Below are positions 1 to 64,000 of a stretch of DNA of 64,000 nt, one piece after another; position 1 is the first letter of the stretch; each line of letters opens with the position of its first letter. Source of the stretch: Opitutia bacterium (lineage in GTDB: Bacteria; Verrucomicrobiota; Verrucomicrobiia; Opitutales; UBA953); NCBI GenBank assembly GCA_003569165.1, contig BGOI01000001.1, forward strand, positions 62,001-126,000, written 5' to 3'. The notes under the pieces are model-generated. The model searched no databases. It was not told the DNA's origin and saw only the letters and a program-made list of their open reading frames with translations. A program made the translations under genes and the position numbers.

Positions 1-84
1 GGCGGCGGCCGGGGCGGCGGACTGGGCGGAAACGATGCTCGCCGTGAGGGCGAGCAGCGCGAGGGACTTGAGGGAGGTATGCAT
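1..84 (-). CDS. Secreted protein, N-terminal fragment (cut by window edge)
   Basis: An ATG at 84-82 on the minus strand opens 28 codons that run off the left edge. The peptide begins Met-His-Thr-Ser-Leu-Lys, continues with a hydrophobic Leu/Ala-rich core and reaches Val-Ser-Ala-Gln, a typical signal peptidase I site, followed by an Ala/Pro-rich stretch. This looks like a Sec signal peptide of an exported protein. Nothing of the mature domain is visible, so no function can be given. A GAGGGAGGT-like purine run lies inside the first codons rather than upstream, so the start is chosen from the signal-peptide shape. Confidence 0.5.
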   Translation of the reverse strand, partial: MHTSLKSLALLALTASIVSAQSAAPAAA

Positions 85-181
85 GTTTGTGGAAACAGCG
101 GCATCATCTCATGCAATTGTTACAGTTTCGTGTCGGCGGGGTGTTTCTTGGGCAATAGCCCCACCCCCCTTCCCCGCCTCT

Positions 182-206
182 AAAACAAGAAACCCCTTAT
201 TTCTTG
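182..206 (-). terminator. Intrinsic terminator overlapping the end of the SGNH gene
   Basis: Read on the minus strand, a 7-bp stem CAAGAAA / TTTCTTG (200-206 and 186-192) with a 7-nt loop is followed by TTTTA. The loop contains the stop codon of the SGNH hydrolase gene. The stem is AT-rich and short, so it would be a modest terminator. Confidence 0.4.
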
Positions 207-1081
207 AGGTATTCGCCAATCAGGTCGGCCGAACGGGCCTCCGCCTCGGCCACCGGCAGGCCACCCTTCACCCCAGGACGCTTGTGCCCGGTCTGGGTGA
301 GCCAGGCATCGCGCAGGAGTGCCGAACTTTCACGAAGGCTCTTCAGCTTCACGCCGTCAGCAAACACGACATCAGATTTCCATTTCATCATCGGCGCAAG
401 CGACTGCCACACGGCCTTCGCCATGAAGAGATGACCCTGCTCGCCGGGATGCAGATTATCTTTCGCGTAGATGAAAGTCGGATCGGCCTTCTTCGCGGCG
501 TCGACCGATTGATGAAGTAGCGGATGAATGTCGATGACCTGCCAACCAGCGGAACGCTGCGCGACGAGCCACGCGCCATAGGCCTCCATCACGCCGTCGT
601 AGTTGATGGTATCCTTCGCACGATTGTCAGGAGCATACAAAGGCGGCGTGACGATGACAATCTGCGCACCGGCACGAATACAGGCGAGGCGCAGCTTGAT
701 AATGCCGTCCTGGAAGGCGAGCTGACGCGAAGCGTCGAGCGGCTGATATATTCCGTCGTTAATCCCATAGCAGGCGACAACGAGCGTTGGCTTGAACTGC
801 GCTAGCACGCGACCGAGACGCTCGTGCAGATCAGGACGCGGGAAGCTGCCGCCGGCATGACCGGGCTCGGAGAGACCCGAGGTCGTCTCGCTCGAGAGTC
901 CCATGTTCACGATCGTCGCGCGACCCATGCCCTTCTGCGCACGGATCGCCGATTCGACGTAGACCGTCCAGTTGCCGCCGTACGTGATGCTGTCGCCGAG
1001 GAAGAGGACGCGCGGTTCAAGCTTATCGGCGGAAGCGCGCGCGGTGAAGAGACACAGGAGGACAAGGAAAAGCCGGGGCAT
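197..1081 (-). CDS. Secreted SGNH/GDSL-family esterase or lipase
   Basis: A 294-residue protein with a signal peptide (Met-Pro-Arg then a Leu/Val-rich core ending Ala-Arg-Ala-Ser-Ala). The mature part starts with the SGNH block I motif GDSITYGG, which carries the nucleophile Ser. Block III is seen as CYGINDG, and block V as DNLHPGEQGH, which supplies the Asp and His of the triad. Members hydrolyse esters, often acetyl groups on polysaccharides; the substrate cannot be read here. The frame stays open upstream to 1234, but that part is Arg-rich and not conserved in style, so the ATG at 1081 in front of the signal peptide is preferred. It is divergent from uvrA. Confidence 0.85.
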   Translation of the reverse strand: MPRLFLVLLCLFTARASADKLEPRVLFLGDSITYGGNWTVYVESAIRAQKGMGRATIVNMGLSSETTSGLSEPGHAGGSFPRPDLHERLGRVLAQFKPTLVVACYGINDGIYQPLDASRQLAFQDGIIKLRLACIRAGAQIVIVTPPLYAPDNRAKDTINYDGVMEAYGAWLVAQRSAGWQVIDIHPLLHQSVDAAKKADPTFIYAKDNLHPGEQGHLFMAKAVWQSLAPMMKWKSDVVFADGVKLKSLRESSALLRDAWLTQTGHKRPGVKGGLPVAEAEARSADLIGEYLKK

Positions 1082-1195
1082 ACCCCACACACTGGCAATC
1101 CGGCCGAGAAGGTGAAAGCGGATTAAGGGGCGACTTATTAACGGACCAGCCACTTCCGCCTTCTCCCGGAGGGCGGACGGGCTATCGTCGACCAT

Positions 1196-4021
1196 CTGAA
1201 CCCGCCCATCCACATCAAGGGAGCCCGCACCCACAACCTCAAGGATGTGGAACTGACCATTCCCCGTTACCAGCTGACCGTCATCACCGGCGTCAGCGGA
1301 TCGGGTAAATCCTCCTTAGCCTTCGATACCCTGCACGCCGAAGGGAGCCGCCAATACCTCGAATCCCTCTCGGCCAAGGCCCGTGGGATGCTGGATTCGG
1401 CCCCGCGCCCGGACGTGGACTTCATCCGGAGCCTTTCCCCGGTCATCGCCATCGCCCAGCGTACCGGCGGCAACACCAATCCCCGCTCGACGGTCGCCAC
1501 CCTGACCGAGATCGCGGACCATGCCCGCCCCCTCTGGATCATCGCCGGCGACCGCCGCTGCCTCAAAGACGGCCAGCCGGTCCGCCGCCGCTCGCTCGAC
1601 GACAACCTGCTCGCCCTCGAAGGTATCCCCGCCGGCACGCGCCTAATGGTCGTCGCCCCGGTCGCCAAGGACCGCCCTTCCGTCCTCCTCGAAGCCTCCG
1701 CCGACCTCGGTCGGCGAGGATTCTCGCGTGTCCGCGTCGATGGCGTCGTCGCCACCCTCGAAGAAGCCGCCGGCCTGCTAACGGGCCGTGAGGCCAAGCA
1801 GCTTGATGTCGTGGTCGACCGCATCGTCGCAGGCCCCGACCAGCGCAGCCGCTTGGCCGACTCGCTCGAACTCGCCTTCCGCGAAGGCCGCCACCGCGCG
1901 AGCGTGCTCGCCGAAAAAGACGGACGCTGGGAAGAGCACGTGCTCTCGCTCCACCTCGCCTGCGAACATTGCGGCGAGACGTATGAGCCCATCAGCCCGC
2001 GAGCGCTCTCGCACAACCATCCCGAAGGGGCGTGCCCAGATTGCGGTGGCCTCGGCCGACAGATGCGCTTTCAGGAAAGTCTTTCCATCCGCGACGAAGC
2101 CCTGTCGCTTCACGATGGCGTCGTGAAGCCTTGGAAGTGCGCCACGCGCAAGACGCTCATCCGCCGCAACGCCATCACCCGCGCGCTCGCCGAGCAGGTG
2201 CCGTTCGACCTCAAGACTCCTTGGCGCGACCTGCCGAAGGCCGTGCGCGAGTTGCTCCTCCACGGCGACCCAAAGCGCAAATTCCTGCTCCCCCCGCCCA
2301 AGGGCCGCAAACTCGTCGAGACCGTCTGGACGGGCATGTTCACCGAACTCGAGCACGCCTACCGTACCACCACCGGCGAATCGCTCCGCCAACGCCTGCT
2401 GCAGTTCCAAGCGGGCTCCGTCTGCGCCGGTTGCCAAGGCAGACGCCTCTCTCCCACCGCCCTTTCGTTGCGCCTGAACGGCAAGACGATGGCCGAGTTC
2501 CTGGCGATGACGATTCCCGCCGCGCTGGAATTCACGAAGCAGCTCGCCACGCATCCAGGCGTCATGCCTGCCGAGGAAGCCCGTCGCGGTCTTGAGCAAC
2601 GTCTCGCGTTCCTCCACGACGCCGGCCTCAACTACCTCACGCTCGACCGCGAGTGCAGCTCGCTTTCGGGCGGCGAAGCCCAGCGCGTGCGCCTCGCCAC
2701 GCAACTCGGCCTCGGACTCGTCGGTGTGACCTACGTCCTCGACGAACCCAGTATCGGCCTGCACCCGAGCGACCATCAGCGTCTCATCGGTTCGATCCGC
2801 GGCCTGCGCGACCTCGGCAACACCGTCCTCGTCGTCGAACATGATCGCGACATGATGCTCGCGGCGGACCACCTGATCGAGATGGGCCCAGGCGCCGGCA
2901 TCGATGGTGGACGCATCGTCTTCGAAGGCACGCCCAAGGCCTGCGCTGAGCACGCGACTTCGCGCACCGGTGCCTATCTTTCCGGACGCGCCACGCTGGA
3001 AGGCATCGTGAAGCGCAAGCCCATCGGCAAGGCCGCGATCACCGTCAAAGGCGCCACCGAGAACAACCTCAAGGACGTCACCGCCTCGTTCCCGATCGGC
3101 GGACTCACCGTCGTTTGCGGCGTATCCGGCTCAGGTAAGAGCACGCTCGCCATCGACATCCTTTCCGCCGCGGCCGCGCGCAAGATCAACGGCGCCAAGG
3201 TCGTCCCAGGCCGCCATACCGGCATCGACGGACTCGAGCAGATCACCGCGTTCACCGCCGTAGACCAGGAGCCCATCGGCCGCACGCCGCGTTCGAATCC
3301 TGCGACCTTCACCGGCATCATGGACCTTATGCGCGACCTCTGGGCCGCGCTCCCGCTGGCCAAGGCCCGTGGCTACGGCCCCGGACGGTTCAGCTTCAAC
3401 GTCCGCGGTGGCCGCTGCGAGACGTGCTCCGGTGAAGGCTCCGTCGCGCTCGACATGCAGTTCCTCGGCGAGACCTTCGTCGACTGCCCTAGCTGCACCG
3501 GCCGACGTTTCAATCGCGAGACCCTCGAGGTCCGCTTCAAGGGACTCAGCATCGCCGATGCACTCGGACTCTCGGTGAACGAAGCCGCCGAAGTCTTCCG
3601 CGCCCAGCCTAAGCTAGCCGAGAAACTCCGCACCCTCGCGGAGGTCGGGCTTGGTTACCTCAAGCTCGGCCAGGCCGCCAACACGCTTTCCGGTGGCGAA
3701 GCCCAACGCCTCAAGCTCGCGTCCGAACTGGCTCGCCGCGATCACTCCGGCCGCCTCTACGTCCTTGATGAACCCACGACCGGCCTTCACTGGGATGACA
3801 TCGCCAAACTGCTCGCCTTGCTCGGGCGCCTCCGCGACGCGGGCGCCACGCTCATCGTGATCGAACACCACGCCGACGTGATCATGGCGGCGGACTGGGT
3901 GATGGAACTCGGCCCCGAAGGCGGCGAAAAAGGCGGTAAACTCGTCTACGCCGGCCTGCCCGAAGGCCTGCTCAAGCAAAAGGGGTCGCCGACGGGGAGA
4001 GCGTTGGAGCAGCGTTCTTAG
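1196..4021 (+). CDS. uvrA: Excinuclease ABC subunit A, with apparent CTG start
   Basis: DNA-damage recognition ATPase of nucleotide excision repair, which loads UvrB onto lesions. Both ABC modules are complete: Walker [10 protein letters not shown] and GVSGSGKST, signatures [11 protein letters not shown] and [11 protein letters not shown], and Walker [11 protein letters not shown] and [10 protein letters not shown]. Two CxxC...CxxC zinc modules are present (CEHC/CPDC and CETC/CPSC). The length of 941 residues equals the usual UvrA1, so the UvrB-binding region is included. No ATG, GTG or TTG is available at the family's N-terminus. The in-frame GTG at 1247 would remove the conserved [13 protein letters not shown] strand. 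The CTG at 1196 precedes Asn-Pro-Pro-Ile-His-Ile exactly where UvrA normally starts, so I extend to it. Confidence 0.93.
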
Positions 4022-4062
4022 TTCGTTGTTCTTAGTTCTTCGTCAGAACCTAAGCAGACGAC

Positions 4063-4533
4063 TTACAGCCTCGCGGAGATCAAGGCCGCAACGGCATTCA
4101 GTTCCGCGACCTCGCTGTCGTTGAATTCGTAAGGCTGCATCTTGCCGATGCCGAGCACGCCGATCACCTTACCGTCGCTACCCACGATCGGGACGGCGAG
4201 CGCGCCTTGGACGTTTGTCTTCTGAGCGTCGGGCTTGGCCACTCCGCCGAGGTCTTCCTGGAGATTACAGAGCTGCACGGCTTCCTTGCGCTGCGCGGCG
4301 CAACCGGCGATGCCCTTGCCGAACGGGATGTTGTCAATCTTCGGCAGCAGCATCGGGAGCACGTGCGGCGGGATGCCGTGCTGGGTGAGCAGCATGAGCA
4401 GCCCCGTGTTCGCATCCGTGCGGTGGAGCGTCCCGGTGACGCATTCGAAATTGTTAAGCACCTGGACCAGCACGGCATGCCAGTCAGGCTGACCGACGAG
4501 GAGTTCCGAGACACCGGCGGTGGATTGCGACAT
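4063..4533 (-). CDS. GAF-domain protein
   Basis: A 156-residue protein consisting of essentially one GAF domain. It has the expected pattern: a hydrophobic first strand (CVTGTLHR), a central PFGKGIAG turn, then GALAVPIVGSDGKVIGVLGIG followed by a C-terminal helix. No HTH, kinase or cyclase domain is attached, so it may be a free-standing small-molecule or redox sensor, or an enzyme of GAF fold. The free-Met-sulfoxide reductase Cys pattern is not obvious. The ATG at 4533 is chosen because upstream codons overlap the cca gene and are low in conserved character. It lies 10 bp after cca on the same strand, so co-transcription is likely. Confidence 0.75.
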   Translation of the reverse strand: MSQSTAGVSELLVGQPDWHAVLVQVLNNFECVTGTLHRTDANTGLLMLLTQHGIPPHVLPMLLPKIDNIPFGKGIAGCAAQRKEAVQLCNLQEDLGGVAKPDAQKTNVQGALAVPIVGSDGKVIGVLGIGKMQPYEFNDSEVAELNAVAALISARL

Positions 4534-4543
4534 GGTAAGAAAG

Positions 4544-5944
4544 TTAGACAACGCCCTTGGACATGCGTTCCGTGAGCCAGGCGAGGCCGCCAGCTTCATC
4601 GCTGAAGGCACCGTCGAGCTGCGCTTCGAAGGCTTCGTCGAGGACCTGGGAGAACCAGCCGGCGGGCTTGTGGCCCATGGCGATGAGATGACGGCCGAGG
4701 ACGATCTTCTTGGGCGCGGTCGAGGCGACCTGCAGGGCGGCCGCGCGTTCGGCGAGCCATTCGCCATGCGGAGACGGTCCATGCATGCTCGCGGTGCCGC
4801 GTCCACGTCGGTCGGCGAGGTCCACGCGGCAGAGGCGGTCGATACGGACGACCTTGTTGGCGAGGCGACGGACGGCGGCGTCACCGGCGCCGGCCTTGTG
4901 CAGGTAATACGGCTGGCCGTGCCAGCGCACGAGGGGAAGGACGGAGTCGATGAGCTTCTTCTCGTTCGTGATCTGGGCGAGGAAACGCGGGGCGAGGTTG
5001 AAGCTCTCCTCTTCGTGACCGTAGGCGTGCCAGCGATTATCCTTATCTTCTTTCTTCGTCGTGGTCGCCTTGCCGATATCGTGCAGCAGCACGGAAAGTC
5101 CGATGATCAGGTCTTCGTCGCGGTCGCCGACGCGCTCCTTGGCGTAGGCATCGAGACACTCGAGGGTGTGATTCCAGACGTCGCCCTCGGGATGCCATTC
5201 CGGATCCTGGGGTACGCCGATCATCGCATGGAGTTCCGGGTAGAACTTCGTCCAGCCGCAATCCTTCAGAAAAGCCAGGCCTACCGAGGGCTTACGTCCG
5301 CGGAGGATAAGCTTCGTCCACTCTTCCATCAGACGTTCCGGCGGGAGATCGGACTGGGAGAGCGAGGCGCAGAGCGCGACCGTCTCCGGCGCGACCGAAA
5401 ATTCGAAGCGCGCGGCGAACTGCATCGCGCGGAGGACGCGGAGCGGGTCTTCGGCGAACTTATCCGAAACGTGGCGAAGACGCTTAGCCTTTAAATCGGC
5501 GACGCCGCCCCACGGGTCGACCACCTCGCCCGTGAACGGGTCCCACATGATCGCGTTGAGCGTGAAATCGCGGCGTTCCGCGGCGTCCTTCGGGGTCATC
5601 GAAGGGTCGGCCTGCACGTCGAAATCCGTGTGCTTGGCGCCCGTGCGGTTCTCGCGGCGTGGCACCGAGACATCGATCGGGAAGTCCTTGAGCTTCGTCA
5701 CACCGAAGGCTGCGCCGACCGTGATGATCCCGAATTCCTTGCGCAGGGCGGCTTCGACCTGCCGTGTGCCGAGGCCATAGACCTCGATATCAAAGTCGAG
5801 CACCGGAACGGTCATCAGTGCGTCACGCACACAACCGCCGACGAGGAACGGACGACCGCCCGCATCGCGCAGCAGCTCGACGACGCGTCGAAGGGGCGCG
5901 AAGTCGCCGTCGAGGCGGATGAGACTGGGCTGCAGGTCGGGCAC
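4544..5944 (-). CDS. cca: CCA-adding tRNA nucleotidyltransferase / poly(A) polymerase family, with HD domain
   Basis: A 466-residue class II nucleotidyltransferase. The head domain carries FLVGGCVRDALM and the metal-binding DFDIEVYG (DxD). The RRDFTLNA motif and ALRAMQFAARFEF, typical of the tRNA-binding neck, follow. A C-terminal HD phosphohydrolase domain contains LLHDIGK. The enzyme adds or repairs the tRNA 3' CCA. The single tRNA in this window does not encode CCA, which fits a need for this activity. It is in a minus-strand run with the SUI1-like gene upstream (47 bp) and the GAF gene downstream. Confidence 0.9.
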   Translation of the reverse strand: MPDLQPSLIRLDGDFAPLRRVVELLRDAGGRPFLVGGCVRDALMTVPVLDFDIEVYGLGTRQVEAALRKEFGIITVGAAFGVTKLKDFPIDVSVPRRENRTGAKHTDFDVQADPSMTPKDAAERRDFTLNAIMWDPFTGEVVDPWGGVADLKAKRLRHVSDKFAEDPLRVLRAMQFAARFEFSVAPETVALCASLSQSDLPPERLMEEWTKLILRGRKPSVGLAFLKDCGWTKFYPELHAMIGVPQDPEWHPEGDVWNHTLECLDAYAKERVGDRDEDLIIGLSVLLHDIGKATTTKKEDKDNRWHAYGHEEESFNLAPRFLAQITNEKKLIDSVLPLVRWHGQPYYLHKAGAGDAAVRRLANKVVRIDRLCRVDLADRRGRGTASMHGPSPHGEWLAERAAALQVASTAPKKIVLGRHLIAMGHKPAGWFSQVLDEAFEAQLDGAFSDEAGGLAWLTERMSKGVV

Positions 5945-5991
5945 GACTCCACCCTACCGACGCGCAGGCCGGAGGCGAGTGGTTTTGCGGC

Positions 5992-6327
5992 TCAGAGGTT
6001 GGTCGTGAAACCTTCCTTCAGCAGCCAGGCCTTCGCCGTGTCACGGCGGTCGCCTTGCAGCACAATCTCGCGGGCCTCGAGGGCGCCACCGGTACCGAGG
6101 GCGCGCTTGAGTTCCTTGAGCAACGCCTCGCGCATGCGCATCTCCTGCGACTCAATCCAGAGCCCCTTGAGGATGGTAACTTCCTTACCACCGCGGCCGG
6201 CGCGTTCATATTGCAGGATGACCTTGCCCAGCTTCGGCTTCGCCTTGGCGACGGGCACGACCGGCTTCGGGGGCGGGCCAGGCGGCAGATCCTGGCCGTC
6301 CAGCTTATCGAAAGGACTACCGCTCAT
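5992..6327 (-). CDS. SUI1/eIF1-like translation initiation factor (YciH family)
   Basis: A 111-residue protein with a Pro-rich N-terminal linker and a SUI1 domain: GKVILQYERAGRGGKEVTIL, a basic helix, then GTGGALEAREIVLQGDRRD. The bacterial family resembles eIF1 and is thought to influence start-codon fidelity, though its cellular role is poorly defined. Its ATG overlaps the TGA of the preceding small gene (ATGA at 6324-6327), which predicts translational coupling. Confidence 0.87.
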   Translation of the reverse strand: MSGSPFDKLDGQDLPPGPPPKPVVPVAKAKPKLGKVILQYERAGRGGKEVTILKGLWIESQEMRMREALLKELKRALGTGGALEAREIVLQGDRRDTAKAWLLKEGFTTNL

Positions 6328-6560
6328 GCGCCGCGTCCACAGGTCCCCGCGCCCGGCGTACCGCCCTGGAGATAGACCAGCGCCTTCTCATAAGAGCGGC
6401 GGCGTAAGTAGTGATCGAGGTCGCCGGGCAGACCCGAATCCGGGGCGACCACTTCTGCATCGAGCACCCGCATGCACTCCAAAAGACCCTCTTTGGCGAG
6501 GCCCGGCTGAGCGAGGGACTGGAGCGTTTCCAGGATGCGTTGACGGCGGACAGGGTCCAT
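6324..6560 (-). CDS. Small conserved-looking protein coupled to the SUI1 gene
   Basis: A 78-residue mostly helical protein without a signal peptide. Key visible parts are a helix LQSLAQPGLAKEGLLECM, an acidic middle and a DHYLRRRSYEKALVYLQGG segment close to the C-terminus, which looks TPR- or coiled-helix-like. I do not recognise a named family. The ATGA overlap with the SUI1-like gene and matching codon use argue that it is real. Confidence 0.6.
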   Translation of the reverse strand: MDPVRRQRILETLQSLAQPGLAKEGLLECMRVLDAEVVAPDSGLPGDLDHYLRRRSYEKALVYLQGGTPGAGTCGRGA

Positions 6561-6619
6561 TTACCCGCAGATTGCGGGGCTAACGGGGCCGGGGCAAGCC
6601 CTCGGGGCGGTTTTCATAG

Positions 6620-6649
6620 TGGACAAAAGGCGGGGGGCTTCCCTATACC
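6620..6649 (+). promoter_or_regulatory. Sigma-70-type promoter for tRNA-Val (and probably ilvNC)
   Basis: TGGACA at 6620-6625 (five of six to TTGACA), an 18-bp spacer, then TATACC at 6644-6649 (four of six to TATAAT). The predicted start near 6656 is a few bases ahead of the mature tRNA 5' end at 6662. Confidence 0.5.
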
Positions 6650-6661
6650 AACCCTTCCTCT

Positions 6662-6735
6662 GGATGGATAGCTCAGTTGGTTAGAGCGTCTGCTTTACAC
6701 GCAGAATGTCGTGGGTTCGAGTCCCTCTCCGTCCA
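6662..6735 (+). tRNA. tRNA-Val (anticodon UAC)
   Basis: A cloverleaf can be folded by hand. The acceptor is GGATGGA / TCCGTCC with discriminator A. The D-stem is GCTC/GAGC, and the anticodon stem TCTGC/GCAGA has loop TTTACAC, which places TAC at 34-36. The T-arm is GTGGG-TTCGAGT-CCCTC. The T-stem has one T-T mismatch at 50-64. CCA is not encoded; CCC follows the discriminator. It ends 27 bp before ilvN with no terminator between. Confidence 0.92.
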
Positions 6736-6762
6736 CCCCTTCCACCCTACTCTCAAGCCGCC

Positions 6763-7275
6763 ATGACGCCCCCCAAGAAGAAGCATACGCTTTCCGCCCT
6801 CGTCGAAAACAAATTCGGCGTCCTGGCTCGTGTCGCCGGCATGCTCTCCGGCCGCGGCTTCAACATCGAGACCCTCAACGTCGGCCCGACCCACGACCCG
6901 GCCTACTCGCGCATCACCGCGACCGTCGTCGCCGACGACGCCGCCCTCGACCGCTGCGTCAAAGCGCTCGATAAGCTGATCAATGTCATCACCGTGAACG
7001 ACTTCTCCCGCGAGGAAGTCGACCACGTCGCCCGCGAGCTCATCCTCGTCAAGGTGAAGTCCGACAAGAAGACCCGCACCGAGATCCTCGAGATCGCCGG
7101 CCTCTTCCGCGCCAAGGTCGTCGACGTCGCCCACGACTCCCTCCTCATCGAGTTCACCGGCAACGTGACCAAGATTTCCGCCTTCCTCGATCTCATCGAA
7201 CCTTTCGGCATCATCGAAACCGCCCGCACCGGCGCCGTCGCCCTTACCCGCGGCCTCAAGAAGGCTTCTAAGTAA
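6763..7275 (+). CDS. ilvN: Acetolactate synthase regulatory (small) subunit
   Basis: A 170-residue protein with an N-terminal ACT domain (HTLSALVENKFGVLARVAGM, then GRGFNIETLNVGPT) and the C-terminal half typical of IlvN/IlvH (VELILVKVK-type strand, then GNVTKISAFLDLIEPFG). It binds valine and confers feedback control on the catalytic subunit in branched-chain amino-acid synthesis. The ATG at 6763 is chosen because codons before it fall inside the tRNA. ilvC follows after 19 bp. The catalytic subunit gene (ilvB) is not in the window. Confidence 0.93.
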   Translation: MTPPKKKHTLSALVENKFGVLARVAGMLSGRGFNIETLNVGPTHDPAYSRITATVVADDAALDRCVKALDKLINVITVNDFSREEVDHVARELILVKVKSDKKTRTEILEIAGLFRAKVVDVAHDSLLIEFTGNVTKISAFLDLIEPFGIIETARTGAVALTRGLKKASK

Positions 7276-7294
7276 CCCCTTTTCCACCAAAACC

Positions 7295-8332
7295 ATGCCT
7301 GCCAAAGTGTACACCGACAAGGATGCCGATCTCGGCTTCCTCAAGAACAAGACCCTCGCCGTCCTCGGCTTCGGTTCCCAGGGACATTCCCACGCGATGA
7401 ACCTCCGCGACAGCGGACTGAACGTCATCGTGGGCCTGTACAAGGGTTCCAAGTCCGCCGCCGCCGCGAAGAAGAAGGGCTTCAAGGTCTATGAGACCGC
7501 CGAAGCCGTCCGTCGCGCCGACGTCATGCTCGTGGGCATCCCCGACATGAAGCAGGCTTCCGTCTGGGAAAAGGATATCGCTCCTAACCTCGGCAAGGGT
7601 GGCAAGACCGTCCTCTTCATCCACGGCCTCTCGATCCACTACAAGCTGATCAAGCCGGGCAAGAACGTCGACATCGCCATGGTCGCCCCCAAGGGCCCCG
7701 GCCACGTCGTCCGCGCCCAGTACGTCGAAGGCAAGGGCGTCCCCGCCCTCATCGCCGTCCAGCAGGACATCTCTGGCAAGGCCACCAAGACCGCCCTCGC
7801 CTGGGCCAAGGGTATCGGTGGTACCCGCGCCGGCGTCATCAAGACCTCCTTTAAGGAAGAAGCCGAAACCGACCTCTTCGGCGAACAGGCCGTCCTCTGC
7901 GGCGGTGCCTCCGAGCTCGTCAAGGTGGGTTACGAAACCCTCGTCGAAGCCGGTTACCAGCCTGAGATGGCCTACTTCGAGTGCCTCCACGAGCTGAAGC
8001 TCATCGTCGACCTCATGGTCGAGTCCGGCATCTCTGGCATGCGCTTCTCAATCTCCGAGACCGCCAAGTACGGCGACATCACCCGCGGACCCCGCGTGAT
8101 CAACAGCTCGTCCCGCAAGGCCATGCGCGAAATCCTCAAGGAAATCCAGTCCGGCAAGTTCACCGCCCAGTGGGTCAAGGAATACAAGGGCGGCCTCAAG
8201 AACTACACCAAGCTCCTCAAGAAGGGCGAGAACCACCCGATCGAAAAGACCGGCCAGCGTCTCCGCGCCCTCATGCCCTGGGTCCAGAAGCGCAACATCC
8301 GCGGCGCCCAGGCCGAGTACACGACCAAGTAA
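7295..8332 (+). CDS. ilvC: Ketol-acid reductoisomerase (class I)
   Basis: A 345-residue NADP(H)-dependent enzyme converting acetolactate to dihydroxyisovalerate, the second common step of valine and isoleucine synthesis. The Rossmann motif GFGSQGHSHAMNLRDSG sits near residue 25. Metal-binding and catalytic acidic residues appear in EEAETDLFGEQAVLCGG and YFECLHELKLIVDLM. The length matches the short class I form. It is co-oriented with ilvN and followed by a strong terminator. Confidence 0.97.
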   Translation: MPAKVYTDKDADLGFLKNKTLAVLGFGSQGHSHAMNLRDSGLNVIVGLYKGSKSAAAAKKKGFKVYETAEAVRRADVMLVGIPDMKQASVWEKDIAPNLGKGGKTVLFIHGLSIHYKLIKPGKNVDIAMVAPKGPGHVVRAQYVEGKGVPALIAVQQDISGKATKTALAWAKGIGGTRAGVIKTSFKEEAETDLFGEQAVLCGGASELVKVGYETLVEAGYQPEMAYFECLHELKLIVDLMVESGISGMRFSISETAKYGDITRGPRVINSSSRKAMREILKEIQSGKFTAQWVKEYKGGLKNYTKLLKKGENHPIEKTGQRLRALMPWVQKRNIRGAQAEYTTK

Positions 8333-8355
8333 AGGTCGCCGGGAAACCGGAAAGC

Positions 8356-8384
8356 AAAGGGCCGACGTAAGTCGGCCCTTTTTC
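8356..8384 (+). terminator. Strong intrinsic terminator, probably bidirectional
   Basis: The 10-bp stem AAGGGCCGAC / GTCGGCCCTT has a GTAA loop and a T5 tract on the plus strand. On the minus strand the same hairpin is followed by TTTGCTTT, so it may also end the exb operon that converges from the right. Confidence 0.85.
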
Positions 8385-8392
8385 GTGCCCGC

Positions 8393-8890
8393 TTACTTCG
8401 CGGGCCCGGCGTTGAGCTTATTCAACAACTCGGTGCGTTCATTGAGCAGACGCACGACCTCATCACGCTCGGCAACGAGCTTGCGCAGGCTCTCGTTCTG
8501 GGTGCGGACAACATCGTTCTGCTGCGTGACCACGGCATTCTGACGGCGGATCGAATCGTTCTGGTTCGCGACAGCGGCGCGGAGCGGCGCGAGTTCAGCG
8601 GCGGCATTCCGGGCCGTGATCAACGCGGCGGCGGAGACGGTCAATTCCTTGCGCACGGCTTCCTCGGCACGCTTCAGCTCGCCGACCCGCCCGTCGAGCC
8701 GACGGATCTCGGCGGCGTAGGTCTCGCCGAGGCGACGGGCTTCGGCGGATTGCTCGCGCAGTTCTCGTTCGGCCACGCGGGCGGACCGGAGCTCAGCCCG
8801 AAGCTCGGATTCGCGGACCCATTGCGAAGCGCAGAAGACCGAGAGCGCCACGCAGAGAGCGGCGAGGACGAGCGGCCAACGGAAACTCAT
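8393..8890 (-). CDS. Membrane-anchored coiled-coil protein at the end of the TonB/Exb operon
   Basis: A 165-residue protein. One N-terminal membrane anchor (about residues 5-22) is followed by an almost uninterrupted charged helix. Residues 109-136 form four tandem heptads in which Gln-Asn recurs at exactly seven-residue spacing (QN at 110, 117, 124 and 131), followed by Leu/Val heptads to the end. This predicts a periplasmic parallel coiled coil with polar core positions. I recognise no family. Its ATG overlaps the stop of exbD (8887-8890), so it is the translationally coupled last gene of receptor-tonB-exbB-exbD-this. It may be a structural partner of the energy-transducing complex; that is inference. 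Confidence 0.75.
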   Translation of the reverse strand: MSFRWPLVLAALCVALSVFCASQWVRESELRAELRSARVAERELREQSAEARRLGETYAAEIRRLDGRVGELKRAEEAVRKELTVSAAALITARNAAAELAPLRAAVANQNDSIRRQNAVVTQQNDVVRTQNESLRKLVAERDEVVRLLNERTELLNKLNAGPAK

Positions 8891-9300
8891 CGGGCAGCGG
8901 ACTTGACGGTGAAGGCAACCTTCTGGACGCCGGCGCTGCGGACGAAATCAAGGACGTCGATCATGCGGCCGTGCGGGGTGTCGGCGTCGCCGGCGATGTA
9001 GACCGCCACTCCGGCGTTGGCTTTGACACGGGAGAGCAGCGTCTGGCGAAGATCAGGCAAGGTGGCGGCCGTGCGGTCAATGAACACCTGGCCGGCGCGG
9101 TCGACCGAGATTGTGACCGCATCAGTCTTGAGCTCGGAATGACCGGTGGCGGCGCCTTCGAGGTTCACCGGCATGCAGTGATTCTTATGGAGCGTCACGC
9201 TGACGAGCATGAAGGCCGCCAGCAGGAAGAACATGATGTCGATCAGCGGGATGATCTCCAGCCGGGGGCGCCGGTGCGGCAACGGGGACGGAATCTTCAC
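8887..9300 (-). CDS. exbD: ExbD/TolR-family biopolymer transport protein
   Basis: A 137-residue inner-membrane protein. A short cytoplasmic N-terminus rich in Pro/Arg leads into the membrane helix IIPLIDIMFFLLAAFML. This contains the conserved Asp that takes part in proton translocation with ExbB. A periplasmic domain follows, with the family's D-x-x-x-x-GR...VLD...AGV pattern near the C-terminus. It overlaps exbB by 4 bp and the next gene by 4 bp. Confidence 0.9.
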   Translation of the reverse strand: MKIPSPLPHRRPRLEIIPLIDIMFFLLAAFMLVSVTLHKNHCMPVNLEGAATGHSELKTDAVTISVDRAGQVFIDRTAATLPDLRQTLLSRVKANAGVAVYIAGDADTPHGRMIDVLDFVRSAGVQKVAFTVKSAAR

Positions 9301-9923
9301 GAGACCCTCCCCTTCTGGATGGCGACCTGTAGGGTCGTCGCGGCGGCCTCGAGGTCGGCCTGCAGGCCGCTCAGGCGGCTCGACAGCAGGTTCAGCGGGA
9401 CGAGCGTCACAATGGCGATGCCGAGGCCCGCGGCGGTCGCAATCAGCGCCTCGCCGATGCCGCCGGTGACCTTCGTCACGGCGAGCTCATCCGAGCCGAT
9501 TGAAGTGAACGAGCCCATGATGCCGGTAACCGTTCCCAGCAGGCCGAGCAGCGGGGCCAGCGTCACGAGCGTGTCGAGCACGGTGATGAAACGAGCCGCT
9601 TCGCGCAGCTCGGCGGCGGACGCCACCTGGACGGCACCCTCGAACGAACCCGTGCGATGGGCAAGCCCGGCACGGAGCACGCGGGCGACCGGATCTTCGG
9701 ACTTCGCGACGGCCTGCTCGGCGGCGGCCCAGTCGCCCGCTTCGGCGGCCTTGAGGGCGGCGGCGACGGCGGCGGGATCACGGCGACCAGCGGTGCGGAA
9801 CCACCACACGAGGCGCTCGCCTACGACCGCAATGGCAATCAAGGCGGCGATGAGCAGCGGATACATGATCGGTCCTCCTTGCAGGAAGAGGTCGACCGCG
9901 GTGTTGGCGAGAGGGAGGGACAT
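9297..9923 (-). CDS. exbB: ExbB/TolQ/MotA-family proton channel protein
   Basis: A 208-residue protein with three membrane segments: one near residues 18-42, then a pair around 110-135 and 150-180. It carries the conserved LAPLLGLLGTVTGIMGSF motif. With ExbD it uses the proton gradient to energise TonB. The ATG at 9923 follows a GGGAGGGA purine run by a few bases. The open frame further upstream is Arg/Pro-rich shadow sequence over tonB and is left out. Confidence 0.92.
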   Translation of the reverse strand: MSLPLANTAVDLFLQGGPIMYPLLIAALIAIAVVGERLVWWFRTAGRRDPAAVAAALKAAEAGDWAAAEQAVAKSEDPVARVLRAGLAHRTGSFEGAVQVASAAELREAARFITVLDTLVTLAPLLGLLGTVTGIMGSFTSIGSDELAVTKVTGGIGEALIATAAGLGIAIVTLVPLNLLSSRLSGLQADLEAAATTLQVAIQKGRVS

Positions 9924-9931
9924 GGAGGTGG

Positions 9932-10570
9932 TTATTGAAGTTCGAAGATGAGTGGTACGAGGAAGCGGCGGGGGGCGCCAGGCGCCCACGTCCACTGTTG
10001 ACGGAGCCAGTCGATGGCATGCTGGTCGAGCGACGGATGACCGCTGGATTCGCGGACCGCGACGGACGAGGGTGCGCCGGAGGCGGCGACGTCGACGAGG
10101 ACGAGCAGACGACCTTGGACGCCCTGCTGACGGGCCCAACGAGGATAAGGCGGATCTGGGAAATCGCCAGGCATGTCCGGCACGAAACGTTCAGCAGAAG
10201 GAGGCGCGGAGAGAGCGGCACGGGGCGCCGCGGCGGATTTAACAGGACGCAGGGCGGTGACGGGCACCAAGGCAGGCATGGCGGTCACCGGCACGACGGC
10301 CAGCGGCGCGGTGGCGGCGACGACTTCCGGCGAGGCCGTCGGAACCTGTGGCGATGCTTCGGCGATTGCCGGCGAGGGGCTCGCGGGCTTGGCCGGCGGC
10401 GTGAAATACTGGACCGGCGCCCCAGCGCCATGGTCATGATCGTGTTCGGCGGGCAGCCGGACCGGGCCGGCCAGTTCGCCCAGCACGCACACCAAGATCG
10501 TCGCCGCACCGAGGGCGGCGGCCCAGGCGCAGAGGCGGTCTTGCGAGGCGATGGAAAGGGCGGCGGCCAA
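9932..10570 (-). CDS. tonB: TonB-type energy transducer with a His/Asp patch
   Basis: A 212-residue protein. The N-terminal membrane anchor spans about residues 14-36, followed by a short acidic-histidine patch (EHDHDHG, His 43, 45 and 47). A Pro/Ala/Val-rich periplasmic linker leads to a C-terminal TonB domain: FPDPPYPRWARQQGVQGRLLVLVDVAASG and a final W-x-P-G-stretch ending in FELQ. It transmits energy from ExbBD to the receptor encoded 4 bp upstream. The His patch next to the membrane is compatible with metal binding. Confidence 0.88.
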   Translation of the reverse strand: MAAALSIASQDRLCAWAAALGAATILVCVLGELAGPVRLPAEHDHDHGAGAPVQYFTPPAKPASPSPAIAEASPQVPTASPEVVAATAPLAVVPVTAMPALVPVTALRPVKSAAAPRAALSAPPSAERFVPDMPGDFPDPPYPRWARQQGVQGRLLVLVDVAASGAPSSVAVRESSGHPSLDQHAIDWLRQQWTWAPGAPRRFLVPLIFELQ

Positions 10571-10574
10571 AAGG

Positions 10575-12563
10575 TCAGAAGCTCAGCTTCAGACCTGCTT
10601 CTACACCGCGTCCCGGCAACGGCAAGGCATCCTTGATGAAGGAGGAAGCGTTGCGGGCCTCGACGTCGAAGAGGTTCGTCAGGCGGAGCGTGAAGCGGGC
10701 GGCGGCGCCGGCGACCTGGAAGTCATGGCCGAAACTGGCGCCGACCATCGTGTAACCCGCGGTAGGGGTCTCATCCGTGGCGAGGTGGTTCTGCGCCAGG
10801 TGATACGTGGCGTCGAGGCGCCAGGACCAGCCGGACTGCAAACCGTGCAGGGCGGCACCGATACGGCCGGGCGAGATGCGCGGGAGCGCCTCGGAGGTGT
10901 CGCGGTTCGAGGCGCGCACGGAGTCGCCGAAGAACTCGAGGCCGCACTTCGTGGTCGCCCCGTCCTGCAGCTGGAAATTCACCTTCGCTTCGGCGCCATA
11001 GAAGTCCGCTGGTACGGAGACGAAGTCATAGCGTGCGAGCTGGTCGACGCCGGAGGAGTAATTCGGACCACCAACACCGGTGAGATTGGGCCCGAAGCCG
11101 TTAGCCTGCTGGCTGATGAAGGAACTGAAACGGTTGTAGTAAACCGAGAAGCTACCCGAGATCGTGCCGCGCGTTTTGGCGAGCTCGAGCTCGAGGCCGA
11201 CGCCCTTCTCCTTGCCCAACGTGCGATCGCCGACCTCATAGGCGTCGGTGCCCATGTGCGGGCCATCGGCGAAGAGCTCCTGGAAATTCGGTGCGCGTTC
11301 GGTGCGGGTCAGGCTGAGCGTGGTCGACCACTGCGCGTTCAAGTCCTTGACCCAAGCCAGCGCCAGGCTCGCCGGCGTGAACGAAGCCGAGGCCGCGCTG
11401 GGATTGCTCGCCAGGCCTTCATGCGTCCAGGCTTCCGCTGACACCTTGGCGGACTCCACGCGGAAACCGTAGCGCAGACGTGTGTCGGCCGAGAGCGGCT
11501 GGACGAAGGAGCCGAAGAACGCGTCGTTGGCGTTACGAGTGTTCGGCAGGAAGGCCTCGTCGCCGGTCACCGCGAAATCGAAGCGGCCGGACTGCACGCC
11601 TACGACACCTTCAAGGGCGCCGATCTTCGTCAGTTCGAAGTCGACGCGCGCATCCCAGCCCTGATTGGTGAAAGTGCTGCCCGCGACGCCGCCATCGAAC
11701 TCGGAGTGCGCGTAGTCGGAGACGCCGAGCTTGTAGCTGACGGACTTCAACGCCGCGGCCGGCGAGTTGACTGAGCCCGCGAGATCCCAGCGGCGTTGAC
11801 GTAGGCCGATCTCGATACCCGGCTCGGTGACGCCATAGGTCGAGTCGAGGCCCGAGTAGGAAAGCCCGACATAACCAGACGGGCCGATGCGTGAGACGCC
11901 GAAGCCAGCGCCCTGGCTGTCGCTGGCCGTATCGGCGATGCGGCCGATCGGCGTGGAGAGGTCAGTCGTCGACTTCGTGAAGCCGTCGAGATGGAAGGCG
12001 AAGTCGCCTGCGCTGCCTTCGGCCAAAGCCGAGAGCGAACGGAGTCCGTCGGCCGAACCTGCGCGACCGAAGAGCGTGAACGCACGGGGCAGTCGTTCGA
12101 CTGGGATGCGGTTATCAATCACGTTCACCGCGCCACCGAGGATACTAGAGCTATAGAGCAAGGCCGCTGGGCCGCGGAGTACCTGCATCTCACGGATCGT
12201 CAGCGGATCGACGCTCACCGCGTGATCGGGACTCGAGCTCGAAGCATCGAGGCTGCTCGTGCCGTTCTGCGCGATCTTCAGGCGATCGCCTTCGAGACCG
12301 CGGATCACTGGTCGGCCCGAATTAGGACCGAAGTAGCTCGAAGCCACGCCGGGGATGTCGGCGAGCACATCGCCAAGAGTGGAAACCGAAAGCGCCTCCA
12401 GACTGGCGCCGCTGAGTCGCAGGGAAGGCGTGACCGCGGTGATTTCGCCACCGATAGCCGAGCCCTTGATTAAGACAGGCTTAAGCTTCTGCGGGGCGGG
12501 CTCTTGCGCGGAGACGGTGAGCGTGGCGGCGGCGAGGAGAAAGGCGGTGTGGAAGGGGCTCAT
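10575..12563 (-). CDS. TonB-dependent outer-membrane receptor, possibly for zinc or another metal complex
   Basis: A 662-residue protein. A signal peptide ends Thr-Val-Ser-Ala-Gln. The plug domain has LGDVLADIPGVASSYFGPNSGRPVIRGL and IREMQVLRGPAALLYSSSILGGAVNV. A 22-strand-type barrel ends in an aromatic residue (LKLSF). A segment around RTERAPNFQELFADGPHMGT and YEVGDRTLGKEKG resembles the ZnuD-like group of receptors, which take up zinc; this is recollection, not a search. The dedicated TonB/ExbBD downstream and the palindrome 17 bp upstream support a regulated, substrate-specific uptake operon. Confidence 0.92.
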   Translation of the reverse strand: MSPFHTAFLLAAATLTVSAQEPAPQKLKPVLIKGSAIGGEITAVTPSLRLSGASLEALSVSTLGDVLADIPGVASSYFGPNSGRPVIRGLEGDRLKIAQNGTSSLDASSSSPDHAVSVDPLTIREMQVLRGPAALLYSSSILGGAVNVIDNRIPVERLPRAFTLFGRAGSADGLRSLSALAEGSAGDFAFHLDGFTKSTTDLSTPIGRIADTASDSQGAGFGVSRIGPSGYVGLSYSGLDSTYGVTEPGIEIGLRQRRWDLAGSVNSPAAALKSVSYKLGVSDYAHSEFDGGVAGSTFTNQGWDARVDFELTKIGALEGVVGVQSGRFDFAVTGDEAFLPNTRNANDAFFGSFVQPLSADTRLRYGFRVESAKVSAEAWTHEGLASNPSAASASFTPASLALAWVKDLNAQWSTTLSLTRTERAPNFQELFADGPHMGTDAYEVGDRTLGKEKGVGLELELAKTRGTISGSFSVYYNRFSSFISQQANGFGPNLTGVGGPNYSSGVDQLARYDFVSVPADFYGAEAKVNFQLQDGATTKCGLEFFGDSVRASNRDTSEALPRISPGRIGAALHGLQSGWSWRLDATYHLAQNHLATDETPTAGYTMVGASFGHDFQVAGAAARFTLRLTNLFDVEARNASSFIKDALPLPGRGVEAGLKLSF

Positions 12564-12579
12564 TGGTGGGGTTTACTTA

Positions 12580-12596
12580 TTGCAATACAGTTGCAA
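12580..12596. promoter_or_regulatory. Palindromic operator-like site in front of the receptor operon
   Basis: TTGCAATACAGTTGCAA is two TTGCAA half-sites separated by 5 bp, itself an inverted repeat. It lies 17 bp upstream of the receptor ATG on the minus strand. The size and symmetry suit a dimeric repressor such as a Fur/Zur-family protein. It also sits in the divergent region shared with the DUF485 gene. The regulator is not encoded in the window. Confidence 0.5.
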
Positions 12597-12666
12597 AAAG
12601 GAATCGCAAGGGGAAATCATCGGGTTTGCAGTCCGCAGATAATTGCACGGACTACTGCCCACCCCC

Positions 12667-12978
12667 ATGAGCGAGTCCCCCTCCACCCCTGATTCCATCC
12701 ATTCGGATGCGTTCCTAGCGCGCCTGATGCGCGACCAGTTGAAGCTCTCCATCGCCTGCGCGCTGTGCTTCGTCGTCGCACTCGTCGCCCTGCCCTTGCT
12801 GAACTACTTCCAGCCGGAGTTCATGGCCCAGCGCGTGTTCGGCTTCACGCTCACGTGGTTGATCCTCGGCGTGCTCTTCTTCCCCTTCGTGTGGATCATC
12901 TCCTATGTCTTCATCAAGCGCTCCATCGCGCTCGAGGACGCCGAAGCCAAAGCCGCCCTGGACGGCCTGACCAAGTAA
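12667..12978 (+). CDS. DUF485 membrane protein, partner of the acetate symporter
   Basis: A 103-residue protein with two membrane helices (about residues 28-48 and 60-85) and the DUF485 layout: a short N-terminal amphipathic segment LARLMRDQLKLS and a conserved Pro-Leu/Tyr-Phe turn between the helices. In many bacteria this family (YjcH) sits directly before actP, as here. Its TAA is 1 bp from the next ATG (TAATATG). Its function is unclear; probably an accessory to the symporter. Confidence 0.87.
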   Translation: MSESPSTPDSIHSDAFLARLMRDQLKLSIACALCFVVALVALPLLNYFQPEFMAQRVFGFTLTWLILGVLFFPFVWIISYVFIKRSIALEDAEAKAALDGLTK

Positions 12979-12979
12979 T

Positions 12980-14752
12980 ATGAACGCCCTCCTCGCCGCC
13001 GCCGGTATCGATCCTTGGATCGCCATCTGCTCCCTCGTCACCGTCGTCATCACCGTCGGCATGGGCTTCTGGACCGCCGGTAAGTCCAAGAGCGCCGGCG
13101 ACTTCTTCGTCGCGGGCCGCTCGGTCTCCGTCGGCTGGAACGCCTCCGCCATCTCGGGAGAATACCTTTCCGCCGCGTCCTTCATGGGCGTCGCGGGTAT
13201 GGTGATGCTCAACGGCTACGACGCGCTCTGGTATCCCGTATGTTACGCGTGCGGCTACCTCTTCCTCCTGCTCTTCATCGCCGGCCCACTGCGTCGCTTC
13301 GGTGCCTACACCATCCCGGACTTCGCCGAAGGTCGCTATGACTCGCCAGTGTTCCGCAAGATCGCCGTCTGCTTCGTGCTCTTCATCGGCTTCTTCTACA
13401 CCATGCCTCAGATGAAGGGCGCCGGCACCACGCTCGCCTACATCTTCCCCGGCCTGCACTATTCCGTCGGCGTCATCGTCGTCGGCGCGGTCATCACCCT
13501 CAACGTCTCGCTCGGCGGCATGAAGGGCATCACGCTCGTCCAGGCCTTCCAGTATTGGCTCAAGGTCTTCGCCATCACTATCCCGATCTTCGTGTTGGCC
13601 TCCATCGTCGGGCATTATCAGCAGCACCTCGAGGCCAACAAGACCGCTCAGGAAACCGTCGCCGCCGCCCCCGCGGGCATCGAGCGCAAGGCCCTCACGG
13701 CCAAGGCACCGAAGGACGAACAGTGGATCGCGCCGTTCGGCAGCCTGACCACCAAGGCCGTCGACAACGCCATCAAGGCCGCCAAGACCCCCGAAGAAAA
13801 AGCCGCGCTCGAGGCGAACAAGAAGCCCTACTCCCTCCTCTACACCTACTCGCTGATCATCGCGCTCGTCTGCGGCACCGCCGGCCTGCCGCACATCCTC
13901 GTCCGTTTCTACACCAACCCGGACGGCGTCGCCGCGAAGCGCACCACGATGTGGGTGATGATCCTGATCGGTGTCTTCTATGTCTTCCCGCCGGTCTACG
14001 GCGTCATCGGCCGGTCGCTCATGCCGGAACTTTACGAGGCCATCGGCTCCAAGGGCACAGACAAGGTCGTGCTCGAGCTGCCCACCCTGCTCGCCGGCCG
14101 CGACTACCCGCTCCTCGGCTCGGTCCTCTCGGGTATCACGTGCGCGGGCGCCTTCGCCGCGTTCATGTCCACCTTCTCCGGCCTGCTCGTCTCGATGTCC
14201 AGCGCCCTAGCGCATGACATCTACGGTCGCATGCTCAAGCCGGACTCCTCGCCGGAGCAGCGCCTGAAGGCCTTCAAGTGGGCCGCCGTCATCATCGGCG
14301 TCGTCTCCGTGGGCCTCGGCACTCAGGTCGAGAAGCTCAACATCAACTACCTCGTCGGCCAAGCCTTCGCCATCGCGGCGGCCAGCTACTTCCCCCTGCT
14401 CTTCATGAGCGTCTGGTGGCGTGGCATGACCATGAAAGGCGCGGCGACCGGCATGCTCGTCGGTGGCCTCATGGCCCTCGGCGCGATCACCCTCACCACG
14501 CTGTCTGATGTCTACGCCGTGCAGTCGCTGGCGGACTTCTGGGTCGCGAACCCGCTCGTGCGCATCCTCTGCGAACAGCCCGCCATCTGGGCCGTGCCGC
14601 TATCAATCATCCTGATGATCGTGGTCTCGAAGGCCACGGCCTCGACGGTCCCCGCCGACGTCCGCATGAAGATGCTCGTCCTGCACGCCCCGGAAGCCCT
14701 GGGTCTGAAGCAGGAATACATCAAGGAGCACGAAGGTCTCGGCGGTCACTGA
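12980..14752 (+). CDS. actP: Sodium:solute symporter, ActP-like cation/acetate permease
   Basis: A 590-residue SSS-family transporter with about 13 membrane segments. The N-terminal GKSKSAGDFFVAGRSVS motif and SGEYLSAASFMGVAGM match the acetate/pyruvate subgroup. GLPHILVRFYT and CAGAFAAFMSTFSGLLVSMSSALAHDIY are also typical. Between residues ~215 and 285 there is a hydrophilic Ala/Lys-rich insertion (EANKTAQETVAAAPAGIERK and on) before the next helix, making it longer than E. coli ActP (549). It is probably coupled to the DUF485 gene. Confidence 0.92.
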   Translation: MNALLAAAGIDPWIAICSLVTVVITVGMGFWTAGKSKSAGDFFVAGRSVSVGWNASAISGEYLSAASFMGVAGMVMLNGYDALWYPVCYACGYLFLLLFIAGPLRRFGAYTIPDFAEGRYDSPVFRKIAVCFVLFIGFFYTMPQMKGAGTTLAYIFPGLHYSVGVIVVGAVITLNVSLGGMKGITLVQAFQYWLKVFAITIPIFVLASIVGHYQQHLEANKTAQETVAAAPAGIERKALTAKAPKDEQWIAPFGSLTTKAVDNAIKAAKTPEEKAALEANKKPYSLLYTYSLIIALVCGTAGLPHILVRFYTNPDGVAAKRTTMWVMILIGVFYVFPPVYGVIGRSLMPELYEAIGSKGTDKVVLELPTLLAGRDYPLLGSVLSGITCAGAFAAFMSTFSGLLVSMSSALAHDIYGRMLKPDSSPEQRLKAFKWAAVIIGVVSVGLGTQVEKLNINYLVGQAFAIAAASYFPLLFMSVWWRGMTMKGAATGMLVGGLMALGAITLTTLSDVYAVQSLADFWVANPLVRILCEQPAIWAVPLSIILMIVVSKATASTVPADVRMKMLVLHAPEALGLKQEYIKEHEGLGGH

Positions 14753-14833
14753 TCCGGATTCCTGGGGCGGATTATTCCGCCTCCGGGAAACTTGAAACTT
14801 GGAAGTCCGGCAGGGGCTGTCTTTGCTGACGGC

Positions 14834-15169
14834 GTGCCGAACGAACTCACCGAAGACGACTCCCGCGCCTATGGCGTCGTCCAGGCGTTCTCCCTCATCC
14901 TCGCCGGCGGCGCCCTCTATGCGGCGACCCTGCTTTCCTACCGGGGCGGCGAGGTCTTCCTCGGCCTCGTCCAAGACCCTTATGACCGCGTCGTCTGGCT
15001 CGGAGTCGGCATGGGCATCCCCGTCGCCCTCTGCGGCGCGGTGATCGCCGTCCAAGCCACGCTTAATCGTCGCTGGGACCTCCTCCGCATCGTCGCCACC
15101 GTCCTGCTCGTCGGCAACCTTGCCATTCCTGCCGCCTGGGGCGTGCTCTGGCTCATCCGTCACGCCTGA
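14834..15169 (+). CDS. Small three-helix membrane protein
   Basis: A 111-residue protein with three hydrophobic segments (VVQAFSLILAGGALYAATLL, VVWLGVGMGIPVALCGAVI and IVATVLLVGNLAIPAAWGVL) and an acidic N-terminus. I do not recognise a family. The GTG at 14834 (Met-Pro-Asn-Glu) is preferred. A TTG at 14792 in the same frame would add 14 residues without an evident binding site. It sits between actP and hemC on the same strand and ends 13 bp before the hemC region. Confidence 0.65.
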   Translation: MPNELTEDDSRAYGVVQAFSLILAGGALYAATLLSYRGGEVFLGLVQDPYDRVVWLGVGMGIPVALCGAVIAVQATLNRRWDLLRIVATVLLVGNLAIPAAWGVLWLIRHA

Positions 15170-15182
15170 TCTCCTTTTCGCA

Positions 15183-16036
15183 ATGTCCGGCCCATCGTCA
15201 TCGTCACCCGCGGTAGCCCGCTGGCCCTCCAGCAGACGCACGACGCTGCCGCTCGCCTGCAGGCGGCGCTCGGCCGGCCGACGGAGATCCGTATCCTGAC
15301 CACGACTGGTGACCGCCAGGCGAATTGGTCGCTCGAGAAACAGGGAGGCAAAGGCCTCTTCACCGCCGAACTCGAGCAGGCCTTGCTCCGCGGCGAAGCC
15401 GACCTCGCGATCCATAGTTCTAAAGATCTTCCGACCGAAATGCCGGCCGGTCTCGCCATCGCCGTCTGCCTGCAGCGCCAGGACGCGCGCGACGTGCTCG
15501 TGCGCCGCAGTGAGATCACCAGCCCGAAGCTCATCGCCACCGGGAGCCCGCGACGTCGCACGCAGGGCGCCCTCGCCTTCCCGCAAGCTCAGTGGACCGA
15601 ACTACGCGGCAACGTCGACACACGACTGAAGAAGCTCGCCAACGGCGATGCCGACGCCTCCTACCTCGCCGCCTCCGGCCTCAATCGCCTTGGCATCAAG
15701 GAGTGGCCCGGCCTTTCGTTCGAGCCCGTCGCCCTCACCGATATGGTGCCCGCCGCTGGCCAAGGCGCCGTCGCACTCCAATCCCGCTCCGCCGATATCG
15801 CACAGTATATCGCCGCCGGCTGCGCCGCCACGACCTATTCCGTGACCGTCGAACGCCTATTCCTCGCCAAGCTCGGCGAAGGGTGCCACACCGCGTTCGC
15901 GTGCCACCATGCCGCGGGTCGCATGCATCTCTTCCGCGCTGACTTCGGTTTCCGCGACTTCGCTTTCCCCGTCACCGACCTTGCCGCGGCCTCCGCCTTG
16001 GCCGACGACATCCTCCGCCAGATCCTGCCCCGCTGA
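15183..16036 (+). CDS. hemC: Porphobilinogen deaminase, N-terminus out of frame with its ATG
   Basis: It assembles four porphobilinogens into hydroxymethylbilane in haem synthesis. Visible family parts are TRGSPLALQQ, TTTGDR, GGKGLFTAELEQAL, AIHSSKDLP, GSPRRRTQG, LRGNVDTRLKKL, AAGQGAVAL and GEGCHTAF with the dipyrromethane-binding Cys. The coding frame is open from 15170 but has no ATG, GTG or TTG before 15383, inside the domain. The ATG at 15183 is one base out of frame; one extra C in the CCC at 15191-15193 would give Met-Ser-Gly-Pro-Ile-Val-Ile-Val-Thr-Arg-Gly and a 284-residue protein. This is either a sequence indel or a non-standard start. hemD follows after 2 bp. Confidence 0.88.
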
Positions 16037-16038
16037 AT

Positions 16039-16824
16039 ATGAGCAAACTTCCTCTCCGCGATCGCCTCGTCGTCCTCACCCGTCCGGAAGGTCGTGGCGC
16101 CGACTGGAAGACCGCCCTCGTCGACGCCGGCGCGGCGGTGTCCGAGCTGCCGCTGCTCGAGATCAAGTTCGAGCCCGATGACACCGTCCTGAGCGAAGTC
16201 CTCGACGCCATGGGCGAATACGACTGGCTCATCTTCACCAGCGCCAACGGCGTCCGTGGCTTCTTCGACCGCTTCTTCGAGCGCTTCACTGACATCCGTT
16301 CCGTGGGCGGCGTGCGCTTCGCGTGCCTCGGACCTGCGACCGAGAAGGCCCTGCGCCAGTACCACCTAGAGAGCGACCTCACCGCCACGCAGAACGACGC
16401 CTTGTCGCTCGGTCGTGAGCTGATGAACAAATACGATGTCGAGAACCAGAAGATCCTCGTCGTCACCGGCAACCTCAACACCCCCGAACTTCCGCGCCTG
16501 CTCGCCGACGGGGCGATGGGGATTGTCGACGTCATCAAAGTCTACGCCACCGAGGAGAAGTCCGTCGCCGAATCGCCCGAGGCGGCTGAGTTCCGCCGGC
16601 GCGGTGCGGACATCATCGTCTTCGCCAGCCCTTCGGCAGTGGAATCCTTCCTACACCAGGCCGCTTCGCTGCGTCCGGAAGCCGGCGCGCGCCAGCCCAA
16701 GGCCGTGGCCATCGGAGCCACGACCGCGGATGCGTTGCGCAAAGCTGGTATCCCGCTGGCCGGGACTGCTTCCGCCCCGACCGCCATCGCCATTCGCAAC
16801 GCGGTGATCGAAGCCCTCACATGA
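16039..16824 (+). CDS. hemD: Uroporphyrinogen-III synthase
   Basis: A 261-residue HemD-family protein that closes and inverts ring D of hydroxymethylbilane. The family pattern is visible: VVLTRPEGRG at the start, LPLLEIKF, DWLIFTSANGVRGFF, then in the second lobe ADIIVFASPSAVESFL and AIGATTADALRKAGI. Sequence conservation in this family is low, and the position directly after hemC strengthens the call. The ATGA overlap with the next gene (16821-16824) implies coupling. Confidence 0.9.
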   Translation: MSKLPLRDRLVVLTRPEGRGADWKTALVDAGAAVSELPLLEIKFEPDDTVLSEVLDAMGEYDWLIFTSANGVRGFFDRFFERFTDIRSVGGVRFACLGPATEKALRQYHLESDLTATQNDALSLGRELMNKYDVENQKILVVTGNLNTPELPRLLADGAMGIVDVIKVYATEEKSVAESPEAAEFRRRGADIIVFASPSAVESFLHQAASLRPEAGARQPKAVAIGATTADALRKAGIPLAGTASAPTAIAIRNAVIEALT

Positions 16825-17456
16825 TTGGCAAGGCGCGCATCAAGGTCTGCGGAATCACCCGCTCCGCCGACGCCGCTACGGCCCTCGCGCTAGGAGCTGA
16901 TTTCCTGGGCATCAATTGCTGGAGCGGTTCACCTCGTTTCGTCCCGGCCGCCTCCCGCGCAGCGCTCCTGCGCGAAATCCCGGCGGATAAGCGTGTCGCC
17001 GTGACCGTAAACCCGACCGTCGCTGAAGCCGCCGCGCTCATCGCCGAAGGCTTCGCCATCGTCCAGGCCCACTTCGATCCGGCGAAGAACGAGTGCGACC
17101 CCAAGGCCCTCTCCGTCAAGCTCGGCGTAAAGCACCTCTGGTTGGCGCCTAAGCTTGCGGACGGCGCCGATTGGCCAGCCGACCTCATTCCGCTCGCCGA
17201 AGGATTCGTGCACGATGCCCACGCCAAAGATGCGTTCGGTGGCACCGGCAAGGTCTCGGACTGGACCCGTTTCCAGAAACTCCTGCAGAAATACCCACAA
17301 AGCCTGTGGATTCTCGCCGGCGGCCTTGGCCCGGATAATATCGCCGCGGCCGCTCAGTCCGGAGCAGGCTTTTTTGACCTAAATAGCGGGGTAGAACTCG
17401 CACCCGGACTCAAATCTGCCGAAAAAACTGGCTGGCGTGTCGGAAGTCTTGCTTAA
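16821..17456 (+). CDS. trpF: Phosphoribosylanthranilate isomerase
   Basis: A 211-residue TIM barrel catalysing the Amadori rearrangement in tryptophan synthesis. IKVCGITRSADA carries the catalytic Cys. The catalytic Asp lies in FVHDAHA, followed by FGGTGKVSDW. The phosphate-binding loop is LAGGLGPDNI, and the end DLNSGVE..PGLKS is diagnostic. Its start codon overlaps the stop of hemD. Placing a tryptophan gene at the end of a haem pair is a local arrangement; the other trp genes are not here. Confidence 0.93.
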   Translation: MIGKARIKVCGITRSADAATALALGADFLGINCWSGSPRFVPAASRAALLREIPADKRVAVTVNPTVAEAAALIAEGFAIVQAHFDPAKNECDPKALSVKLGVKHLWLAPKLADGADWPADLIPLAEGFVHDAHAKDAFGGTGKVSDWTRFQKLLQKYPQSLWILAGGLGPDNIAAAAQSGAGFFDLNSGVELAPGLKSAEKTGWRVGSLA

Positions 17457-17900
<444 letters not shown>

Positions 17901-17923
17901 GTCCCCCTGTTCGGAGCAAGCAG

Positions 17924-17950
17924 AAGGGCGTCCCTCGGGACGCCCTTTTT
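17924..17950 (+). terminator. Intrinsic terminator after glnB
   Basis: An 11-bp stem AAGGGCGTCCC / GGGACGCCCTT with a 2-nt TC core (the loop opens to four or more bases in practice) is followed by TTTC. It lies 24 bp after the glnB stop, between convergent genes. Confidence 0.85.
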
Positions 17951-17957
17951 CTTTGGC

Positions 17958-18485
17958 TTATTTAGCGGCGGCTTTCGCGGCGGCTTTGGCCGCGGCCCTT
18001 GCGGCATCGCGCTTGGCCAGCATACCGGGCGAGTTCCACTTGATCACATGGTAGGTCGCCTGCCCTTCGCCCGCGTTGCGGATGGCGTGGTCGATGTTGG
18101 CGGCTTGGAAGATGACGGACCCTGGTCCGAGTTTGACCCAGTCGCCGGCGACGAGTGCCTCGACGGTGCCCTCCTTCACGATGAGCAGCTCCTCGTCGGC
18201 GTGCTGGTGGGGCGGGTGCGGGGCCTGGCCAGGATTCAGCGTCGTGATATGATATTCAAGTTCGTCGAGGGTCGCGGTCGGGGCCTCGCACACCTTGCGG
18301 TAGGCGCCGATCTTGGTGGGCTTGACGACCATCTTTTCCCAATCGAAGGCCATCGAGCCCATGATGGGCTTCGGGGTGGGCACGGTGGCGGCGATTCGGT
18401 CCTGGCCGATGAAGCCGAGGAGGCCCAGGCAGACGGAGGCGGTCAGGGCGGCGACGACGAGGTCGCGACGGGTCGGGGTGATCAT
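17958..18485 (-). CDS. Secreted or membrane-anchored cupin-domain protein
   Basis: A 175-residue protein. The N-terminus TPTRRDLVVAALTASVCLGLLGF looks like an export signal; the twin Arg suggests a possible Tat route. A single cupin barrel follows, with motif 1 as PHPPHQHADEELLIVKEG, supplying His/His/Glu metal ligands, and motif 2 as NIDHAIRNAG. The C-terminus is an Ala/Lys repeat (AAAKAAAKAAAK). The enzymatic role is unknown. It converges on glnB. Confidence 0.8.
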   Translation of the reverse strand: MITPTRRDLVVAALTASVCLGLLGFIGQDRIAATVPTPKPIMGSMAFDWEKMVVKPTKIGAYRKVCEAPTATLDELEYHITTLNPGQAPHPPHQHADEELLIVKEGTVEALVAGDWVKLGPGSVIFQAANIDHAIRNAGEGQATYHVIKWNSPGMLAKRDAARAAAKAAAKAAAK

Positions 18486-18572
18486 GGGTCATTTCTAGGA
18501 AGACCGCCGAGGGGAGTAAAGAGCCCATCCAGACGCCTTGCCCTCCGGCCGACCCCGGGCCTAATCTCCCGC

Positions 18573-20237
18573 ATGCTTCGCCCTGTGCCCCGATGGACGG
18601 CCGCCCTGCTCGCCTTGGCGTGCCTGCTCGCAGGCTGCGGCGACGGCAAGACGACCGCCGAGAAAAAGGCCGCCGAAGGCTACCTGATTATCAACAATAT
18701 GGCCGAGCCCTCGGGGCTAGATCCGCAGACCATTACCGGACTGAGTGAGAGCCATATTATCGCCGCCCTCTTCGAAGGCTTGGTGAATTACGACCCGAAG
18801 GACCTGCACCCCGTCCCCGGCGTCGCCGAAAGCTGGACGATGTCGAAGGACGGCAAGACCTGGACCTTTCGCCTGCGCGAGAATGCCCGCTGGTCAAACG
18901 GCGACCCAGTGACCACCGCCGACTTCCTCTTCAGCTACGAGCGGATGCTCACCCCGAGCTTCGGAGCGGAATACGCCTCGATGCTACACGGCATCCGCGG
19001 CGCCAAGCAATTCCACACCGGCAAGTCTAAGGATTTCAAGTCCGTCGGCCTCCGCGCCCCCGACGCGCGTACGCTCGTCATCGAGCTCGAGGATCCCATC
19101 CCTTACTTCCTACAGCTCCTCTGCCACCACAGCTGGATTCCCGTGCACCCCGGAACAATCTTGAAGCACGGCAAGATGGATTCGCTCAACACGCTATGGA
19201 CCCGGCCCGGCTCCCTGGTGGGTAATGGCGCCTTCACCTTAGAAAAATGGGAAGTGGCCCGCCGCGTCGTCGTGCGCAAGAACCCGCTCTACTGGAACGC
19301 CCAGGAGGTCTCGCTCAACGCCGTTGAATTCCGCGCCATCTCTGACCTCTTCGCCGAAGAACGCGCCTTCCGCGGCGGGGAACTCCACATCACCGGCGCG
19401 GTGCCGCCGTACAAGGTCGCCAAACTACGCGAGCAGAAGGCCCCGCACCTGCGGCTCGATCCGTTCTTCTCGACCGCCTTCGTCTGGGTCAACTGCGACA
19501 TCAAAGGCGACAAGCCCGTCGACCTCGCCGCCCGCAAGGCGCTGCTCGATCCGCGCGTCCGGCAAGCGCTCGGCATGGCGATCGACCGCAACCTCATCGC
19601 CGAGAAAGTCCTGCGCGCTGGCGAGACCCCGGCGTTACATTTCACCCCGCCCGGTACCGGCGGTTTCCTGCCGACCGCTCGCTGGAAGCAAGATGCGAAC
19701 GATGCCCGCCGCTTGCTGGCTGAAGCGGGCTACCCCGGCGGCAAGGGCCTGCCTAAGTTCGATTACCTCTATAACTCCTCTGAAGGGTCGCAGATGGTGG
19801 CCCAGGCCTATCAGGAAATGTGGCGTCGCGAGCTCGGGGTCGAAGTGGAACTGCGTAACCTTGAGTGGAAGGTCTACCTGTCCGCCATGCGCAAAGGCGA
19901 ATACCACCTCTGTCGCGGAGCCTGGGTCGGTGACTATAACGACCCCAACACCTTCCTCGAGATGCTCATCAGCGGGAACGAGCTGAATATCTCGAACTGG
20001 ACCGATAACGAATATGATCGCCTCCTCGGATTGGCCGCCAAAGAGACCGACGCGACCCAGCGCTTCGATTATTTCCAGCAGGCAGAGGCCCGCCTCATCA
20101 GCCAGGCGCCGGTGTTGCCGGTCGTCTTCAACAAGAACAAGTTCCTCATCCGCCCCGAGGTACAAGGCTGGTATCCGACCCTACTGGACCAGCACCCTTT
20201 CACCGCCGTCCGGCTCGTCCCCGCGAAAGGGGATTGA
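18573..20237 (+). CDS. Peptide ABC transporter substrate-binding lipoprotein (OppA/SBP_bac_5 family)
   Basis: A 554-residue lipoprotein: signal peptide with lipobox Leu-Ala-Gly-Cys (Cys22), then the family-5 binding-protein fold. NMAEPSGLDPQTITG, GVAESWTMSKDGKTWTFRLREN, ARWSNGDPVTTADFLFSYERM and VRQALGMAIDRNLIAEKVL are typical of OppA. It would bind oligopeptides in the periplasm. No opp permease or ATPase genes are adjacent, so it is an orphan binding protein that uses a distant transporter. The ATG at 18573 precedes the lipobox correctly; the longer open frame upstream is shadow over the cupin gene. Confidence 0.92.
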   Translation: MLRPVPRWTAALLALACLLAGCGDGKTTAEKKAAEGYLIINNMAEPSGLDPQTITGLSESHIIAALFEGLVNYDPKDLHPVPGVAESWTMSKDGKTWTFRLRENARWSNGDPVTTADFLFSYERMLTPSFGAEYASMLHGIRGAKQFHTGKSKDFKSVGLRAPDARTLVIELEDPIPYFLQLLCHHSWIPVHPGTILKHGKMDSLNTLWTRPGSLVGNGAFTLEKWEVARRVVVRKNPLYWNAQEVSLNAVEFRAISDLFAEERAFRGGELHITGAVPPYKVAKLREQKAPHLRLDPFFSTAFVWVNCDIKGDKPVDLAARKALLDPRVRQALGMAIDRNLIAEKVLRAGETPALHFTPPGTGGFLPTARWKQDANDARRLLAEAGYPGGKGLPKFDYLYNSSEGSQMVAQAYQEMWRRELGVEVELRNLEWKVYLSAMRKGEYHLCRGAWVGDYNDPNTFLEMLISGNELNISNWTDNEYDRLLGLAAKETDATQRFDYFQQAEARLISQAPVLPVVFNKNKFLIRPEVQGWYPTLLDQHPFTAVRLVPAKGD

Positions 20238-20274
20238 ACGGACCCCCCCCCTCGCCTACTCTGACTTCATTCTC

Positions 20275-20784
20275 ATGCGCTCCCTCGCCCTCGCTCTGTT
20301 AGCCACCCTCGCCGCCGTCTCCGGCCTCGCCCAAGCCGACCCCCTCCGTTCCACCGGCGGCGACGAAAAGGCCTTTGCCAAGCTCCGCGGCATCACCTTC
20401 TTCTTCATCGACGTCACCACGTCCGAAAGCCGACCCGAGGATGCCGACCTGCGCGGCGAAATCCGCGACGCGATGGAGCTCGAGATGCGCCGCGCCAACA
20501 TCGTGCCGCGCTCGGTCGATGGCCTGACGCCGGAGGCCACTACGCCCCTCCTGACCATCGAGGTCCGCCTCGATCGCGGACTCGGCCGCTACAACGCCGA
20601 CGTCATTCTGGCCGTGCGCGACAACGCCACGATCACCCGCAACAAGGAAGCCGTCCTCGCCCAGTCCTACTCCCAGTCGAAGCGCGCGATGGGCACCTCC
20701 GACACGACGCTGAACCGCGAAGTGAAGGCCCGCAGCCGCGAACTTGTGCAGGAGCTCTTGGCTGGCATCAAGACCCTGAAGTAA
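20275..20784 (+). CDS. Secreted protein of unknown function
   Basis: A 169-residue protein with a signal peptide (Met-Arg-Ser-Leu-Ala...Leu-Ala-Gln-Ala-Asp). The mature part has alternating strands and helices: ITFFFIDVTT, DAMELEMRRANIVPRSV, LLTIEVRLDRGLGRYNADVI and a C-terminal helix RSRELVQELLAGIKTL. I see no catalytic motif. The layout, with a beta-rich core and short length, resembles small periplasmic proteins that assess or bind envelope components, but I cannot name it. It lies 37 bp after the oppA-like gene. Confidence 0.72.
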   Translation: MRSLALALLATLAAVSGLAQADPLRSTGGDEKAFAKLRGITFFFIDVTTSESRPEDADLRGEIRDAMELEMRRANIVPRSVDGLTPEATTPLLTIEVRLDRGLGRYNADVILAVRDNATITRNKEAVLAQSYSQSKRAMGTSDTTLNREVKARSRELVQELLAGIKTLK

Positions 20785-20803
20785 GGCCGTAGGCCTCGCC
20801 TCC

Positions 20804-21313
20804 TTGGAACTCCTGAAGAAGATGCGCGGCGACGGGGCTAGCCCTCCGCCACGCTCCTCGCTATCCGTCATCGTCGCAACCGTCGTCGCGGCGATCGCCG
20901 TCATCGGTGGACTTTCTTACCTGACCCACGCACTGGAGGTCATGCTCCTACTCGGCACCTTCGGCGCCAGTGCCCTGCTCGTGTTCGCCTACCCTGATTC
21001 CCCTTTCTGCCAGCCACGTAACGTCATCCTCGGTCATCTCATCGGAGCCATTACCGGCCTGGTCTTCCTACAATTCTGCCCCGTCTCCTGGTGGTGCGAC
21101 GCACTCGCCGTCGGCACGGCCATCGGCTTGATGAAGCTCACCCGCACCGTCCACCCACCGGCCTGCTCGAACCCCCTCATCATCTTCGCCCTCAAGCCAA
21201 GCTGGACCTTCCTGCTCTTTCCTACCCTCGCCGGCGCGGCCTTGATCATCATCGTCGCCCTCTTCTATCACAACTTGCGCCGCGAGGCCCGCTGGCCCAA
21301 GTATTGGCTCTAA
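20804..21313 (+). CDS. HPP-family integral membrane protein
   Basis: A 169-residue protein with four membrane helices and the signature TVHPPACSNPLI that names the family, plus GTFGASALLVFAYPDSPFCQPRNVILGH. Relatives in cyanobacteria and plastids have been linked to nitrite transport; whether that holds here is unknown. The start is uncertain: TTG at 20804 keeps an amphipathic helix ending LLKKMRGDG that relatives also have, while the ATG at 20822 lies only six codons later. It is followed after 4 bp by a RidA-family gene. Confidence 0.87.
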   Translation: MELLKKMRGDGASPPPRSSLSVIVATVVAAIAVIGGLSYLTHALEVMLLLGTFGASALLVFAYPDSPFCQPRNVILGHLIGAITGLVFLQFCPVSWWCDALAVGTAIGLMKLTRTVHPPACSNPLIIFALKPSWTFLLFPTLAGAALIIIVALFYHNLRREARWPKYWL

Positions 21314-21317
21314 CCTT

Positions 21318-21782
21318 ATGTCCTCCGTCGAAGCCCGCCTCACCGAACTTGGCAGCACCCTGCCGACCCCTCCCGCCGCCGCTGGCGCTTATGTCCCGGC
21401 CGTTCGGACGGGCAACCTGCTCTACCTCGCCGGCACGCTGCCGATGAAGGACGGCAAGGTGACATCGCTCGGTAAGGTTGGTCGCGAAGTCGATATCGCC
21501 CAAGCCGCCGAGGCCGCCAAGCTCTGCGTGCTCAATGCGCTGGCCAATGCCAAGGTCGCCTTGGGCTCGCTGGATCGCGTCAGCCGCGTGGTGATGGTCA
21601 ACGGTTTCGTCAATGGCGTGGATGGCTTCAGCGACAGCCCCAAGGTGCTCAACGGCGCCTCGGAGTTCCTACTCCAAGTCTTTGGCGACGCCGGCAAGCA
21701 CGCGCGCGCCGCGGTTTCCGTGAACGGTCTACCCCTCGGTGTCTCCGTTGAGGTCCAGATCGTGCTCGAGGTCCGCGACTGA
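21318..21782 (+). CDS. RidA/YjgF-family protein
   Basis: A 154-residue protein of the RidA superfamily, whose best-studied members hydrolyse reactive enamine/imine intermediates from PLP enzymes. Visible parts are VRTGNLLYLAGTLPMKDGK, LCVLNALANAKVALGSLDRVSRVV and the C-terminal AVSVNGLPLGVSVEVQIVLEV. It is longer than E. coli RidA, and the Arg of the canonical RidA active site (Arg105 region) is replaced by the Asn-Gly-Leu-Pro context, so it probably belongs to another subgroup. It ends 6 bp before a convergent gene. Confidence 0.85.
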   Translation: MSSVEARLTELGSTLPTPPAAAGAYVPAVRTGNLLYLAGTLPMKDGKVTSLGKVGREVDIAQAAEAAKLCVLNALANAKVALGSLDRVSRVVMVNGFVNGVDGFSDSPKVLNGASEFLLQVFGDAGKHARAAVSVNGLPLGVSVEVQIVLEVRD

Positions 21783-21788
21783 ACCGGC

Positions 21789-22601
21789 TCAGCCGTCGCT
21801 CGCGCTGATTTTGCTGAAGTCGATTTTGAAGGCCTTGCCGCCCGGCGGCTTGCCGCAGTTACCAATCCTTCCGCATGCGCGTTTGACCAACTCGGCCATA
21901 CGTGAGTCAGACGGGGAGGTCACCCAACCAGAAAAACTGGCGAACCCGGAAGCATCGATGGCGACCGTGACACTGCAGGAGCCAGCGGAGGCAATCGAGG
22001 CACCCTCGGCCGCGAGGATTTCGTTCCAAGCGCTCCGGAGCTTAGCCTCGACTTCGCCGGCGTAGAGTTGCCGCTCCGAAGCCGAACCGCCTTCACCGCC
22101 ATTATCACCGGTGCCGTAGTTTCGACCCTTCTTGACGGAAACGCCGCCGATACCGCCCGTCTTGGACGACGAGCCAGGCTTGCCGACGCCCTTCGAGTTA
22201 TTGAAGTCTCCGAGCGTCATCTTCTTGGGATTATTGCTGCTCGTTCCGTTCTTGCTCGAAACCTTGGTCATTGTCTTGGGCGAGTTCGCCGAAGACTGCG
22301 CGGCCTGTTCAGCCCGCTCGCGATCACGGAGGGTTTTCTCAACGTCGATTTTCTTGAGCCGAATGATGGGAACGCCGCTGTTCGACCCCGACTCGGAACC
22401 CTTGGCGACCCCAGCGGCCTTGCCGATCTCGCCGGGTCGCTTGCCCGGGATGCCATTCAGGTCGACCTGCAGAAACGGATCGACAGCTTCGATACTTTCG
22501 CCGCCGTGACGCGCAGCATACCAGGAGAAACCGATGATCGCGACGACGACGCCGAGGTGCACGGCAACGGAACCGATCCAGGCTTTGCCTCCATTCGCCA
22601 T
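21789..22601 (-). CDS. TolA/TonB-like periplasmic-spanning protein
   Basis: A 270-residue protein. A short cytoplasmic N-terminus is followed by one membrane anchor (AWIGSVAVHLGVVVAIIGFSW), then a long Gly/Ser/Asn/Lys-rich linker (roughly residues 60-180). The C-terminal domain begins YAGEVEAKLRSAWNEI and contains SCSVTVAIDASGFASF and a second Cys pair (ACGRIGNC), much like TolA/TonB domain III. It follows exbD-like and exbB-like genes, so the three form a TolQ-TolR-TolA-type unit. The ATG at 22601 lies 2 bp after the exbD stop; an ATG 21 bases earlier is possible. Confidence 0.82.
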   Translation of the reverse strand: MANGGKAWIGSVAVHLGVVVAIIGFSWYAARHGGESIEAVDPFLQVDLNGIPGKRPGEIGKAAGVAKGSESGSNSGVPIIRLKKIDVEKTLRDRERAEQAAQSSANSPKTMTKVSSKNGTSSNNPKKMTLGDFNNSKGVGKPGSSSKTGGIGGVSVKKGRNYGTGDNGGEGGSASERQLYAGEVEAKLRSAWNEILAAEGASIASAGSCSVTVAIDASGFASFSGWVTSPSDSRMAELVKRACGRIGNCGKPPGGKAFKIDFSKISASDG

Positions 22602-22602
22602 C

Positions 22603-23028
22603 TCAGCGTGTCTCGGTATCAAGACCCGCCTTCGTCAGGCCCTTGGCCTTGGCTGCGGAAAGGACGTCGATGATCTTTTGGTAGGACAGCACGCCGTCGC
22701 CGCGGATGCGGACGACTGGTTGATCGACTTCTGGCAAAGCGGCGATGATGGCGAATTCGGCTTCCAGCTGGGCGAAAGTGACCGCGCGCGCGCCGATCGC
22801 ATAGGCACCATTGCGGTCGATGGTCACGACACGGTACTGCACCTTAGTGTCCGGCGTCTTACCGGCGCCCTTGTCGGCCTTGGGCAGATTAACCGCGGTG
22901 GTCTGCTCCAGCACCGGCGTGGCGATCATGAAAATAATCAGCAATACGAAGCAGAGGTCGAGCATCGGCGTCACGTTCAGCTCGCTGATGACGTGGAGCC
23001 GGTTGGGTCTGGAGAAGGAGCGGGCCAT
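22603..23028 (-). CDS. ExbD/TolR-family protein
   Basis: A 141-residue protein. The membrane helix region ELNVTPMLDLCFVLLIIFMIATPVL carries the conserved Asp, and the periplasmic domain has the family's VRIRGDGVLSYQKIIDVLSAAKAKG ending. It is the middle gene of a minus-strand trio: a TolQ-like gene 6 bp upstream and a TolA-like gene downstream. The context favours TolR over ExbD, but the sequence alone does not decide. Confidence 0.9.
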   Translation of the reverse strand: MARSFSRPNRLHVISELNVTPMLDLCFVLLIIFMIATPVLEQTTAVNLPKADKGAGKTPDTKVQYRVVTIDRNGAYAIGARAVTFAQLEAEFAIIAALPEVDQPVVRIRGDGVLSYQKIIDVLSAAKAKGLTKAGLDTETR

Positions 23029-23034
23029 GCGGGC

Positions 23035-23892
23035 TTACTGGGCGTCTTCCCAACCCGGCAACGCGGCCGGCGGCTCGGTGGCGATCGGCGCCGACGTGGC
23101 CGACGCGGTAACCGCGACAGGAGAAGCTGGGGCGGAGGCGCGAAGGAGGCGCTCGCGCTCCTGGACCGCTTCAAAGTTGCGGCGGGCTTCACCCTCGAGC
23201 TCGAGTTCAACGCGGTCGGCGAGCGAGCTCGCGAAATTCTCCAGCTCGGTCGTCATGATCTTCACCTGCGTGAGCAGGTAGTTATAGCCGAAGGTGGCGG
23301 GAATCGCGACGAGTAGGCCGAGCGTCGTCGTGACGAGGGCGCCACAGACGCCAGGAGCGAGCTGCGCGATACTCGCCTTCTCGGTCAGCGCGCCGAAGGT
23401 GACCATCACTCCCCAGACGGTGCCGAGTAGGCCGAGGAACGGGCCGCCGGAAACGAGCGAACTAAGGATGACCATCTTGTCCTCGTATTTGACCATCGTG
23501 CGGGCGACGCCACGCTGGACGGCGTTCTCGACGTGGCCCATGCACAAGGTGACGTCGGACTGACGGACGAGGCGACCTTTGTGACGCTGCACCGCGGACA
23601 CTGCTTCAGCGACGAGGAATTCATAAGGTCCGAGATTCGAACCGCGTGGAAAGTTGAGCGCGACGACGGAAGGCTCATCGCGCAAGCGACGCTCGAACGC
23701 GTGGTTACGACGGCGGAGTTCTTGGACGTCGGACCATTTGCCAATCATCGCACCCCAACCGATGAAGGAGCAGACGAGCAGGACACCGGCGACAGCCAGT
23801 CCGGCGGCATCCATCTGCTGGAAATACCAGAGGGCGCCCTTCGTCGACTCAGCTAGCACGATCATGAGGACAGGAGAAAGCATCGCTTTCAT
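23035..23892 (-). CDS. MotA/TolQ/ExbB-family proton channel protein
   Basis: A 285-residue protein with three membrane segments and the motif SGGPFLGLLGTVWGVMVTF. A cytoplasmic segment between helices 1 and 2 is basic (VQELRRRNHAFERRLRDE). The C-terminal tail from about residue 235 is unusually long and Ala/Pro-rich (EREERL-like helix, then ASAPASPVAV). The ATG at 23892 (Met-Lys-Ala-Met) is preferred. It is the first gene of the TolQ/TolR/TolA-like operon. Confidence 0.9.
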   Translation of the reverse strand: MKAMLSPVLMIVLAESTKGALWYFQQMDAAGLAVAGVLLVCSFIGWGAMIGKWSDVQELRRRNHAFERRLRDEPSVVALNFPRGSNLGPYEFLVAEAVSAVQRHKGRLVRQSDVTLCMGHVENAVQRGVARTMVKYEDKMVILSSLVSGGPFLGLLGTVWGVMVTFGALTEKASIAQLAPGVCGALVTTTLGLLVAIPATFGYNYLLTQVKIMTTELENFASSLADRVELELEGEARRNFEAVQERERLLRASAPASPVAVTASATSAPIATEPPAALPGWEDAQ

Positions 23893-23980
23893 AGGCAATC
23901 CGCCATCGGGATGGCTTCAACCTGAAAAGGTTCGTGGTCGCACTTGAATCGGCAGCCGTTCGCGTGCATGGTGGGAGTGC

Positions 23981-24466
23981 TTGATTCCTCGTCCGCCATC
24001 CTGCCAGGGCTGCGTCCAGAACGCCGCCGTGTACTTCACCCTCGTCGCCGGGGGGAAAGCGGAGACCTATGCCTGCTGCCAAGGTTGCCCCTCCCTGCTC
24101 TCGGACTCCATCCTGCCTTCCCTCGCACTCGGGCTCAAGCTGACCGTCCCCACCCCCGTCGGCCGGGGCAAATGCCCCACCTGCGGCTTCCGGTGGGCTG
24201 ACTTTGACCGGGTCCATCGCTTCGGCTGCGCCACCTGCTACGAGGCGCATGCCCCCCAGGCTTTGGCCACGATTGCCCGCATCCAGCCAGGCCTAGAACA
24301 CCATGGCCGCCGCCCCTATGATGCCGTTGCCGACCGCGAGGCTAAACTGACCAAGGCCCGTCTCCTCCTTAAATCCGCACTCAAGGAAGAGGACTACGAG
24401 ACGGCAGCCGTCCTCCGCGACCAAATCGCCGGACTTGAAGCCGGACCGGCTGAAGCCAATCAATGA
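23981..24466 (+). CDS. McsA-like zinc protein with UVR motif
   Basis: A 161-residue protein with a zinc-finger N-terminal half containing four Cys pairs (CQGC, CCQGC, CPTCG and CATCY) and a C-terminal UVR helix pair (LLKSALKEEDYETAAVLRDQIAGL). This is the architecture of McsA, the activator of the McsB protein-arginine kinase in Firmicutes. Relatives in Verrucomicrobia and Planctomycetes exist but are little studied. No mcsB-like kinase gene is adjacent. The start appears to be TTG at 23981, as the frame is closed at 23945 with no ATG or GTG between. surE follows after 7 bp. Confidence 0.75.
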   Translation: MIPRPPSCQGCVQNAAVYFTLVAGGKAETYACCQGCPSLLSDSILPSLALGLKLTVPTPVGRGKCPTCGFRWADFDRVHRFGCATCYEAHAPQALATIARIQPGLEHHGRRPYDAVADREAKLTKARLLLKSALKEEDYETAAVLRDQIAGLEAGPAEANQ

Positions 24467-24473
24467 CCTTAGG

Positions 24474-25241
24474 ATGAAGCCCGTAGCCCTGCTGACCAAC
24501 GACGACGGCATCAACGCCGCCTTCCTCCACGCCCTGGTCGCCGCCTGCATAGCCGAAGGCTTCGACGTCGTTGTCGCCGCCCCCTCGGGCGAACGCAGCT
24601 GGATTGGCCGCGCCTTTAGCCGCCACCGCGAAGTCACCCTCGCCGACTACCCGAACCTCGGCCGGCAAGCCTGGTCCATCGACGGCACTCCCTCTGACTG
24701 CGTCAACATCGCCCTCGGCCACCTCATGCCCGTGAAGCCCGATGTGGTCCTCTCTGGTATCAACATCGGCTTCAATGCCACCATGCCGCTCTGCCTGAGC
24801 TCGGGCACCCTCGCTGGCGCGACCGAAGGCACGTCATGGGGCCTGCCAGCCGTGGCCTGCTCCCTCGACCTTGAGCAATCCCTCTTCGAACAGGTCCACC
24901 GTAATTCGTCCATCTGCCCGCCAGCCCTCCGCCCGCACCTCGAGGCCGCCTGCCGCCACGCCGCCCGCTTCGCTAAGGGACGCGTCGGCCTACCCAGCCA
25001 CGATCTGCATGTGCATAGCCTTAACTACCCCGCGAGTGTCACCGACGAAACCGCGATGGAACGAAGCACGCCGGCACTCGTCCGCCATGGCTCCCTCTTC
25101 AAGCGCTCGGCGCAAGGCTTCACTTTCGCCTGGAACGACGGCGAGAACCTCACCACCGACAAACAATCAGACCTCGCCGTGCTGGAGCGAGGTCTGATCA
25201 GTCATACGGTCTTCGACTTCGGCGGCACCGCGCCGCTCTGA
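24474..25241 (+). CDS. surE: 5'/3'-nucleotidase SurE
   Basis: A 255-residue survival protein E, a metal-dependent phosphatase acting on nucleoside monophosphates and short polyphosphates. LLTNDDGINA supplies the metal-binding Asp pair. APSGERSWIGRAFS, SIDGTPSDCVNIAL, PDVVLSGINIGFNA and SSGTLAGATEGTSWGLPAVACSL are family blocks. The ATG at 24474 gives Met-Lys-Pro-Val-Ala-Leu-Leu-Thr-Asn-Asp-Asp-Gly, the usual start. It is probably co-transcribed with the McsA-like gene. Confidence 0.93.
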   Translation: MKPVALLTNDDGINAAFLHALVAACIAEGFDVVVAAPSGERSWIGRAFSRHREVTLADYPNLGRQAWSIDGTPSDCVNIALGHLMPVKPDVVLSGINIGFNATMPLCLSSGTLAGATEGTSWGLPAVACSLDLEQSLFEQVHRNSSICPPALRPHLEAACRHAARFAKGRVGLPSHDLHVHSLNYPASVTDETAMERSTPALVRHGSLFKRSAQGFTFAWNDGENLTTDKQSDLAVLERGLISHTVFDFGGTAPL

Positions 25242-25247
25242 GCCGGC

Positions 25248-25883
25248 TCAGTGCGTGTGGCCGTGATCGTGGCCGTCGCCATGATCATGGTCGTGGTCAT
25301 GATGGCCTTCGCCGGCGAACAGCAAAGGCAAGAAGACCATAAGGCCCATGAAGAAAATGGGTAACCACGCACCAAGAAGCCCCTTAGCTTGAAGCAACGG
25401 GATAAAGGCCACGAAACCGGCGAGAGCCCACGCACCAAGATGATTCTGGAAGATCCAGAGACCCTTGAGGCCGCCGTCGTTGGCGCGACGCTGGACATAC
25501 ACGGACAGGAAGCCGGAGAAGAAGACCGCGGAGAGGATCAGGAGGAAGACGGCGAACGGCGCCCAGCCTTCGACGGCGTGGTGATGGATCGCTTCGGCCT
25601 GCTTCTTGAGCTCAGGCTCGGCGGCGGCTTCCGCGGCGGCCACGGCAGCCTTCTCGTCGAAGGCCTTGCCCTTGGCGGAGGTCTTGGCCTTGGCGACGGC
25701 CTTCTCCACGAGGGCGGCCTTGACGGCGGCTTCCTTGGCATGGGCGCCAGCCTCGGGAAGAGTATGGCTCATGTAATAGTAGGATCCGACGGAGATGCCG
25801 TAGAAGACGACGCCGAGGACGAGGGTATTGATGGCCAGGCCGAGGCGGCCGAGGGGCTTGGTAAGATCCAGCGAAAAGCTCAT
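25248..25883 (-). CDS. Membrane protein with histidine-rich C-terminal tail
   Basis: A 211-residue protein. One membrane helix lies at about residues 14-38, then an Ala/Lys/Glu-rich helical segment (residues 45-95), then three further hydrophobic helices. The final 21 residues are almost only His, Asp and Gly: about nine His alternating with Asp/Gly. Such tails bind zinc, nickel or cobalt in known transporters and chaperones. No known family is recognised, and the DUF/permease assignment is open. It converges on surE with a 6-bp gap, and a HAD phosphatase gene diverges from it. Confidence 0.7.
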   Translation of the reverse strand: MSFSLDLTKPLGRLGLAINTLVLGVVFYGISVGSYYYMSHTLPEAGAHAKEAAVKAALVEKAVAKAKTSAKGKAFDEKAAVAAAEAAAEPELKKQAEAIHHHAVEGWAPFAVFLLILSAVFFSGFLSVYVQRRANDGGLKGLWIFQNHLGAWALAGFVAFIPLLQAKGLLGAWLPIFFMGLMVFLPLLFAGEGHHDHDHDHGDGHDHGHTH

Positions 25884-25971
25884 GGGAAGGTGGCCGCAAC
25901 CTAGGGGAGCAGGCCAAGCGTGCAAATCCAAACTTGGAATCTCGCCCCGCTGCCTCCTGATTAAGCGCCGC

Positions 25972-26631
25972 ATGGCCCGTCCCCTTCCCGAAACCGTCCT
26001 TTTCGACCTCGATGGCACCCTGGTCGACAACTTCGAGGCCATCCATCGCTGCTACGACGACGTGATGAGCATGATGGGGCTGCCCGGCGTGACCTTGGAA
26101 CAGATCCGGCGCGCCGTGGGCGGCTCGGTCAACGTCACGGTCGTCAAACTGGCCGGCGAGGCCAACGCGCCCACCGCCACCCGCCTCTTCCGCGAACACT
26201 TCCCTTCCGTGATGTACCACGGCCTGCGCGCCTACCCCGGCTGTCGCGAGATCCTCGTCGGCCTGCGCGCCCAAGGCGTCCAGGTCGCGGTGTACACCAA
26301 CAAGGACGACGCCAACTCGAAGAAGATCATGGAGCACCTCGGGCTCGATGACGCCGTCGACGCGGTCTTCGGCACCAACGTCCATCCCTGGCGTAAGCCC
26401 CAGCCGGAGTTCACCCACTTCGTCTTATCCTCTCTCAAGGCTGACCCGAACCGCACGATCATGGTCGGGGATTCGCCTTTCGACATCGCCACGGCCCGCA
26501 ACGGCAAGCTGGCTGCGATTCATTGCGTGACGACCGGCAGCCACACCGCGGAGGAACTCGCCCCTTATGCCCCGGACACTGTCCACGCCGGCCTACCCGA
26601 ACTAGGCCGCGAGCTCTTCGGTCTGGGCTGA
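25972..26631 (+). CDS. HAD-superfamily phosphatase (phosphoglycolate phosphatase-like)
   Basis: A 219-residue HAD hydrolase. Motif I is LFDLDGTLVDNFE, with nucleophile Asp. The helical cap follows. Motif II is VAVYTNKDD, motif III the Lys in HPWRKPQPE and motif IV MVGDSPFDIATA. The overall pattern matches Gph/PpaX. The actual substrate could be phosphoglycolate, pyrophosphate or a sugar phosphate. The ATG at 25972 gives the standard short lead to motif I. Confidence 0.85.
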   Translation: MARPLPETVLFDLDGTLVDNFEAIHRCYDDVMSMMGLPGVTLEQIRRAVGGSVNVTVVKLAGEANAPTATRLFREHFPSVMYHGLRAYPGCREILVGLRAQGVQVAVYTNKDDANSKKIMEHLGLDDAVDAVFGTNVHPWRKPQPEFTHFVLSSLKADPNRTIMVGDSPFDIATARNGKLAAIHCVTTGSHTAEELAPYAPDTVHAGLPELGRELFGLG

Positions 26632-26674
26632 TTTTCGTTTCGCCCCCGCCCCGCGGGGATGATTGGCTTTCCTC

Positions 26675-28861
26675 ATGTCGCCGCCACGCGAACCGCCGCG
26701 CGGACCCGAAACCACCCTTTCGGGCGTGGTCGAGCGCATCCTGTGGCTCGATGAGGAGACGCATTTTACGATCGCGGAACTCGCGCCGGAAGCCGGCGAG
26801 AAGGTCATCATCCTCGGGAACATGACCGGGCTGCAGTGCGGCGAGACCGTCGACGTCAGCGGCCACTGGGAACGCCACCCTTCACACGGCCCGCAGCTGC
26901 GCGTGCGCACGTTCAGTTCACGTCTACCTTCTTCCGTCCACGGTATCCGCAAATACCTCGGTAGCGGCCTCATCAAGGGCATCGGCAAGACCTACGCCGA
27001 CAAGATCGTCGCGAAGTTCGGCGTCCGCACTTTCGACATCATCTCCAACCAATCGGGACGCCTCCGCGAAGTGGACGGCATCGGCCCCGGGCGCGCGAAG
27101 GCCATCAAGGCCGCCTGGGATGACCAGAAAGCCCTGCGCGAAGTGATGGTCTTCCTGCAGACGTACGGCGTGACCAACGCCCTTTGCATCCGGATCGTCA
27201 AAGCCTACGGCCAAGACGCGAAGAAGGTACTCACCAACGAACCCTATCGCGTGTGTCGCGAGGTCGAAGGCGTTGGCTTCAAGACGGCCGACAAAATCGC
27301 TCGCAATCTCGGCCTGCCGACCGCTGGACCGCAGCGCGTCGACGCCGGCATCCTGCACACACTCGAAGAACTCGAAGGCGAAGGCCACAGCGCCTTCCCT
27401 GACGAAGGCCTGCTCGAAAAAGCCACCGAACTCCTCGAGGTCGATAAAACAATTGTCCACGACCGCCTACGTAAGCTGATGGAGGAAAAAGCCGTCGGCG
27501 TGCTGTCCACGCGCGGCGTCCGCCTCGTGCAACTCCGACCGCAGGAGAACGCCGAGAAGTCCATCGCCGCCTCGATTCAGCGCTTCCTCGCCACCCCTTC
27601 CGGCCTGCCGACCATCGTCGCCGACAAGGCCGTCGAATGGGCCCAGACCCGCGCCGGCTTCGCCTTCTCGCCCGCGCAGGCGGCCGGCGTGCTCATGGCT
27701 TTGCAGAACAAGGTCACCGTCCTCACCGGCGGCCCCGGCACCGGTAAGACAACCATCCTCAAGGCCCTGTGCGACATCCTCAGCGCCAAGCGCGTGCGCA
27801 TGGCCCTCGGCGCGCCCACCGGCCGCGCGGCGAAACGCATGACAGAAGCAACGCGCGTGCAGGCCTCGACCATCCATCGTCTGCTTAAGTTCGATCCGGC
27901 GGCCGGCGGCTTCACCGCCAACGCCGATAACCCGCTCGCGACGGACTTCGTCATCATTGACGAATCCTCGATGCTGGACACGAAGCTCGCGGCCGCGCTC
28001 CTGCGCGCCGTCCCCGGCACCGCCCACCTCCTGCTCGTCGGCGACGTCAACCAGCTCCCGTCCGTCGGTGCGGGTAACGTGCTCGGCGACCTTATCGATT
28101 CCGGCGCGGCCGCGGTCACGCGTCTCGATACGGTCTTCCGCCAAGGCGCCCGTAGCGGTATCGTCACGGTTGCCCACGGCATCCTGCACGCCGACACCAC
28201 CCCACCCACGCCGGTTGAGGATCCCGCAAAACTCGACTTCACTCAGGACATCCACTTCGTCCGCGTCGACGATCCGGAAGCCTGCGTGGCGATGGTCACG
28301 AAGCTCTGCTGCGACATCCTCCCAAAGGCACTCCGCTTCGACCCCCTGCGCGATATCCAGGTGCTCGCGCCGATGCACAAAGGCACTGGCGGCATCCAGG
28401 CCTTTAACCAAGCACTACAAGGCCGCCTGCGTGGCGCTGATGCACGACCGGGTCGCATCCAGCCTGGTGACAAGGTCATCCAGACCCGTAACAACTACGA
28501 CAAGAACGTCTTCAACGGCGACTTTGGTGTGGTGCTCGGCCAGAACGAGGAAGGCACGCTGCTGATCGACTTCGACGGCGCCCGCGTGGAGCTCGAACGC
28601 GGCGAACAAGGCGACCTGCACCTCGCCTATGCGGTGAGCATCCACAAGTCGCAGGGCTCCGAATTTCCAGCGGTGGTCGTCCCCCTGCTCCGCCAGCACA
28701 GCATCATGCTCGCGCGTAATCTCGTCTACACCGCCGTCACGCGCGGCCGGAAGCAGGTCATCCTCGTCGGCGACCCCACCGCTTACGCGATGGCCGTACG
28801 CAACGCCTCGGATTCACGCCGCATCACCGGCCTACTCCCACGCCTCCGCGGCGAGGAGTGA
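26675..28861 (+). CDS. recD2: RecD2-type 5'-3' DNA helicase
   Basis: A 728-residue SF1B helicase. The N-terminal OB and helix-hairpin-helix repeats are seen (GLIKGIGKTYADKIV, VDGIGPGRAKAIK, VEGVGFKTADKIA). Walker A is LTGGPGTGKTTILKAL, motif II VIIDESSMLD, then GDVNQLPSVGAGNVL, and the C-terminal UvrD-like lobe ends with YAVSIHKSQGSEF and YTAVTRGRK. It acts in DNA repair independently of RecBC. The ATG at 26675 is preferred over one four codons earlier. Confidence 0.95.
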   Translation: MSPPREPPRGPETTLSGVVERILWLDEETHFTIAELAPEAGEKVIILGNMTGLQCGETVDVSGHWERHPSHGPQLRVRTFSSRLPSSVHGIRKYLGSGLIKGIGKTYADKIVAKFGVRTFDIISNQSGRLREVDGIGPGRAKAIKAAWDDQKALREVMVFLQTYGVTNALCIRIVKAYGQDAKKVLTNEPYRVCREVEGVGFKTADKIARNLGLPTAGPQRVDAGILHTLEELEGEGHSAFPDEGLLEKATELLEVDKTIVHDRLRKLMEEKAVGVLSTRGVRLVQLRPQENAEKSIAASIQRFLATPSGLPTIVADKAVEWAQTRAGFAFSPAQAAGVLMALQNKVTVLTGGPGTGKTTILKALCDILSAKRVRMALGAPTGRAAKRMTEATRVQASTIHRLLKFDPAAGGFTANADNPLATDFVIIDESSMLDTKLAAALLRAVPGTAHLLLVGDVNQLPSVGAGNVLGDLIDSGAAAVTRLDTVFRQGARSGIVTVAHGILHADTTPPTPVEDPAKLDFTQDIHFVRVDDPEACVAMVTKLCCDILPKALRFDPLRDIQVLAPMHKGTGGIQAFNQALQGRLRGADARPGRIQPGDKVIQTRNNYDKNVFNGDFGVVLGQNEEGTLLIDFDGARVELERGEQGDLHLAYAVSIHKSQGSEFPAVVVPLLRQHSIMLARNLVYTAVTRGRKQVILVGDPTAYAMAVRNASDSRRITGLLPRLRGEE

Positions 28862-31390
28862 TTAGAGTTTCACCCTCATCGTCCCGCGCGTAACGCCGAG
28901 CTGGTTGAGGACCTTGAGGTCATTCCAGAGCGCGGTGCCATCAAGGTCCCCCTTGAGCAGGGCCTGATATTTCTCGAGCGTGCGCGTGACGGTGGACGCA
29001 TCCTCGTCGACAAATTCGACGCGGAAGCGGCGGACACCGAGGGCCAGCAACTGAGTGACGTATTCGGCGCCAGTCTGGGCGCGCGAATTGAAGAGCGTGT
29101 TGCGGCAGCCGGCATCGGCCTTGAGAATGTGCTCGGCGCCGACGCGGTCGCGCAGTTTGACGCGGTGCGTCTCGCAGGGGCGGCCGCAGTCGCGGTAATC
29201 CTTACCCTTGGAGAGAAAGGCGCAGAAGACGCAGTGCTCCATATGGAACATCGGCATGTGCTGGTGGACCGTGACCTCAAACCACTCCGGCGGGGCGGAC
29301 TGGAATAAGGCCGTGACCTGCTCCGAATTCAAATCATAGGAGACCGTCAACCCCTCGAGGGCGTGCTCACGCATGAGCCACTCGGCGGAGAGTCCGTTGG
29401 CGACGTTGAGGGAGAAGTCGGCGCGCAGTCGCTTACCCTTGAAGGCGCGAAGATCCTCGTGATTGCGGACCAGGTAGCCGTCGGCCTCGCACGAGAGGAC
29501 GATTTCGCTGATGCGTGCTTCGCCCTGCTTATGGATGCGCGGGCCCATGGCCCAGAACTCGACCTTACGACCGGCTTCCTGCTCGTAAGCACGGACGCGG
29601 GCAACGGCGGCACGGAACTTCTTCGGGTCCTCGTATTCGGCGTAGATGACGCGGGCGCCGCTCGCGAGGGCGGGATCCAGCTGCTCGGGTTCGCGAATGA
29701 CGACGATAATCTCAGCTTCACCAGGGCGCTTCGGCTCGAAGGGAGCGACCTTGGTGGCTGACTCCTCGAAAGGCAGGAGCGTCCAGCGCAGAGGCAGACT
29801 GCGGAGCTTGGAAATCTGTTCGGACAGGTCGCGGCGGAGACGGTTCAGTTCGCTGACCGGAATGATGAGCGCGCCCTCGAGGTCGGCCTGCAGTTCGCCC
29901 ATCTCGAAGCCCGTGTCGCCAAGTCGGCCGAGCTGGTCGCGTAAAGTGGTGACGTCCATCGGGCGCTTTTCCGCCGCGGCACAAGGCATCGCGGTCTCGC
30001 CGGCGACGACGTGGCCTTCGCCATCATTGAATTCGACACGTAGCGGCTGGCCGAGGCGGCCGATGACTTTGGCGTGCAATGGGCGGCGGTAATTGGCCTT
30101 CTCGCGATCCCAGGAATCATGGAGTCGCTTGTCGAGTTCCTGGTCCTTGGTCTTCCAGAGGATGGCGCCAGGCTTCACCTGCGACCAATCCACGTCTTCG
30201 CGGCCGAAGCGAATGAACGTCAAGCCGCCGCGGGCGGGCTCGAGGCCGTGGACGAAGCCGCCCTGCTCGCGTTCGGCTGGCTTACCTTGGTCAAAGACCA
30301 CGCCATCGCCCGGCTTAAGGGGGCCTTCGAGGCGCATCGTCACGCCGTTGGTGCCGACGTCGACGACCGTGCCGAGGTAGGCACCGCGCTTCTTACCGAA
30401 ACGGGCATGGACGAGTTGCTGGTTGTCGATGCCGCGGAGCCAGCCCGGGTATAGGCCGCGCGAAAACGTCATCTGCATCGCATAGTCCTCTTCTTGGCGG
30501 ACCTGCAGGGCAGCACGATCGGCGTCGGCACCCTTCGCGAAAGCATCCCAGGCAGCATCGACCGCACGACGGTAGGCCTTCGTGATGGCGGCAACATATT
30601 CCGGAGACTTCAGGCGACCTTCGATCTTCAGCGAACGGATACCGGCGCGGATAAGGTCGGGCACCACCTCGATACCTGCCAGGTCCTGCGGGGAAAGCAG
30701 GTAGGCCTTATCACCGAGGTTGCGCACCACTCCGTCGACCACGAGCTCATAGGGAAGGCGGCAGGCTTGGGCGCATTCGCCGCGATTGGCCGAACGACCG
30801 CCAAGGGATTCACTCGTCAGGCATTGGCCGGAGTAGGCGACGCAGAGGGCGCCGTGGACGAAGACCTCGAGATCGAGCGGAGCGCCCTTAGTGGCCTGCT
30901 CCGTCTGCATCTTCTGCATCTCCGGAATCGAGACCTCGCGACCAAGGACGGCGAGCGAGGCTCCTAGGTCACGGGCGAAGTCGACACCGGCCGCGCTGGT
31001 CACCGTCATCTGCGTCGAAGCGTGGATCGGGAAGTCGGGCGAGATGCGGCGAATCAGGCGGCAGATGCCTGGGTCCTGGACGATGGCAGCGTCGACGCCG
31101 GCGGCGATGATCGAGCGGAGCGTGCGGGCGGCTTCGGCGAGCTCGTCCGGGAAGATCAGCGTATTGAAGGTCACGTACCCTTTGACCCCGCGGCCATGCA
31201 GATAAGCCATCAGTTCCGGCAGGTCGGACTCCTCGAAATTCTTGGCCCGGACGCGGGCATTGAAACGACCCACGCCGAAGAAGACGGCGTCGGCGCCGTT
31301 CTCGACCGCCGCGCGGACGCAATCCCACTCCCCGGCCGGGGCGAGGACTTCCGGCTTACGGAGGGGAGCGATGAGGCTGGTGGCGGACAC
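28862..31390 (-). CDS. U32-family peptidase (RlhA/YhbU-type, with DUF3656-like C-terminal part)
   Basis: An 842-residue protein. It starts RKPEVLAPAGEWDCVRAAVENGADAVFFG and carries the U32 signature HGALCVAYSGQCLTSESLGGRSANRGECAQACR. The C-terminal half has further Cys motifs (HCVFCAFL, DCGRPCETHRV, ADAGCRNTLF). Relatives include RlhA, needed for 5-hydroxycytidine in 23S rRNA, and proteins called collagenases. The GTG at 31390 is chosen because it leaves the normal short N-terminus; a TTG at 31432 is the alternative. Its 3' end abuts recD2 (convergent, no gap). Confidence 0.9.
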   Translation of the reverse strand: MSATSLIAPLRKPEVLAPAGEWDCVRAAVENGADAVFFGVGRFNARVRAKNFEESDLPELMAYLHGRGVKGYVTFNTLIFPDELAEAARTLRSIIAAGVDAAIVQDPGICRLIRRISPDFPIHASTQMTVTSAAGVDFARDLGASLAVLGREVSIPEMQKMQTEQATKGAPLDLEVFVHGALCVAYSGQCLTSESLGGRSANRGECAQACRLPYELVVDGVVRNLGDKAYLLSPQDLAGIEVVPDLIRAGIRSLKIEGRLKSPEYVAAITKAYRRAVDAAWDAFAKGADADRAALQVRQEEDYAMQMTFSRGLYPGWLRGIDNQQLVHARFGKKRGAYLGTVVDVGTNGVTMRLEGPLKPGDGVVFDQGKPAEREQGGFVHGLEPARGGLTFIRFGREDVDWSQVKPGAILWKTKDQELDKRLHDSWDREKANYRRPLHAKVIGRLGQPLRVEFNDGEGHVVAGETAMPCAAAEKRPMDVTTLRDQLGRLGDTGFEMGELQADLEGALIIPVSELNRLRRDLSEQISKLRSLPLRWTLLPFEESATKVAPFEPKRPGEAEIIVVIREPEQLDPALASGARVIYAEYEDPKKFRAAVARVRAYEQEAGRKVEFWAMGPRIHKQGEARISEIVLSCEADGYLVRNHEDLRAFKGKRLRADFSLNVANGLSAEWLMREHALEGLTVSYDLNSEQVTALFQSAPPEWFEVTVHQHMPMFHMEHCVFCAFLSKGKDYRDCGRPCETHRVKLRDRVGAEHILKADAGCRNTLFNSRAQTGAEYVTQLLALGVRRFRVEFVDEDASTVTRTLEKYQALLKGDLDGTALWNDLKVLNQLGVTRGTMRVKL

Positions 31391-31504
31391 GAGGACAGGT
31401 AGGCACAGTCCGCCCTTCCCTGCAAAGAGCAATTAAGCCCCCTGGCCGCCCCGGCGGCGCTTCCGGGATTGCCCCAGGGCGACTGGGCCGCCCTAATTGA
31501 ACCC

Positions 31505-31879
31505 ATGTCCGACAAGCTCGAAGAAATCTTCCTGATGCAGCAGGCGCTCAACAAGCGCATCGGCGTCGAAACCGCCGGCATGACCGAGGAAGAAAAGATC
31601 AAATGGGTCCTCAACTACCTCCGCGCCATGCAGCAGGAGATGGCCGAGCTGACCGACTCCGTGCCGTGGAAGTGGTGGGCTAAGTACCAGAAGTTCGACG
31701 AGCAGAACGCCCGCGTCGAGGTCATCGACCTCTTCCACTTCCTGATTTCCATCGCCCAGGTTCTCGGCATGTCCGCGGACGACGTCTATCAGGCCTACCT
31801 GAAGAAGAACGCCGTGAACCACCATCGGCAGGACTCCGGCTACGTCAAGAAGGACGAGAACGACTCCCGCCACATCTGA
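31505..31879 (+). CDS. Dimeric (all-alpha) dUTPase-like nucleotide pyrophosphohydrolase
   Basis: A 124-residue helical protein with the layout of dUTPase_2/MazG-type enzymes: an N-terminal helix with MQQALN, LNYLRAMQQEMAELTD (metal-binding Glu), WKWWAKYQ and EVIDLFHFLISIAQVLGM with the second acidic pair. Members split dUTP or related NTPs to the monophosphate. The ATG at 31505 is favoured over one 36 bases upstream. The pilin gene begins 10 bp later. Confidence 0.75.
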   Translation: MSDKLEEIFLMQQALNKRIGVETAGMTEEEKIKWVLNYLRAMQQEMAELTDSVPWKWWAKYQKFDEQNARVEVIDLFHFLISIAQVLGMSADDVYQAYLKKNAVNHHRQDSGYVKKDENDSRHI

Positions 31880-31889
31880 GCCCACCCCC

Positions 31890-32630
31890 ATGCGCCACCC
31901 CATCGCCCGCCGCTCCGGCTTCACCCTCATCGAACTGCTGGTCGTCATCGGCATCATCGGCCTGCTGTCGGCCATCACCTTTGGCCTGTTCCGAGCCGCC
32001 AACAGCAGCCGCAACAAGTCCAAGTCCCGTGGCGACATTCAAGCCATCGCCATGGCCTGCCAGAGCTACCGCAAGATCTACGGCGACTTCCCTTGTAGTG
32101 CTACCGGCACGGACGAACGGTTCAGCCGCGACCTGCTTGACCAGCTCATTGGCCGGCGCCTGATTCGCACGACGACCCCCGGCGGGCTGCCGACGTTACT
32201 TAATTTCGACGATAGCTCCCTGCCCGGAGATCCTGCTAAGCGCCAGAAACGGAGCTTCCTCAACCTAGGTGAGGTCAACACCAACGACAACTCCAAGCTC
32301 GGGGCCGACGACTGGAAGGGCGGCAACCCTGCCTGCCGCGAATTCGTCGACGCCTGGGGCAATCCTTACGATTACCGCTACCGCGTCTTAACCCCTGGAA
32401 AATACCTCGATTGGAAGTCGCCTAATTTCCTCTTTGTCTGCGCCGCCGCCAACTACGTGGATGCCCCGAGCGAAGGCGAAATCCTCGCTCTCGGCGAATA
32501 CTGGGACCTAGCCGCCTTCGGAGGCACCACGATGCTCCGCTCGGGCATCGTGCCAGGAACTTATTTCGACGAGAACGGCGGGGCCACCGGACCATTCCGC
32601 GCGGATAACCTCGTCAACTGGTCGAACTGA
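31890..32630 (+). CDS. Type II secretion/type IV pilus-like pseudopilin
   Basis: A 246-residue protein with a short basic leader, prepilin peptidase site Ser-Gly/Phe-Thr-Leu-Ile-Glu (RRSGFTLIELLVVIGIIGLL) and the conserved Glu5. The long N-terminal helix leads into a soluble GspG-like domain: QSYRKIYGDFPC, DAWGNPYDYRYRV. Verrucomicrobiota carry many dispersed pseudopilin genes of this kind. No gsp or pil cluster is nearby. Its last 17 bp overlap the convergent PAP2 gene. Confidence 0.88.
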   Translation: MRHPIARRSGFTLIELLVVIGIIGLLSAITFGLFRAANSSRNKSKSRGDIQAIAMACQSYRKIYGDFPCSATGTDERFSRDLLDQLIGRRLIRTTTPGGLPTLLNFDDSSLPGDPAKRQKRSFLNLGEVNTNDNSKLGADDWKGGNPACREFVDAWGNPYDYRYRVLTPGKYLDWKSPNFLFVCAAANYVDAPSEGEILALGEYWDLAAFGGTTMLRSGIVPGTYFDENGGATGPFRADNLVNWSN

Positions 32631-33342
32631 TCTCGTCAGGCTTCAGCCAACGGGCGAGGCAGGCGGCGATCAGCCAGGCGAGCACGGCTGTCGCCAACGT
32701 GTGAGAAAGGAAATGTTCACCGCGGGCGATTTGGTATAGCCCCATCGCGCCGCCGTAGAGGCAGCCGATGAGCCCTCCCCGCAGACGCGCGGAGGGCGTC
32801 CCCCAAGCGAAAGCCAAGGACAGCAAGGCGAAGCCTCCGCTGGCATGGCCAGCGGGAAAGGCATTGCTGGGATAACCGACCGGCTTGGCGTCGAATAAAA
32901 GGAGGTGCTCCCAGGCGTTCGGCGCGACGGCCCCGTAGACTTTCAGGGCCCTTGGAGTGGCCATCTGCGTGACATCACGCAACTGCGTGCACGTGAGGGC
33001 GATTACCGCCATCGAGACGAAAAGGAATACCGCACGGCGGCGTCCCAGCCATGACGGTGAGAGCGCGGGGAAAGCGATCGCCCAGAGCAACCCCACCGCG
33101 AATAAAATGAGCCCCACCTTCGGTCCGTCATAGGCGAGGCTATGAAACCAGCCTGCATCCTTCGGAATCAGCCAATCGCTCCCATTCCAGAACCAAGACT
33201 GGACTTGGAAGTCGAGCCACTCTCCGCCGGTCCCATGAAAACCGAAGAAGCCAATAATACCCGCGAGGACCAGCGCCGGAAGGGCCACCGAGGGGCGGTT
33301 AACGTACGGGATTTTGGAGTCCGCCATGATTGAAGAGGTCAT
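32614..33342 (-). CDS. PAP2-family membrane phosphatase
   Basis: A 242-residue protein with about six membrane helices. The phosphatase motifs are NAFPAGHASGGFALLSLAF (motif 2) and ARGEHFLSHTLATAVLAW (motif 3); motif 1 is probably around TQMATPRALKVYG. It may act on undecaprenyl pyrophosphate, phosphatidylglycerol phosphate or lipid A. The ATG at 33342 has AAGG five bases upstream; a second ATG lies at 33327. Its start overlaps the end of the LTA-synthase-like gene by 44 bp, so the two are likely coupled and may act on the same envelope lipids. Confidence 0.85.
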   Translation of the reverse strand: MTSSIMADSKIPYVNRPSVALPALVLAGIIGFFGFHGTGGEWLDFQVQSWFWNGSDWLIPKDAGWFHSLAYDGPKVGLILFAVGLLWAIAFPALSPSWLGRRRAVFLFVSMAVIALTCTQLRDVTQMATPRALKVYGAVAPNAWEHLLLFDAKPVGYPSNAFPAGHASGGFALLSLAFAWGTPSARLRGGLIGCLYGGAMGLYQIARGEHFLSHTLATAVLAWLIAACLARWLKPDEISSTS

Positions 33343-35332
33343 CGGTACCTTGGTAGTGGATAATCGCCTCATCCACCGCGGCGGCATCCGGTGAAGCCAC
33401 CGGAGTCAGTGCGCCGGTGGCGAGGTCAGCCTTATACTGCACCGACTGGCGCACGGGCTTGAGCACCGTCAGCAATCCGTCCGGACGCAGTACGGCGACC
33501 TTCTGGTAGTTACTGATGAACGCGCGAGGACGGAAATTCGGGCTGAGGGCATCACTGCCGACGAAGCGGGAAAGGTAGTTTGTACCCAGGAGTCCGAGCA
33601 CCGTGGGGGCGGTATCGATCTGGCTCATCATCGTGTCGAACTTGCGCGGTGCGATATTGCCGGGAGACCAGATGAAGAGCGGGATCTCGTATTTCCGGAT
33701 CTCGAGTTCACGCTTACCGGCGACCGAGGCGCAATGGTCGGACACGATGACGAAGACCGTATCCTTGAACCAAGGCTTGTCCTGCGCGGCCTTGAGGAAA
33801 GCGCCAATCGCGTAATCCGTATAGGCCACCCCGCCCTCGCGATTGATGAGCTTCGGGTCAATCTTGCCGGCCGGCCACGTGTAGGGGCGGTGGTTCGAAG
33901 TCGTCATCACGAAGTGATGGAAGGGCTTGCCGGCCGCATGAGCCTTGTCGGCTTCCTCAATCGACCAGGCGAAGGCATCCTCATCGCAGGCGCCCCAAGC
34001 GTTGCCGAAACTCGCCTTCTTGCCGGCAGCCTCCTGCCGCGGCAGATCTACCACCCGGTAGCCGTTGGCCCCGAAGAAGTAATTCATGTTATCGAAAAAG
34101 CCGTTGCCGCCGTAGATGAAGGCGGTGTCGTAACCCTGCGTGCGGAGGACGGAACCGAGGGTCGTGAGATTTTCGCAGCCCTTGCGGCGCAGGACCGACT
34201 GTCCCGGAATTGGCGGAATCGACAACGAGAGCGCCTCCATCCCACGCACGGTGCGAGTGCCGCCGGCGTAGCAACGGGAGAACCAAAGCGACTCGCGAGA
34301 GATGCGGTCAAGGTTAGGCGTCAGGTTCTTCGCGGCATAGTCTGGCGAACCGTAGCAGCCCACGAATTCAGCGCTCAGGCTCTCAATCGTAATCTGAATC
34401 ACGTTGAGACGACGGGCGGGCTTAGCGGACTGGATGCGGCGAGTGATATCGTTGAGGTCAGTGCTGAGAGGCTCTCCGCCTTGGGCGAGGAGCGAAGCGC
34501 GGAGTTGAGCGACTGCGTCCGGGCGCGACGGATAGAAGCGTTTCCATTCCAACTGATTGGCCCAGAAGGCCGCCAAGAAGGCGTACTCGCCATTCTTCGC
34601 GAGCTCGGTGTCGTAACTATTATCCCAGCCCGGCTGAGGGTCGCCCATGTGGCGGAGACCAGCCGTGAGGCGTTCAGCCACGGACGTATGGGCCGTCGAG
34701 GCGGCCTTGAGGTCGCGGCGACCTACGAAATAGACGACGAGCAGAACCGCGAGTAGCGGCGCGAGCAGCGCCGCGAAGTTGCGCCAGCGCGGCGTGACGT
34801 CGGCCGCGGCGCCTTCTTCCCAGCGGCGGACGAAGCCTAAGCGGCTCCACAGCAGGAACAGCCCCACCGCGACCGTCAGCACGATGCCGATGATCAGCGG
34901 CAGATTATAGGACTCCTTGATGTTCTTCACCACCTCGGTCGTGTAGACGAGGTAGTCCACCGCGATGAAGTTGAAGCGGACGCCGAACTCCTCCCAAAAA
35001 AGAATCTCGGAGCTCTTCCAGAAGGTAAAGAGGAAGGCACCCAAGAGCCAGGCCCCGCGTAATGGGTGACGTAGCCAGCGGGAGGCAGACCAGGATGCCG
35101 GCCACACGGTGCTCAGCAGGCCCAGCGGCAAGGTCAGGAACCACGCCATGAGGAGGTCGAACAACAGTCCGACAAATAAGGCCGCAAAGGTCGGCAGGCC
35201 CCAGGAGACGCCGCCGGCTGAGGCCACCAGCAGTCCGAGACGAAGGAGCGTGCCGAGAAGGACGTAACTGGTGGCTAGGAGCAACATGCCTCCCTGCCGC
35301 GAACCCAGGACCTTCAAGAACAGCGATTTCAC
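33299..35332 (-). CDS. LTA-synthase-family phosphoglycerol transferase/sulfatase-like membrane protein
   Basis: A 677-residue protein with five N-terminal membrane helices (to about residue 205) and a large extracytoplasmic alkaline-phosphatase-fold domain. VIQITIESLSAEFVGCYG gives the metal-binding Glu. The catalytic Thr sits in CYAGGTRTVRGMEALSLSIPP, and VFVIVSDHCA holds the C-terminal Asp-His. Family members add phosphoglycerol to membrane or periplasmic glycans (LtaS, OpgB); Gram-negative substrates are usually periplasmic glucans. It is followed by a PAP2 phosphatase that overlaps it. Confidence 0.9.
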   Translation of the reverse strand: MKSLFLKVLGSRQGGMLLLATSYVLLGTLLRLGLLVASAGGVSWGLPTFAALFVGLLFDLLMAWFLTLPLGLLSTVWPASWSASRWLRHPLRGAWLLGAFLFTFWKSSEILFWEEFGVRFNFIAVDYLVYTTEVVKNIKESYNLPLIIGIVLTVAVGLFLLWSRLGFVRRWEEGAAADVTPRWRNFAALLAPLLAVLLVVYFVGRRDLKAASTAHTSVAERLTAGLRHMGDPQPGWDNSYDTELAKNGEYAFLAAFWANQLEWKRFYPSRPDAVAQLRASLLAQGGEPLSTDLNDITRRIQSAKPARRLNVIQITIESLSAEFVGCYGSPDYAAKNLTPNLDRISRESLWFSRCYAGGTRTVRGMEALSLSIPPIPGQSVLRRKGCENLTTLGSVLRTQGYDTAFIYGGNGFFDNMNYFFGANGYRVVDLPRQEAAGKKASFGNAWGACDEDAFAWSIEEADKAHAAGKPFHHFVMTTSNHRPYTWPAGKIDPKLINREGGVAYTDYAIGAFLKAAQDKPWFKDTVFVIVSDHCASVAGKRELEIRKYEIPLFIWSPGNIAPRKFDTMMSQIDTAPTVLGLLGTNYLSRFVGSDALSPNFRPRAFISNYQKVAVLRPDGLLTVLKPVRQSVQYKADLATGALTPVASPDAAAVDEAIIHYQGTDDLFNHGGLQNPVR

Positions 35333-35394
35333 AGGGTGATTAGTCGGAAAACCGCCATCAGAGGGCGAGCCAATTAAACGGACACCTCAGGGCT

Positions 35395-35646
35395 TCACCG
35401 TTCCGGCACCTCGTCGACGCCCGAGCCGCCCCAAGGATGACAGCGGCAGATTCGGCGGAAGCCCATCCATCCTCCCTTAAAGAAACCAAAACGCGCGAGG
35501 GCCGTAGCTGTGTAGCAGGAGCAAGTCGGATGATAGCGGCAGCCAGAACCCGGAATCAGGTGCAGAGGCTTGGAAAGGAAGCGCTGGTAGAAACGGACGA
35601 AGCCCAAGGCGAGGCTCGCCAACAGGGATGGGCGTGGTTCGCTCAT
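35395..35646 (-). CDS. yidD: Membrane protein insertion efficiency factor YidD
   Basis: An 83-residue basic protein with the YidD signature GSGCRYHPTCSCYTATAL and the C-terminal CRCHPWGGSGVDEVP. It assists YidC-dependent membrane insertion. It overlaps rnpA by 4 bp, the classic rpmH-rnpA-yidD order. yidC does not follow; an LTA-synthase-like gene is next. Confidence 0.93.
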   Translation of the reverse strand: MSEPRPSLLASLALGFVRFYQRFLSKPLHLIPGSGCRYHPTCSCYTATALARFGFFKGGWMGFRRICRCHPWGGSGVDEVPER

Positions 35647-36005
35647 GCGGCCGAACCGGCCTTGGACGCCAGAATGCGAATCGCCGCCGCGGCGTAGACT
35701 TTGCGGAGCTCGGCCAGCGAGCGCTTCAGCATACCGGAACGGATGACCAGCACGACCTCCCAGCCAGGCGGGAAGGCGGCTTCGTCCGTCCGGAAGAGTT
35801 CGCGAGCCAGGCGTTTCGCTCGGTTACGATCCACCGCCAGAGGCAGATTCTTCTTGGCGGCGATGACGGCGAAACGGGCCAGACTCTTTTCGCCCGTCTG
35901 GCGAAAATTCAAAAGAAAAGGCCCGCAATCGAGTCGCGAGCCTTCTTGGCGGAGGCGGCTGAACTCGGCCGAGGCGCGAATTCGACGCTCCCGCGGGAGA
36001 CGCAT
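35643..36005 (-). CDS. rnpA: Ribonuclease P protein component
   Basis: A 120-residue basic protein, the protein subunit of RNase P that matures tRNA 5' ends. Visible blocks are LPRERRIRASAEFSRLRQEG, ARFAVIAAKKNLPLAV and the RNR motif VDRNRAKRLARELFR. It starts 6 bp after rpmH. Confidence 0.93.
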   Translation of the reverse strand: MRLPRERRIRASAEFSRLRQEGSRLDCGPFLLNFRQTGEKSLARFAVIAAKKNLPLAVDRNRAKRLARELFRTDEAAFPPGWEVVLVIRSGMLKRSLAELRKVYAAAAIRILASKAGSAA

Positions 36006-36011
36006 GGGGGA

Positions 36012-36149
36012 TTAGGAAGCGCCGAGGCGCTTGCGGCCGATGGCACGGCGCTTGGCCAGAACCTTACGGCCACCGGGGGTCTTGGAACGGGCGCGGAAAC
36101 CGCACTTGCGGGCGCGGGAGATCTTAGACGGACGATAGGTCGGATGCAT
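36012..36149 (-). CDS. rpmH: 50S ribosomal protein L34
   Basis: A 45-residue protein read directly from the minus strand: Met-His-Pro-Thr-Tyr-Arg-Pro-Ser-Lys, then [19 protein letters not shown] and [12 protein letters not shown], with TAA at 36014-36012. The sequence is unmistakably L34. A GACACCC/GGGTGTC hairpin (36171-36190) sits in the short leader upstream. It heads rpmH-rnpA-yidD; dnaA, its usual divergent neighbour, is absent. Confidence 0.96.
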
Positions 36150-36243
36150 GGCTGTAAAGGAACAGCCAAGGACACCCCGCTGAGGGTGTCAAGCCCCACG
36201 CTTCCCGGCTTGGCAGAAGGCCTTGGGAGGGGGAGGATGGGGC

Positions 36244-37104
36244 ATGAGCCCGGAAAAAGGCAAACTCAGGCCCACCCCGCCCCGGGCCTACCTGAACCCC
36301 GAGTTCATGACCAGTCCCCAGGCCCGCAGTATCCGCGTGCTGACGGAGATGACCGAGCCGCACCTGCGCTTCAAGAAATACGGCGTCCGCAACACCGTCG
36401 TGATGTTCGGCTCGGCGCGTACGCTACCCCAGGAAGTGGCCCGCAAGCGCCTCGAAGAGGCCAAGGCTTTTGCCGCCGCCGGCACGTGCTCCGACGCCGA
36501 ATGCGCGCATCGCGTGCGCGTCGCCGAAATCGACCTGCGCAGTTCCGCTTATTACGAAGCCTGCCGCGAACTCGCCTTCGAGATGACCAAGTGGTCCCTC
36601 ACCCTGCCCGAGTGGCAGCGCTTCCTCGTCTGCTCCGGCGGCGGACCTGGTATCATGGAAGCCGCCAACCGCGGCGCGCACGAAGCCGGCGGTCGTTCCG
36701 TCGGCCTCGGCATCGCCCTCCCCTTCGAACAGGAACATAATCCTTACATCACGCCCGAGCTGGATCTGGAGTTCCATTACTTCTTCGTCCGCAAGTATTG
36801 GTTCCTCTACCTCGCCAAGGCCCTCGTGGCCTTCCCGGGCGGCTTCGGCACCTTCGACGAGCTCTTCGAGATGCTCACGCTCATCCAGACGAAGAAGACC
36901 AAGAAGCAGTTCCCCGTGCTGCTTTTCGGTTCGGCCTTCTGGAAGAACGCGGTGAACTTCGAGACCTTCCAGGAATGGGGCATGGTCTCGCCCGAAGACC
37001 GCGACCTTTACGTGCATGTCGACTCCGTGAAGGAAGCGCGCGACATGCTGATCGAGATCATCACCGAGAAGTACCTCAAGGGCGACAACGAAGGCCATGA
37101 CTGA
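36244..37104 (+). CDS. LOG-family protein (cytokinin riboside 5'-monophosphate phosphoribohydrolase-like)
   Basis: A 286-residue Rossmann-type protein with the two family motifs, CSGGGPGIMEAANRGA and FPGGFGTFDELFE. The enzyme class cleaves the base from nucleoside monophosphates; many bacterial members were once called lysine decarboxylases. A ~50-residue insertion with Cys-Ser-Asp-Ala-Glu-Cys lies before the first motif. The ATG at 36244 follows GGGGAGGATGGGGC, a good ribosome-binding site. It overlaps cutA by 8 bp. Confidence 0.9.
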   Translation: MSPEKGKLRPTPPRAYLNPEFMTSPQARSIRVLTEMTEPHLRFKKYGVRNTVVMFGSARTLPQEVARKRLEEAKAFAAAGTCSDAECAHRVRVAEIDLRSSAYYEACRELAFEMTKWSLTLPEWQRFLVCSGGGPGIMEAANRGAHEAGGRSVGLGIALPFEQEHNPYITPELDLEFHYFFVRKYWFLYLAKALVAFPGGFGTFDELFEMLTLIQTKKTKKQFPVLLFGSAFWKNAVNFETFQEWGMVSPEDRDLYVHVDSVKEARDMLIEIITEKYLKGDNEGHD

Positions 37105-37414
37105 GGCCATCGGTATCGCCCTGACGACCCTGCCCTCGCGCGATGAAGCCGACCGGCTTGCCGCCGAAGCGGTGGCCGCCGGGCTGGCCGCGTGCGCGCA
37201 GGTCGACGGTCCGATTCGCTCCCATTACACCTGGGAAGGCAAGGTCGAGAGCGAGGATGAGTTCCGCGTGACCTTCAAGTTCGCCGCGAGCAAGGGTGCC
37301 GACCTCGAGTCCTGGGTCCATGCCCGCCACCCTTTCGCCGTGCCGCAATGGCTCACCTTCGCGGCCGACCATGCTTCGCCTGGCTACCGTGCCTGGGTGC
37401 TCGGCGTTCGCTGA
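37097..37414 (+). CDS. cutA: CutA1-family divalent cation tolerance protein
   Basis: A 105-residue ferredoxin-like trimeric protein. The N-terminal strand IGIALTTLPSRDEADRLAAEAV, then GLAACAQVDGPIRSHYTWEGKVES and the C-terminal HPFAVPQWL match the family. Its biological function remains uncertain despite the name. It overlaps the LOG gene and is followed within 5 bp by the CPBP gene. Confidence 0.9.
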   Translation: MTEAIGIALTTLPSRDEADRLAAEAVAAGLAACAQVDGPIRSHYTWEGKVESEDEFRVTFKFAASKGADLESWVHARHPFAVPQWLTFAADHASPGYRAWVLGVR

Positions 37415-37418
37415 TTGT

Positions 37419-37994
37419 ATGGATCTCACCGCCGCCAAAGCCCTGCTCTACTGCGCCCTTGGCCTGTTCGTGCTCATTGCTTGGGCGCGCGAACGCCGCA
37501 AACGGACCATCACCGGTGAACCCGAGAAATTCTGGCCCGGAACGACCTATGCACCAGCGGGTGCCTATTTCGTCGCCGCCGCCGGCGCCATCCTGATCAC
37601 CATCACCGAAGCCGCCGTCGAGAAGCGGACCGGCCTCACTGACCAGCAGAGTGTCCTCCCGGCGATCTTCATCTTCCAACTCCTCGGCGCCTCCATCGTT
37701 GAAGAAATGCTTTTCCGCGGCTTCGTCGCGCCTGGTGAACTATTCGGCCGCAAGTTGCTCGCGCTGATGATCGTCGGCTCGCTTGTGTTTGCGCTCATCC
37801 ATAACTTCGATCTCAGCACACCGGAAGGAAAGCTGAACGCCGTGTTCGCCTTCATCACGTCGCTCTGGCTCTACGTCGTGCGCTTCAATCCCCTTAATCC
37901 AGACCGTTCACTGCTACCGTGTTTTATGGCTCATACCGTTCGTAATCTGGCGGTCTTCGGGATTAAAGGAGCCCAAGGCTTCATAAGCTGGTGA
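37419..37994 (+). CDS. CPBP-family intramembrane metalloprotease
   Basis: A 191-residue protein with about five membrane helices and the Abi/CPBP motifs: SIVEEMLFRGFV (Glu-Glu...Arg), FALIHNFD (His) and CFMAHTVRNLAVF (His/Asn). Such proteases resemble Rce1 and can process prenylated or signal peptides or confer self-immunity to bacteriocins; no target is visible. The ATG at 37419 is chosen 5 bp after cutA. Confidence 0.85.
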   Translation: MDLTAAKALLYCALGLFVLIAWARERRKRTITGEPEKFWPGTTYAPAGAYFVAAAGAILITITEAAVEKRTGLTDQQSVLPAIFIFQLLGASIVEEMLFRGFVAPGELFGRKLLALMIVGSLVFALIHNFDLSTPEGKLNAVFAFITSLWLYVVRFNPLNPDRSLLPCFMAHTVRNLAVFGIKGAQGFISW

Positions 37995-38061
37995 TTTGAC
38001 GAGGGGTGGCTGGCAAATCCGTTGCAACCACGGGCCAGCTTTGCTGTCTTGAAGAGACCCC

Positions 38062-39567
38062 ATGGACCCCCTCGAAACCGGTAACCGTCGCGATTTTCTG
38101 AAGCTCGGCGCGCTCGCGGGTCTCGGCTTCGGGTTGGGTGCGATTCCTTCTGCGGAAGCGAAGCCAGATCCCGCCCAAGTGATGCGTCGGGCCGCCGCCG
38201 ATATCGGCGCGACCCGTCCGCGTCCGGCCGGGAGCAAGCCCGTCTGGGATCTCACGACTAAGGCCATGGAGAAGATTCGTGTGGGCATCATCGGCCTCAA
38301 CCGCGGCCGCGCCCACGTCGCCTCCTGTGTCGCCACGCCTTTCGTGGAAGTCGTCGCGGTCTGCGACATCCTCGACGAACGAGCCAAGGCGCAGGCGGAA
38401 GTGGTCCGCAAGAAGACCGGCCAGATGCCTGCCATCTACAGCGGCGACGAGAACGCTTGGGAAAAAATGGTCGCCCGGGATGACATCGACGTCGTCTACG
38501 TCGCCACACCTTGGGAATGGCACAAGCCGATGGCCATCCGCGCCATGGAGCTCGGCAAGCATGCTTTCCTAGAAGTAAACTGCGGCCTGACGGTCGACGA
38601 GTGCTGGGATATCGTCGACGCCTCCGAAAAATACCAACGCCACTGCCCCATCCTCGAGAACTGCTGCTACGGCGAAGAAGAGCTCTTCGTCCTGAACCTC
38701 CAGCGCCAAGGCTTCTTCGGCGACCTCAAGCACGGCGAGTGCGCCTACATCCACGACCAGCGCGGTAAGCCCGGAGCGAGCTTCCTCGACGCCGGCCGCG
38801 ATTGGCGCCGCCGCTATTCGACGCTCCTGCAGGGCAACCTCTACCCGACCCACGGCCTCGGAACGATTTCACAATACATGGGAGTCGGCCGTGGCGATGC
38901 TTTCAAATACGCCGTGTCGGTCTCTTCGCCGGAGTTCGGACTATCCCAGCTGCGCGAACGGCTGAAGCCGGACCGCGACCGTTCGAAGGACGAGAAGTTC
39001 GTCAACGGCGACATGAGCACGACCATCGTGAAGACCGAGCTCGGACGGACCATCGTCGTCCAGCACGACAACACCAGCCCACGCCCCTACACACGCGGAA
39101 ATCTGCTCAGCGGCTCGCTGGCGACCTTCGCTGGCTACCCGAACCGCCTGGCGATCGACGTGGATAACCCGAGCTCGCTGCTGGATCCGAAAGAAAAGCG
39201 GAACAGCCACTCCTGGACGTACGAAGGCGAAAAACTGAAGAAGTTCATGACCGCGAACATGCACCCGCTGCTGAAGAAGCTAATGGTCGACGCCAAGAAA
39301 GTCGGCGGCCACGGCGGCATGGATCACGTGATGAACTACCGCTTCCTGGACTGCATCCGTCAGGGCATCACGCCTGACATGACCGTCTACGACGCCGCCT
39401 CCTGGTCCGCTCTCCTCGACCTCTCCGATCGTTCGGTCCGCGACGGCAGTATCCCGGTCACCTACCCCGACTTCACCCGCGGCGGCTGGAAGACCCTCAA
39501 GCCCCTCCCCATCATTCCTAACCCTCCATTCCCCTCTCTGTCTTATTTCCCAACCGCCAACCGCTAA
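38062..39567 (+). CDS. Gfo/Idh/MocA-family oxidoreductase with Tat signal (paralogue 1)
   Basis: A 501-residue protein. The Tat signal is NRRDFLKLGALAGLGFGLGA, followed by a Rossmann domain with VGIIGLNRGRAHVASC and VVAVCDILDERAKA, then DVVYVATPWEWHKPMAIRAM and EVNCGLTVDECWDIV. The C-terminal domain has NCCYGEEELFVLNL. The class oxidises sugars, or in the Tat-exported group acts as glycosidases with bound NAD. The last ~17 residues (PNPPFPSLSYFPTANR region) have no match in paralogue 2 and look like read-through of low-complexity sequence. Confidence 0.9.
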   Translation: MDPLETGNRRDFLKLGALAGLGFGLGAIPSAEAKPDPAQVMRRAAADIGATRPRPAGSKPVWDLTTKAMEKIRVGIIGLNRGRAHVASCVATPFVEVVAVCDILDERAKAQAEVVRKKTGQMPAIYSGDENAWEKMVARDDIDVVYVATPWEWHKPMAIRAMELGKHAFLEVNCGLTVDECWDIVDASEKYQRHCPILENCCYGEEELFVLNLQRQGFFGDLKHGECAYIHDQRGKPGASFLDAGRDWRRRYSTLLQGNLYPTHGLGTISQYMGVGRGDAFKYAVSVSSPEFGLSQLRERLKPDRDRSKDEKFVNGDMSTTIVKTELGRTIVVQHDNTSPRPYTRGNLLSGSLATFAGYPNRLAIDVDNPSSLLDPKEKRNSHSWTYEGEKLKKFMTANMHPLLKKLMVDAKKVGGHGGMDHVMNYRFLDCIRQGITPDMTVYDAASWSALLDLSDRSVRDGSIPVTYPDFTRGGWKTLKPLPIIPNPPFPSLSYFPTANR

Positions 39568-39594
39568 CCGCCCTACCCCTATCCCTTTACCGCC

Positions 39595-41049
39595 ATGAAC
39601 CTCCCCGAAAACTCCCACCGTCGCGACTTCCTCAAACTCGGCGCCCTCGCCGGCCTCGGTCTCGGCCTCAGCGCCGTCCCCTCGGCCGAAGCCAAGCCCG
39701 ATCCTCGCGACCTCAAGCTCCTGAGCGCGAGCGATATCTCCGCCACCCGCCCGCGTCCCGCCGGCAACAAGCCCGTCTGGGACCTGACCACCAAGCCGAC
39801 CGAGAAAGTCCGTTGCGGCTTCATCGGCCTGAACCGCGGACGCGGCCACGTGAACTCCGCCGCGAACATCCCGTTCGCCGAGGTCGTCGCCGTCTGCGAC
39901 ATCGTCGAGCAGCGCGCCAAGAGCGCCGCCGAGAACGTCAAGAAGAAGACCGGCAAGGAGCCCGCCATGTACTTCGGCGACGAGAACGTCTGGGAAAAGA
40001 TGATCGCGCGCGATGATATTGACGTCGTCTATGTGGCCACCCCTTGGGAATGGCACGTGCCGATGGCGCTCAAGGCCATGGAGCATGGCAAGCACGTCTT
40101 CATCGAGGTCTCGGCCGCGGTGACCGTCGATGAGTGCTGGCAGCTCGTGGACATGTCGGAGAAGACCCAGCGCCATTGCGCGATCATCGAGAACTGCTGC
40201 TACGGCGAAGAAGAGCTCTTCGTCCTGAACCTCGCCCGCCAGGGCTTCTTCGGCGACCTCAAGCACGCCGAGTGCGCCTACATCCATAACCTCGCGGGCG
40301 GCGTCCTCTGGTCGCTCGGCAGCGAAGGCGACTGGCGCCGCGACTACCATCGCTTCATGGACGGCAACCTGTACCCCACGCACGGCCTCGGCCCGGTGGC
40401 GCAGTACCTGAACATCGGCCGCGGCGACGCGTTCAAGTTCGTCGTCTCGGTCTCCTCGCCCGAGTTCAATCTCACCCAGTTCCGCGACAAGCACCAGCCG
40501 AACAAAGGCAAGCACAAGGACGAGAAGTTCGTCTGCGGCGACATGAACACCTCGATCATCAAGACGCAGCTCGGCCGGACCATCATGATCCAGCACGACG
40601 TCGTGAGCCCCCGCCCCTACTCGCGCATCAACGCCCTCTGCGGCACCAAGGCCACCTTCTTCGGCTACCCCGGCCGCCTGGCCGTCGACGCGGACAGCGG
40701 CCACCCGCTGCTCAAGGGCGCCAAGGTCAACAGCCACGAGTGGACCTTCGAGAAGGAGAAGCTCACCGCCTTCATGAAGGAGAACCAGCACCCGCTCATC
40801 CGCAAGATCGGCGAGCTCGGCAAGAAGGTCGGCGGCCACGGCGGCATGGATTTCGTGATGAACTACCGCATGCTCGACTGCCTGCGCCAGGGCATCACCC
40901 CGGACATGACCGTGTACGACGCCGCGGACTGGTCCTCGATCCTCGAAATCTCGGCCAAGTCCGTGAAGGACGGCAGCATGCCGATCCAGTGCCCCGACTT
41001 CACCCGCGGCGGCTGGAAGACCATCAAGCCCCTCGGCATCGTCTCGTAA
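39595..41049 (+). CDS. Gfo/Idh/MocA-family oxidoreductase with Tat signal (paralogue 2)
   Basis: A 484-residue protein very similar to its left neighbour over the full length: HRRDFLKLGALAGLGLGL signal, CGFIGLNRGRGHVNSA, VVAVCDIVEQRAKS, YVATPWEWHVPMALKAM, NCCYGEEELFVLNLARQG and the C-terminal YDAADWSSILEISAKSVKDG. The pair is a tandem duplication separated by 27 bp and ends with a strong terminator. Similar periplasmic proteins are abundant in Verrucomicrobiota and Planctomycetota that degrade glycans. Confidence 0.92.
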   Translation: MNLPENSHRRDFLKLGALAGLGLGLSAVPSAEAKPDPRDLKLLSASDISATRPRPAGNKPVWDLTTKPTEKVRCGFIGLNRGRGHVNSAANIPFAEVVAVCDIVEQRAKSAAENVKKKTGKEPAMYFGDENVWEKMIARDDIDVVYVATPWEWHVPMALKAMEHGKHVFIEVSAAVTVDECWQLVDMSEKTQRHCAIIENCCYGEEELFVLNLARQGFFGDLKHAECAYIHNLAGGVLWSLGSEGDWRRDYHRFMDGNLYPTHGLGPVAQYLNIGRGDAFKFVVSVSSPEFNLTQFRDKHQPNKGKHKDEKFVCGDMNTSIIKTQLGRTIMIQHDVVSPRPYSRINALCGTKATFFGYPGRLAVDADSGHPLLKGAKVNSHEWTFEKEKLTAFMKENQHPLIRKIGELGKKVGGHGGMDFVMNYRMLDCLRQGITPDMTVYDAADWSSILEISAKSVKDGSMPIQCPDFTRGGWKTIKPLGIVS

Positions 41050-41071
41050 GCAGAGCGCCATCGGCGAACCG

Positions 41072-41097
41072 GACCCGGCCGCACGGCCGGGTCTTTT
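41072..41097 (+). terminator. Intrinsic terminator after the Gfo/Idh pair
   Basis: A perfect 9-bp stem GACCCGGCC / GGCCGGGTC with a GCAC loop, followed by TTTTG, 22 bp after the stop codon. Confidence 0.88.
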
Positions 41098-41141
41098 GTT
41101 TGCGGATTGCCTGACGTCACGAGCAGGAGAAGACTGCGCCC

Positions 41142-41591
41142 ATGGGCTCTCCCGCCGCACTCGCGACCTGGACCGCCGGACTCATCACCCGTTCGGGCGA
41201 AGAGACCGAGCGGGCCGCCGAGGCGTTCGCGGCCCTGTTGCCGCCGGATACCGTCCTGGCGCTTGAGGGCGACCTCGGCGCAGGCAAGACGACCTTCGTG
41301 CGCGGCTTGGTCCGCGGCTTGGGCGTCACGGGCGAAATCACCAGCCCTTCCTTCGCCCTGCTCAACGTCTACGAAGGCCGCCGGCAGGTCTTCCACGTCG
41401 ACGCCTATCGGCTGACGCGCCCGGAGGCCTTTGATGACCTACTGATCTGGGATCTGGCGAAGTCACCTTGGAACGTGGTCGTGGAGTGGCCGGAGAAAGT
41501 CGCGCCGCGACTCCCCGTGGCACGCTGGGAAATGAAAACCGCCATCCTAGCGGATGGCGGTCATCGGTTTCAACTGACCCTCGCGGGCTAG
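41142..41591 (+). CDS. tsaE: tRNA threonylcarbamoyladenosine biosynthesis ATPase TsaE
   Basis: A 149-residue P-loop ATPase that works with TsaB and TsaD to form t6A37 on ANN-decoding tRNAs. Walker A is LEGDLGAGKTTFVRGL, followed by SPSFALLNVYEGRR and HVDAYRL. VVVEWPEKV carries the family's Glu-Trp-Pro. A 10-bp inverted repeat lies in its 3' end (41538-41561). It converges on typA with one base between. Confidence 0.92.
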   Translation: MGSPAALATWTAGLITRSGEETERAAEAFAALLPPDTVLALEGDLGAGKTTFVRGLVRGLGVTGEITSPSFALLNVYEGRRQVFHVDAYRLTRPEAFDDLLIWDLAKSPWNVVVEWPEKVAPRLPVARWEMKTAILADGGHRFQLTLAG

Positions 41592-41592
41592 C

Positions 41593-43497
41593 TTACTTGT
41601 CGAAGCGCTTGCGCTCGTTTTCCGTGAGGTAACGCTTGCGCATGCGGATGAAGTTCGGGGTGATTTCGACCATCTCGTCGGACTCGATGTATTCGAGGCA
41701 GGCCTCGAGGGACATCTGGCGCATCGGCTTGATCTTGGCCGCGTCGTCGGAACCAGAAGCACGCACGTTCGAGAGCTTCTTGTTGATGACGAGGTTGATC
41801 TCGAGGTCGTTATCCTTGCAATGCTCGCCCACGATCTGACCCATGTAGATCTCGTCGGTCGGCTTCACGAAGAAGTCGCCACGGTCGTAGAGACGGTCAA
41901 GGGAGTAGGCCGTGACGGCGCCTCCTTCTCCGCCGATCATCACGCCGGCGGCGCGGTGAGGGGCTTCGCCGCGGACCGGCTCATAACCAAGGAGATTGTG
42001 GTACATGACGGCTTCGCCACGGGTGGTGGTGAGCATCAGAGTGCGCAGACCGAAGAGGGCGCGGGAAGGAACTTTGAATTCCATGTGGATCCAGCCGCTG
42101 GTGCCGGCCTTGGCGTCCATCGAGCGGAGTTCGCCACGACGACCGAGGACGAGGGACATCACGTCACTCTGGGAGGCTTCAGGGCAATCGACTGCCAAGG
42201 TTTCGACGGGCTCGCACTCGACGCCGTCGATCTGCTTCATGATCACGGTGGGCTTGCCCACGGAGAGTTCATAACCTTCGCGGCGCATCGTTTCGATGAG
42301 CACGCCGAGGTGCATCAGGCCGCGGCCGGAGACCTTCCAGGAGTCGGCGCCGACTTCGCGGTCGACGCGGAGAGCGACGTTCTTCTCAAGTTCCTTGATG
42401 AGGCGCTCGCCGACCTGACGGCCGGTGACGAACTTACCATCGCGACCAGCGAAGGGCGAATCGTTAACGCGGAAGGCCATGGTCACGGTGGGCTCGTCGA
42501 CGCTGACCGGAGTCATCGGACGGGGGTCTTCGATGTCGGTGATGGTCGCGCCGATTTCGACGTGGTCGAGGCCGATGACAGCACAGATGTCGCCGGCGGA
42601 GACTTCCTGGGCCTTAACGCGGCCGAGGGCTTCGAAGACTTCGACTTCCAGGACGCGCTGCTTGAACTGCTCACCCGCGCGGGTGACCATCATGACAGGC
42701 ATACCGGGAGCAATCTTACCAGCGGTCACGCGGCCGACAGCGATACGACCGACGTAGTCGGAGTAAAGCATGGCGGTCACCATGATCTGGAGAGGGTTGG
42801 CGAGAGCCTCGGCGCGGGACTTGAAGCCGGCGGCGGCACCACGGGAGGAACCTTCGGCGTAGGGCTCAGGAATCTTGTCGACGATGGTGTAGAAGAGATC
42901 CATCAGGTCCTTCGGGCGGTGGCCTTCCACGGTCTTGGCGCGGTCGAGGGTACCCCAGCCTTCGCGGCCGGAAGCGTAGATGATCGGGAAATCGAGGGCG
43001 GACTCCGGCGCGTCGAGGGCGACGAGCAAGTCGAAGACTTCGTCGACGACGGCGTCCGGGCGGGCGGAAGACTTATCGATCTTGTTGATGACGACGATGG
43101 GCTTCAGGCCGAGGGCGAGCGCCTTGGAGAGCACGAAGCGGGTCTGAGGCATCGGGCCTTCGAAGGAGTCGACGACGAGGAGGCAACCGTCCGCCATGTT
43201 GAGCACGCGTTCGACTTCGCCGCCGAAGTCGGCGTGGCCCGGGGTGTCGATGAGGTTGATCTTGTATTCCTTCTGGTCGCGAGGGTCGGTCCACTTGATC
43301 GCGCAGTTCTTAGCAGTGATCGTGATGCCGCGTTCGCGCTCGAGGTCGCCCGAGTCCATGATCAGGCCGTGCTGGCCGCCAGCGAGCTTGTCGAGGTCCT
43401 CGGGACGGAACATGCCGGACTGGTAGAGAAGTCGGTCGGTCAGGGTCGTTTTGCCATGGTCGACGTGAGCAATGACTGCGATGTTACGGAGATTCAT
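41593..43497 (-). CDS. typA: Translational GTPase TypA/BipA
   Basis: A 634-residue ribosome-binding GTPase. G1 is [16 protein letters not shown]3 [21 protein letters not shown] and G4 NKIDK. Domain II, an EF-G-like domain III/V and the TypA-specific C-terminal domain (ending [13 protein letters not shown]) follow. It supports ribosome assembly and growth under cold or other stress. It is transcribed alone; the flanking genes converge on it or lie 105 bp away. Confidence 0.96.
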
Positions 43498-43602
43498 CTG
43501 TAAAGGCCTTACGCATAGGAAAATAGGCCCTTGTGCAAGGGGAATAAGCCACCGTTACCCAATTATTGCGGGTTTCTGGGCACCCAGCGGGGGTGGACAG
43601 GC

Positions 43603-45708
43603 TCAGGCCAGCCCGTCGCGCTCCAAAAGGGCCTCTGGATCGAGGTCCCGGCCCATGAAATCCCGGAAGAGTGTCTCGGCCGGCTCGGAATTACCCTTGG
43701 AGAGAACCTTGGCCCTGAGTTCCCGCCCCACCTGGGGGTTCAGGACCCCCTCCTTGAGGAAGCGGGTGAAGGCGTCGGCCTCGAGGGCCTCGGCCCACTT
43801 GTAAGAATAATAACCTGCGGCGTAGCCCGTGGCATCCGAGAACAGGTGGTTAAATCGGCGGGCCATCGCCGGGCCCCGGCGGGTGGTCCGGGCCTGCCAG
43901 TCGGCGAAGTCCTCGTTCCAATGGGAGTCCAGGTCGCGACCGCGGAGCTCCTCGGCGCGGATGTGCAGGTCGAGGTCGAGCTTGGAGAAGGCGAGCTGGC
44001 GCATGCAGGTCGAGGCGGCGCGGAAGTTGGCGGCGGCATCGAGTTTGGCGAGGAGGTCGGAGGGCAACGGAGCGCCGGTCTCGTGGTGGCGGGCGAAGAC
44101 AGCGAGGGACTCTTCCTCCCAGCACCAGTTCTCCAGGATCTGCGAAGGTAGCTCGACGAAATCCCAGGCGACGCGCACGCCGGAGAGGGATTCGACTTCG
44201 ACCTCGCTGAGGAGGTGATGGAGCAGATGCCCGAACTCGTGGAAGACCGTGGTGACTTCGTCGTGATTGAGCAGCGCCTCCTTGCCGGCGACGGGCGGCG
44301 TGAAGTTGCCGCACATCAGGCCGAGGTGCGGAGCGAACGCGCCGTCCGGACGCGGTCCACCGGTACGGAAGAAGTTCATCCAGGCTCCTCCCCTCTTCGA
44401 TTCACGCGGGAACCAGTCGGTGTAGAAAGAGCCGAGCAGACGGCCTCCATCGCGCACTTCGTAGAAGCGGACTTCAGGATGCCAGACGCAGATTGGGGCG
44501 CCTTCAACGCGCGGTTCAGCCGCACGGACGACGGTCTTAGCGCCGGTGGCTTGGTCGATATGATAAGTATCGCGAGCGACGACCTGGATGCCGAAGAGAC
44601 CGCCGAAGAGACGGAACATGCCTGCAATCACGCCGTCGACCGGAAACCACGGGCGCAAGGCCTCGTCATCGAAATCGTATTTCTCGCGACGCATCTTCTC
44701 GGACCAGTAACCGAATTCCCATGGGTGCAGCGAACGGAGCGCATCGCCGGCCTTGGCCGCGCGGTATTGTTCGAGCTCGATGCCTTCGGCCTGGAACTTC
44801 GGGCGGATGCGTAGGCCGATGTCCTCGATGAACTTCAGCGCCATGTCGCCCGTGCGCGCCATGCGGCGGGCCGTGGTGAAATCGGCGAAGTGTTTCTTGC
44901 CCAGCAGGCGGGCCTTCTCGTGACGCAGGGCGAGGATTTCGCCGACGAGCGCGGTGTTGTCCCAAGCGTCCTTCAGGCCGACCTGACCCAGGCCTTCCCA
45001 GCACTGGCGGCGCAGGTCTTCGTCATCGGCGTATTGCAGCACCGGGATGACCGAGGGGGACTGCAGGGTGATACGCCAGGCTTCCGGCTTACCCTTGGCG
45101 GTCGCGGATTGCTTGGCCGCGGCGAGTGCGCCGGCGGGCAGGCCAGAGAGGCGTTTCTCGTCGTCGATGAAGAGTTCCCACGCGTTGGTGGAATCCAAGA
45201 CGTTCTCGGAATACTTCTGCGTCTTCTCCGCCAACTGCGCGTTGAGGGTCGCCAGACGCGTCTTCCCTTCCGCCGGCAGATCGGCGCCGTTCTCTTCGAA
45301 GTCGGCCATCGTCTCCTCGAGGAAACGACGCCGAACGCCCGTGAGCGCTTTCGCGTCGGCCGTCGCCGCGTAGGCCTTGAAGACCGCCCAGAGTTCCGGA
45401 TCAAGCGTCAGCGAGGTAAAGAACGCCGTGACCTCGGGCATCATTGCATTGTAGGCCTTACGGAGTTCGGGCGAGTTCAGGACCGAGTCGAGGTGCGAGA
45501 CCAGGCCCCAAGCGCGGGAGAGTTCCTTCGTAGTGGCCTCGAAGCCCAGCAGCACCTGAGCATAGGTAAGGTCGGTGCCCTTTGTGTGCTTGAACGCATC
45601 GACGTTGGCGCGGGCGCGGTGCAAGGCCTCGCGGATATCCGGCTCGACGTGTTCGGGCTTCAGGCTGCTCCAGTCGAAAAGGAACTCGTCGGCAAGGAAG
45701 GGGTGCAC
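43603..45708 (-). CDS. M3-family oligopeptidase (PrlC/Dcp type)
   Basis: A 701-residue zinc metallopeptidase. The active site VFHEFGHLLHHLLSEVEVESLSG (zinc ligands in HEFGH) is present, with SGVRVAWDFVELPSQILENWCWE downstream supplying the third ligand. The N-terminal part is helical (TYAQVLLGFEATTKELSRAW). It cleaves short peptides in the cytoplasm, completing proteolysis. The start appears to be GTG at 45708 (Met-His-Pro-Phe-Leu), which matches the family N-terminus. Confidence 0.93.
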   Translation of the reverse strand: MHPFLADEFLFDWSSLKPEHVEPDIREALHRARANVDAFKHTKGTDLTYAQVLLGFEATTKELSRAWGLVSHLDSVLNSPELRKAYNAMMPEVTAFFTSLTLDPELWAVFKAYAATADAKALTGVRRRFLEETMADFEENGADLPAEGKTRLATLNAQLAEKTQKYSENVLDSTNAWELFIDDEKRLSGLPAGALAAAKQSATAKGKPEAWRITLQSPSVIPVLQYADDEDLRRQCWEGLGQVGLKDAWDNTALVGEILALRHEKARLLGKKHFADFTTARRMARTGDMALKFIEDIGLRIRPKFQAEGIELEQYRAAKAGDALRSLHPWEFGYWSEKMRREKYDFDDEALRPWFPVDGVIAGMFRLFGGLFGIQVVARDTYHIDQATGAKTVVRAAEPRVEGAPICVWHPEVRFYEVRDGGRLLGSFYTDWFPRESKRGGAWMNFFRTGGPRPDGAFAPHLGLMCGNFTPPVAGKEALLNHDEVTTVFHEFGHLLHHLLSEVEVESLSGVRVAWDFVELPSQILENWCWEEESLAVFARHHETGAPLPSDLLAKLDAAANFRAASTCMRQLAFSKLDLDLHIRAEELRGRDLDSHWNEDFADWQARTTRRGPAMARRFNHLFSDATGYAAGYYSYKWAEALEADAFTRFLKEGVLNPQVGRELRAKVLSKGNSEPAETLFRDFMGRDLDPEALLERDGLA

Positions 45709-45807
45709 GCCTTCACCGTGCGGGAACGGAGGCCGATTTCAAGGCAACCCTACGCCCTATCAGCAGCGAGGGCTTGCGGGACGGCCTGGGCGGGCACACC
45801 TTGAGGC

Positions 45808-46250
45808 ATGAGCAAGTTGGAGGCAGTGCCCGTCACCGGCATCGAGGTCATCCCCGTCAAGGGAGGTACCGCCGTATTCCTCGTGACCGCCGCGAAGACG
45901 ATGGTCATCCAGGTCGACCCGTCCGTCGGTGAAGCCCTCAAGGGTGCCTTGGACGGCCGCGTGCCTGATCGCCCCCAGTCTCACGACCTCATGCTGCATC
46001 TCCTCCTCGGCTTGGACGCCGGCGTGGTCCACGTGGCGATTGTCGACGTCAAGGATGGCGTCTTTTTCGCCCGCATCCTACTCGGCCAGGAAGGCCCCGT
46101 CGCCCGTAAGATTGCCGAAGTCGACGCGCGTCCCAGCGACGCCCTCGTGCTCGCCGTGAAGGCCAAGCGCCGGTGTTCATCGCCAAGGCCGTCTTGGACG
46201 TCTGCGACGACATGGCGGAAATGCTCGCGCGCCTGCGCAAGCAGGCGTGA
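45808..46250 (+). CDS. Bifunctional-nuclease (DUF151) domain protein, with a frameshift
   Basis: The first 120 codons read as a BFN domain: VTGIEVIPVKGG, FLVTAAKTMVIQVD, SHDLMLHLL, VDVKDGVFFARI and ARPSDALVLAVKAK. After AAG at 46165-46167 the frame breaks. Adding one G there restores Ala-Pro-Val-Phe-Ile-Ala-Lys-Ala-Val-Leu and a helix ending MAEMLARLRKQA, with TGA at 46248-46250 (147 residues). The restored end is what the family has. The Dus gene starts inside this stop (GTGA). The role of bacterial BFN proteins is not settled. Confidence 0.82.
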
Positions 46251-47306
46251 GCGGCCCGCTGCCAGTCCCCGTCGTCGCCGGCACGCGCCCTTCGGTGCTC
46301 GCGCCGATGCAGGACGTGACCACGACCGGCTTCATGCGCGTCATCGGTCGCCGCGGCGCGCCTGACTGGTTCGTGACCGAATATTTCCGAGTCCATGAGA
46401 GCTCGACGCCTGAGAAGCACATCGTCGACTCGGTCGTCAACCACGGCACCGGCCGGCCGGTCTTCGCGCAGCTCATCGGTGAGGACACCCCGCACATGCT
46501 CCGCACCATCCGCGAGCTGGGGAAGCTGCCTATCGCTGGCATCGACCTCAACATGGGTTGCCCCGCGCCCAAGGTGTATCGCAAGAACGTCGGCGGCGGA
46601 CTCCTAGCGCGACCCCGCTAAGATCGACGAACTCATCGGCGCCATGCGCCAAGAGATTCCTGGACTCTTCACCGTCAAGATGCGCATCGGCTTCGACAGC
46701 CAGGAACGCTTCGACGAGATCCTCGCGATCGTCGCCAAGCATCAGGTCGATCTCCTCACCGTGCACGGCCGTACCGTCAAAGGCCTGTATTGGTCAGAGG
46801 TGGATTACGTCGCCATCGCCAAGGCCGTGGCGTCCGTACCCTGCCCTGTCATCGCTAACGGTGACGTCACCTCCGCCGCCAAGGCCCAGCGCCTTGCGTC
46901 CGAGACGAAGGCTTACGGCATGATGATGGGCCGACACGCCATCCGGAATCCGTGGATCTTTCGCCAATGGCGTGAAGTCCAACAGGGCCAGACGCCGTTC
47001 GTGCCTACGCTCACCGACGTGCGGACCTATATCCAGGAGCTCGCTGACGAATGCTGTGATGCTGCCAAGGCCACCGACAAGCAGGCCGGCCGCCTCAAGA
47101 AATTCCTCAACTTCGTCGGGCTCGCCGTGGATACCGAAGGCAAGTTCCTGCACGACATGCGCCGGACCGAAAACCTGCCGGACCTTCTGAAGTGCTGCGA
47201 CGCCCACCTGCTGGGAGCACGTGCCAGCGAAGCCTATCCCGACGAACCGCACCGCGGCCTCATCGCTCGGCCCACGCGCGAGACGCAACAGGGCTGCGCG
47301 CTCTGA
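46247..47306 (+). CDS. tRNA-dihydrouridine synthase, with a frameshift
   Basis: An FMN enzyme reducing uridines in tRNA D-loops. The first frame gives VLAPMQDVTTTGFMRV, FAQLIGED and DLNMGCPAPKVYRKNVGGGLL, including the catalytic Cys, then stops at 46619. The next frame continues with AKIDELIGAMR, VKMRIGFD, LLTVHGRT, PVIANGDVTSA and GMMMGRHAIRNPWIF. Removing one base (the G near 46607) or adding two joins them to about 352 residues. All motifs are intact, so the gene is probably functional and the break a sequence error. The start is GTG at 46247. Confidence 0.88.
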
Positions 47307-47308
47307 GC

Positions 47309-48007
47309 TCAGCCTTCACGCACACCGGCGCGGAGGCGACGGTCCTTGGCGAGCACGAAGAGCAGCGGGCCGCCGATCACGAGCAGGGACCAGAGTCCGA
47401 GGACCAGGGCCCAGAACGTACCGAGCCCGCAGAAGCAGGACTGCTTGCGGCGCAGCACGAAATACCAAGGGAGACAGAGGGCCATGCCCACCGCGGAGCC
47501 CGCGATGCTCTTGCCCACGAAGCGTTCCACCGCATCGGCCTGACCGCGCGAGCGATGCAGCAGAATCGGAATCCAAATCAGCCACGACACCACCCAGACG
47601 GCAAGGGCGCCGATAATGTAAGGCCTAGAGTCAAAACCCTTCGGATCGGCCGCCGCGGAAAGATAATAGAGGTCGACCGAAGCGAGCAGCGGGACCGCGA
47701 GGAACAGCCCGCCAAGGAAAGAGGCGGCGAGTACGCGTGGGCCGAGCGGGACCTTGCCGCCCGTCGACGGAGCGACTGGCAACGGCAGCAGCAAGAGACA
47801 CGACTGCAGAAGGGCGAAACCCCAGAGCAGTAGAATCCAGAGCCAATCCGAACCCCTGGCCTCAAAGACACCTGCACCGAATAGATCCTTGAGGTTCACC
47901 TTACTGCCACCCCAACCGACGAGGGCGACGACCAACATCATCACGAAATTAAACGCGAAAGCCAGCAGCACGGAGAGGGCTAGGATACGGAAAAGGACGC
48001 GGGGCAT
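47309..48007 (-). CDS. Multi-pass membrane protein of unknown function
   Basis: A 232-residue protein with about six hydrophobic helices, a short loop containing DLFGAGVFEARGSDW after the first, and a basic C-terminus (AKDRRLRAGVREG). Two Cys (SCFCGLG) flank the penultimate helix. No known family is recognised. The ATG at 48007 (Met-Pro-Arg-Val-Leu) fits a membrane-protein start better than an upstream ATG-less extension. It converges on the Dus gene with a 2-bp gap. Confidence 0.72.
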   Translation of the reverse strand: MPRVLFRILALSVLLAFAFNFVMMLVVALVGWGGSKVNLKDLFGAGVFEARGSDWLWILLLWGFALLQSCLLLLPLPVAPSTGGKVPLGPRVLAASFLGGLFLAVPLLASVDLYYLSAAADPKGFDSRPYIIGALAVWVVSWLIWIPILLHRSRGQADAVERFVGKSIAGSAVGMALCLPWYFVLRRKQSCFCGLGTFWALVLGLWSLLVIGGPLLFVLAKDRRLRAGVREG

Positions 48008-48111
48008 GGTGGGGTACCCGAAGCCTATCCCGACGGCCCGGTAAGCCAAGGAAAAGCTTCGGACGGCGACCTCCCCTTGACTCCCGCCGTTTGCCCCTAA
48101 ACTTAAAGGTC

Positions 48112-48429
48112 ATGATCAACCTCACCGAAGCCGCTGCCCAGCAGATCCAGGTGCTCCAGAAAGCCCAGGCCAACCCCGAGTCCGTCCTCCGCGTCCTCGT
48201 GGAGACCGGCGGTTGCTCCGGCTTCGAATACGGCATGGCTTTCGACGTGCGCAAGGCCGACGACCTCGAGTTCGAAAGCCAAGGCATGAAGATTCTCATC
48301 GATCCGACCAGCCACGCGTACCTCGACGGTTCCACCGTCCATTTCGACGACGGCCTGCACGGCAAGGGCTTCGAAGTCCGCAACCCGAACGCTGCCAGCA
48401 CCTGCGGCTGCGGTAAATCCTTCAGCTAA
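48112..48429 (+). CDS. A-type iron-sulfur cluster carrier (ErpA/SufA/IscA family)
   Basis: A 105-residue protein with the three conserved cysteines in [12 protein letters not shown] and [10 protein letters not shown]. Strand and turn pattern match HesB domain proteins, which pass Fe-S clusters to targets. The ATG at 48112 gives Met-Ile-Asn-Leu-Thr-Glu-Ala-Ala, the usual start. No suf or isc genes are next to it. msrB follows after 4 bp. Confidence 0.92.
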
Positions 48430-48433
48430 CACC

Positions 48434-49051
48434 ATGAATATGAAAACCTGGCTCCTCACGACCGGCGTTCTCGCCCTCGCCGCACTCACCTACACCCTCT
48501 CCGCCGCCAGCGACAAGAAGGTCACCCCCTCCCCCTCTCCCGAAACCAAGCCCATGAAAGATTCCGCCAAAGCCAAAGTAACCCAGGTGCTCGTCACGCT
48601 CGACGACGGCAAGGGCGGCATCGGCAAACCCACGCTCGTCGACAAGGTCGTCAAGACCGACGCCGAGTGGGCGGCCATGCTCACGCCTGAGCAATACCGG
48701 GTCACCCGCGGCAAGGGCACCGAGCGTCCGTTCTGCGGCACCCTGCTCGACAACAAGAAGACCGGCACGTACCACTGCCTCTGTTGCGATCTCCCGCTCT
48801 TCTCATCGAACGCCAAGTTCGATTCCGGCACCGGCTGGCCGAGCTTCTTCAAAGGTGTCTCCAAGGAGAACATCGCCACCATCACCGACAGCAGCCACGG
48901 CATGACCCGCACCGAGATCCTGTGCGCGCGCTGCGACTGCCACCTCGGCCACGTGTTCGAAGACGGTCCCGCTCCGACCGGCCTGCGCTACTGCCTCAAC
49001 TCCGAGTCCCTCAAGTTCAAGGAACTCAAGGGCACGCCGGAGAAGAAGTAA
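48434..49051 (+). CDS. msrB: Exported peptide-methionine (R)-S-oxide reductase
   Basis: A 205-residue protein. An N-terminal signal segment ([20 protein letters not shown]) is followed by a charged linker and a full MsrB domain: zinc Cys pairs CLCC and [15 protein letters not shown] and the catalytic RYCLNS near the C-terminus. It reduces methionine R-sulfoxide, here outside the cytoplasm or anchored to the inner membrane. It follows an Fe-S carrier gene directly, so both may serve oxidative-stress protection. It converges on obg with 1 bp between. Confidence 0.92.
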
Positions 49052-49052
49052 C

Positions 49053-50372
49053 TTACTTCTTTTTCGCCTTCGACTTCGAGGCCGCCTTCTTCACCGGGGC
49101 GGCCTTCTTCTTGGCCACGACCTTGACCGGCTGCTTCTTCTTGGCGACCGGCTTAGCGACCTTCTTCGGGAGAGCCTTCTTCTTGGCGATGACCTTAGTC
49201 TTCTTCACGACTGGCTTAGATTTCGGAGCAGCCTTCTTCGACTTAGCTGGCTTGGCGGCTTTCTTGACCACCGGCTTGGCCTTCGCCTTCGGGGCGTCGA
49301 CCTTGGCGACGTGGACCTTCGCCAGGCGCTTGGCCAAGGCGGGTTCGACGTAAGGAGCGGGTGCCTTCGGGCGCTGGTCGACCGGGCCTTTCACGGCAGC
49401 CCAGAGCTTGTCGCGGAATTCCTGGATGCCTTCCTGCGAGTAGCAAGAAATCGGGATGACCATGTCCTTCACGCGTTCCTGGAACTTCTTCAGCTTCGCG
49501 GCCGCGGCCGGGAGATCCATCTTGTTGGCCACGATGATGCGCGGCTTCGCGGCGAGGATCGGCGAGTAAAGGCGGAGTTCGCGCTCGAGGATGCGGTGAT
49601 CGTCCCACGGCTCGCGGTTTTCGCTGCCGGCCATGTCGATGATGAAGACCAGCAACGAGCAGCGCTCGACGTGGCGGAGGAACTGGTGGCCCAGGCCGCG
49701 GTTCTCGTGCGCGCCTTCGATGAGGCCCGGGATGTCGGCCATCACGATGCGGTCGAAGCGATCGGTGTAGTCGATCACGCCCACATTGACGTGGAGGGTA
49801 GTGAAAGGATACGGCGCCATCTTCGGGCGGGCGGCGGTGAGGAGATTCGTCAGCGTCGACTTGCCCGCGTTCGGGTAGCCCACGAGGCCGATGTCGGCGA
49901 TCGTCTTGAGCACGATACGGAAGCTGCCTTCTTCGCCCGGGTAGCCAGGGGTGGTGCGACGGGGAGCCTGGTTGACCGAGCTCTTGAAGTTCATGTTGCC
50001 CATGCCGCCCTTGCCGCCGGCGAGGAGCACGACGCGTTCGCCGTGTTCGGTCAGTTCGGCCACGAGACGATTGGAGCCCTCTTCGAGGACCTGCGTGCCC
50101 GGAGGCACCGGCAGAATCAAGTCACCACCATCGGGACCTGCGCACTGGCGGCCCTGGCCCGGAGCGCCATTGCGGGCGCGACGGTGCGGCTGCCAGCGAT
50201 AAGCCTGCAGGTCGCCTTCGTTACGGTCGCAGAGCAGGACGACGTCGCCACCCTTGCCGCCGTTACCGCCGTCGGGTCCGCCCTTCGGGATGAATTTCTC
50301 ACGACGGAAGCTGACGCAGCCGTGGCCGCCGTCACCGGACTTCAGTTCTACCTTGGCTTCGTCGATAAACAT
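49053..50372 (-). CDS. obgE: Obg/CgtA GTPase with lysine-rich C-terminal tail
   Basis: A 439-residue ribosome-associated GTPase. The glycine-rich Obg fold is at residues 1-158 (KSGDGGHGCVSFRREKF, GGPDGGNGGKGGDVV). G1 is GYPNAGKSTLTN, followed by TTLHVNVGVIDY, DIPGLIEGAHENRGLGHQFL and NKMDLP. From about residue 353 to the end the protein becomes a Lys/Ala/Pro/Val tail, with Lys about 39 percent. It has degenerate repeats of the type Lys-x-Val-(Ala/Val/Ile)-Lys-Lys-Lys, like histone H1 or AlgP. This tail replaces the usual OCT domain and should bind nucleic acid. Confidence 0.94.
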   Translation of the reverse strand: MFIDEAKVELKSGDGGHGCVSFRREKFIPKGGPDGGNGGKGGDVVLLCDRNEGDLQAYRWQPHRRARNGAPGQGRQCAGPDGGDLILPVPPGTQVLEEGSNRLVAELTEHGERVVLLAGGKGGMGNMNFKSSVNQAPRRTTPGYPGEEGSFRIVLKTIADIGLVGYPNAGKSTLTNLLTAARPKMAPYPFTTLHVNVGVIDYTDRFDRIVMADIPGLIEGAHENRGLGHQFLRHVERCSLLVFIIDMAGSENREPWDDHRILERELRLYSPILAAKPRIIVANKMDLPAAAAKLKKFQERVKDMVIPISCYSQEGIQEFRDKLWAAVKGPVDQRPKAPAPYVEPALAKRLAKVHVAKVDAPKAKAKPVVKKAAKPAKSKKAAPKSKPVVKKTKVIAKKKALPKKVAKPVAKKKQPVKVVAKKKAAPVKKAASKSKAKKK

Positions 50373-50426
50373 TTCCCCTACGCTAGGGCCTCCCCAGCCC
50401 CGAGGGCGAGGAGGAAAGGCGACGGC

Positions 50427-51197
50427 TTAACGCTCCAGCCCGCGAGAACGCCGCAACCAGCGCTCGATCGGCGAGAAGAAGATGAGGTCGGCCAGTAGGC
50501 CGACGCCTACGACGACGAGCATCACGCCCACGACCTGATCCATGCGCAGCAGCTCGCGGCCGGCATGCAGAAGGGACCCTAGGCCGAAGCCGGAGAGAAT
50601 CACCACGAAGATTTCGGCCGCCATGAGCGACCGCCAGGCGAAAGCCCAACCCTGCTTGAGGCCGCTGATGACGCCGGGCAATGCGGCCGGGAAGATCACG
50701 CGCAGCCAGAGATGCCAGCCACGGGACCCCATTGTCATCGCCGCGCGGAGGTAGAGTGGCTGGACGGAGAGCACCGATTCCTGCACGGCGATAACGACGG
50801 CCCACACGGTGCCCATGACGACGACGAAAAGGACAGCGGCTTCATTCTGACCGAAAGCGATGATCGCCACCGGGACCCAGCACACCGAGGGAAGCGTCTG
50901 CAAGCCGAGCGACATAATACCGATGGTATCACGGGCGAGGCTCGAGCGGGCGCAGAGGGCTCCCACGGGGATACCGATGGCGGCTCCGATGATGAAGCCG
51001 AGCATCAGGCGCCGCATCGTGACCCACGTAGCCGAAGCCAGAGAGCCGTCACGAAGCGCGGACCAGAACCATTCTCCGATTTGCGTGGGCGCAGGGACCA
51101 GAACGTCGTCGACGCGGCCAGAGCGGACGAACCACTCCCAGCCGCCGAGAAGCAACAGGCCGATGACGATTGGGACGAGAGCGCGAGGGGATTTCAT
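50427..51197 (-). CDS. ABC transporter permease, nitrate/sulfonate/taurine type
   Basis: A 256-residue permease with six membrane helices and the BPD_transp_1 EAA-type loop AAMTMGSRGWHLWLRVIFPAALPGVISGLKQG. The family (SsuC/TauC/NrtB) imports alkanesulfonates, taurine, nitrate, bicarbonate or thiamine precursors. It overlaps the ATPase gene by 4 bp and is the last of three genes, binding protein-ATPase-permease. Confidence 0.9.
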   Translation of the reverse strand: MKSPRALVPIVIGLLLLGGWEWFVRSGRVDDVLVPAPTQIGEWFWSALRDGSLASATWVTMRRLMLGFIIGAAIGIPVGALCARSSLARDTIGIMSLGLQTLPSVCWVPVAIIAFGQNEAAVLFVVVMGTVWAVVIAVQESVLSVQPLYLRAAMTMGSRGWHLWLRVIFPAALPGVISGLKQGWAFAWRSLMAAEIFVVILSGFGLGSLLHAGRELLRMDQVVGVMLVVVGVGLLADLIFFSPIERWLRRSRGLER

Positions 51198-51997
51198 ACG
51201 AGGCCCTCCTTCGGTTCCGCGAGGTGGGCGGAAAGGGCGGTGGTGATGTCGGCGGCCAAGGTGGCCAGGGCCGGATCGTTGATCCGACGCGGACGCGGCA
51301 GGTCGATGTTGAAGACCTGACGGATGCGACCCGGATTGGGCGAAAGGAGTACGACGCGATCGCCGAGGCAGACCGCCTCGCGGATATTGTGCGTCACGAG
51401 TACAATCGTCTTCTTGCGCTGCGTGAAGATCTTCTGGATGTCGCCGTAAAGCTGATCACGCGTGAGTGCGTCGAGGGCCGAGAACGGCTCATCCATCAGG
51501 AGCACGCGCGGATTAGGGGCAAGCGAGCGGGCGAGGGCCACACGCTGGCGCATGCCACCAGAAAGCTCGTGCGGGTGGGCCTTCTCCTTGTCGGCCAGTC
51601 CGACGAGGTCCAGGTAGTAGCGAGCGGCTTCGGTGCGCTCGGCGTCGGTGAGGCCTGGCTTGAGGCGCAGGCCGAAGAGCACGTTCTCGAGGGCATCGAG
51701 CCATGGGAAGAGCGCATCTTGCTGGAACATCACGAGCCGGTCGCGGCCAGGCTCGACGACATTAGCTCCGTCGAGCTTGATCGAACCTTCGTCGACCTGT
51801 TCCAAGCCGGCGAGTAGGCTAAGCAAAGTAGATTTACCACAACCCGACGGACCGACGAGCACAAGGAATTCGCCTTCCTTCACCTGCAGGCTGATATCCT
51901 CCACCGCCGTGACGAGACCGGAGCGTCCGTTGAAACGCTTGGTCACGTTGCGCAGCGTAAGCTGGGAATTGGATTCACTGGACGGGTGGGCCGGCAT
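51194..51997 (-). CDS. ABC transporter ATP-binding protein, SsuB/TauB type
   Basis: A 267-residue ATPase. Walker A is GPSGCGKSTLLSLLAGLE, the Q-loop region FQQDALFPWLDALENV, the signature LSGGMRQRVALARSLA and Walker B VLLMDEPFSALD, with the switch His in VLVTHNIREAV. It energises import through the permease encoded downstream. The closest known group is SsuB/TauB/NrtD. Confidence 0.93.
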   Translation of the reverse strand: MPAHPSSESNSQLTLRNVTKRFNGRSGLVTAVEDISLQVKEGEFLVLVGPSGCGKSTLLSLLAGLEQVDEGSIKLDGANVVEPGRDRLVMFQQDALFPWLDALENVLFGLRLKPGLTDAERTEAARYYLDLVGLADKEKAHPHELSGGMRQRVALARSLAPNPRVLLMDEPFSALDALTRDQLYGDIQKIFTQRKKTIVLVTHNIREAVCLGDRVVLLSPNPGRIRQVFNIDLPRPRRINDPALATLAADITTALSAHLAEPKEGLV

Positions 51998-52043
51998 GGA
52001 GGCGAGGGATTAGCGGGAATGAAGCAGAAGAAAGCAAGGAGGG

Positions 52044-53060
52044 TTACTTCCGCGCGGCGGGGAGGTCGGCGACCAGAGCCTGTAACAAGGGCGCCACCGG
52101 GGTTTCACCGATGAGTAGACCGCAGGCGCGGGAATCGGACTGGGCCTTAGCGAAAGACTCCGTCAGGCGACTCAACCGGAGGGCGGGGTCTTCGGGCTGG
52201 TCCCAACGGATACGGCGAAGCGCGGGCGCGATGAGTTCGGCTTTCGGCGCGGCGGAACGTGATTCGGCGCCGAGGGCTTCGCGCGATAGACGCTCGAGCA
52301 GGATCGGGTCCGCAACCAAGCGGTCGCGCAGCAGATAATGTGAATGCACGAAGGCCTTCACCGCTTCGCCTTTGGCATCGAGAGCCTTTTGGGAAGAAGC
52401 CAGCACGGTGATGATCGAATCGTGATTCTCGACGAGGACCTCGCCGCCGAAATCATCCACCAGGCGCGTCACCCATGGTTCGACCGTCCAGGCGGCATCC
52501 ACGTCGCCACGCTTAAAGAGCGCAATGAGTTCGGCGTTCTGCGCCGGGAGCACCTGGGCATCGCCCCCAGCGATGGTGATATTGAGACCCCCCGAACGCA
52601 GCCAAACGCGGGCTTCGACGTCCTGCGTGTTGCCGAGTTGCGGCGTCGCAACGCGACGACCGCGAAAATCAGCCGGAGTGCGCAGGGGCGACCCTTTGCG
52701 GATGACCAAGGCGTTGCCACCCGAAGCGACGGGGGTCAGGACGCGGATTGAGCGACCCTTCGTGCGCACGTGGGCGTTGATCACCGGAGAGGCGCCGACG
52801 TAGGTAATGTCGATAGCGCCGGCAACAAGGGCCTCCATGGCGGAGGGCCCAGCGTTGAAAGAGCGCCACTCCAGCTTTACCCCGGCCGGAAGGTTAGCCT
52901 GATGAAAGTCTTTCCCTTCTCTTTCCAGCTGGCGTGCCGCCAGAGCCGGGGCGTGCGTCAGGTTAGGGAAGAAACCCACCCGCAAGACGACTGGCTGTTC
53001 GGCCGCGACCGAGAAGGACACGGCGAGAAGAGCGAGGATAAGAGATCGCATGGCGGACAT
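52044..53060 (-). CDS. ABC transporter periplasmic binding protein, SsuA/TauA-like
   Basis: A 338-residue protein with a signal peptide (LILALLAVSFSVAA then Glu-Gln). The SsuA-type start of the mature domain is VVLRVGFFPNLTHAPALAA, with FNAGPSAMEALVAGAIDITYVGASPVINA, FRGRRVATPQLGNTQDVEARVWL and DAAWTVEPWVTRLV. This fold binds small anions such as sulfonates or nitrate. The first of two possible ATGs (53060 or 53051) is given. Confidence 0.91.
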   Translation of the reverse strand: MSAMRSLILALLAVSFSVAAEQPVVLRVGFFPNLTHAPALAARQLEREGKDFHQANLPAGVKLEWRSFNAGPSAMEALVAGAIDITYVGASPVINAHVRTKGRSIRVLTPVASGGNALVIRKGSPLRTPADFRGRRVATPQLGNTQDVEARVWLRSGGLNITIAGGDAQVLPAQNAELIALFKRGDVDAAWTVEPWVTRLVDDFGGEVLVENHDSIITVLASSQKALDAKGEAVKAFVHSHYLLRDRLVADPILLERLSREALGAESRSAAPKAELIAPALRRIRWDQPEDPALRLSRLTESFAKAQSDSRACGLLIGETPVAPLLQALVADLPAARK

Positions 53061-53106
53061 GATGGTCGGAGACAGACTGCACAGTTAATTTATGACAACA
53101 TTAGTG

Positions 53107-53134
53107 AAGATAACAGGATTAGATGTCGAGTCAA
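53107..53134 (-). promoter_or_regulatory. Sigma-70-type promoter of the SsuA-type operon
   Basis: On the minus strand TTGACT (53134-53129), a 16-bp spacer and TATCTT (53112-53107) lie 47 bp ahead of the binding-protein ATG. The 125-bp intergenic stretch 53061-53185 is strikingly AT-rich compared with the rest of the window. Confidence 0.5.
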
Positions 53135-53185
53135 TTTATCCCCGCACTATAAAACACATAAATACCTGCATTTGAATGGTTTAAG

Positions 53186-54466
53186 TTAAAAAGCACCGAT
53201 AACAAACCACAGACTAGCCCCAACGACGAGGGCTGTGGCGGCCCAGCCCAATAGGCGAATCCATGGCGGCGAGACGAATGGACCCATTAATTTGGCGTCG
53301 CTGGTCATGCGCACGAGCGGCCAGCAGGCGAAACCGAGCTGCAGGCTCAGGATGACCTGACTCCAAATAAGGAGATTTTCCACCCTACCCTCCCCGGCCA
53401 GGCCGATGACCAGCAAGGCGGGGGCCAGCGCCGCTAGGCGGGTCGCGACGCGCACGATCCAGCCTGCCTTCTTGATCTTCAGGAATCCTTCCAAGACGAT
53501 TTGGCCGGCCATGGTACCGGTGATGGTGGCGTTCTGGCCCGACGCCAGCAGCGCCACGGCGAAGAGCGTCCCGGCGAACGTCACCCCCAGTACGCCGTCC
53601 AGCAACCGATGGGCTTCACGGATATCGGTCACGGCTTCGGGTCTGCCATGGAACGCAGCAGCACTGAGCACCAGCAGGCCAGCGTTGACGAAAAACGCTA
53701 GGCAGAGCGCGAGGGTGGAATCCCAGGTCGCGAAGCGCATGGCCTCGCGGCGCTCAGCGTCCGTCTTCCCGAAATCACGAGACCCGACAATCGACGAGTG
53801 CAGGTAAAGGTTATGCGGCATCACCGTAGCGCCGATGATACCCAGCGCGACAAAGAGCATGCCAGGGCGTGTCAGTACTTCCGTGGTCGGCACGAAGCCT
53901 TTGACGAGATCAGCCATGACCGGCTGCGCGAGGAAAAGCTGGACGCCGATACAGGCCGCAATCGTCAGCACAAGCACGGCCACCAGCGATTCCAGCCAGC
54001 GGTAGCCGAGGCGCGTCAGCGCCAGCAGCACCAGCACGTCGAGTGCCGTAATGATGGCGCCAAAGAAGAGCGGGATGCCAAAGAGGATTTGCAACGCGAT
54101 GGCCGAGCCGAGGAGCTCCGCCAGGTCCATCGCGATGATGCCCAGCTGGGCGGCCACCCAGAGGAACTTGCCCACGGCCGGCGAATAACGCTCCCGGCAG
54201 GCCTGCGCGAGATCAAGGCCGGTCGCGACGTTGAGGCGGACGCACAGATGCTGGAACAGAATCGCCATCAGGTTCGATAGCAGGATCACCCAGAGGAGCG
54301 CGTAACCGAACTGCGAGCCACCGGCGAGGTCAGTGGCCCAGTTCCCTGGATCCATATACCCGACCGAGACAAGGAAACCGGGCCCGACGAAGCCGAGGAA
54401 ACGACGAAAAGCACCGAAGCGCGAGGCCGCGCGGGCTTGGGTCGGTTCATCTGTCCTCATCACCAT
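53186..54466 (-). CDS. mntH: Nramp-family Mn2+/Fe2+ transporter
   Basis: A 426-residue proton-coupled metal importer with about 11 membrane helices. The helix-1 metal site DPGNWATDLAGG and the helix-6 site ATVMPHNLYLHSSIVGSRD are both present. AELLGSAIALQILF and SGQNATITGTMAGQIV are also characteristic. No MntR or Fur gene is near. It lies upstream of the SsuA-type operon on the same strand, separated by an AT-rich spacer. Confidence 0.94.
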   Translation of the reverse strand: MVMRTDEPTQARAASRFGAFRRFLGFVGPGFLVSVGYMDPGNWATDLAGGSQFGYALLWVILLSNLMAILFQHLCVRLNVATGLDLAQACRERYSPAVGKFLWVAAQLGIIAMDLAELLGSAIALQILFGIPLFFGAIITALDVLVLLALTRLGYRWLESLVAVLVLTIAACIGVQLFLAQPVMADLVKGFVPTTEVLTRPGMLFVALGIIGATVMPHNLYLHSSIVGSRDFGKTDAERREAMRFATWDSTLALCLAFFVNAGLLVLSAAAFHGRPEAVTDIREAHRLLDGVLGVTFAGTLFAVALLASGQNATITGTMAGQIVLEGFLKIKKAGWIVRVATRLAALAPALLVIGLAGEGRVENLLIWSQVILSLQLGFACWPLVRMTSDAKLMGPFVSPPWIRLLGWAATALVVGASLWFVIGAF

Positions 54467-54492
54467 TGAGCATCACCGACGACCGCGCCCTG

Positions 54493-54905
54493 TCAACCCG
54501 CCGCCTGCGCGAAAGAAACTCCGGCCAGAATCGTCCAGAGCGCCGTCCGCCAGGCATGCGACCGAACCAGCTCAGCAAGAGCCGGCGACGTCGGGCCTTC
54601 TAACTGGAGCCGCCGATGGCAAGGCACGGACCAAAAGCGGTCAACGCCCAGCAGACCAGGACGAGAAGGATTCCGATGTAACGCCCATCAAGGAAAGCCA
54701 GCCAGGCGTGTCCGCCCAGTTGGGCGAGCAGCAGCGGCCCGACGACCCAGCCCACTCGACGCGTATAGGCCTCATGCGCCTCGGCGAAGCCTTCGGCCCG
54801 CCAACGGGCGAAGTCGGGATAGGTGCAAAGCAGGATCAGCCAGGAGACCGCCGCCATGGCGACATCGATGCACGCTACGCCCGATTGGATTAAATGAAGG
54901 TCCAT
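54493..54905 (-). CDS. Four-helix membrane protein (DUF1772-like), with a frameshift
   Basis: The first frame from ATG 54905 gives three hydrophobic helices, with LLCTYPDFARWRAEGFAEAH and RRVGWVVGPLLLAQL, and stops early at 54600. One extra base in the AAAA at 54633-54636 changes the end to Ala-Phe-Trp-Ser-Val-Pro-Cys-His-Arg-Arg-Leu and then ELVRSHAWRTALWTILAG, with stop at 54495-54493 (137 residues). That restored end resembles the RTxxWT ending of small membrane proteins of this kind. The function is unknown. Confidence 0.62.
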
Positions 54906-54964
54906 GAGGGCACCGAAGTCGGTTTTATCCTTTGCACAAATCATCCGGACGCTAAAACCAAGGC

Positions 54965-56808
54965 ATGCCCCGCCCCTTCCTCGGCCTGCTCCTAGGTGCC
55001 TTGCTCGCGCTCGCCCCTGCCTCCGCGCAGGAGACCCCACCTAACTTCGTCATCCTCTTCGCCGATGACCTCGGCATCAACGACCTCGGCTGCTTCGGCC
55101 GTAAGGATCAGAACACGCCCAACCTGGACAAGCTTGCCGCCGAAGGCGCCCGCTTCACGCAGGCCTACGCCTCGGCTTCGGTCTGCTCTCCGTCCCGCGC
55201 GGCCCTGATGACCGGCCAGAGTCCGGCTCGCCTGAAGATCACCACGTTCCTCACCGGTCGCAGCGACCGTGCCTCGCACCGCGTGCTGGCCGCACCGATC
55301 AACCTACATCTTCCGAACGGCGTCCAGACCATCGCCCAACTCCTAAAGCCAAAGGCTACGTATCGGCAGCCGTGGGCAAGTGGCACCTTGGCGGCAAAGG
55401 CCATCAGCCGACCGACCATGGCTTCGATGAATACTTCGCTGGCCGGGCCAATGCCGGTGCGGAATCGCCGCAGGGCGGCAAAGGCGAACTCGGCCAGGCT
55501 GACTTCGCGGTGAAATTCATCCAGAAGAACAAAGCCAACCCCTTCTTACTCTACCTCGCCTTCGACAACCCGCACATCCCGCTGGCCGCGCCGGCCAAGG
55601 CCATCGAAGCCAACGCGAAGTCCTTCCACCCGACCTACGCCGCATTGGTCGAGTCGCTCGACGTCGCCTGCGGCCGCGTCCTGAAGGCCCTCGAAGACAA
55701 CGGGCTCTCGAAGAACACCTTCGTCGTCTTCGCTTCCGACAACGGCGGCGTGCACATCTCGGAACTGAAGGAAAGCCCGCCCACCTACAACACCCCCTCC
55801 CGCGCGGGCAAGGGCTTCGTCTACGAAGGCGGCATCCGCACGCCCCTCATCATCCGCTATCCCGGCCGCCTCGCGTCCGGCGTGATCAGCGAGCCCGTCG
55901 TGCTCGGCGACCTCTGCCCCACGATCTGCGCCCTCGCCAAGGTGCCGGCGCCCGCGACCCTCGATTTCCAGGACATCTCGCCGCTCCTCTTTGACAGCAA
56001 GCCGCCGGCCGACGCCAAGCCGCGCGCCCTCTTCTGGCACCAGCCGCACTACATGAACCAAGGCGGCAAGCCCGCGGGCGTGGCCCGTGAAGGCGACTGG
56101 AAGCTGATCGAGCAATACGAAGACGGTAGCCTCGAGCTGTACAATCTCGCTAAGGATCCGAGCGAAACCACCGACCTCGCCGCCGCCGAACCGACCCGCG
56201 TGGCGGCCCTCCGCGGCAAGCTCGAAGCCTGGCGCCGGAGCGTCGGTGCGGAGTCAATGAAGGCTAACCCGAACTTCAGCCGCAGCCTCTGGGAAGACTG
56301 CTTCGTCAAGACCGACGTCACCCAACTCAAGGCCCTGCCGACCTCCGAGGCCATGCGTCCGCTCCTCGCCGATTGGCGCAAGGCGATGAACGACGCCACG
56401 ACCGAAGGTGCAAATTCGCTCATCTTCCTCGAGGCGCGCGACGCCCAGGTGAAGGCGACGAAGATGAAATATGAAGAGCCGCCGCAAAAGGACACCCTCG
56501 GTTTCTGGGTGAACGCCGATGACACCGCCTCCTGGACCTTCCAGGCGCCGAAGGCCGGCACCTATCGCGTGACCGTGCTGCAGGGCTGCGGCAAGGGCAA
56601 CGGCGGCTCCGTCGTCGCCCTCGATACGAAGCAAGGCTCGTGCGAATTCACCGTCGAAGAGACCGGCCACTTCCAGCGCTTCGTCCCCCGTGAGGTCGGC
56701 AAGCTCACGCTCGTCGCCGGCGAGAACACGCTCACCGTGCGCCCGGTCAAGAAGGCCAAGGCCGCGGTCATGGACCTCCGCCGCGTGATTCTCGAGCGCG
56801 TCGAGTAA
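54965..56808 (+). CDS. Secreted sulfatase with C-terminal beta domain, with a frameshift
   Basis: A type I sulfatase. A signal peptide ends ALAPASAQE. NFVILFADDLGINDLGCFG gives metal ligands, and the modification motif CSPSR (Cys74) becomes formylglycine. The frame breaks at 55348; one added G restores LLKAKGYVSAAVGKWHLGGKG, for 614 residues. Further motifs are TFVVFASDNGG, YEGGIRTPLIIRYPG and YNLAKDPSETTDLA. Residues ~500-614 form an extra beta-rich module (FWVNADDTASWTFQAPKAGTYRVTV), likely carbohydrate-binding. It would desulfate polysaccharides or other sulfate esters. Confidence 0.9.
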
Positions 56809-56812
56809 GTCC

Positions 56813-57118
56813 TCAGAGCGTAGCTAACAGCGCGCGCAATTCTTCCTCGGGTTCCTCGTGGCCTTGCGCCACGGCGAGCGCGAGCGCGTCCGTGAAGACC
56901 GCCTTGGCCGCAGGCTTGTCGCCGACGGCCTGCAAGCTCTTGCCGAGCAGGATCCGAGGCATCATCCAATCGGCCTTGGACGCGGCGGCGACACGCAGGT
57001 GCTCGACGGCTTCAGCCGCGGCGCCCTCGGTCAAGAGCGCCTGTCCGAGCGAGAAGCGGAACAGCGGATTCGCCGGATCGGCCGCGACGTGGCGACGGAA
57101 GAGTTCGGAGCGGGACAT
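56813..57118 (-). CDS. Small TPR-type protein
   Basis: A 101-residue helical protein with two to three tetratricopeptide-like repeats: NPLFRFSLGQALLTEGAAAEAVEHLRVAA and WMMPRILLGKSLQAVGDKPAAKAVFTDAL, plus an acidic C-terminal helix (EEPEEELRALLATL). The ATG at 57118 is chosen; sequence further upstream overlaps glgB. It starts 2 bp after glgB on the same strand, so it is probably in its operon. Confidence 0.8.
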   Translation of the reverse strand: MSRSELFRRHVAADPANPLFRFSLGQALLTEGAAAEAVEHLRVAAASKADWMMPRILLGKSLQAVGDKPAAKAVFTDALALAVAQGHEEPEEELRALLATL

Positions 57119-57120
57119 AC

Positions 57121-59318
<2,198 letters not shown>

Positions 59319-59407
59319 CCCTAAAGACTCTTCGCAGGGCAGTGGGTCGGCAAGCGCTCATTGCCCGAAAATACTTGAGGAAACCCCGGAGCGACAACTC
59401 TCACAGG

Positions 59408-61576
59408 ATGCCTGGCCGTCGTTTCTGGATTCTTGCCGCAAGCCTCTCCCTGACCGTGGCGGCCATGGCGGCTGACCCCGCCCAAGTCGTCGCCAAGCTC
59501 GCCGAGGTGATGCCCAACATCGTCGCTGACAGCTTCGCCCCAGAAGAAGGCGGCAAGGTCGTCGTCGCCACCAACGCCCACCTTGAAAGCAAGGACGCGA
59601 CCATCGACGCCAAGAAAATCCGGTTCGACTACCGCTCCGGTATCATCGTCGCCGAAGGCAACGTCGTGTATGCCACCAAGAACCTGCGCATCATCGGCGA
59701 CCGGATCGAAGCCGATCCGCGCAATGACACCATCATCGCGACCAACGTCCGTTTCGGGCGGGCGCCCCTCTACTTCACCGCGGACACACTGAAAATCGTC
59801 AAGGGCGATAGGACTATGCGCGGATTACGCATGTGGAACAGCGAACCTGAGCAGCTCGGCATGCACCTGAAGATTGCCGAAGCGACGTATACGGAAGCCG
59901 ATGACCGCCTCAGGATTCGCAGCGTCACGCCGCACGTGGCCGGCATCCCGTTCTTCAATCTCCCGTATTACGCACAGGACGGCTATCGCGACATCCCTTA
60001 CGACCTTTACCTGAACACCGGTAGCGAGGATCGCCAGGGACGCTACCTGCGCTCGACGTTCCTGATGCGCCAGTCCCCTTCCCTTTGGGTCGGCGGCCTA
60101 CTCGATATTTACGGCAAGTCTGGCATCCTCGTCGGTCCAGCCTTCCGTTACAACAATTCGAAGCAGCCTGAGGGAGGCATTGTCTGGAAGGGCAAGTTTG
60201 AGAGCGGATATATTAGCGATCGCGGCGATTTGCTTACCGATGTCTACGGCCGCACCCCGGATCGGCAGCGTGCCTTCCTGTTCGGCGAAGTTAATGGACG
60301 CACCGTCGATGGCGTCGAGTTCGCCGGCAATATCTTCGGACAGTCAGACCCCGGGTTCATGCGTGACTTCCGCCCGAACCTCATCCGCGAAACCGGCAAC
60401 CCGCAGGCGAACTTCGAAGTCTCCGCGCCCTACGCCGGCGGCTATCTCTCGGCCTCGCTCACGGCCAAGACGGACAACTACCAGGACATCGTCCAGAAGC
60501 TCCCTGAGTTCCGCTTTGACCTTCCGCAGCAGTCGATTGACGGCGGCGATTGGAATCGCCGCAGCTTCGTGAGCCTGGGCTACTTCTCCGAACGCCCGTC
60601 AGCCGACCTGCCCCTGGCCAACTTCCAGACGGCCACGCTCGCGAGCGGGGCTTGGTCGACCGCCCGACTCGACACCTATTTCGGCGTCAACCGCACCTTC
60701 GCCCTCAACGATTGGCTGACCTTCAAGCCCGTGGCCGGAGTCCGTGCTACGGGTTGGTCTCAAGGCATCAACGGCAACAGCACCACCGCCAAAGTCATCG
60801 CACAGACCGGCTTCGACTTGGAAGGCCTCGTGACCGGCTCCTGGGATCTCGTGGCGAATAAGTGGGGCATCGACGGGATGCGCCACAGCGTCCGACCCCT
60901 CCTGCAATACCGAGTCATGCCTGGCGCTGACCGAGAAATCGGCACCGTGCCCATGACGCAGCGTACGGTCACCGCTTCGGCCCTGGAAGAAGTCGATCTC
61001 GCCGACCGCCTCGACCCTGCCTCCACGACCGACCGCCAAGTCGTCCGCTTCGGCCTGCGTAACACCCTCGAGACCCGCGATGCCAAGTTCGGCACTCGTG
61101 AACTCGCCCGGGCGGACCTCTTCGCCGATTGGCGCGAAGGCCCGACGGCCGCTGATACGGGCCGCAGCGATCTCCAGTGCGCGATCAGCCTGACGCCCGC
61201 CCCCTGGGTCACCCTGAGCTCTGGCCTCCGCCTGCCTAACGGTGGCGGCGCCCCGCTCGAATCCATCCAGAGTATCGCCTTCAACTCCGGCGACTTCTGG
61301 CGGACCTCCGTCAGCTGGGTCGAACTCCGCGAGATCACCCAAGCCCGCCAGCTTATCTGGGAAGGCCGAGTGACCCTGAATTCGATCTATTCTCTCGTCG
61401 CCACACTCAACTACGACGCCTTAGCCGGCCAGACTACTTACGAGAGTATCGGTATTATCCAGCGCATCGCGAACTCTTGGGAGCTCGAATACGGCGTCAT
61501 GCAGCGACTCGACCCGATTAACAACGGTAAGAGCTCATTGGGCTTCCAACTGCGGGCTAGATTATTCAAGTTCTGA
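59408..61576 (+). CDS. lptD: LptD/OstA-like outer-membrane LPS assembly protein
   Basis: A 722-residue protein with a signal peptide (RRFWILAASLSLTVAAMAA). The N-terminal OstA beta-jellyroll (ATIDAKKIRFDYRSGIIVAEGNVVYATKNLRIIGDRIEADP pattern, residues ~55-150) is followed by a large barrel ending LRARLFKF with a terminal Phe. LptD inserts lipopolysaccharide into the outer leaflet. The usual LptD cysteines are not seen here, as is common outside proteobacteria. It indicates a true outer membrane. scpA begins 2 bp later. Confidence 0.85.
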   Translation: MPGRRFWILAASLSLTVAAMAADPAQVVAKLAEVMPNIVADSFAPEEGGKVVVATNAHLESKDATIDAKKIRFDYRSGIIVAEGNVVYATKNLRIIGDRIEADPRNDTIIATNVRFGRAPLYFTADTLKIVKGDRTMRGLRMWNSEPEQLGMHLKIAEATYTEADDRLRIRSVTPHVAGIPFFNLPYYAQDGYRDIPYDLYLNTGSEDRQGRYLRSTFLMRQSPSLWVGGLLDIYGKSGILVGPAFRYNNSKQPEGGIVWKGKFESGYISDRGDLLTDVYGRTPDRQRAFLFGEVNGRTVDGVEFAGNIFGQSDPGFMRDFRPNLIRETGNPQANFEVSAPYAGGYLSASLTAKTDNYQDIVQKLPEFRFDLPQQSIDGGDWNRRSFVSLGYFSERPSADLPLANFQTATLASGAWSTARLDTYFGVNRTFALNDWLTFKPVAGVRATGWSQGINGNSTTAKVIAQTGFDLEGLVTGSWDLVANKWGIDGMRHSVRPLLQYRVMPGADREIGTVPMTQRTVTASALEEVDLADRLDPASTTDRQVVRFGLRNTLETRDAKFGTRELARADLFADWREGPTAADTGRSDLQCAISLTPAPWVTLSSGLRLPNGGGAPLESIQSIAFNSGDFWRTSVSWVELREITQARQLIWEGRVTLNSIYSLVATLNYDALAGQTTYESIGIIQRIANSWELEYGVMQRLDPINNGKSSLGFQLRARLFKF

Positions 61577-61578
61577 GC

Positions 61579-62439
61579 GTGACGGACATCCCTCCAGACT
61601 CCCCTTCGATCCCCGAAGACGGCATTTTGCCGCCGGCTGACCTACCGATCCGCCTCGACGTCTTCGAAGGCCCGCTGGACCTGCTCCTGTTCCTGATCCG
61701 CAAGAACGAGATTGATATCTACGACATCCCGATCGAGAAGGTCACGCAGCAGTACCTCGAGATCCTGCGCACGCAGGAGAAGGACAATCTCGAGCTCGCG
61801 GGTGACTTTTTCGTCATGGCTGCGACGCTCATGTACATCAAGAGCCGCATGCTTCTCCCGGTCGAAAGCCGCCCAGAAGAGGAAGTCGCTGTCGCCGACG
61901 AAGGGCACGACCCTCGCTGGGCGCTCGTCCAGCAGCTCATCCAATATAAACGCGTCAAGGAGACCGCCGCGATTATCCGCGGCCTCGTCGATGACCGTCA
62001 GGGCCTGCTCGGCCGCTATGTCGTCCAGCCTCAAGGTGAAGACGCCGTCGCGCGACCCGTCGCCCCGGCCGACCGCATCGAACTCTGGAACACCTTCAAC
62101 CTCGTCCTGCGCCGCCTGGCCGAACGCATCCAGCCGGGCAACATCACGACCGAGACCGTCACGGTCTCTGACCGGATGGAGACGATTCTCGCCCGACTCG
62201 AGACCGAGGCCACGTTCGCCTTCACCAGTTTGCTGCCCGAACGTCCGACCATCGGTTTCCTCGTGGCGACCTTCCTCGCCTGCCTTGAGTTGGCGCGCCT
62301 CGGAAAGCTTAATTTGGAGCAGGATGCCGCCTTCGCGGAGATCAACTGCTCCAAAGCCGAAGCCGCCGCCGTGCCCAACGCCGGCGAAGCCCTCGAAGGT
62401 AAGTCGGAGTTCGACGAGCCCGCCGGCGAGGCTAACTGA
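61579..62439 (+). CDS. scpA: Segregation and condensation protein A
   Basis: A 286-residue kleisin of the SMC complex. The N-terminal block is RLDVFEGPLDLLLFLIRKNEIDIYDIPI, then ELAGDFFVMAATLMYIKSRMLLP, and the C-terminal winged helix includes TFAFTSLLPERPTIGFLVATFLACLELARLGKL. It bridges the SMC heads in chromosome compaction. The start is GTG at 61579 (GCGTGACG). scpB is not adjacent. Confidence 0.93.
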   Translation: MTDIPPDSPSIPEDGILPPADLPIRLDVFEGPLDLLLFLIRKNEIDIYDIPIEKVTQQYLEILRTQEKDNLELAGDFFVMAATLMYIKSRMLLPVESRPEEEVAVADEGHDPRWALVQQLIQYKRVKETAAIIRGLVDDRQGLLGRYVVQPQGEDAVARPVAPADRIELWNTFNLVLRRLAERIQPGNITTETVTVSDRMETILARLETEATFAFTSLLPERPTIGFLVATFLACLELARLGKLNLEQDAAFAEINCSKAEAAAVPNAGEALEGKSEFDEPAGEAN

Positions 62440-62476
62440 GCCGCGGGCTTGAATCCGCCGCCAGTCCGGCCAGACT

Positions 62477-62728
62477 ATGACCATGGCTCGCGCCAAGCGT
62501 CCTTCCAACCATCTGCTAGGCATCGGTCTTGATGCCCAGGATAAGCATAAGCGCATCACCCGTGGCGAAGGCTTCAATCTCGTGGGCGGCTCGGAAGATA
62601 CGCACGAACGGATGACCGAGACCGTGATTAAGACCTCCGAAGACCTCAGTCGTAAGGGCCGGACCATCGCCGAAGCCCACCCGGAGGAGTTGGCTGACCT
62701 GCTCCGCAAGCACGACCGTGGCGCCTGA
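62477..62728 (+). CDS. Small basic/acidic protein of unknown function
   Basis: An 83-residue soluble protein: NHLLGIGLDAQDKHKRIT, a Gly-Glu-Gly turn FNLVGGSEDTHERMTETVI and a C-terminal helix RTIAEAHPEELADLLRKH. I do not recognise the family. The start may be ATG 62477 or ATG 62483 (Met-Ala-Arg-Ala-Lys-Arg). Codon use equals that of its neighbours, and it sits 37 bp after scpA on the same strand. Confidence 0.62.
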   Translation: MTMARAKRPSNHLLGIGLDAQDKHKRITRGEGFNLVGGSEDTHERMTETVIKTSEDLSRKGRTIAEAHPEELADLLRKHDRGA

Positions 62729-62794
62729 GCCAAAAAGGAGCCACAGACGGGTTGACTCACCTCTTTCGCAGGATTTGACTGACTCTCCCCAAAA

Positions 62795-63139
62795 ATGAGC
62801 AACGAGCTGCCCCCTCCCCCGCCTCCTCCTCCTCCTCCTGCTGACGGTGACAACTCCGCTGCACAGGCTCCTAAGCTGAAACTCTCCAAGCCGACTGGCT
62901 TGGTTCCTCCGCCTCCTCCCGCCACCGACACCGGTGCCGCGATTCCTCCGCCGCCTGCCGCCATCCCGGCTCCGTCTGCGATTCCCGCTCCCGCCGCGGC
63001 TCCGCGTCCGGCCGCTGCTCCGGCCGCCAATCGCAACGTCGGTAATGTCGCCGTCGCGTTTGACGTCCTCGCCCTTGCGGCTTCGCTAGTCGGTGTGGTG
63101 TTTCTGGCGCTCGAACTCTTCGTCAAATCCAAAGGTTAA
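62795..63139 (+). CDS. Proline-rich tail-anchored membrane protein
   Basis: A 114-residue protein. Met-Ser-Asn-Glu-Leu is followed by ten consecutive Pro, a short KLKLSKPTGL segment, more Pro/Ala repeats (IPAPSAIPAPAAAP) and one C-terminal hydrophobic helix (VAVAFDVLALAASLVGVVFLALEL) ending in Lys-Ser-Lys-Gly. The N-terminus would face the cytoplasm and could bind SH3-like or other proline-recognising partners. The polyproline needs EF-P to be translated. It is 9 bp ahead of trxA. Confidence 0.75.
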   Translation: MSNELPPPPPPPPPPADGDNSAAQAPKLKLSKPTGLVPPPPPATDTGAAIPPPPAAIPAPSAIPAPAAAPRPAAAPAANRNVGNVAVAFDVLALAASLVGVVFLALELFVKSKG

Positions 63140-63148
63140 GTCTCTTTC

Positions 63149-63478
63149 ATGGCCTCCGATCTCATCCTGAATCTCGATAACACCAACTTCGACGCCACCA
63201 TCAAGGCGTCGACCGTCCCCGTCCTGGTGGACTTCTGGGCCACCTGGTGTGGTCCATGCAAGCAGATCGGCCCCGTGCTCGATCAGCTCGCCACCGAGAT
63301 GAACGGAGCCGTCCAGATCGTGAAGGTCGACGTGGATACCAATCAGGCCCTGGCCCAGCAGCTGGGCGTGAACTCCATCCCTGCCCTTTTCCTTTACAAG
63401 AACGGCGTGGTCGTGGACAAGATGGTCGGTGCTCGCCCGAAGGGTGACATCGCCGCCTTCATCAAGAAGCACTCCTAA
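63149..63478 (+). CDS. trxA: Thioredoxin
   Basis: A 109-residue protein with the active site FWATWCGPCKQIGPVLDQLA, the buried Asp region VPVLVDF, cis-Pro in SIPALFLYKNG and a VGARPKGDIAAFIKK ending. It has no signal peptide, so it is cytoplasmic. It reduces disulfides for ribonucleotide reductase, Msr and other enzymes. A strong terminator follows. Confidence 0.95.
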   Translation: MASDLILNLDNTNFDATIKASTVPVLVDFWATWCGPCKQIGPVLDQLATEMNGAVQIVKVDVDTNQALAQQLGVNSIPALFLYKNGVVVDKMVGARPKGDIAAFIKKHS

Positions 63479-63501
63479 GCGACGGGCGAAAGCCCCATAA
63501 G

Positions 63502-63533
63502 AAAGGCCCGGGATGACTCCCGGGCCTTTTTGT
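63502..63533 (+). terminator. Strong intrinsic terminator after trxA
   Basis: A 12-bp perfect stem AAAGGCCCGGGA / TCCCGGGCCTTT with a TGAC loop and a T-rich tail (TTTTTGTTT), located between convergent trxA and the cytochrome gene. Confidence 0.9.
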
Positions 63534-63552
63534 TTCCGACTGCGGCGAGACC

Positions 63553-64000
63553 TTACTTGGTCTCGAGCGGGTGCTCCTTCAGGAGGTCGGCAGGGAGATA
63601 CTGGGCACGGTTACCAATGGCCTTACGGACTTCGGCGACCTTGGTATCCATGACCGGCTCGGCGACGTTACCCCAAGCCTGACGAACGTACGTGGCGATA
63701 TGGGCGACCTGCGAGTCCTTGAGGCCAGCGCCGATGTTGGGCATATTTCCGTTATACTTCACGCCGTTGACTTCGATTTCTCCGGCAAAGCCGGCGAGGA
63801 TCGCCTTGATAAGCCGGTCCTCGGAACCGGTGACCCAGACTGATTTGACCAGCGGAGGGAAGGCGCCGGGGACGCCGAGACCAGTCGCCTGGTGGCAGGC
63901 GGCGCAGTTGGCGAGGAAGAGCGTCTGGCCCTTGGCCGCGTCGGGCTCGAAGGCTACCGGACCACCGGCGAGGGAGGCCTTGGGGGCGTTCAGGTCGAAG
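63553..64000 (-). CDS. c-type cytochrome domain protein, 5' end outside the window
   Basis: The minus-strand frame is open from the right edge to TAA at 63555-63553, giving about 149 residues. It contains the haem-binding motif NCAACHQATGLGVPGAFPPL, a WVTGSEDRLIKAILAGFAGEI segment and the distal Met in NMPNIGAGLKDSQVAHIATYVR, i.e. a complete class I cytochrome c domain. The N-terminus, with an export signal or a fused domain, is cut off. Such domains in this phylum often end larger membrane-bound dehydrogenases or PQQ proteins, so the full protein may be longer. Confidence 0.88.
   Translation of the reverse strand, partial: FDLNAPKASLAGGPVAFEPDAAKGQTLFLANCAACHQATGLGVPGAFPPLVKSVWVTGSEDRLIKAILAGFAGEIEVNGVKYNGNMPNIGAGLKDSQVAHIATYVRQAWGNVAEPVMDTKVAEVRKAIGNRAQYLPADLLKEHPLETK

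Follow-up and report, generated by a model that had tools for sequence, protein, structure and literature searches.

Related metal-responsive systems

The described operators closest to the palindrome reported here are those of two Fur-family regulators. A Zur box, ATGCAACNNNGTTGCAT, was predicted before znuABC-zur in 2004 from two Desulfovibrio genomes (PMC545781), and Nur, the nickel regulator of sodF and sodN in Streptomyces coelicolor, has the box tTGCaa-N5-ttGCAA (PMC3919588); these comparisons, like those with the other papers cited, are with parts of the published text. The Opitutia palindrome lies within a window of 64,000 nucleotides, the whole stretch of DNA that was analysed. Its likeness to the Desulfovibrio box lies in the arms ATGCAA/TTGCAT, with five bases between them, and in a zinc ABC importer as target. 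It differs in doing without the inner C..G of ATGCAACNNNGTTGCAT and in accepting either A or T as outer letter; the Opitutia targets also add a ZnuD-like receptor operon, and the gene for the candidate regulator is not linked to zinc genes in the source genome. The Streptomyces Nur box has arms and spacing identical to those of the Opitutia box, but its targets differ, and the Fur-family protein concerned is more distant from the Opitutia candidate, L075. A preliminary description of the window had suggested an operator unlike the known Zur and Fur boxes, a view that the match to the predicted Desulfovibrio Zur box and to the Nur box overturns.

Zur regulation of a TonB-dependent zinc receptor and an ABC importer is described for ZnuD of Neisseria (PMC2895646, PMC4557270). 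The Opitutia locus is alike in both components, the four ligands of the receptor are kept, and its regulation is predicted. In the parts of those papers compared, the box of Neisseria is likened to that of E. coli Zur, GAAATGTTATANTATAACATTTC, unlike the Opitutia box. The Opitutia receptor also has no aligned counterpart, around residues 244-246, of the His/Asp-rich loop 3 of ZnuD, and its operon includes tonB-exbBD. Paracoccus aztABC is listed in the Zur table of PMC6103462. ZepA proteins, PEP-CTERM surface proteins that adjoin a fur gene or are controlled together with one, have been described from groups that include the PVC superphylum (PMC10957091); as far as the portion available goes, that paper gives one verrucomicrobial box, from Luteolibacter yonseiensis, described as Clostridia-like, and TGCAA is absent from its main text.

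No description of the present box in Verrucomicrobiota was found in the literature searched. Judged from its sequence and occurrence, the box behaves like a Zur box and most likely is one. With two target operons and a likeliest regulator, it defines a testable zinc regulon for freshwater Opitutia, which are known mostly from metagenomes, and should be useful for annotating zinc regulons in metagenome genomes. Finding the box again ahead of zinc importers in a phylum far from Desulfovibrio also strengthens the 2004 prediction.

The palindrome and the receptor operon

The sequence TTGCAATACAGTTGCAA at positions 12580-12596 reads TTGCAA-TACAG-TTGCAA and forms an operator-like box of 17 bp, to which no strand is assigned; its letters, and its conservation before receptor orthologues and aztC, mark it as a putative Zur box. 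Since each half, TTGCAA, is itself palindromic, the two halves form a direct as well as an inverted repeat. The letters and position had been reported exactly in the preliminary description, and the distance of 17 bp given there is corrected to the 16 bases counted between the box and the receptor ATG (12563-12561, complementary strand).

Within the window there was a single exact match, and 100 dinucleotide shuffles gave 0. The source genome (37 contigs, 2.03 Mb, 86.6% complete) likewise held a single exact copy of TTGCAATACAGTTGCAA in 2,026,500 bases, while the reversed-pattern control had 0. When up to two mismatches were allowed, 16 sites were found genome-wide versus 25 for the control; as there is no genome-wide excess of degenerate sites, the significance of the palindrome rests on conservation. 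A one-mismatch site in the window, at 38011-38027, was rejected; its mismatch falls in the core, and it precedes a gene that by eye looks like an oxidoreductase.

The operon is encoded on the complementary strand and comprises the ZnuD-like TonB-dependent receptor of 662 amino acids (10575..12563), a TonB protein with a TTG start (9932..10570), an ExbB/TolQ-type channel (9297..9923, with a start inferred at the ATG at 9923), an ExbD/TolR-type protein (8887..9300) and, as last gene, a coiled-coil-like protein of 165 amino acids that overlaps exbD (8393..8890). The genes follow one another with intergenic gaps of a few bases or with overlaps. Pfam searches confirmed the receptor, TonB, ExbB and ExbD; the 165-amino-acid protein had no Pfam match. 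Outside the operon, a divergent DUF485 gene (12667..12978) and, downstream of it, a sodium:solute symporter gene (12980..14752), both assigned with Pfam, lie on the forward strand.

A putative promoter can be placed over the box. On the complementary strand, a -35-like TTGCGA (12604..12609), whose TTG begins exactly 13 nt before the box, is followed after a 16-nt spacer by a -10-like TATTGC (12582..12587) in the right half of the box. Sixteen of the 20 receptor-side rows share a TTG with exactly this spacing. If this TTG marks the -35 hexamer, the -10 hexamer falls within the box's right half, and the box would then lie where a repressor acts. With such a -10 the leader of the receptor mRNA would be very short, and the message is possibly near-leaderless. 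By eye, no Shine-Dalgarno sequence was visible before the receptor in 12564-12587. A second conserved element, ACTGCAAACCCGATGATT, was noticed some 30 bp upstream from the box (12615-12632, complementary strand). Its TGCAA was found in 18 of the 20 receptor-side rows, the exceptions being L027 and L031, and the element may be part of the divergent DUF485/symporter promoter or a half-site.

The TonB protein carries the His/Asp patch EHDHDHG, which had been put forward as a clue to metal uptake. The patch itself is present as described, and it or a close form occurs in six of 12 orthologous TonB proteins (L015-L020), being absent from those of L027, L028, L029, L031, L034 and G017. Because it is not general among orthologous loci, it counts as weak evidence for a metal. 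In seven other loci (L021, L022, L024, L025, L026, L030 and L032) a second TonB-dependent receptor-like gene was seen by eye after the receptor, in place of tonB-exbBD.

Identity of the receptor

The best NCBIfam family of the receptor is ZnuD, with a score of 272 bits; as this is below the cut-off of 950, the protein is classed by sequence as ZnuD-like and not as ZnuD proper. The best match among solved structures is also ZnuD (4rdr, E 1.9e-53), and the next are heme-receptor and copper-porin chains, starting at 1.3e-7. The high-affinity zinc ligands of ZnuD are given as H100, E340, H499 and an Asp printed as D90 (PMC4557270). Their numbering was mapped in this analysis with an offset of 14, which the printed D90 does not fit, and receptor residues H114, E288, H436 and D113 align to H100, E340, H499 and the Asp before H100, respectively. 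The residues at these four positions were invariant wherever they could be read, that is, in 20, 21, 20 and 20 of 21 genus orthologues.

Relatives of the receptor with 67-96% identity were found in seven records titled Opitutia, Opitutae or Verrucomicrobia (six MAGs). The box is also present at the receptor of the record 'Opitutae bacterium BS10' (L136). Ten ZnuD-like loci of other organisms (L139-L148) had no site with fewer than three core mismatches within 400 bp.

Conservation of the box at two promoters

The other core-exact site found in the source genome, ATGCAAACTTCTTGCAT at G000:C7:25809-25825, precedes the genome's own aztCAB-type operon, which encodes a substrate-binding protein, an ATPase and a permease. 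The best NCBIfam models for these three genes are AztC, AztA and AztB, which likens them to the zinc importer AztABC, with the difference that all three score below the equivalog cut-offs. The substrate-binding protein matched AztC with 127 bits versus 119 bits for Deinococcus MntC, while the ATPase and permease fit AztA and AztB clearly better.

In a sample of 55 genomes of the genus, WTGCAANNNNNTTGCAW (WTGCAA-N5-TTGCAW) had 57 sites in 42 genomes, and a reversed control pattern was present in one of the 55. By their surroundings, 35 of the sites stand before aztC, 18 at the receptor operon and four elsewhere. The 13 genomes with no exact W..W site all possess L075; seven of them have an aztC box that departs by one mismatch or in its outer letter; for the remaining six, the promoter was cut or AztB unmatched.

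The receptor follows the box at 16 of the 18 receptor-operon sites. In one of the two exceptions, G017, the box is kept and tonB-exbBD was seen to follow directly, with no receptor between; in the other, G003, the first codons of the receptor run into the coiled-coil gene near a contig end. Both arrangements suggest deletions or assembly joins. Two of the 21 receptor orthologues in the genus are at cut loci. Of the 19 with readable upstream DNA, 17 have a box with 0-1 core mismatches, and a further box in G076 (L049) brings the total to 18 of 20 readable orthologues; no box was found within 300 bp of the receptors of G004 and G040. Across the 20 tabulated receptor-side boxes (these 18 and those of G017 and G003) the core TGCAA...TTGCA is constant bar one letter each in L020 and L027; the middle five letters are variable, and each outer letter is either A or T.

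At aztC promoters the box was present in all 48 readable genus stretches, with an exact core in 39 and one mismatch in nine. These came from 51 stretches taken, three of which were cut before the promoter; four of the 55 genomes had no AztB match. The scan of related genomes that had been proposed earlier thus finds the box before 18 of 20 receptor orthologues and at 48 of 48 aztC promoters, a pattern that is neither unconserved nor random, and the idea of an uptake operon under metal control, with an operator of repressor type, is upheld by conservation of the box at both promoters, which have otherwise diverged.

The four sites elsewhere (G041:C1, G040:C2, G004:C59 and G030:C2) had no recognised metal gene nearby. 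In L063, L065 and L071 a long inverted repeat holding CTTAATGCAA-N5-TTGCA was observed near position 1501, with a flank common to the three. By eye, it adjoins AbiEii-like, KAP-NTPase-like or HipA-like genes and no metal gene, and the region is perhaps a mobile or defence part.

Occurrence in family f20 and across the order

In family f20, which belongs to the same order, the box was found before aztC in all seven genomes read, with an exact core in five and one mismatch in two; G146 and G179, whose AztB matches are weak, were left out of this reading. The seven genomes together held 30 exact core sites versus nine for the control, and each exceeded its own control. Nine genomes from outside f20 in the same search gave 25 exact core sites versus 20, barely above the control. 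Apart from those at aztC, f20 has 25 exact core sites, of which 21 were read; 11 of the latter precede zinc-type or associated genes. One precedes a gene for the zinc metallochaperone ZigA (605.7 bits, cut-off 600) and one a COG0523 protein below the ZigA cut-off. The others stand before two LysM-amidases, three choice-of-anchor-M PEP-CTERM proteins and four pseudopilins from these gene neighbourhoods; beyond the anchor-M and pseudopilin proteins that were scanned, three were assigned by eye on sequence likeness. The remaining ten sites have no metal gene, five being inside genes and five having no recognised one. COG0523 (yciC) and the amidases amiA/amiC appear in the Zur table of PMC6103462. 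The PEP-CTERM proteins may recall ZepA, a lead only, and their identity as ZepA was rejected, since the motif H-X2-9-H-F/Y-H given in PMC10957091 is absent from the four that were checked. ZigA was found in none of the 55 genus genomes.

In six f20 loci (L258, L260, L262, L263, L264 and L265) a short Fur-like gene immediately precedes the box and aztC. The one at L262:1845-2219 matches PF01475 with 54 bits, has no CxxC pairs and is related to L077, one of the Fur-family genes of the source genome.

Among order members from outside f20, the AztC region could be read in seven (G145 of g29, five from f24 and one from f14), and none of these has a box with 0-1 mismatches. G145, which belongs to the same family as the source genome, has aztCAB and an L075 orthologue, yet no such aztC box and no exact core site anywhere in its genome. 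Several ZigA-linked L075 orthologues also had no box, in 3.4 kb for L304 and near the Fur gene for L361, L371, L373 and L375. The motif is not order-wide; the box has perhaps diverged from one lineage to another.

Candidate regulator

Four FUR-family genes were found in the source genome. L075 (G000:C3:36455-36928, 158 amino acids, PF01475) has no zinc gene within 8 kb; L076 adjoins a catalase-peroxidase gene; L077 has no CxxC and precedes an ABC ATPase gene taken by eye for SufC; and L078 lies beside a gene taken by eye for quinolinate synthase. The likeliest regulator, judged from gene context, is L075. In its orthologues the four Cys of both CxxC pairs are kept in 58 of 58, and the four sensor-region His in 54-58 of 58. 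Its NCBIfam scores were 74 bits for Fur versus 31 bits for Zur, all below the cut-offs. Its best structural matches were a Fur, then 3mwm (3.2e-18), which we take to be Streptomyces Zur, a second Fur, and 2o03, M. tuberculosis FurB (1.8e-15); the match to 3eyy, presumably Nur, was weaker than those to 3mwm and 2o03 (1.7e-8). By sequence L075 is not clearly a Zur, as Fur models score higher, and its predicted identity as Zur rests on gene context.

Across the order, 13 of the 45 loci examined for L075 orthologues had zinc-type neighbours (ZigA/COG0523, anchor-M, pseudopilin, MerC, amidase and ZnuD genes) versus 0 of 20 other Fur loci, a contrast weakened by the absence from the controls of the f20 aztC-linked Fur-like genes, which would rank as Fur genes of another type that do adjoin zinc genes. 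The 20 control loci were hand-picked, with those short genes left out (G121:C9 and G135:C4 were in the same list), and AztA matches at five of them were set aside as generic ABC ATPases. The 45 loci were taken from a longer list, with G149, G105 and G170 among those left out, and 32 of them had no zinc-type neighbour. A box with 0-1 mismatches precedes the Fur gene itself at four of the 45 L075 loci versus 0 of the 20 others.

Orthologues of L075 (matches of at least 60% identity) were present in 52 of the 55 genus genomes. The other three, G017, G008 and G045, have boxes without an L075 orthologue, in assemblies that are 93, 74 and 66% complete; G008 had no FUR-family match at all. Within the same family, AztB was found in none of four g28 genomes, which also have no close L075 orthologue (best E 7.8e-6), and the g29 genome has both.

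Proposed regulation and alternative explanations

The box, its conservation, two target operons, the zinc ligands of the receptor and the zinc-type neighbours of some L075 orthologues are read from the sequence. From these we propose, with considerable confidence, that the palindrome is the Zur-box operator of a small zinc-uptake regulon repressed by a Fur-family zinc sensor, most likely L075. Under zinc sufficiency, a zinc-loaded dimer of this protein would bind the 17-bp box, zinc thereby acting as co-repressor. The box would cover the spacer and -10 region of the predicted receptor promoter, so that a bound repressor would exclude RNA polymerase. In zinc shortage this repressor would lose its zinc and leave the box, and both operons would be expressed. 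One would supply the ZnuD-like receptor of the outer membrane, energised by its own TonB, ExbB and ExbD, and the other the aztCAB-type ABC importer of the inner membrane; together they could form a path for zinc from the outside to the cytoplasm.

Zinc is favoured as the metal because ZnuD, Azt and ZigA point to it together. By its letters the box would fit a Nur-like Fur-family protein repressing a nickel receptor and importer, as it exactly matches the tTGCaa-N5-ttGCAA quoted in PMC3919588, but the targets are ZnuD-like and Azt-like, the f20 targets include ZigA, and none of the genes at the boxes read, part of which were family-searched, was recognised as serving nickel. L075 is, moreover, closer to 3mwm and 2o03 than to 3eyy, and we consider a nickel operator very unlikely. 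The near-equal scores of the AztC-like protein with AztC and Deinococcus MntC could instead mean that the ABC importer carries manganese under an MntR- or Mur-type regulator. This is even less probable, since the ATPase and permease are clearly nearer to AztA and AztB, the co-regulated receptor is ZnuD-like with zinc ligands, and ZigA at an f20 box matches a zinc metallochaperone model; it is the target genes that set both the nickel and the manganese readings low. That the palindrome arose by chance, or is a structural element such as an attenuator or terminator, would agree with its one exact genome copy and the absence of an excess at two mismatches, but hardly with ten core letters kept around a variable middle at two unrelated promoters, and this explanation is close to negligible.

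The zinc regulon could also be the same and the protein that binds the box another Fur paralogue, of the suf-linked L077 type or like the short Fur-like protein of f20. Such an assignment draws on the short, L077-related gene that immediately precedes the box and aztC in f20, on the boxes in three genomes with no L075 orthologue, and on the lack of linkage between L075 and zinc genes in the source genome. It is nevertheless rather unlikely: zinc-type neighbours (13 of 45) and a box before its own gene (four of 45) are found for L075, versus 0 and 0 of the 20 other loci, from which the f20 aztC-linked genes were excluded; no Fur-like gene was seen in 19 genus stretches; and L077 precedes the ABC ATPase taken for SufC.

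Repression by a zinc sensor, most likely L075, thus remains the preferred reading. More speculatively, and with low probability, TGCAA-N5-TTGCA may be an old Fur-family operator class that does not itself encode the identity of the metal, serving zinc in Opitutia and Desulfovibrio and nickel in Streptomyces. The f20 aztC box would then be read by the second, short Fur-like protein without CxxC, so that two Fur-family proteins would converge on one box. The short Fur-like gene of f20 is itself preceded by a gene that, by eye, encodes a SixA-like phosphatase.
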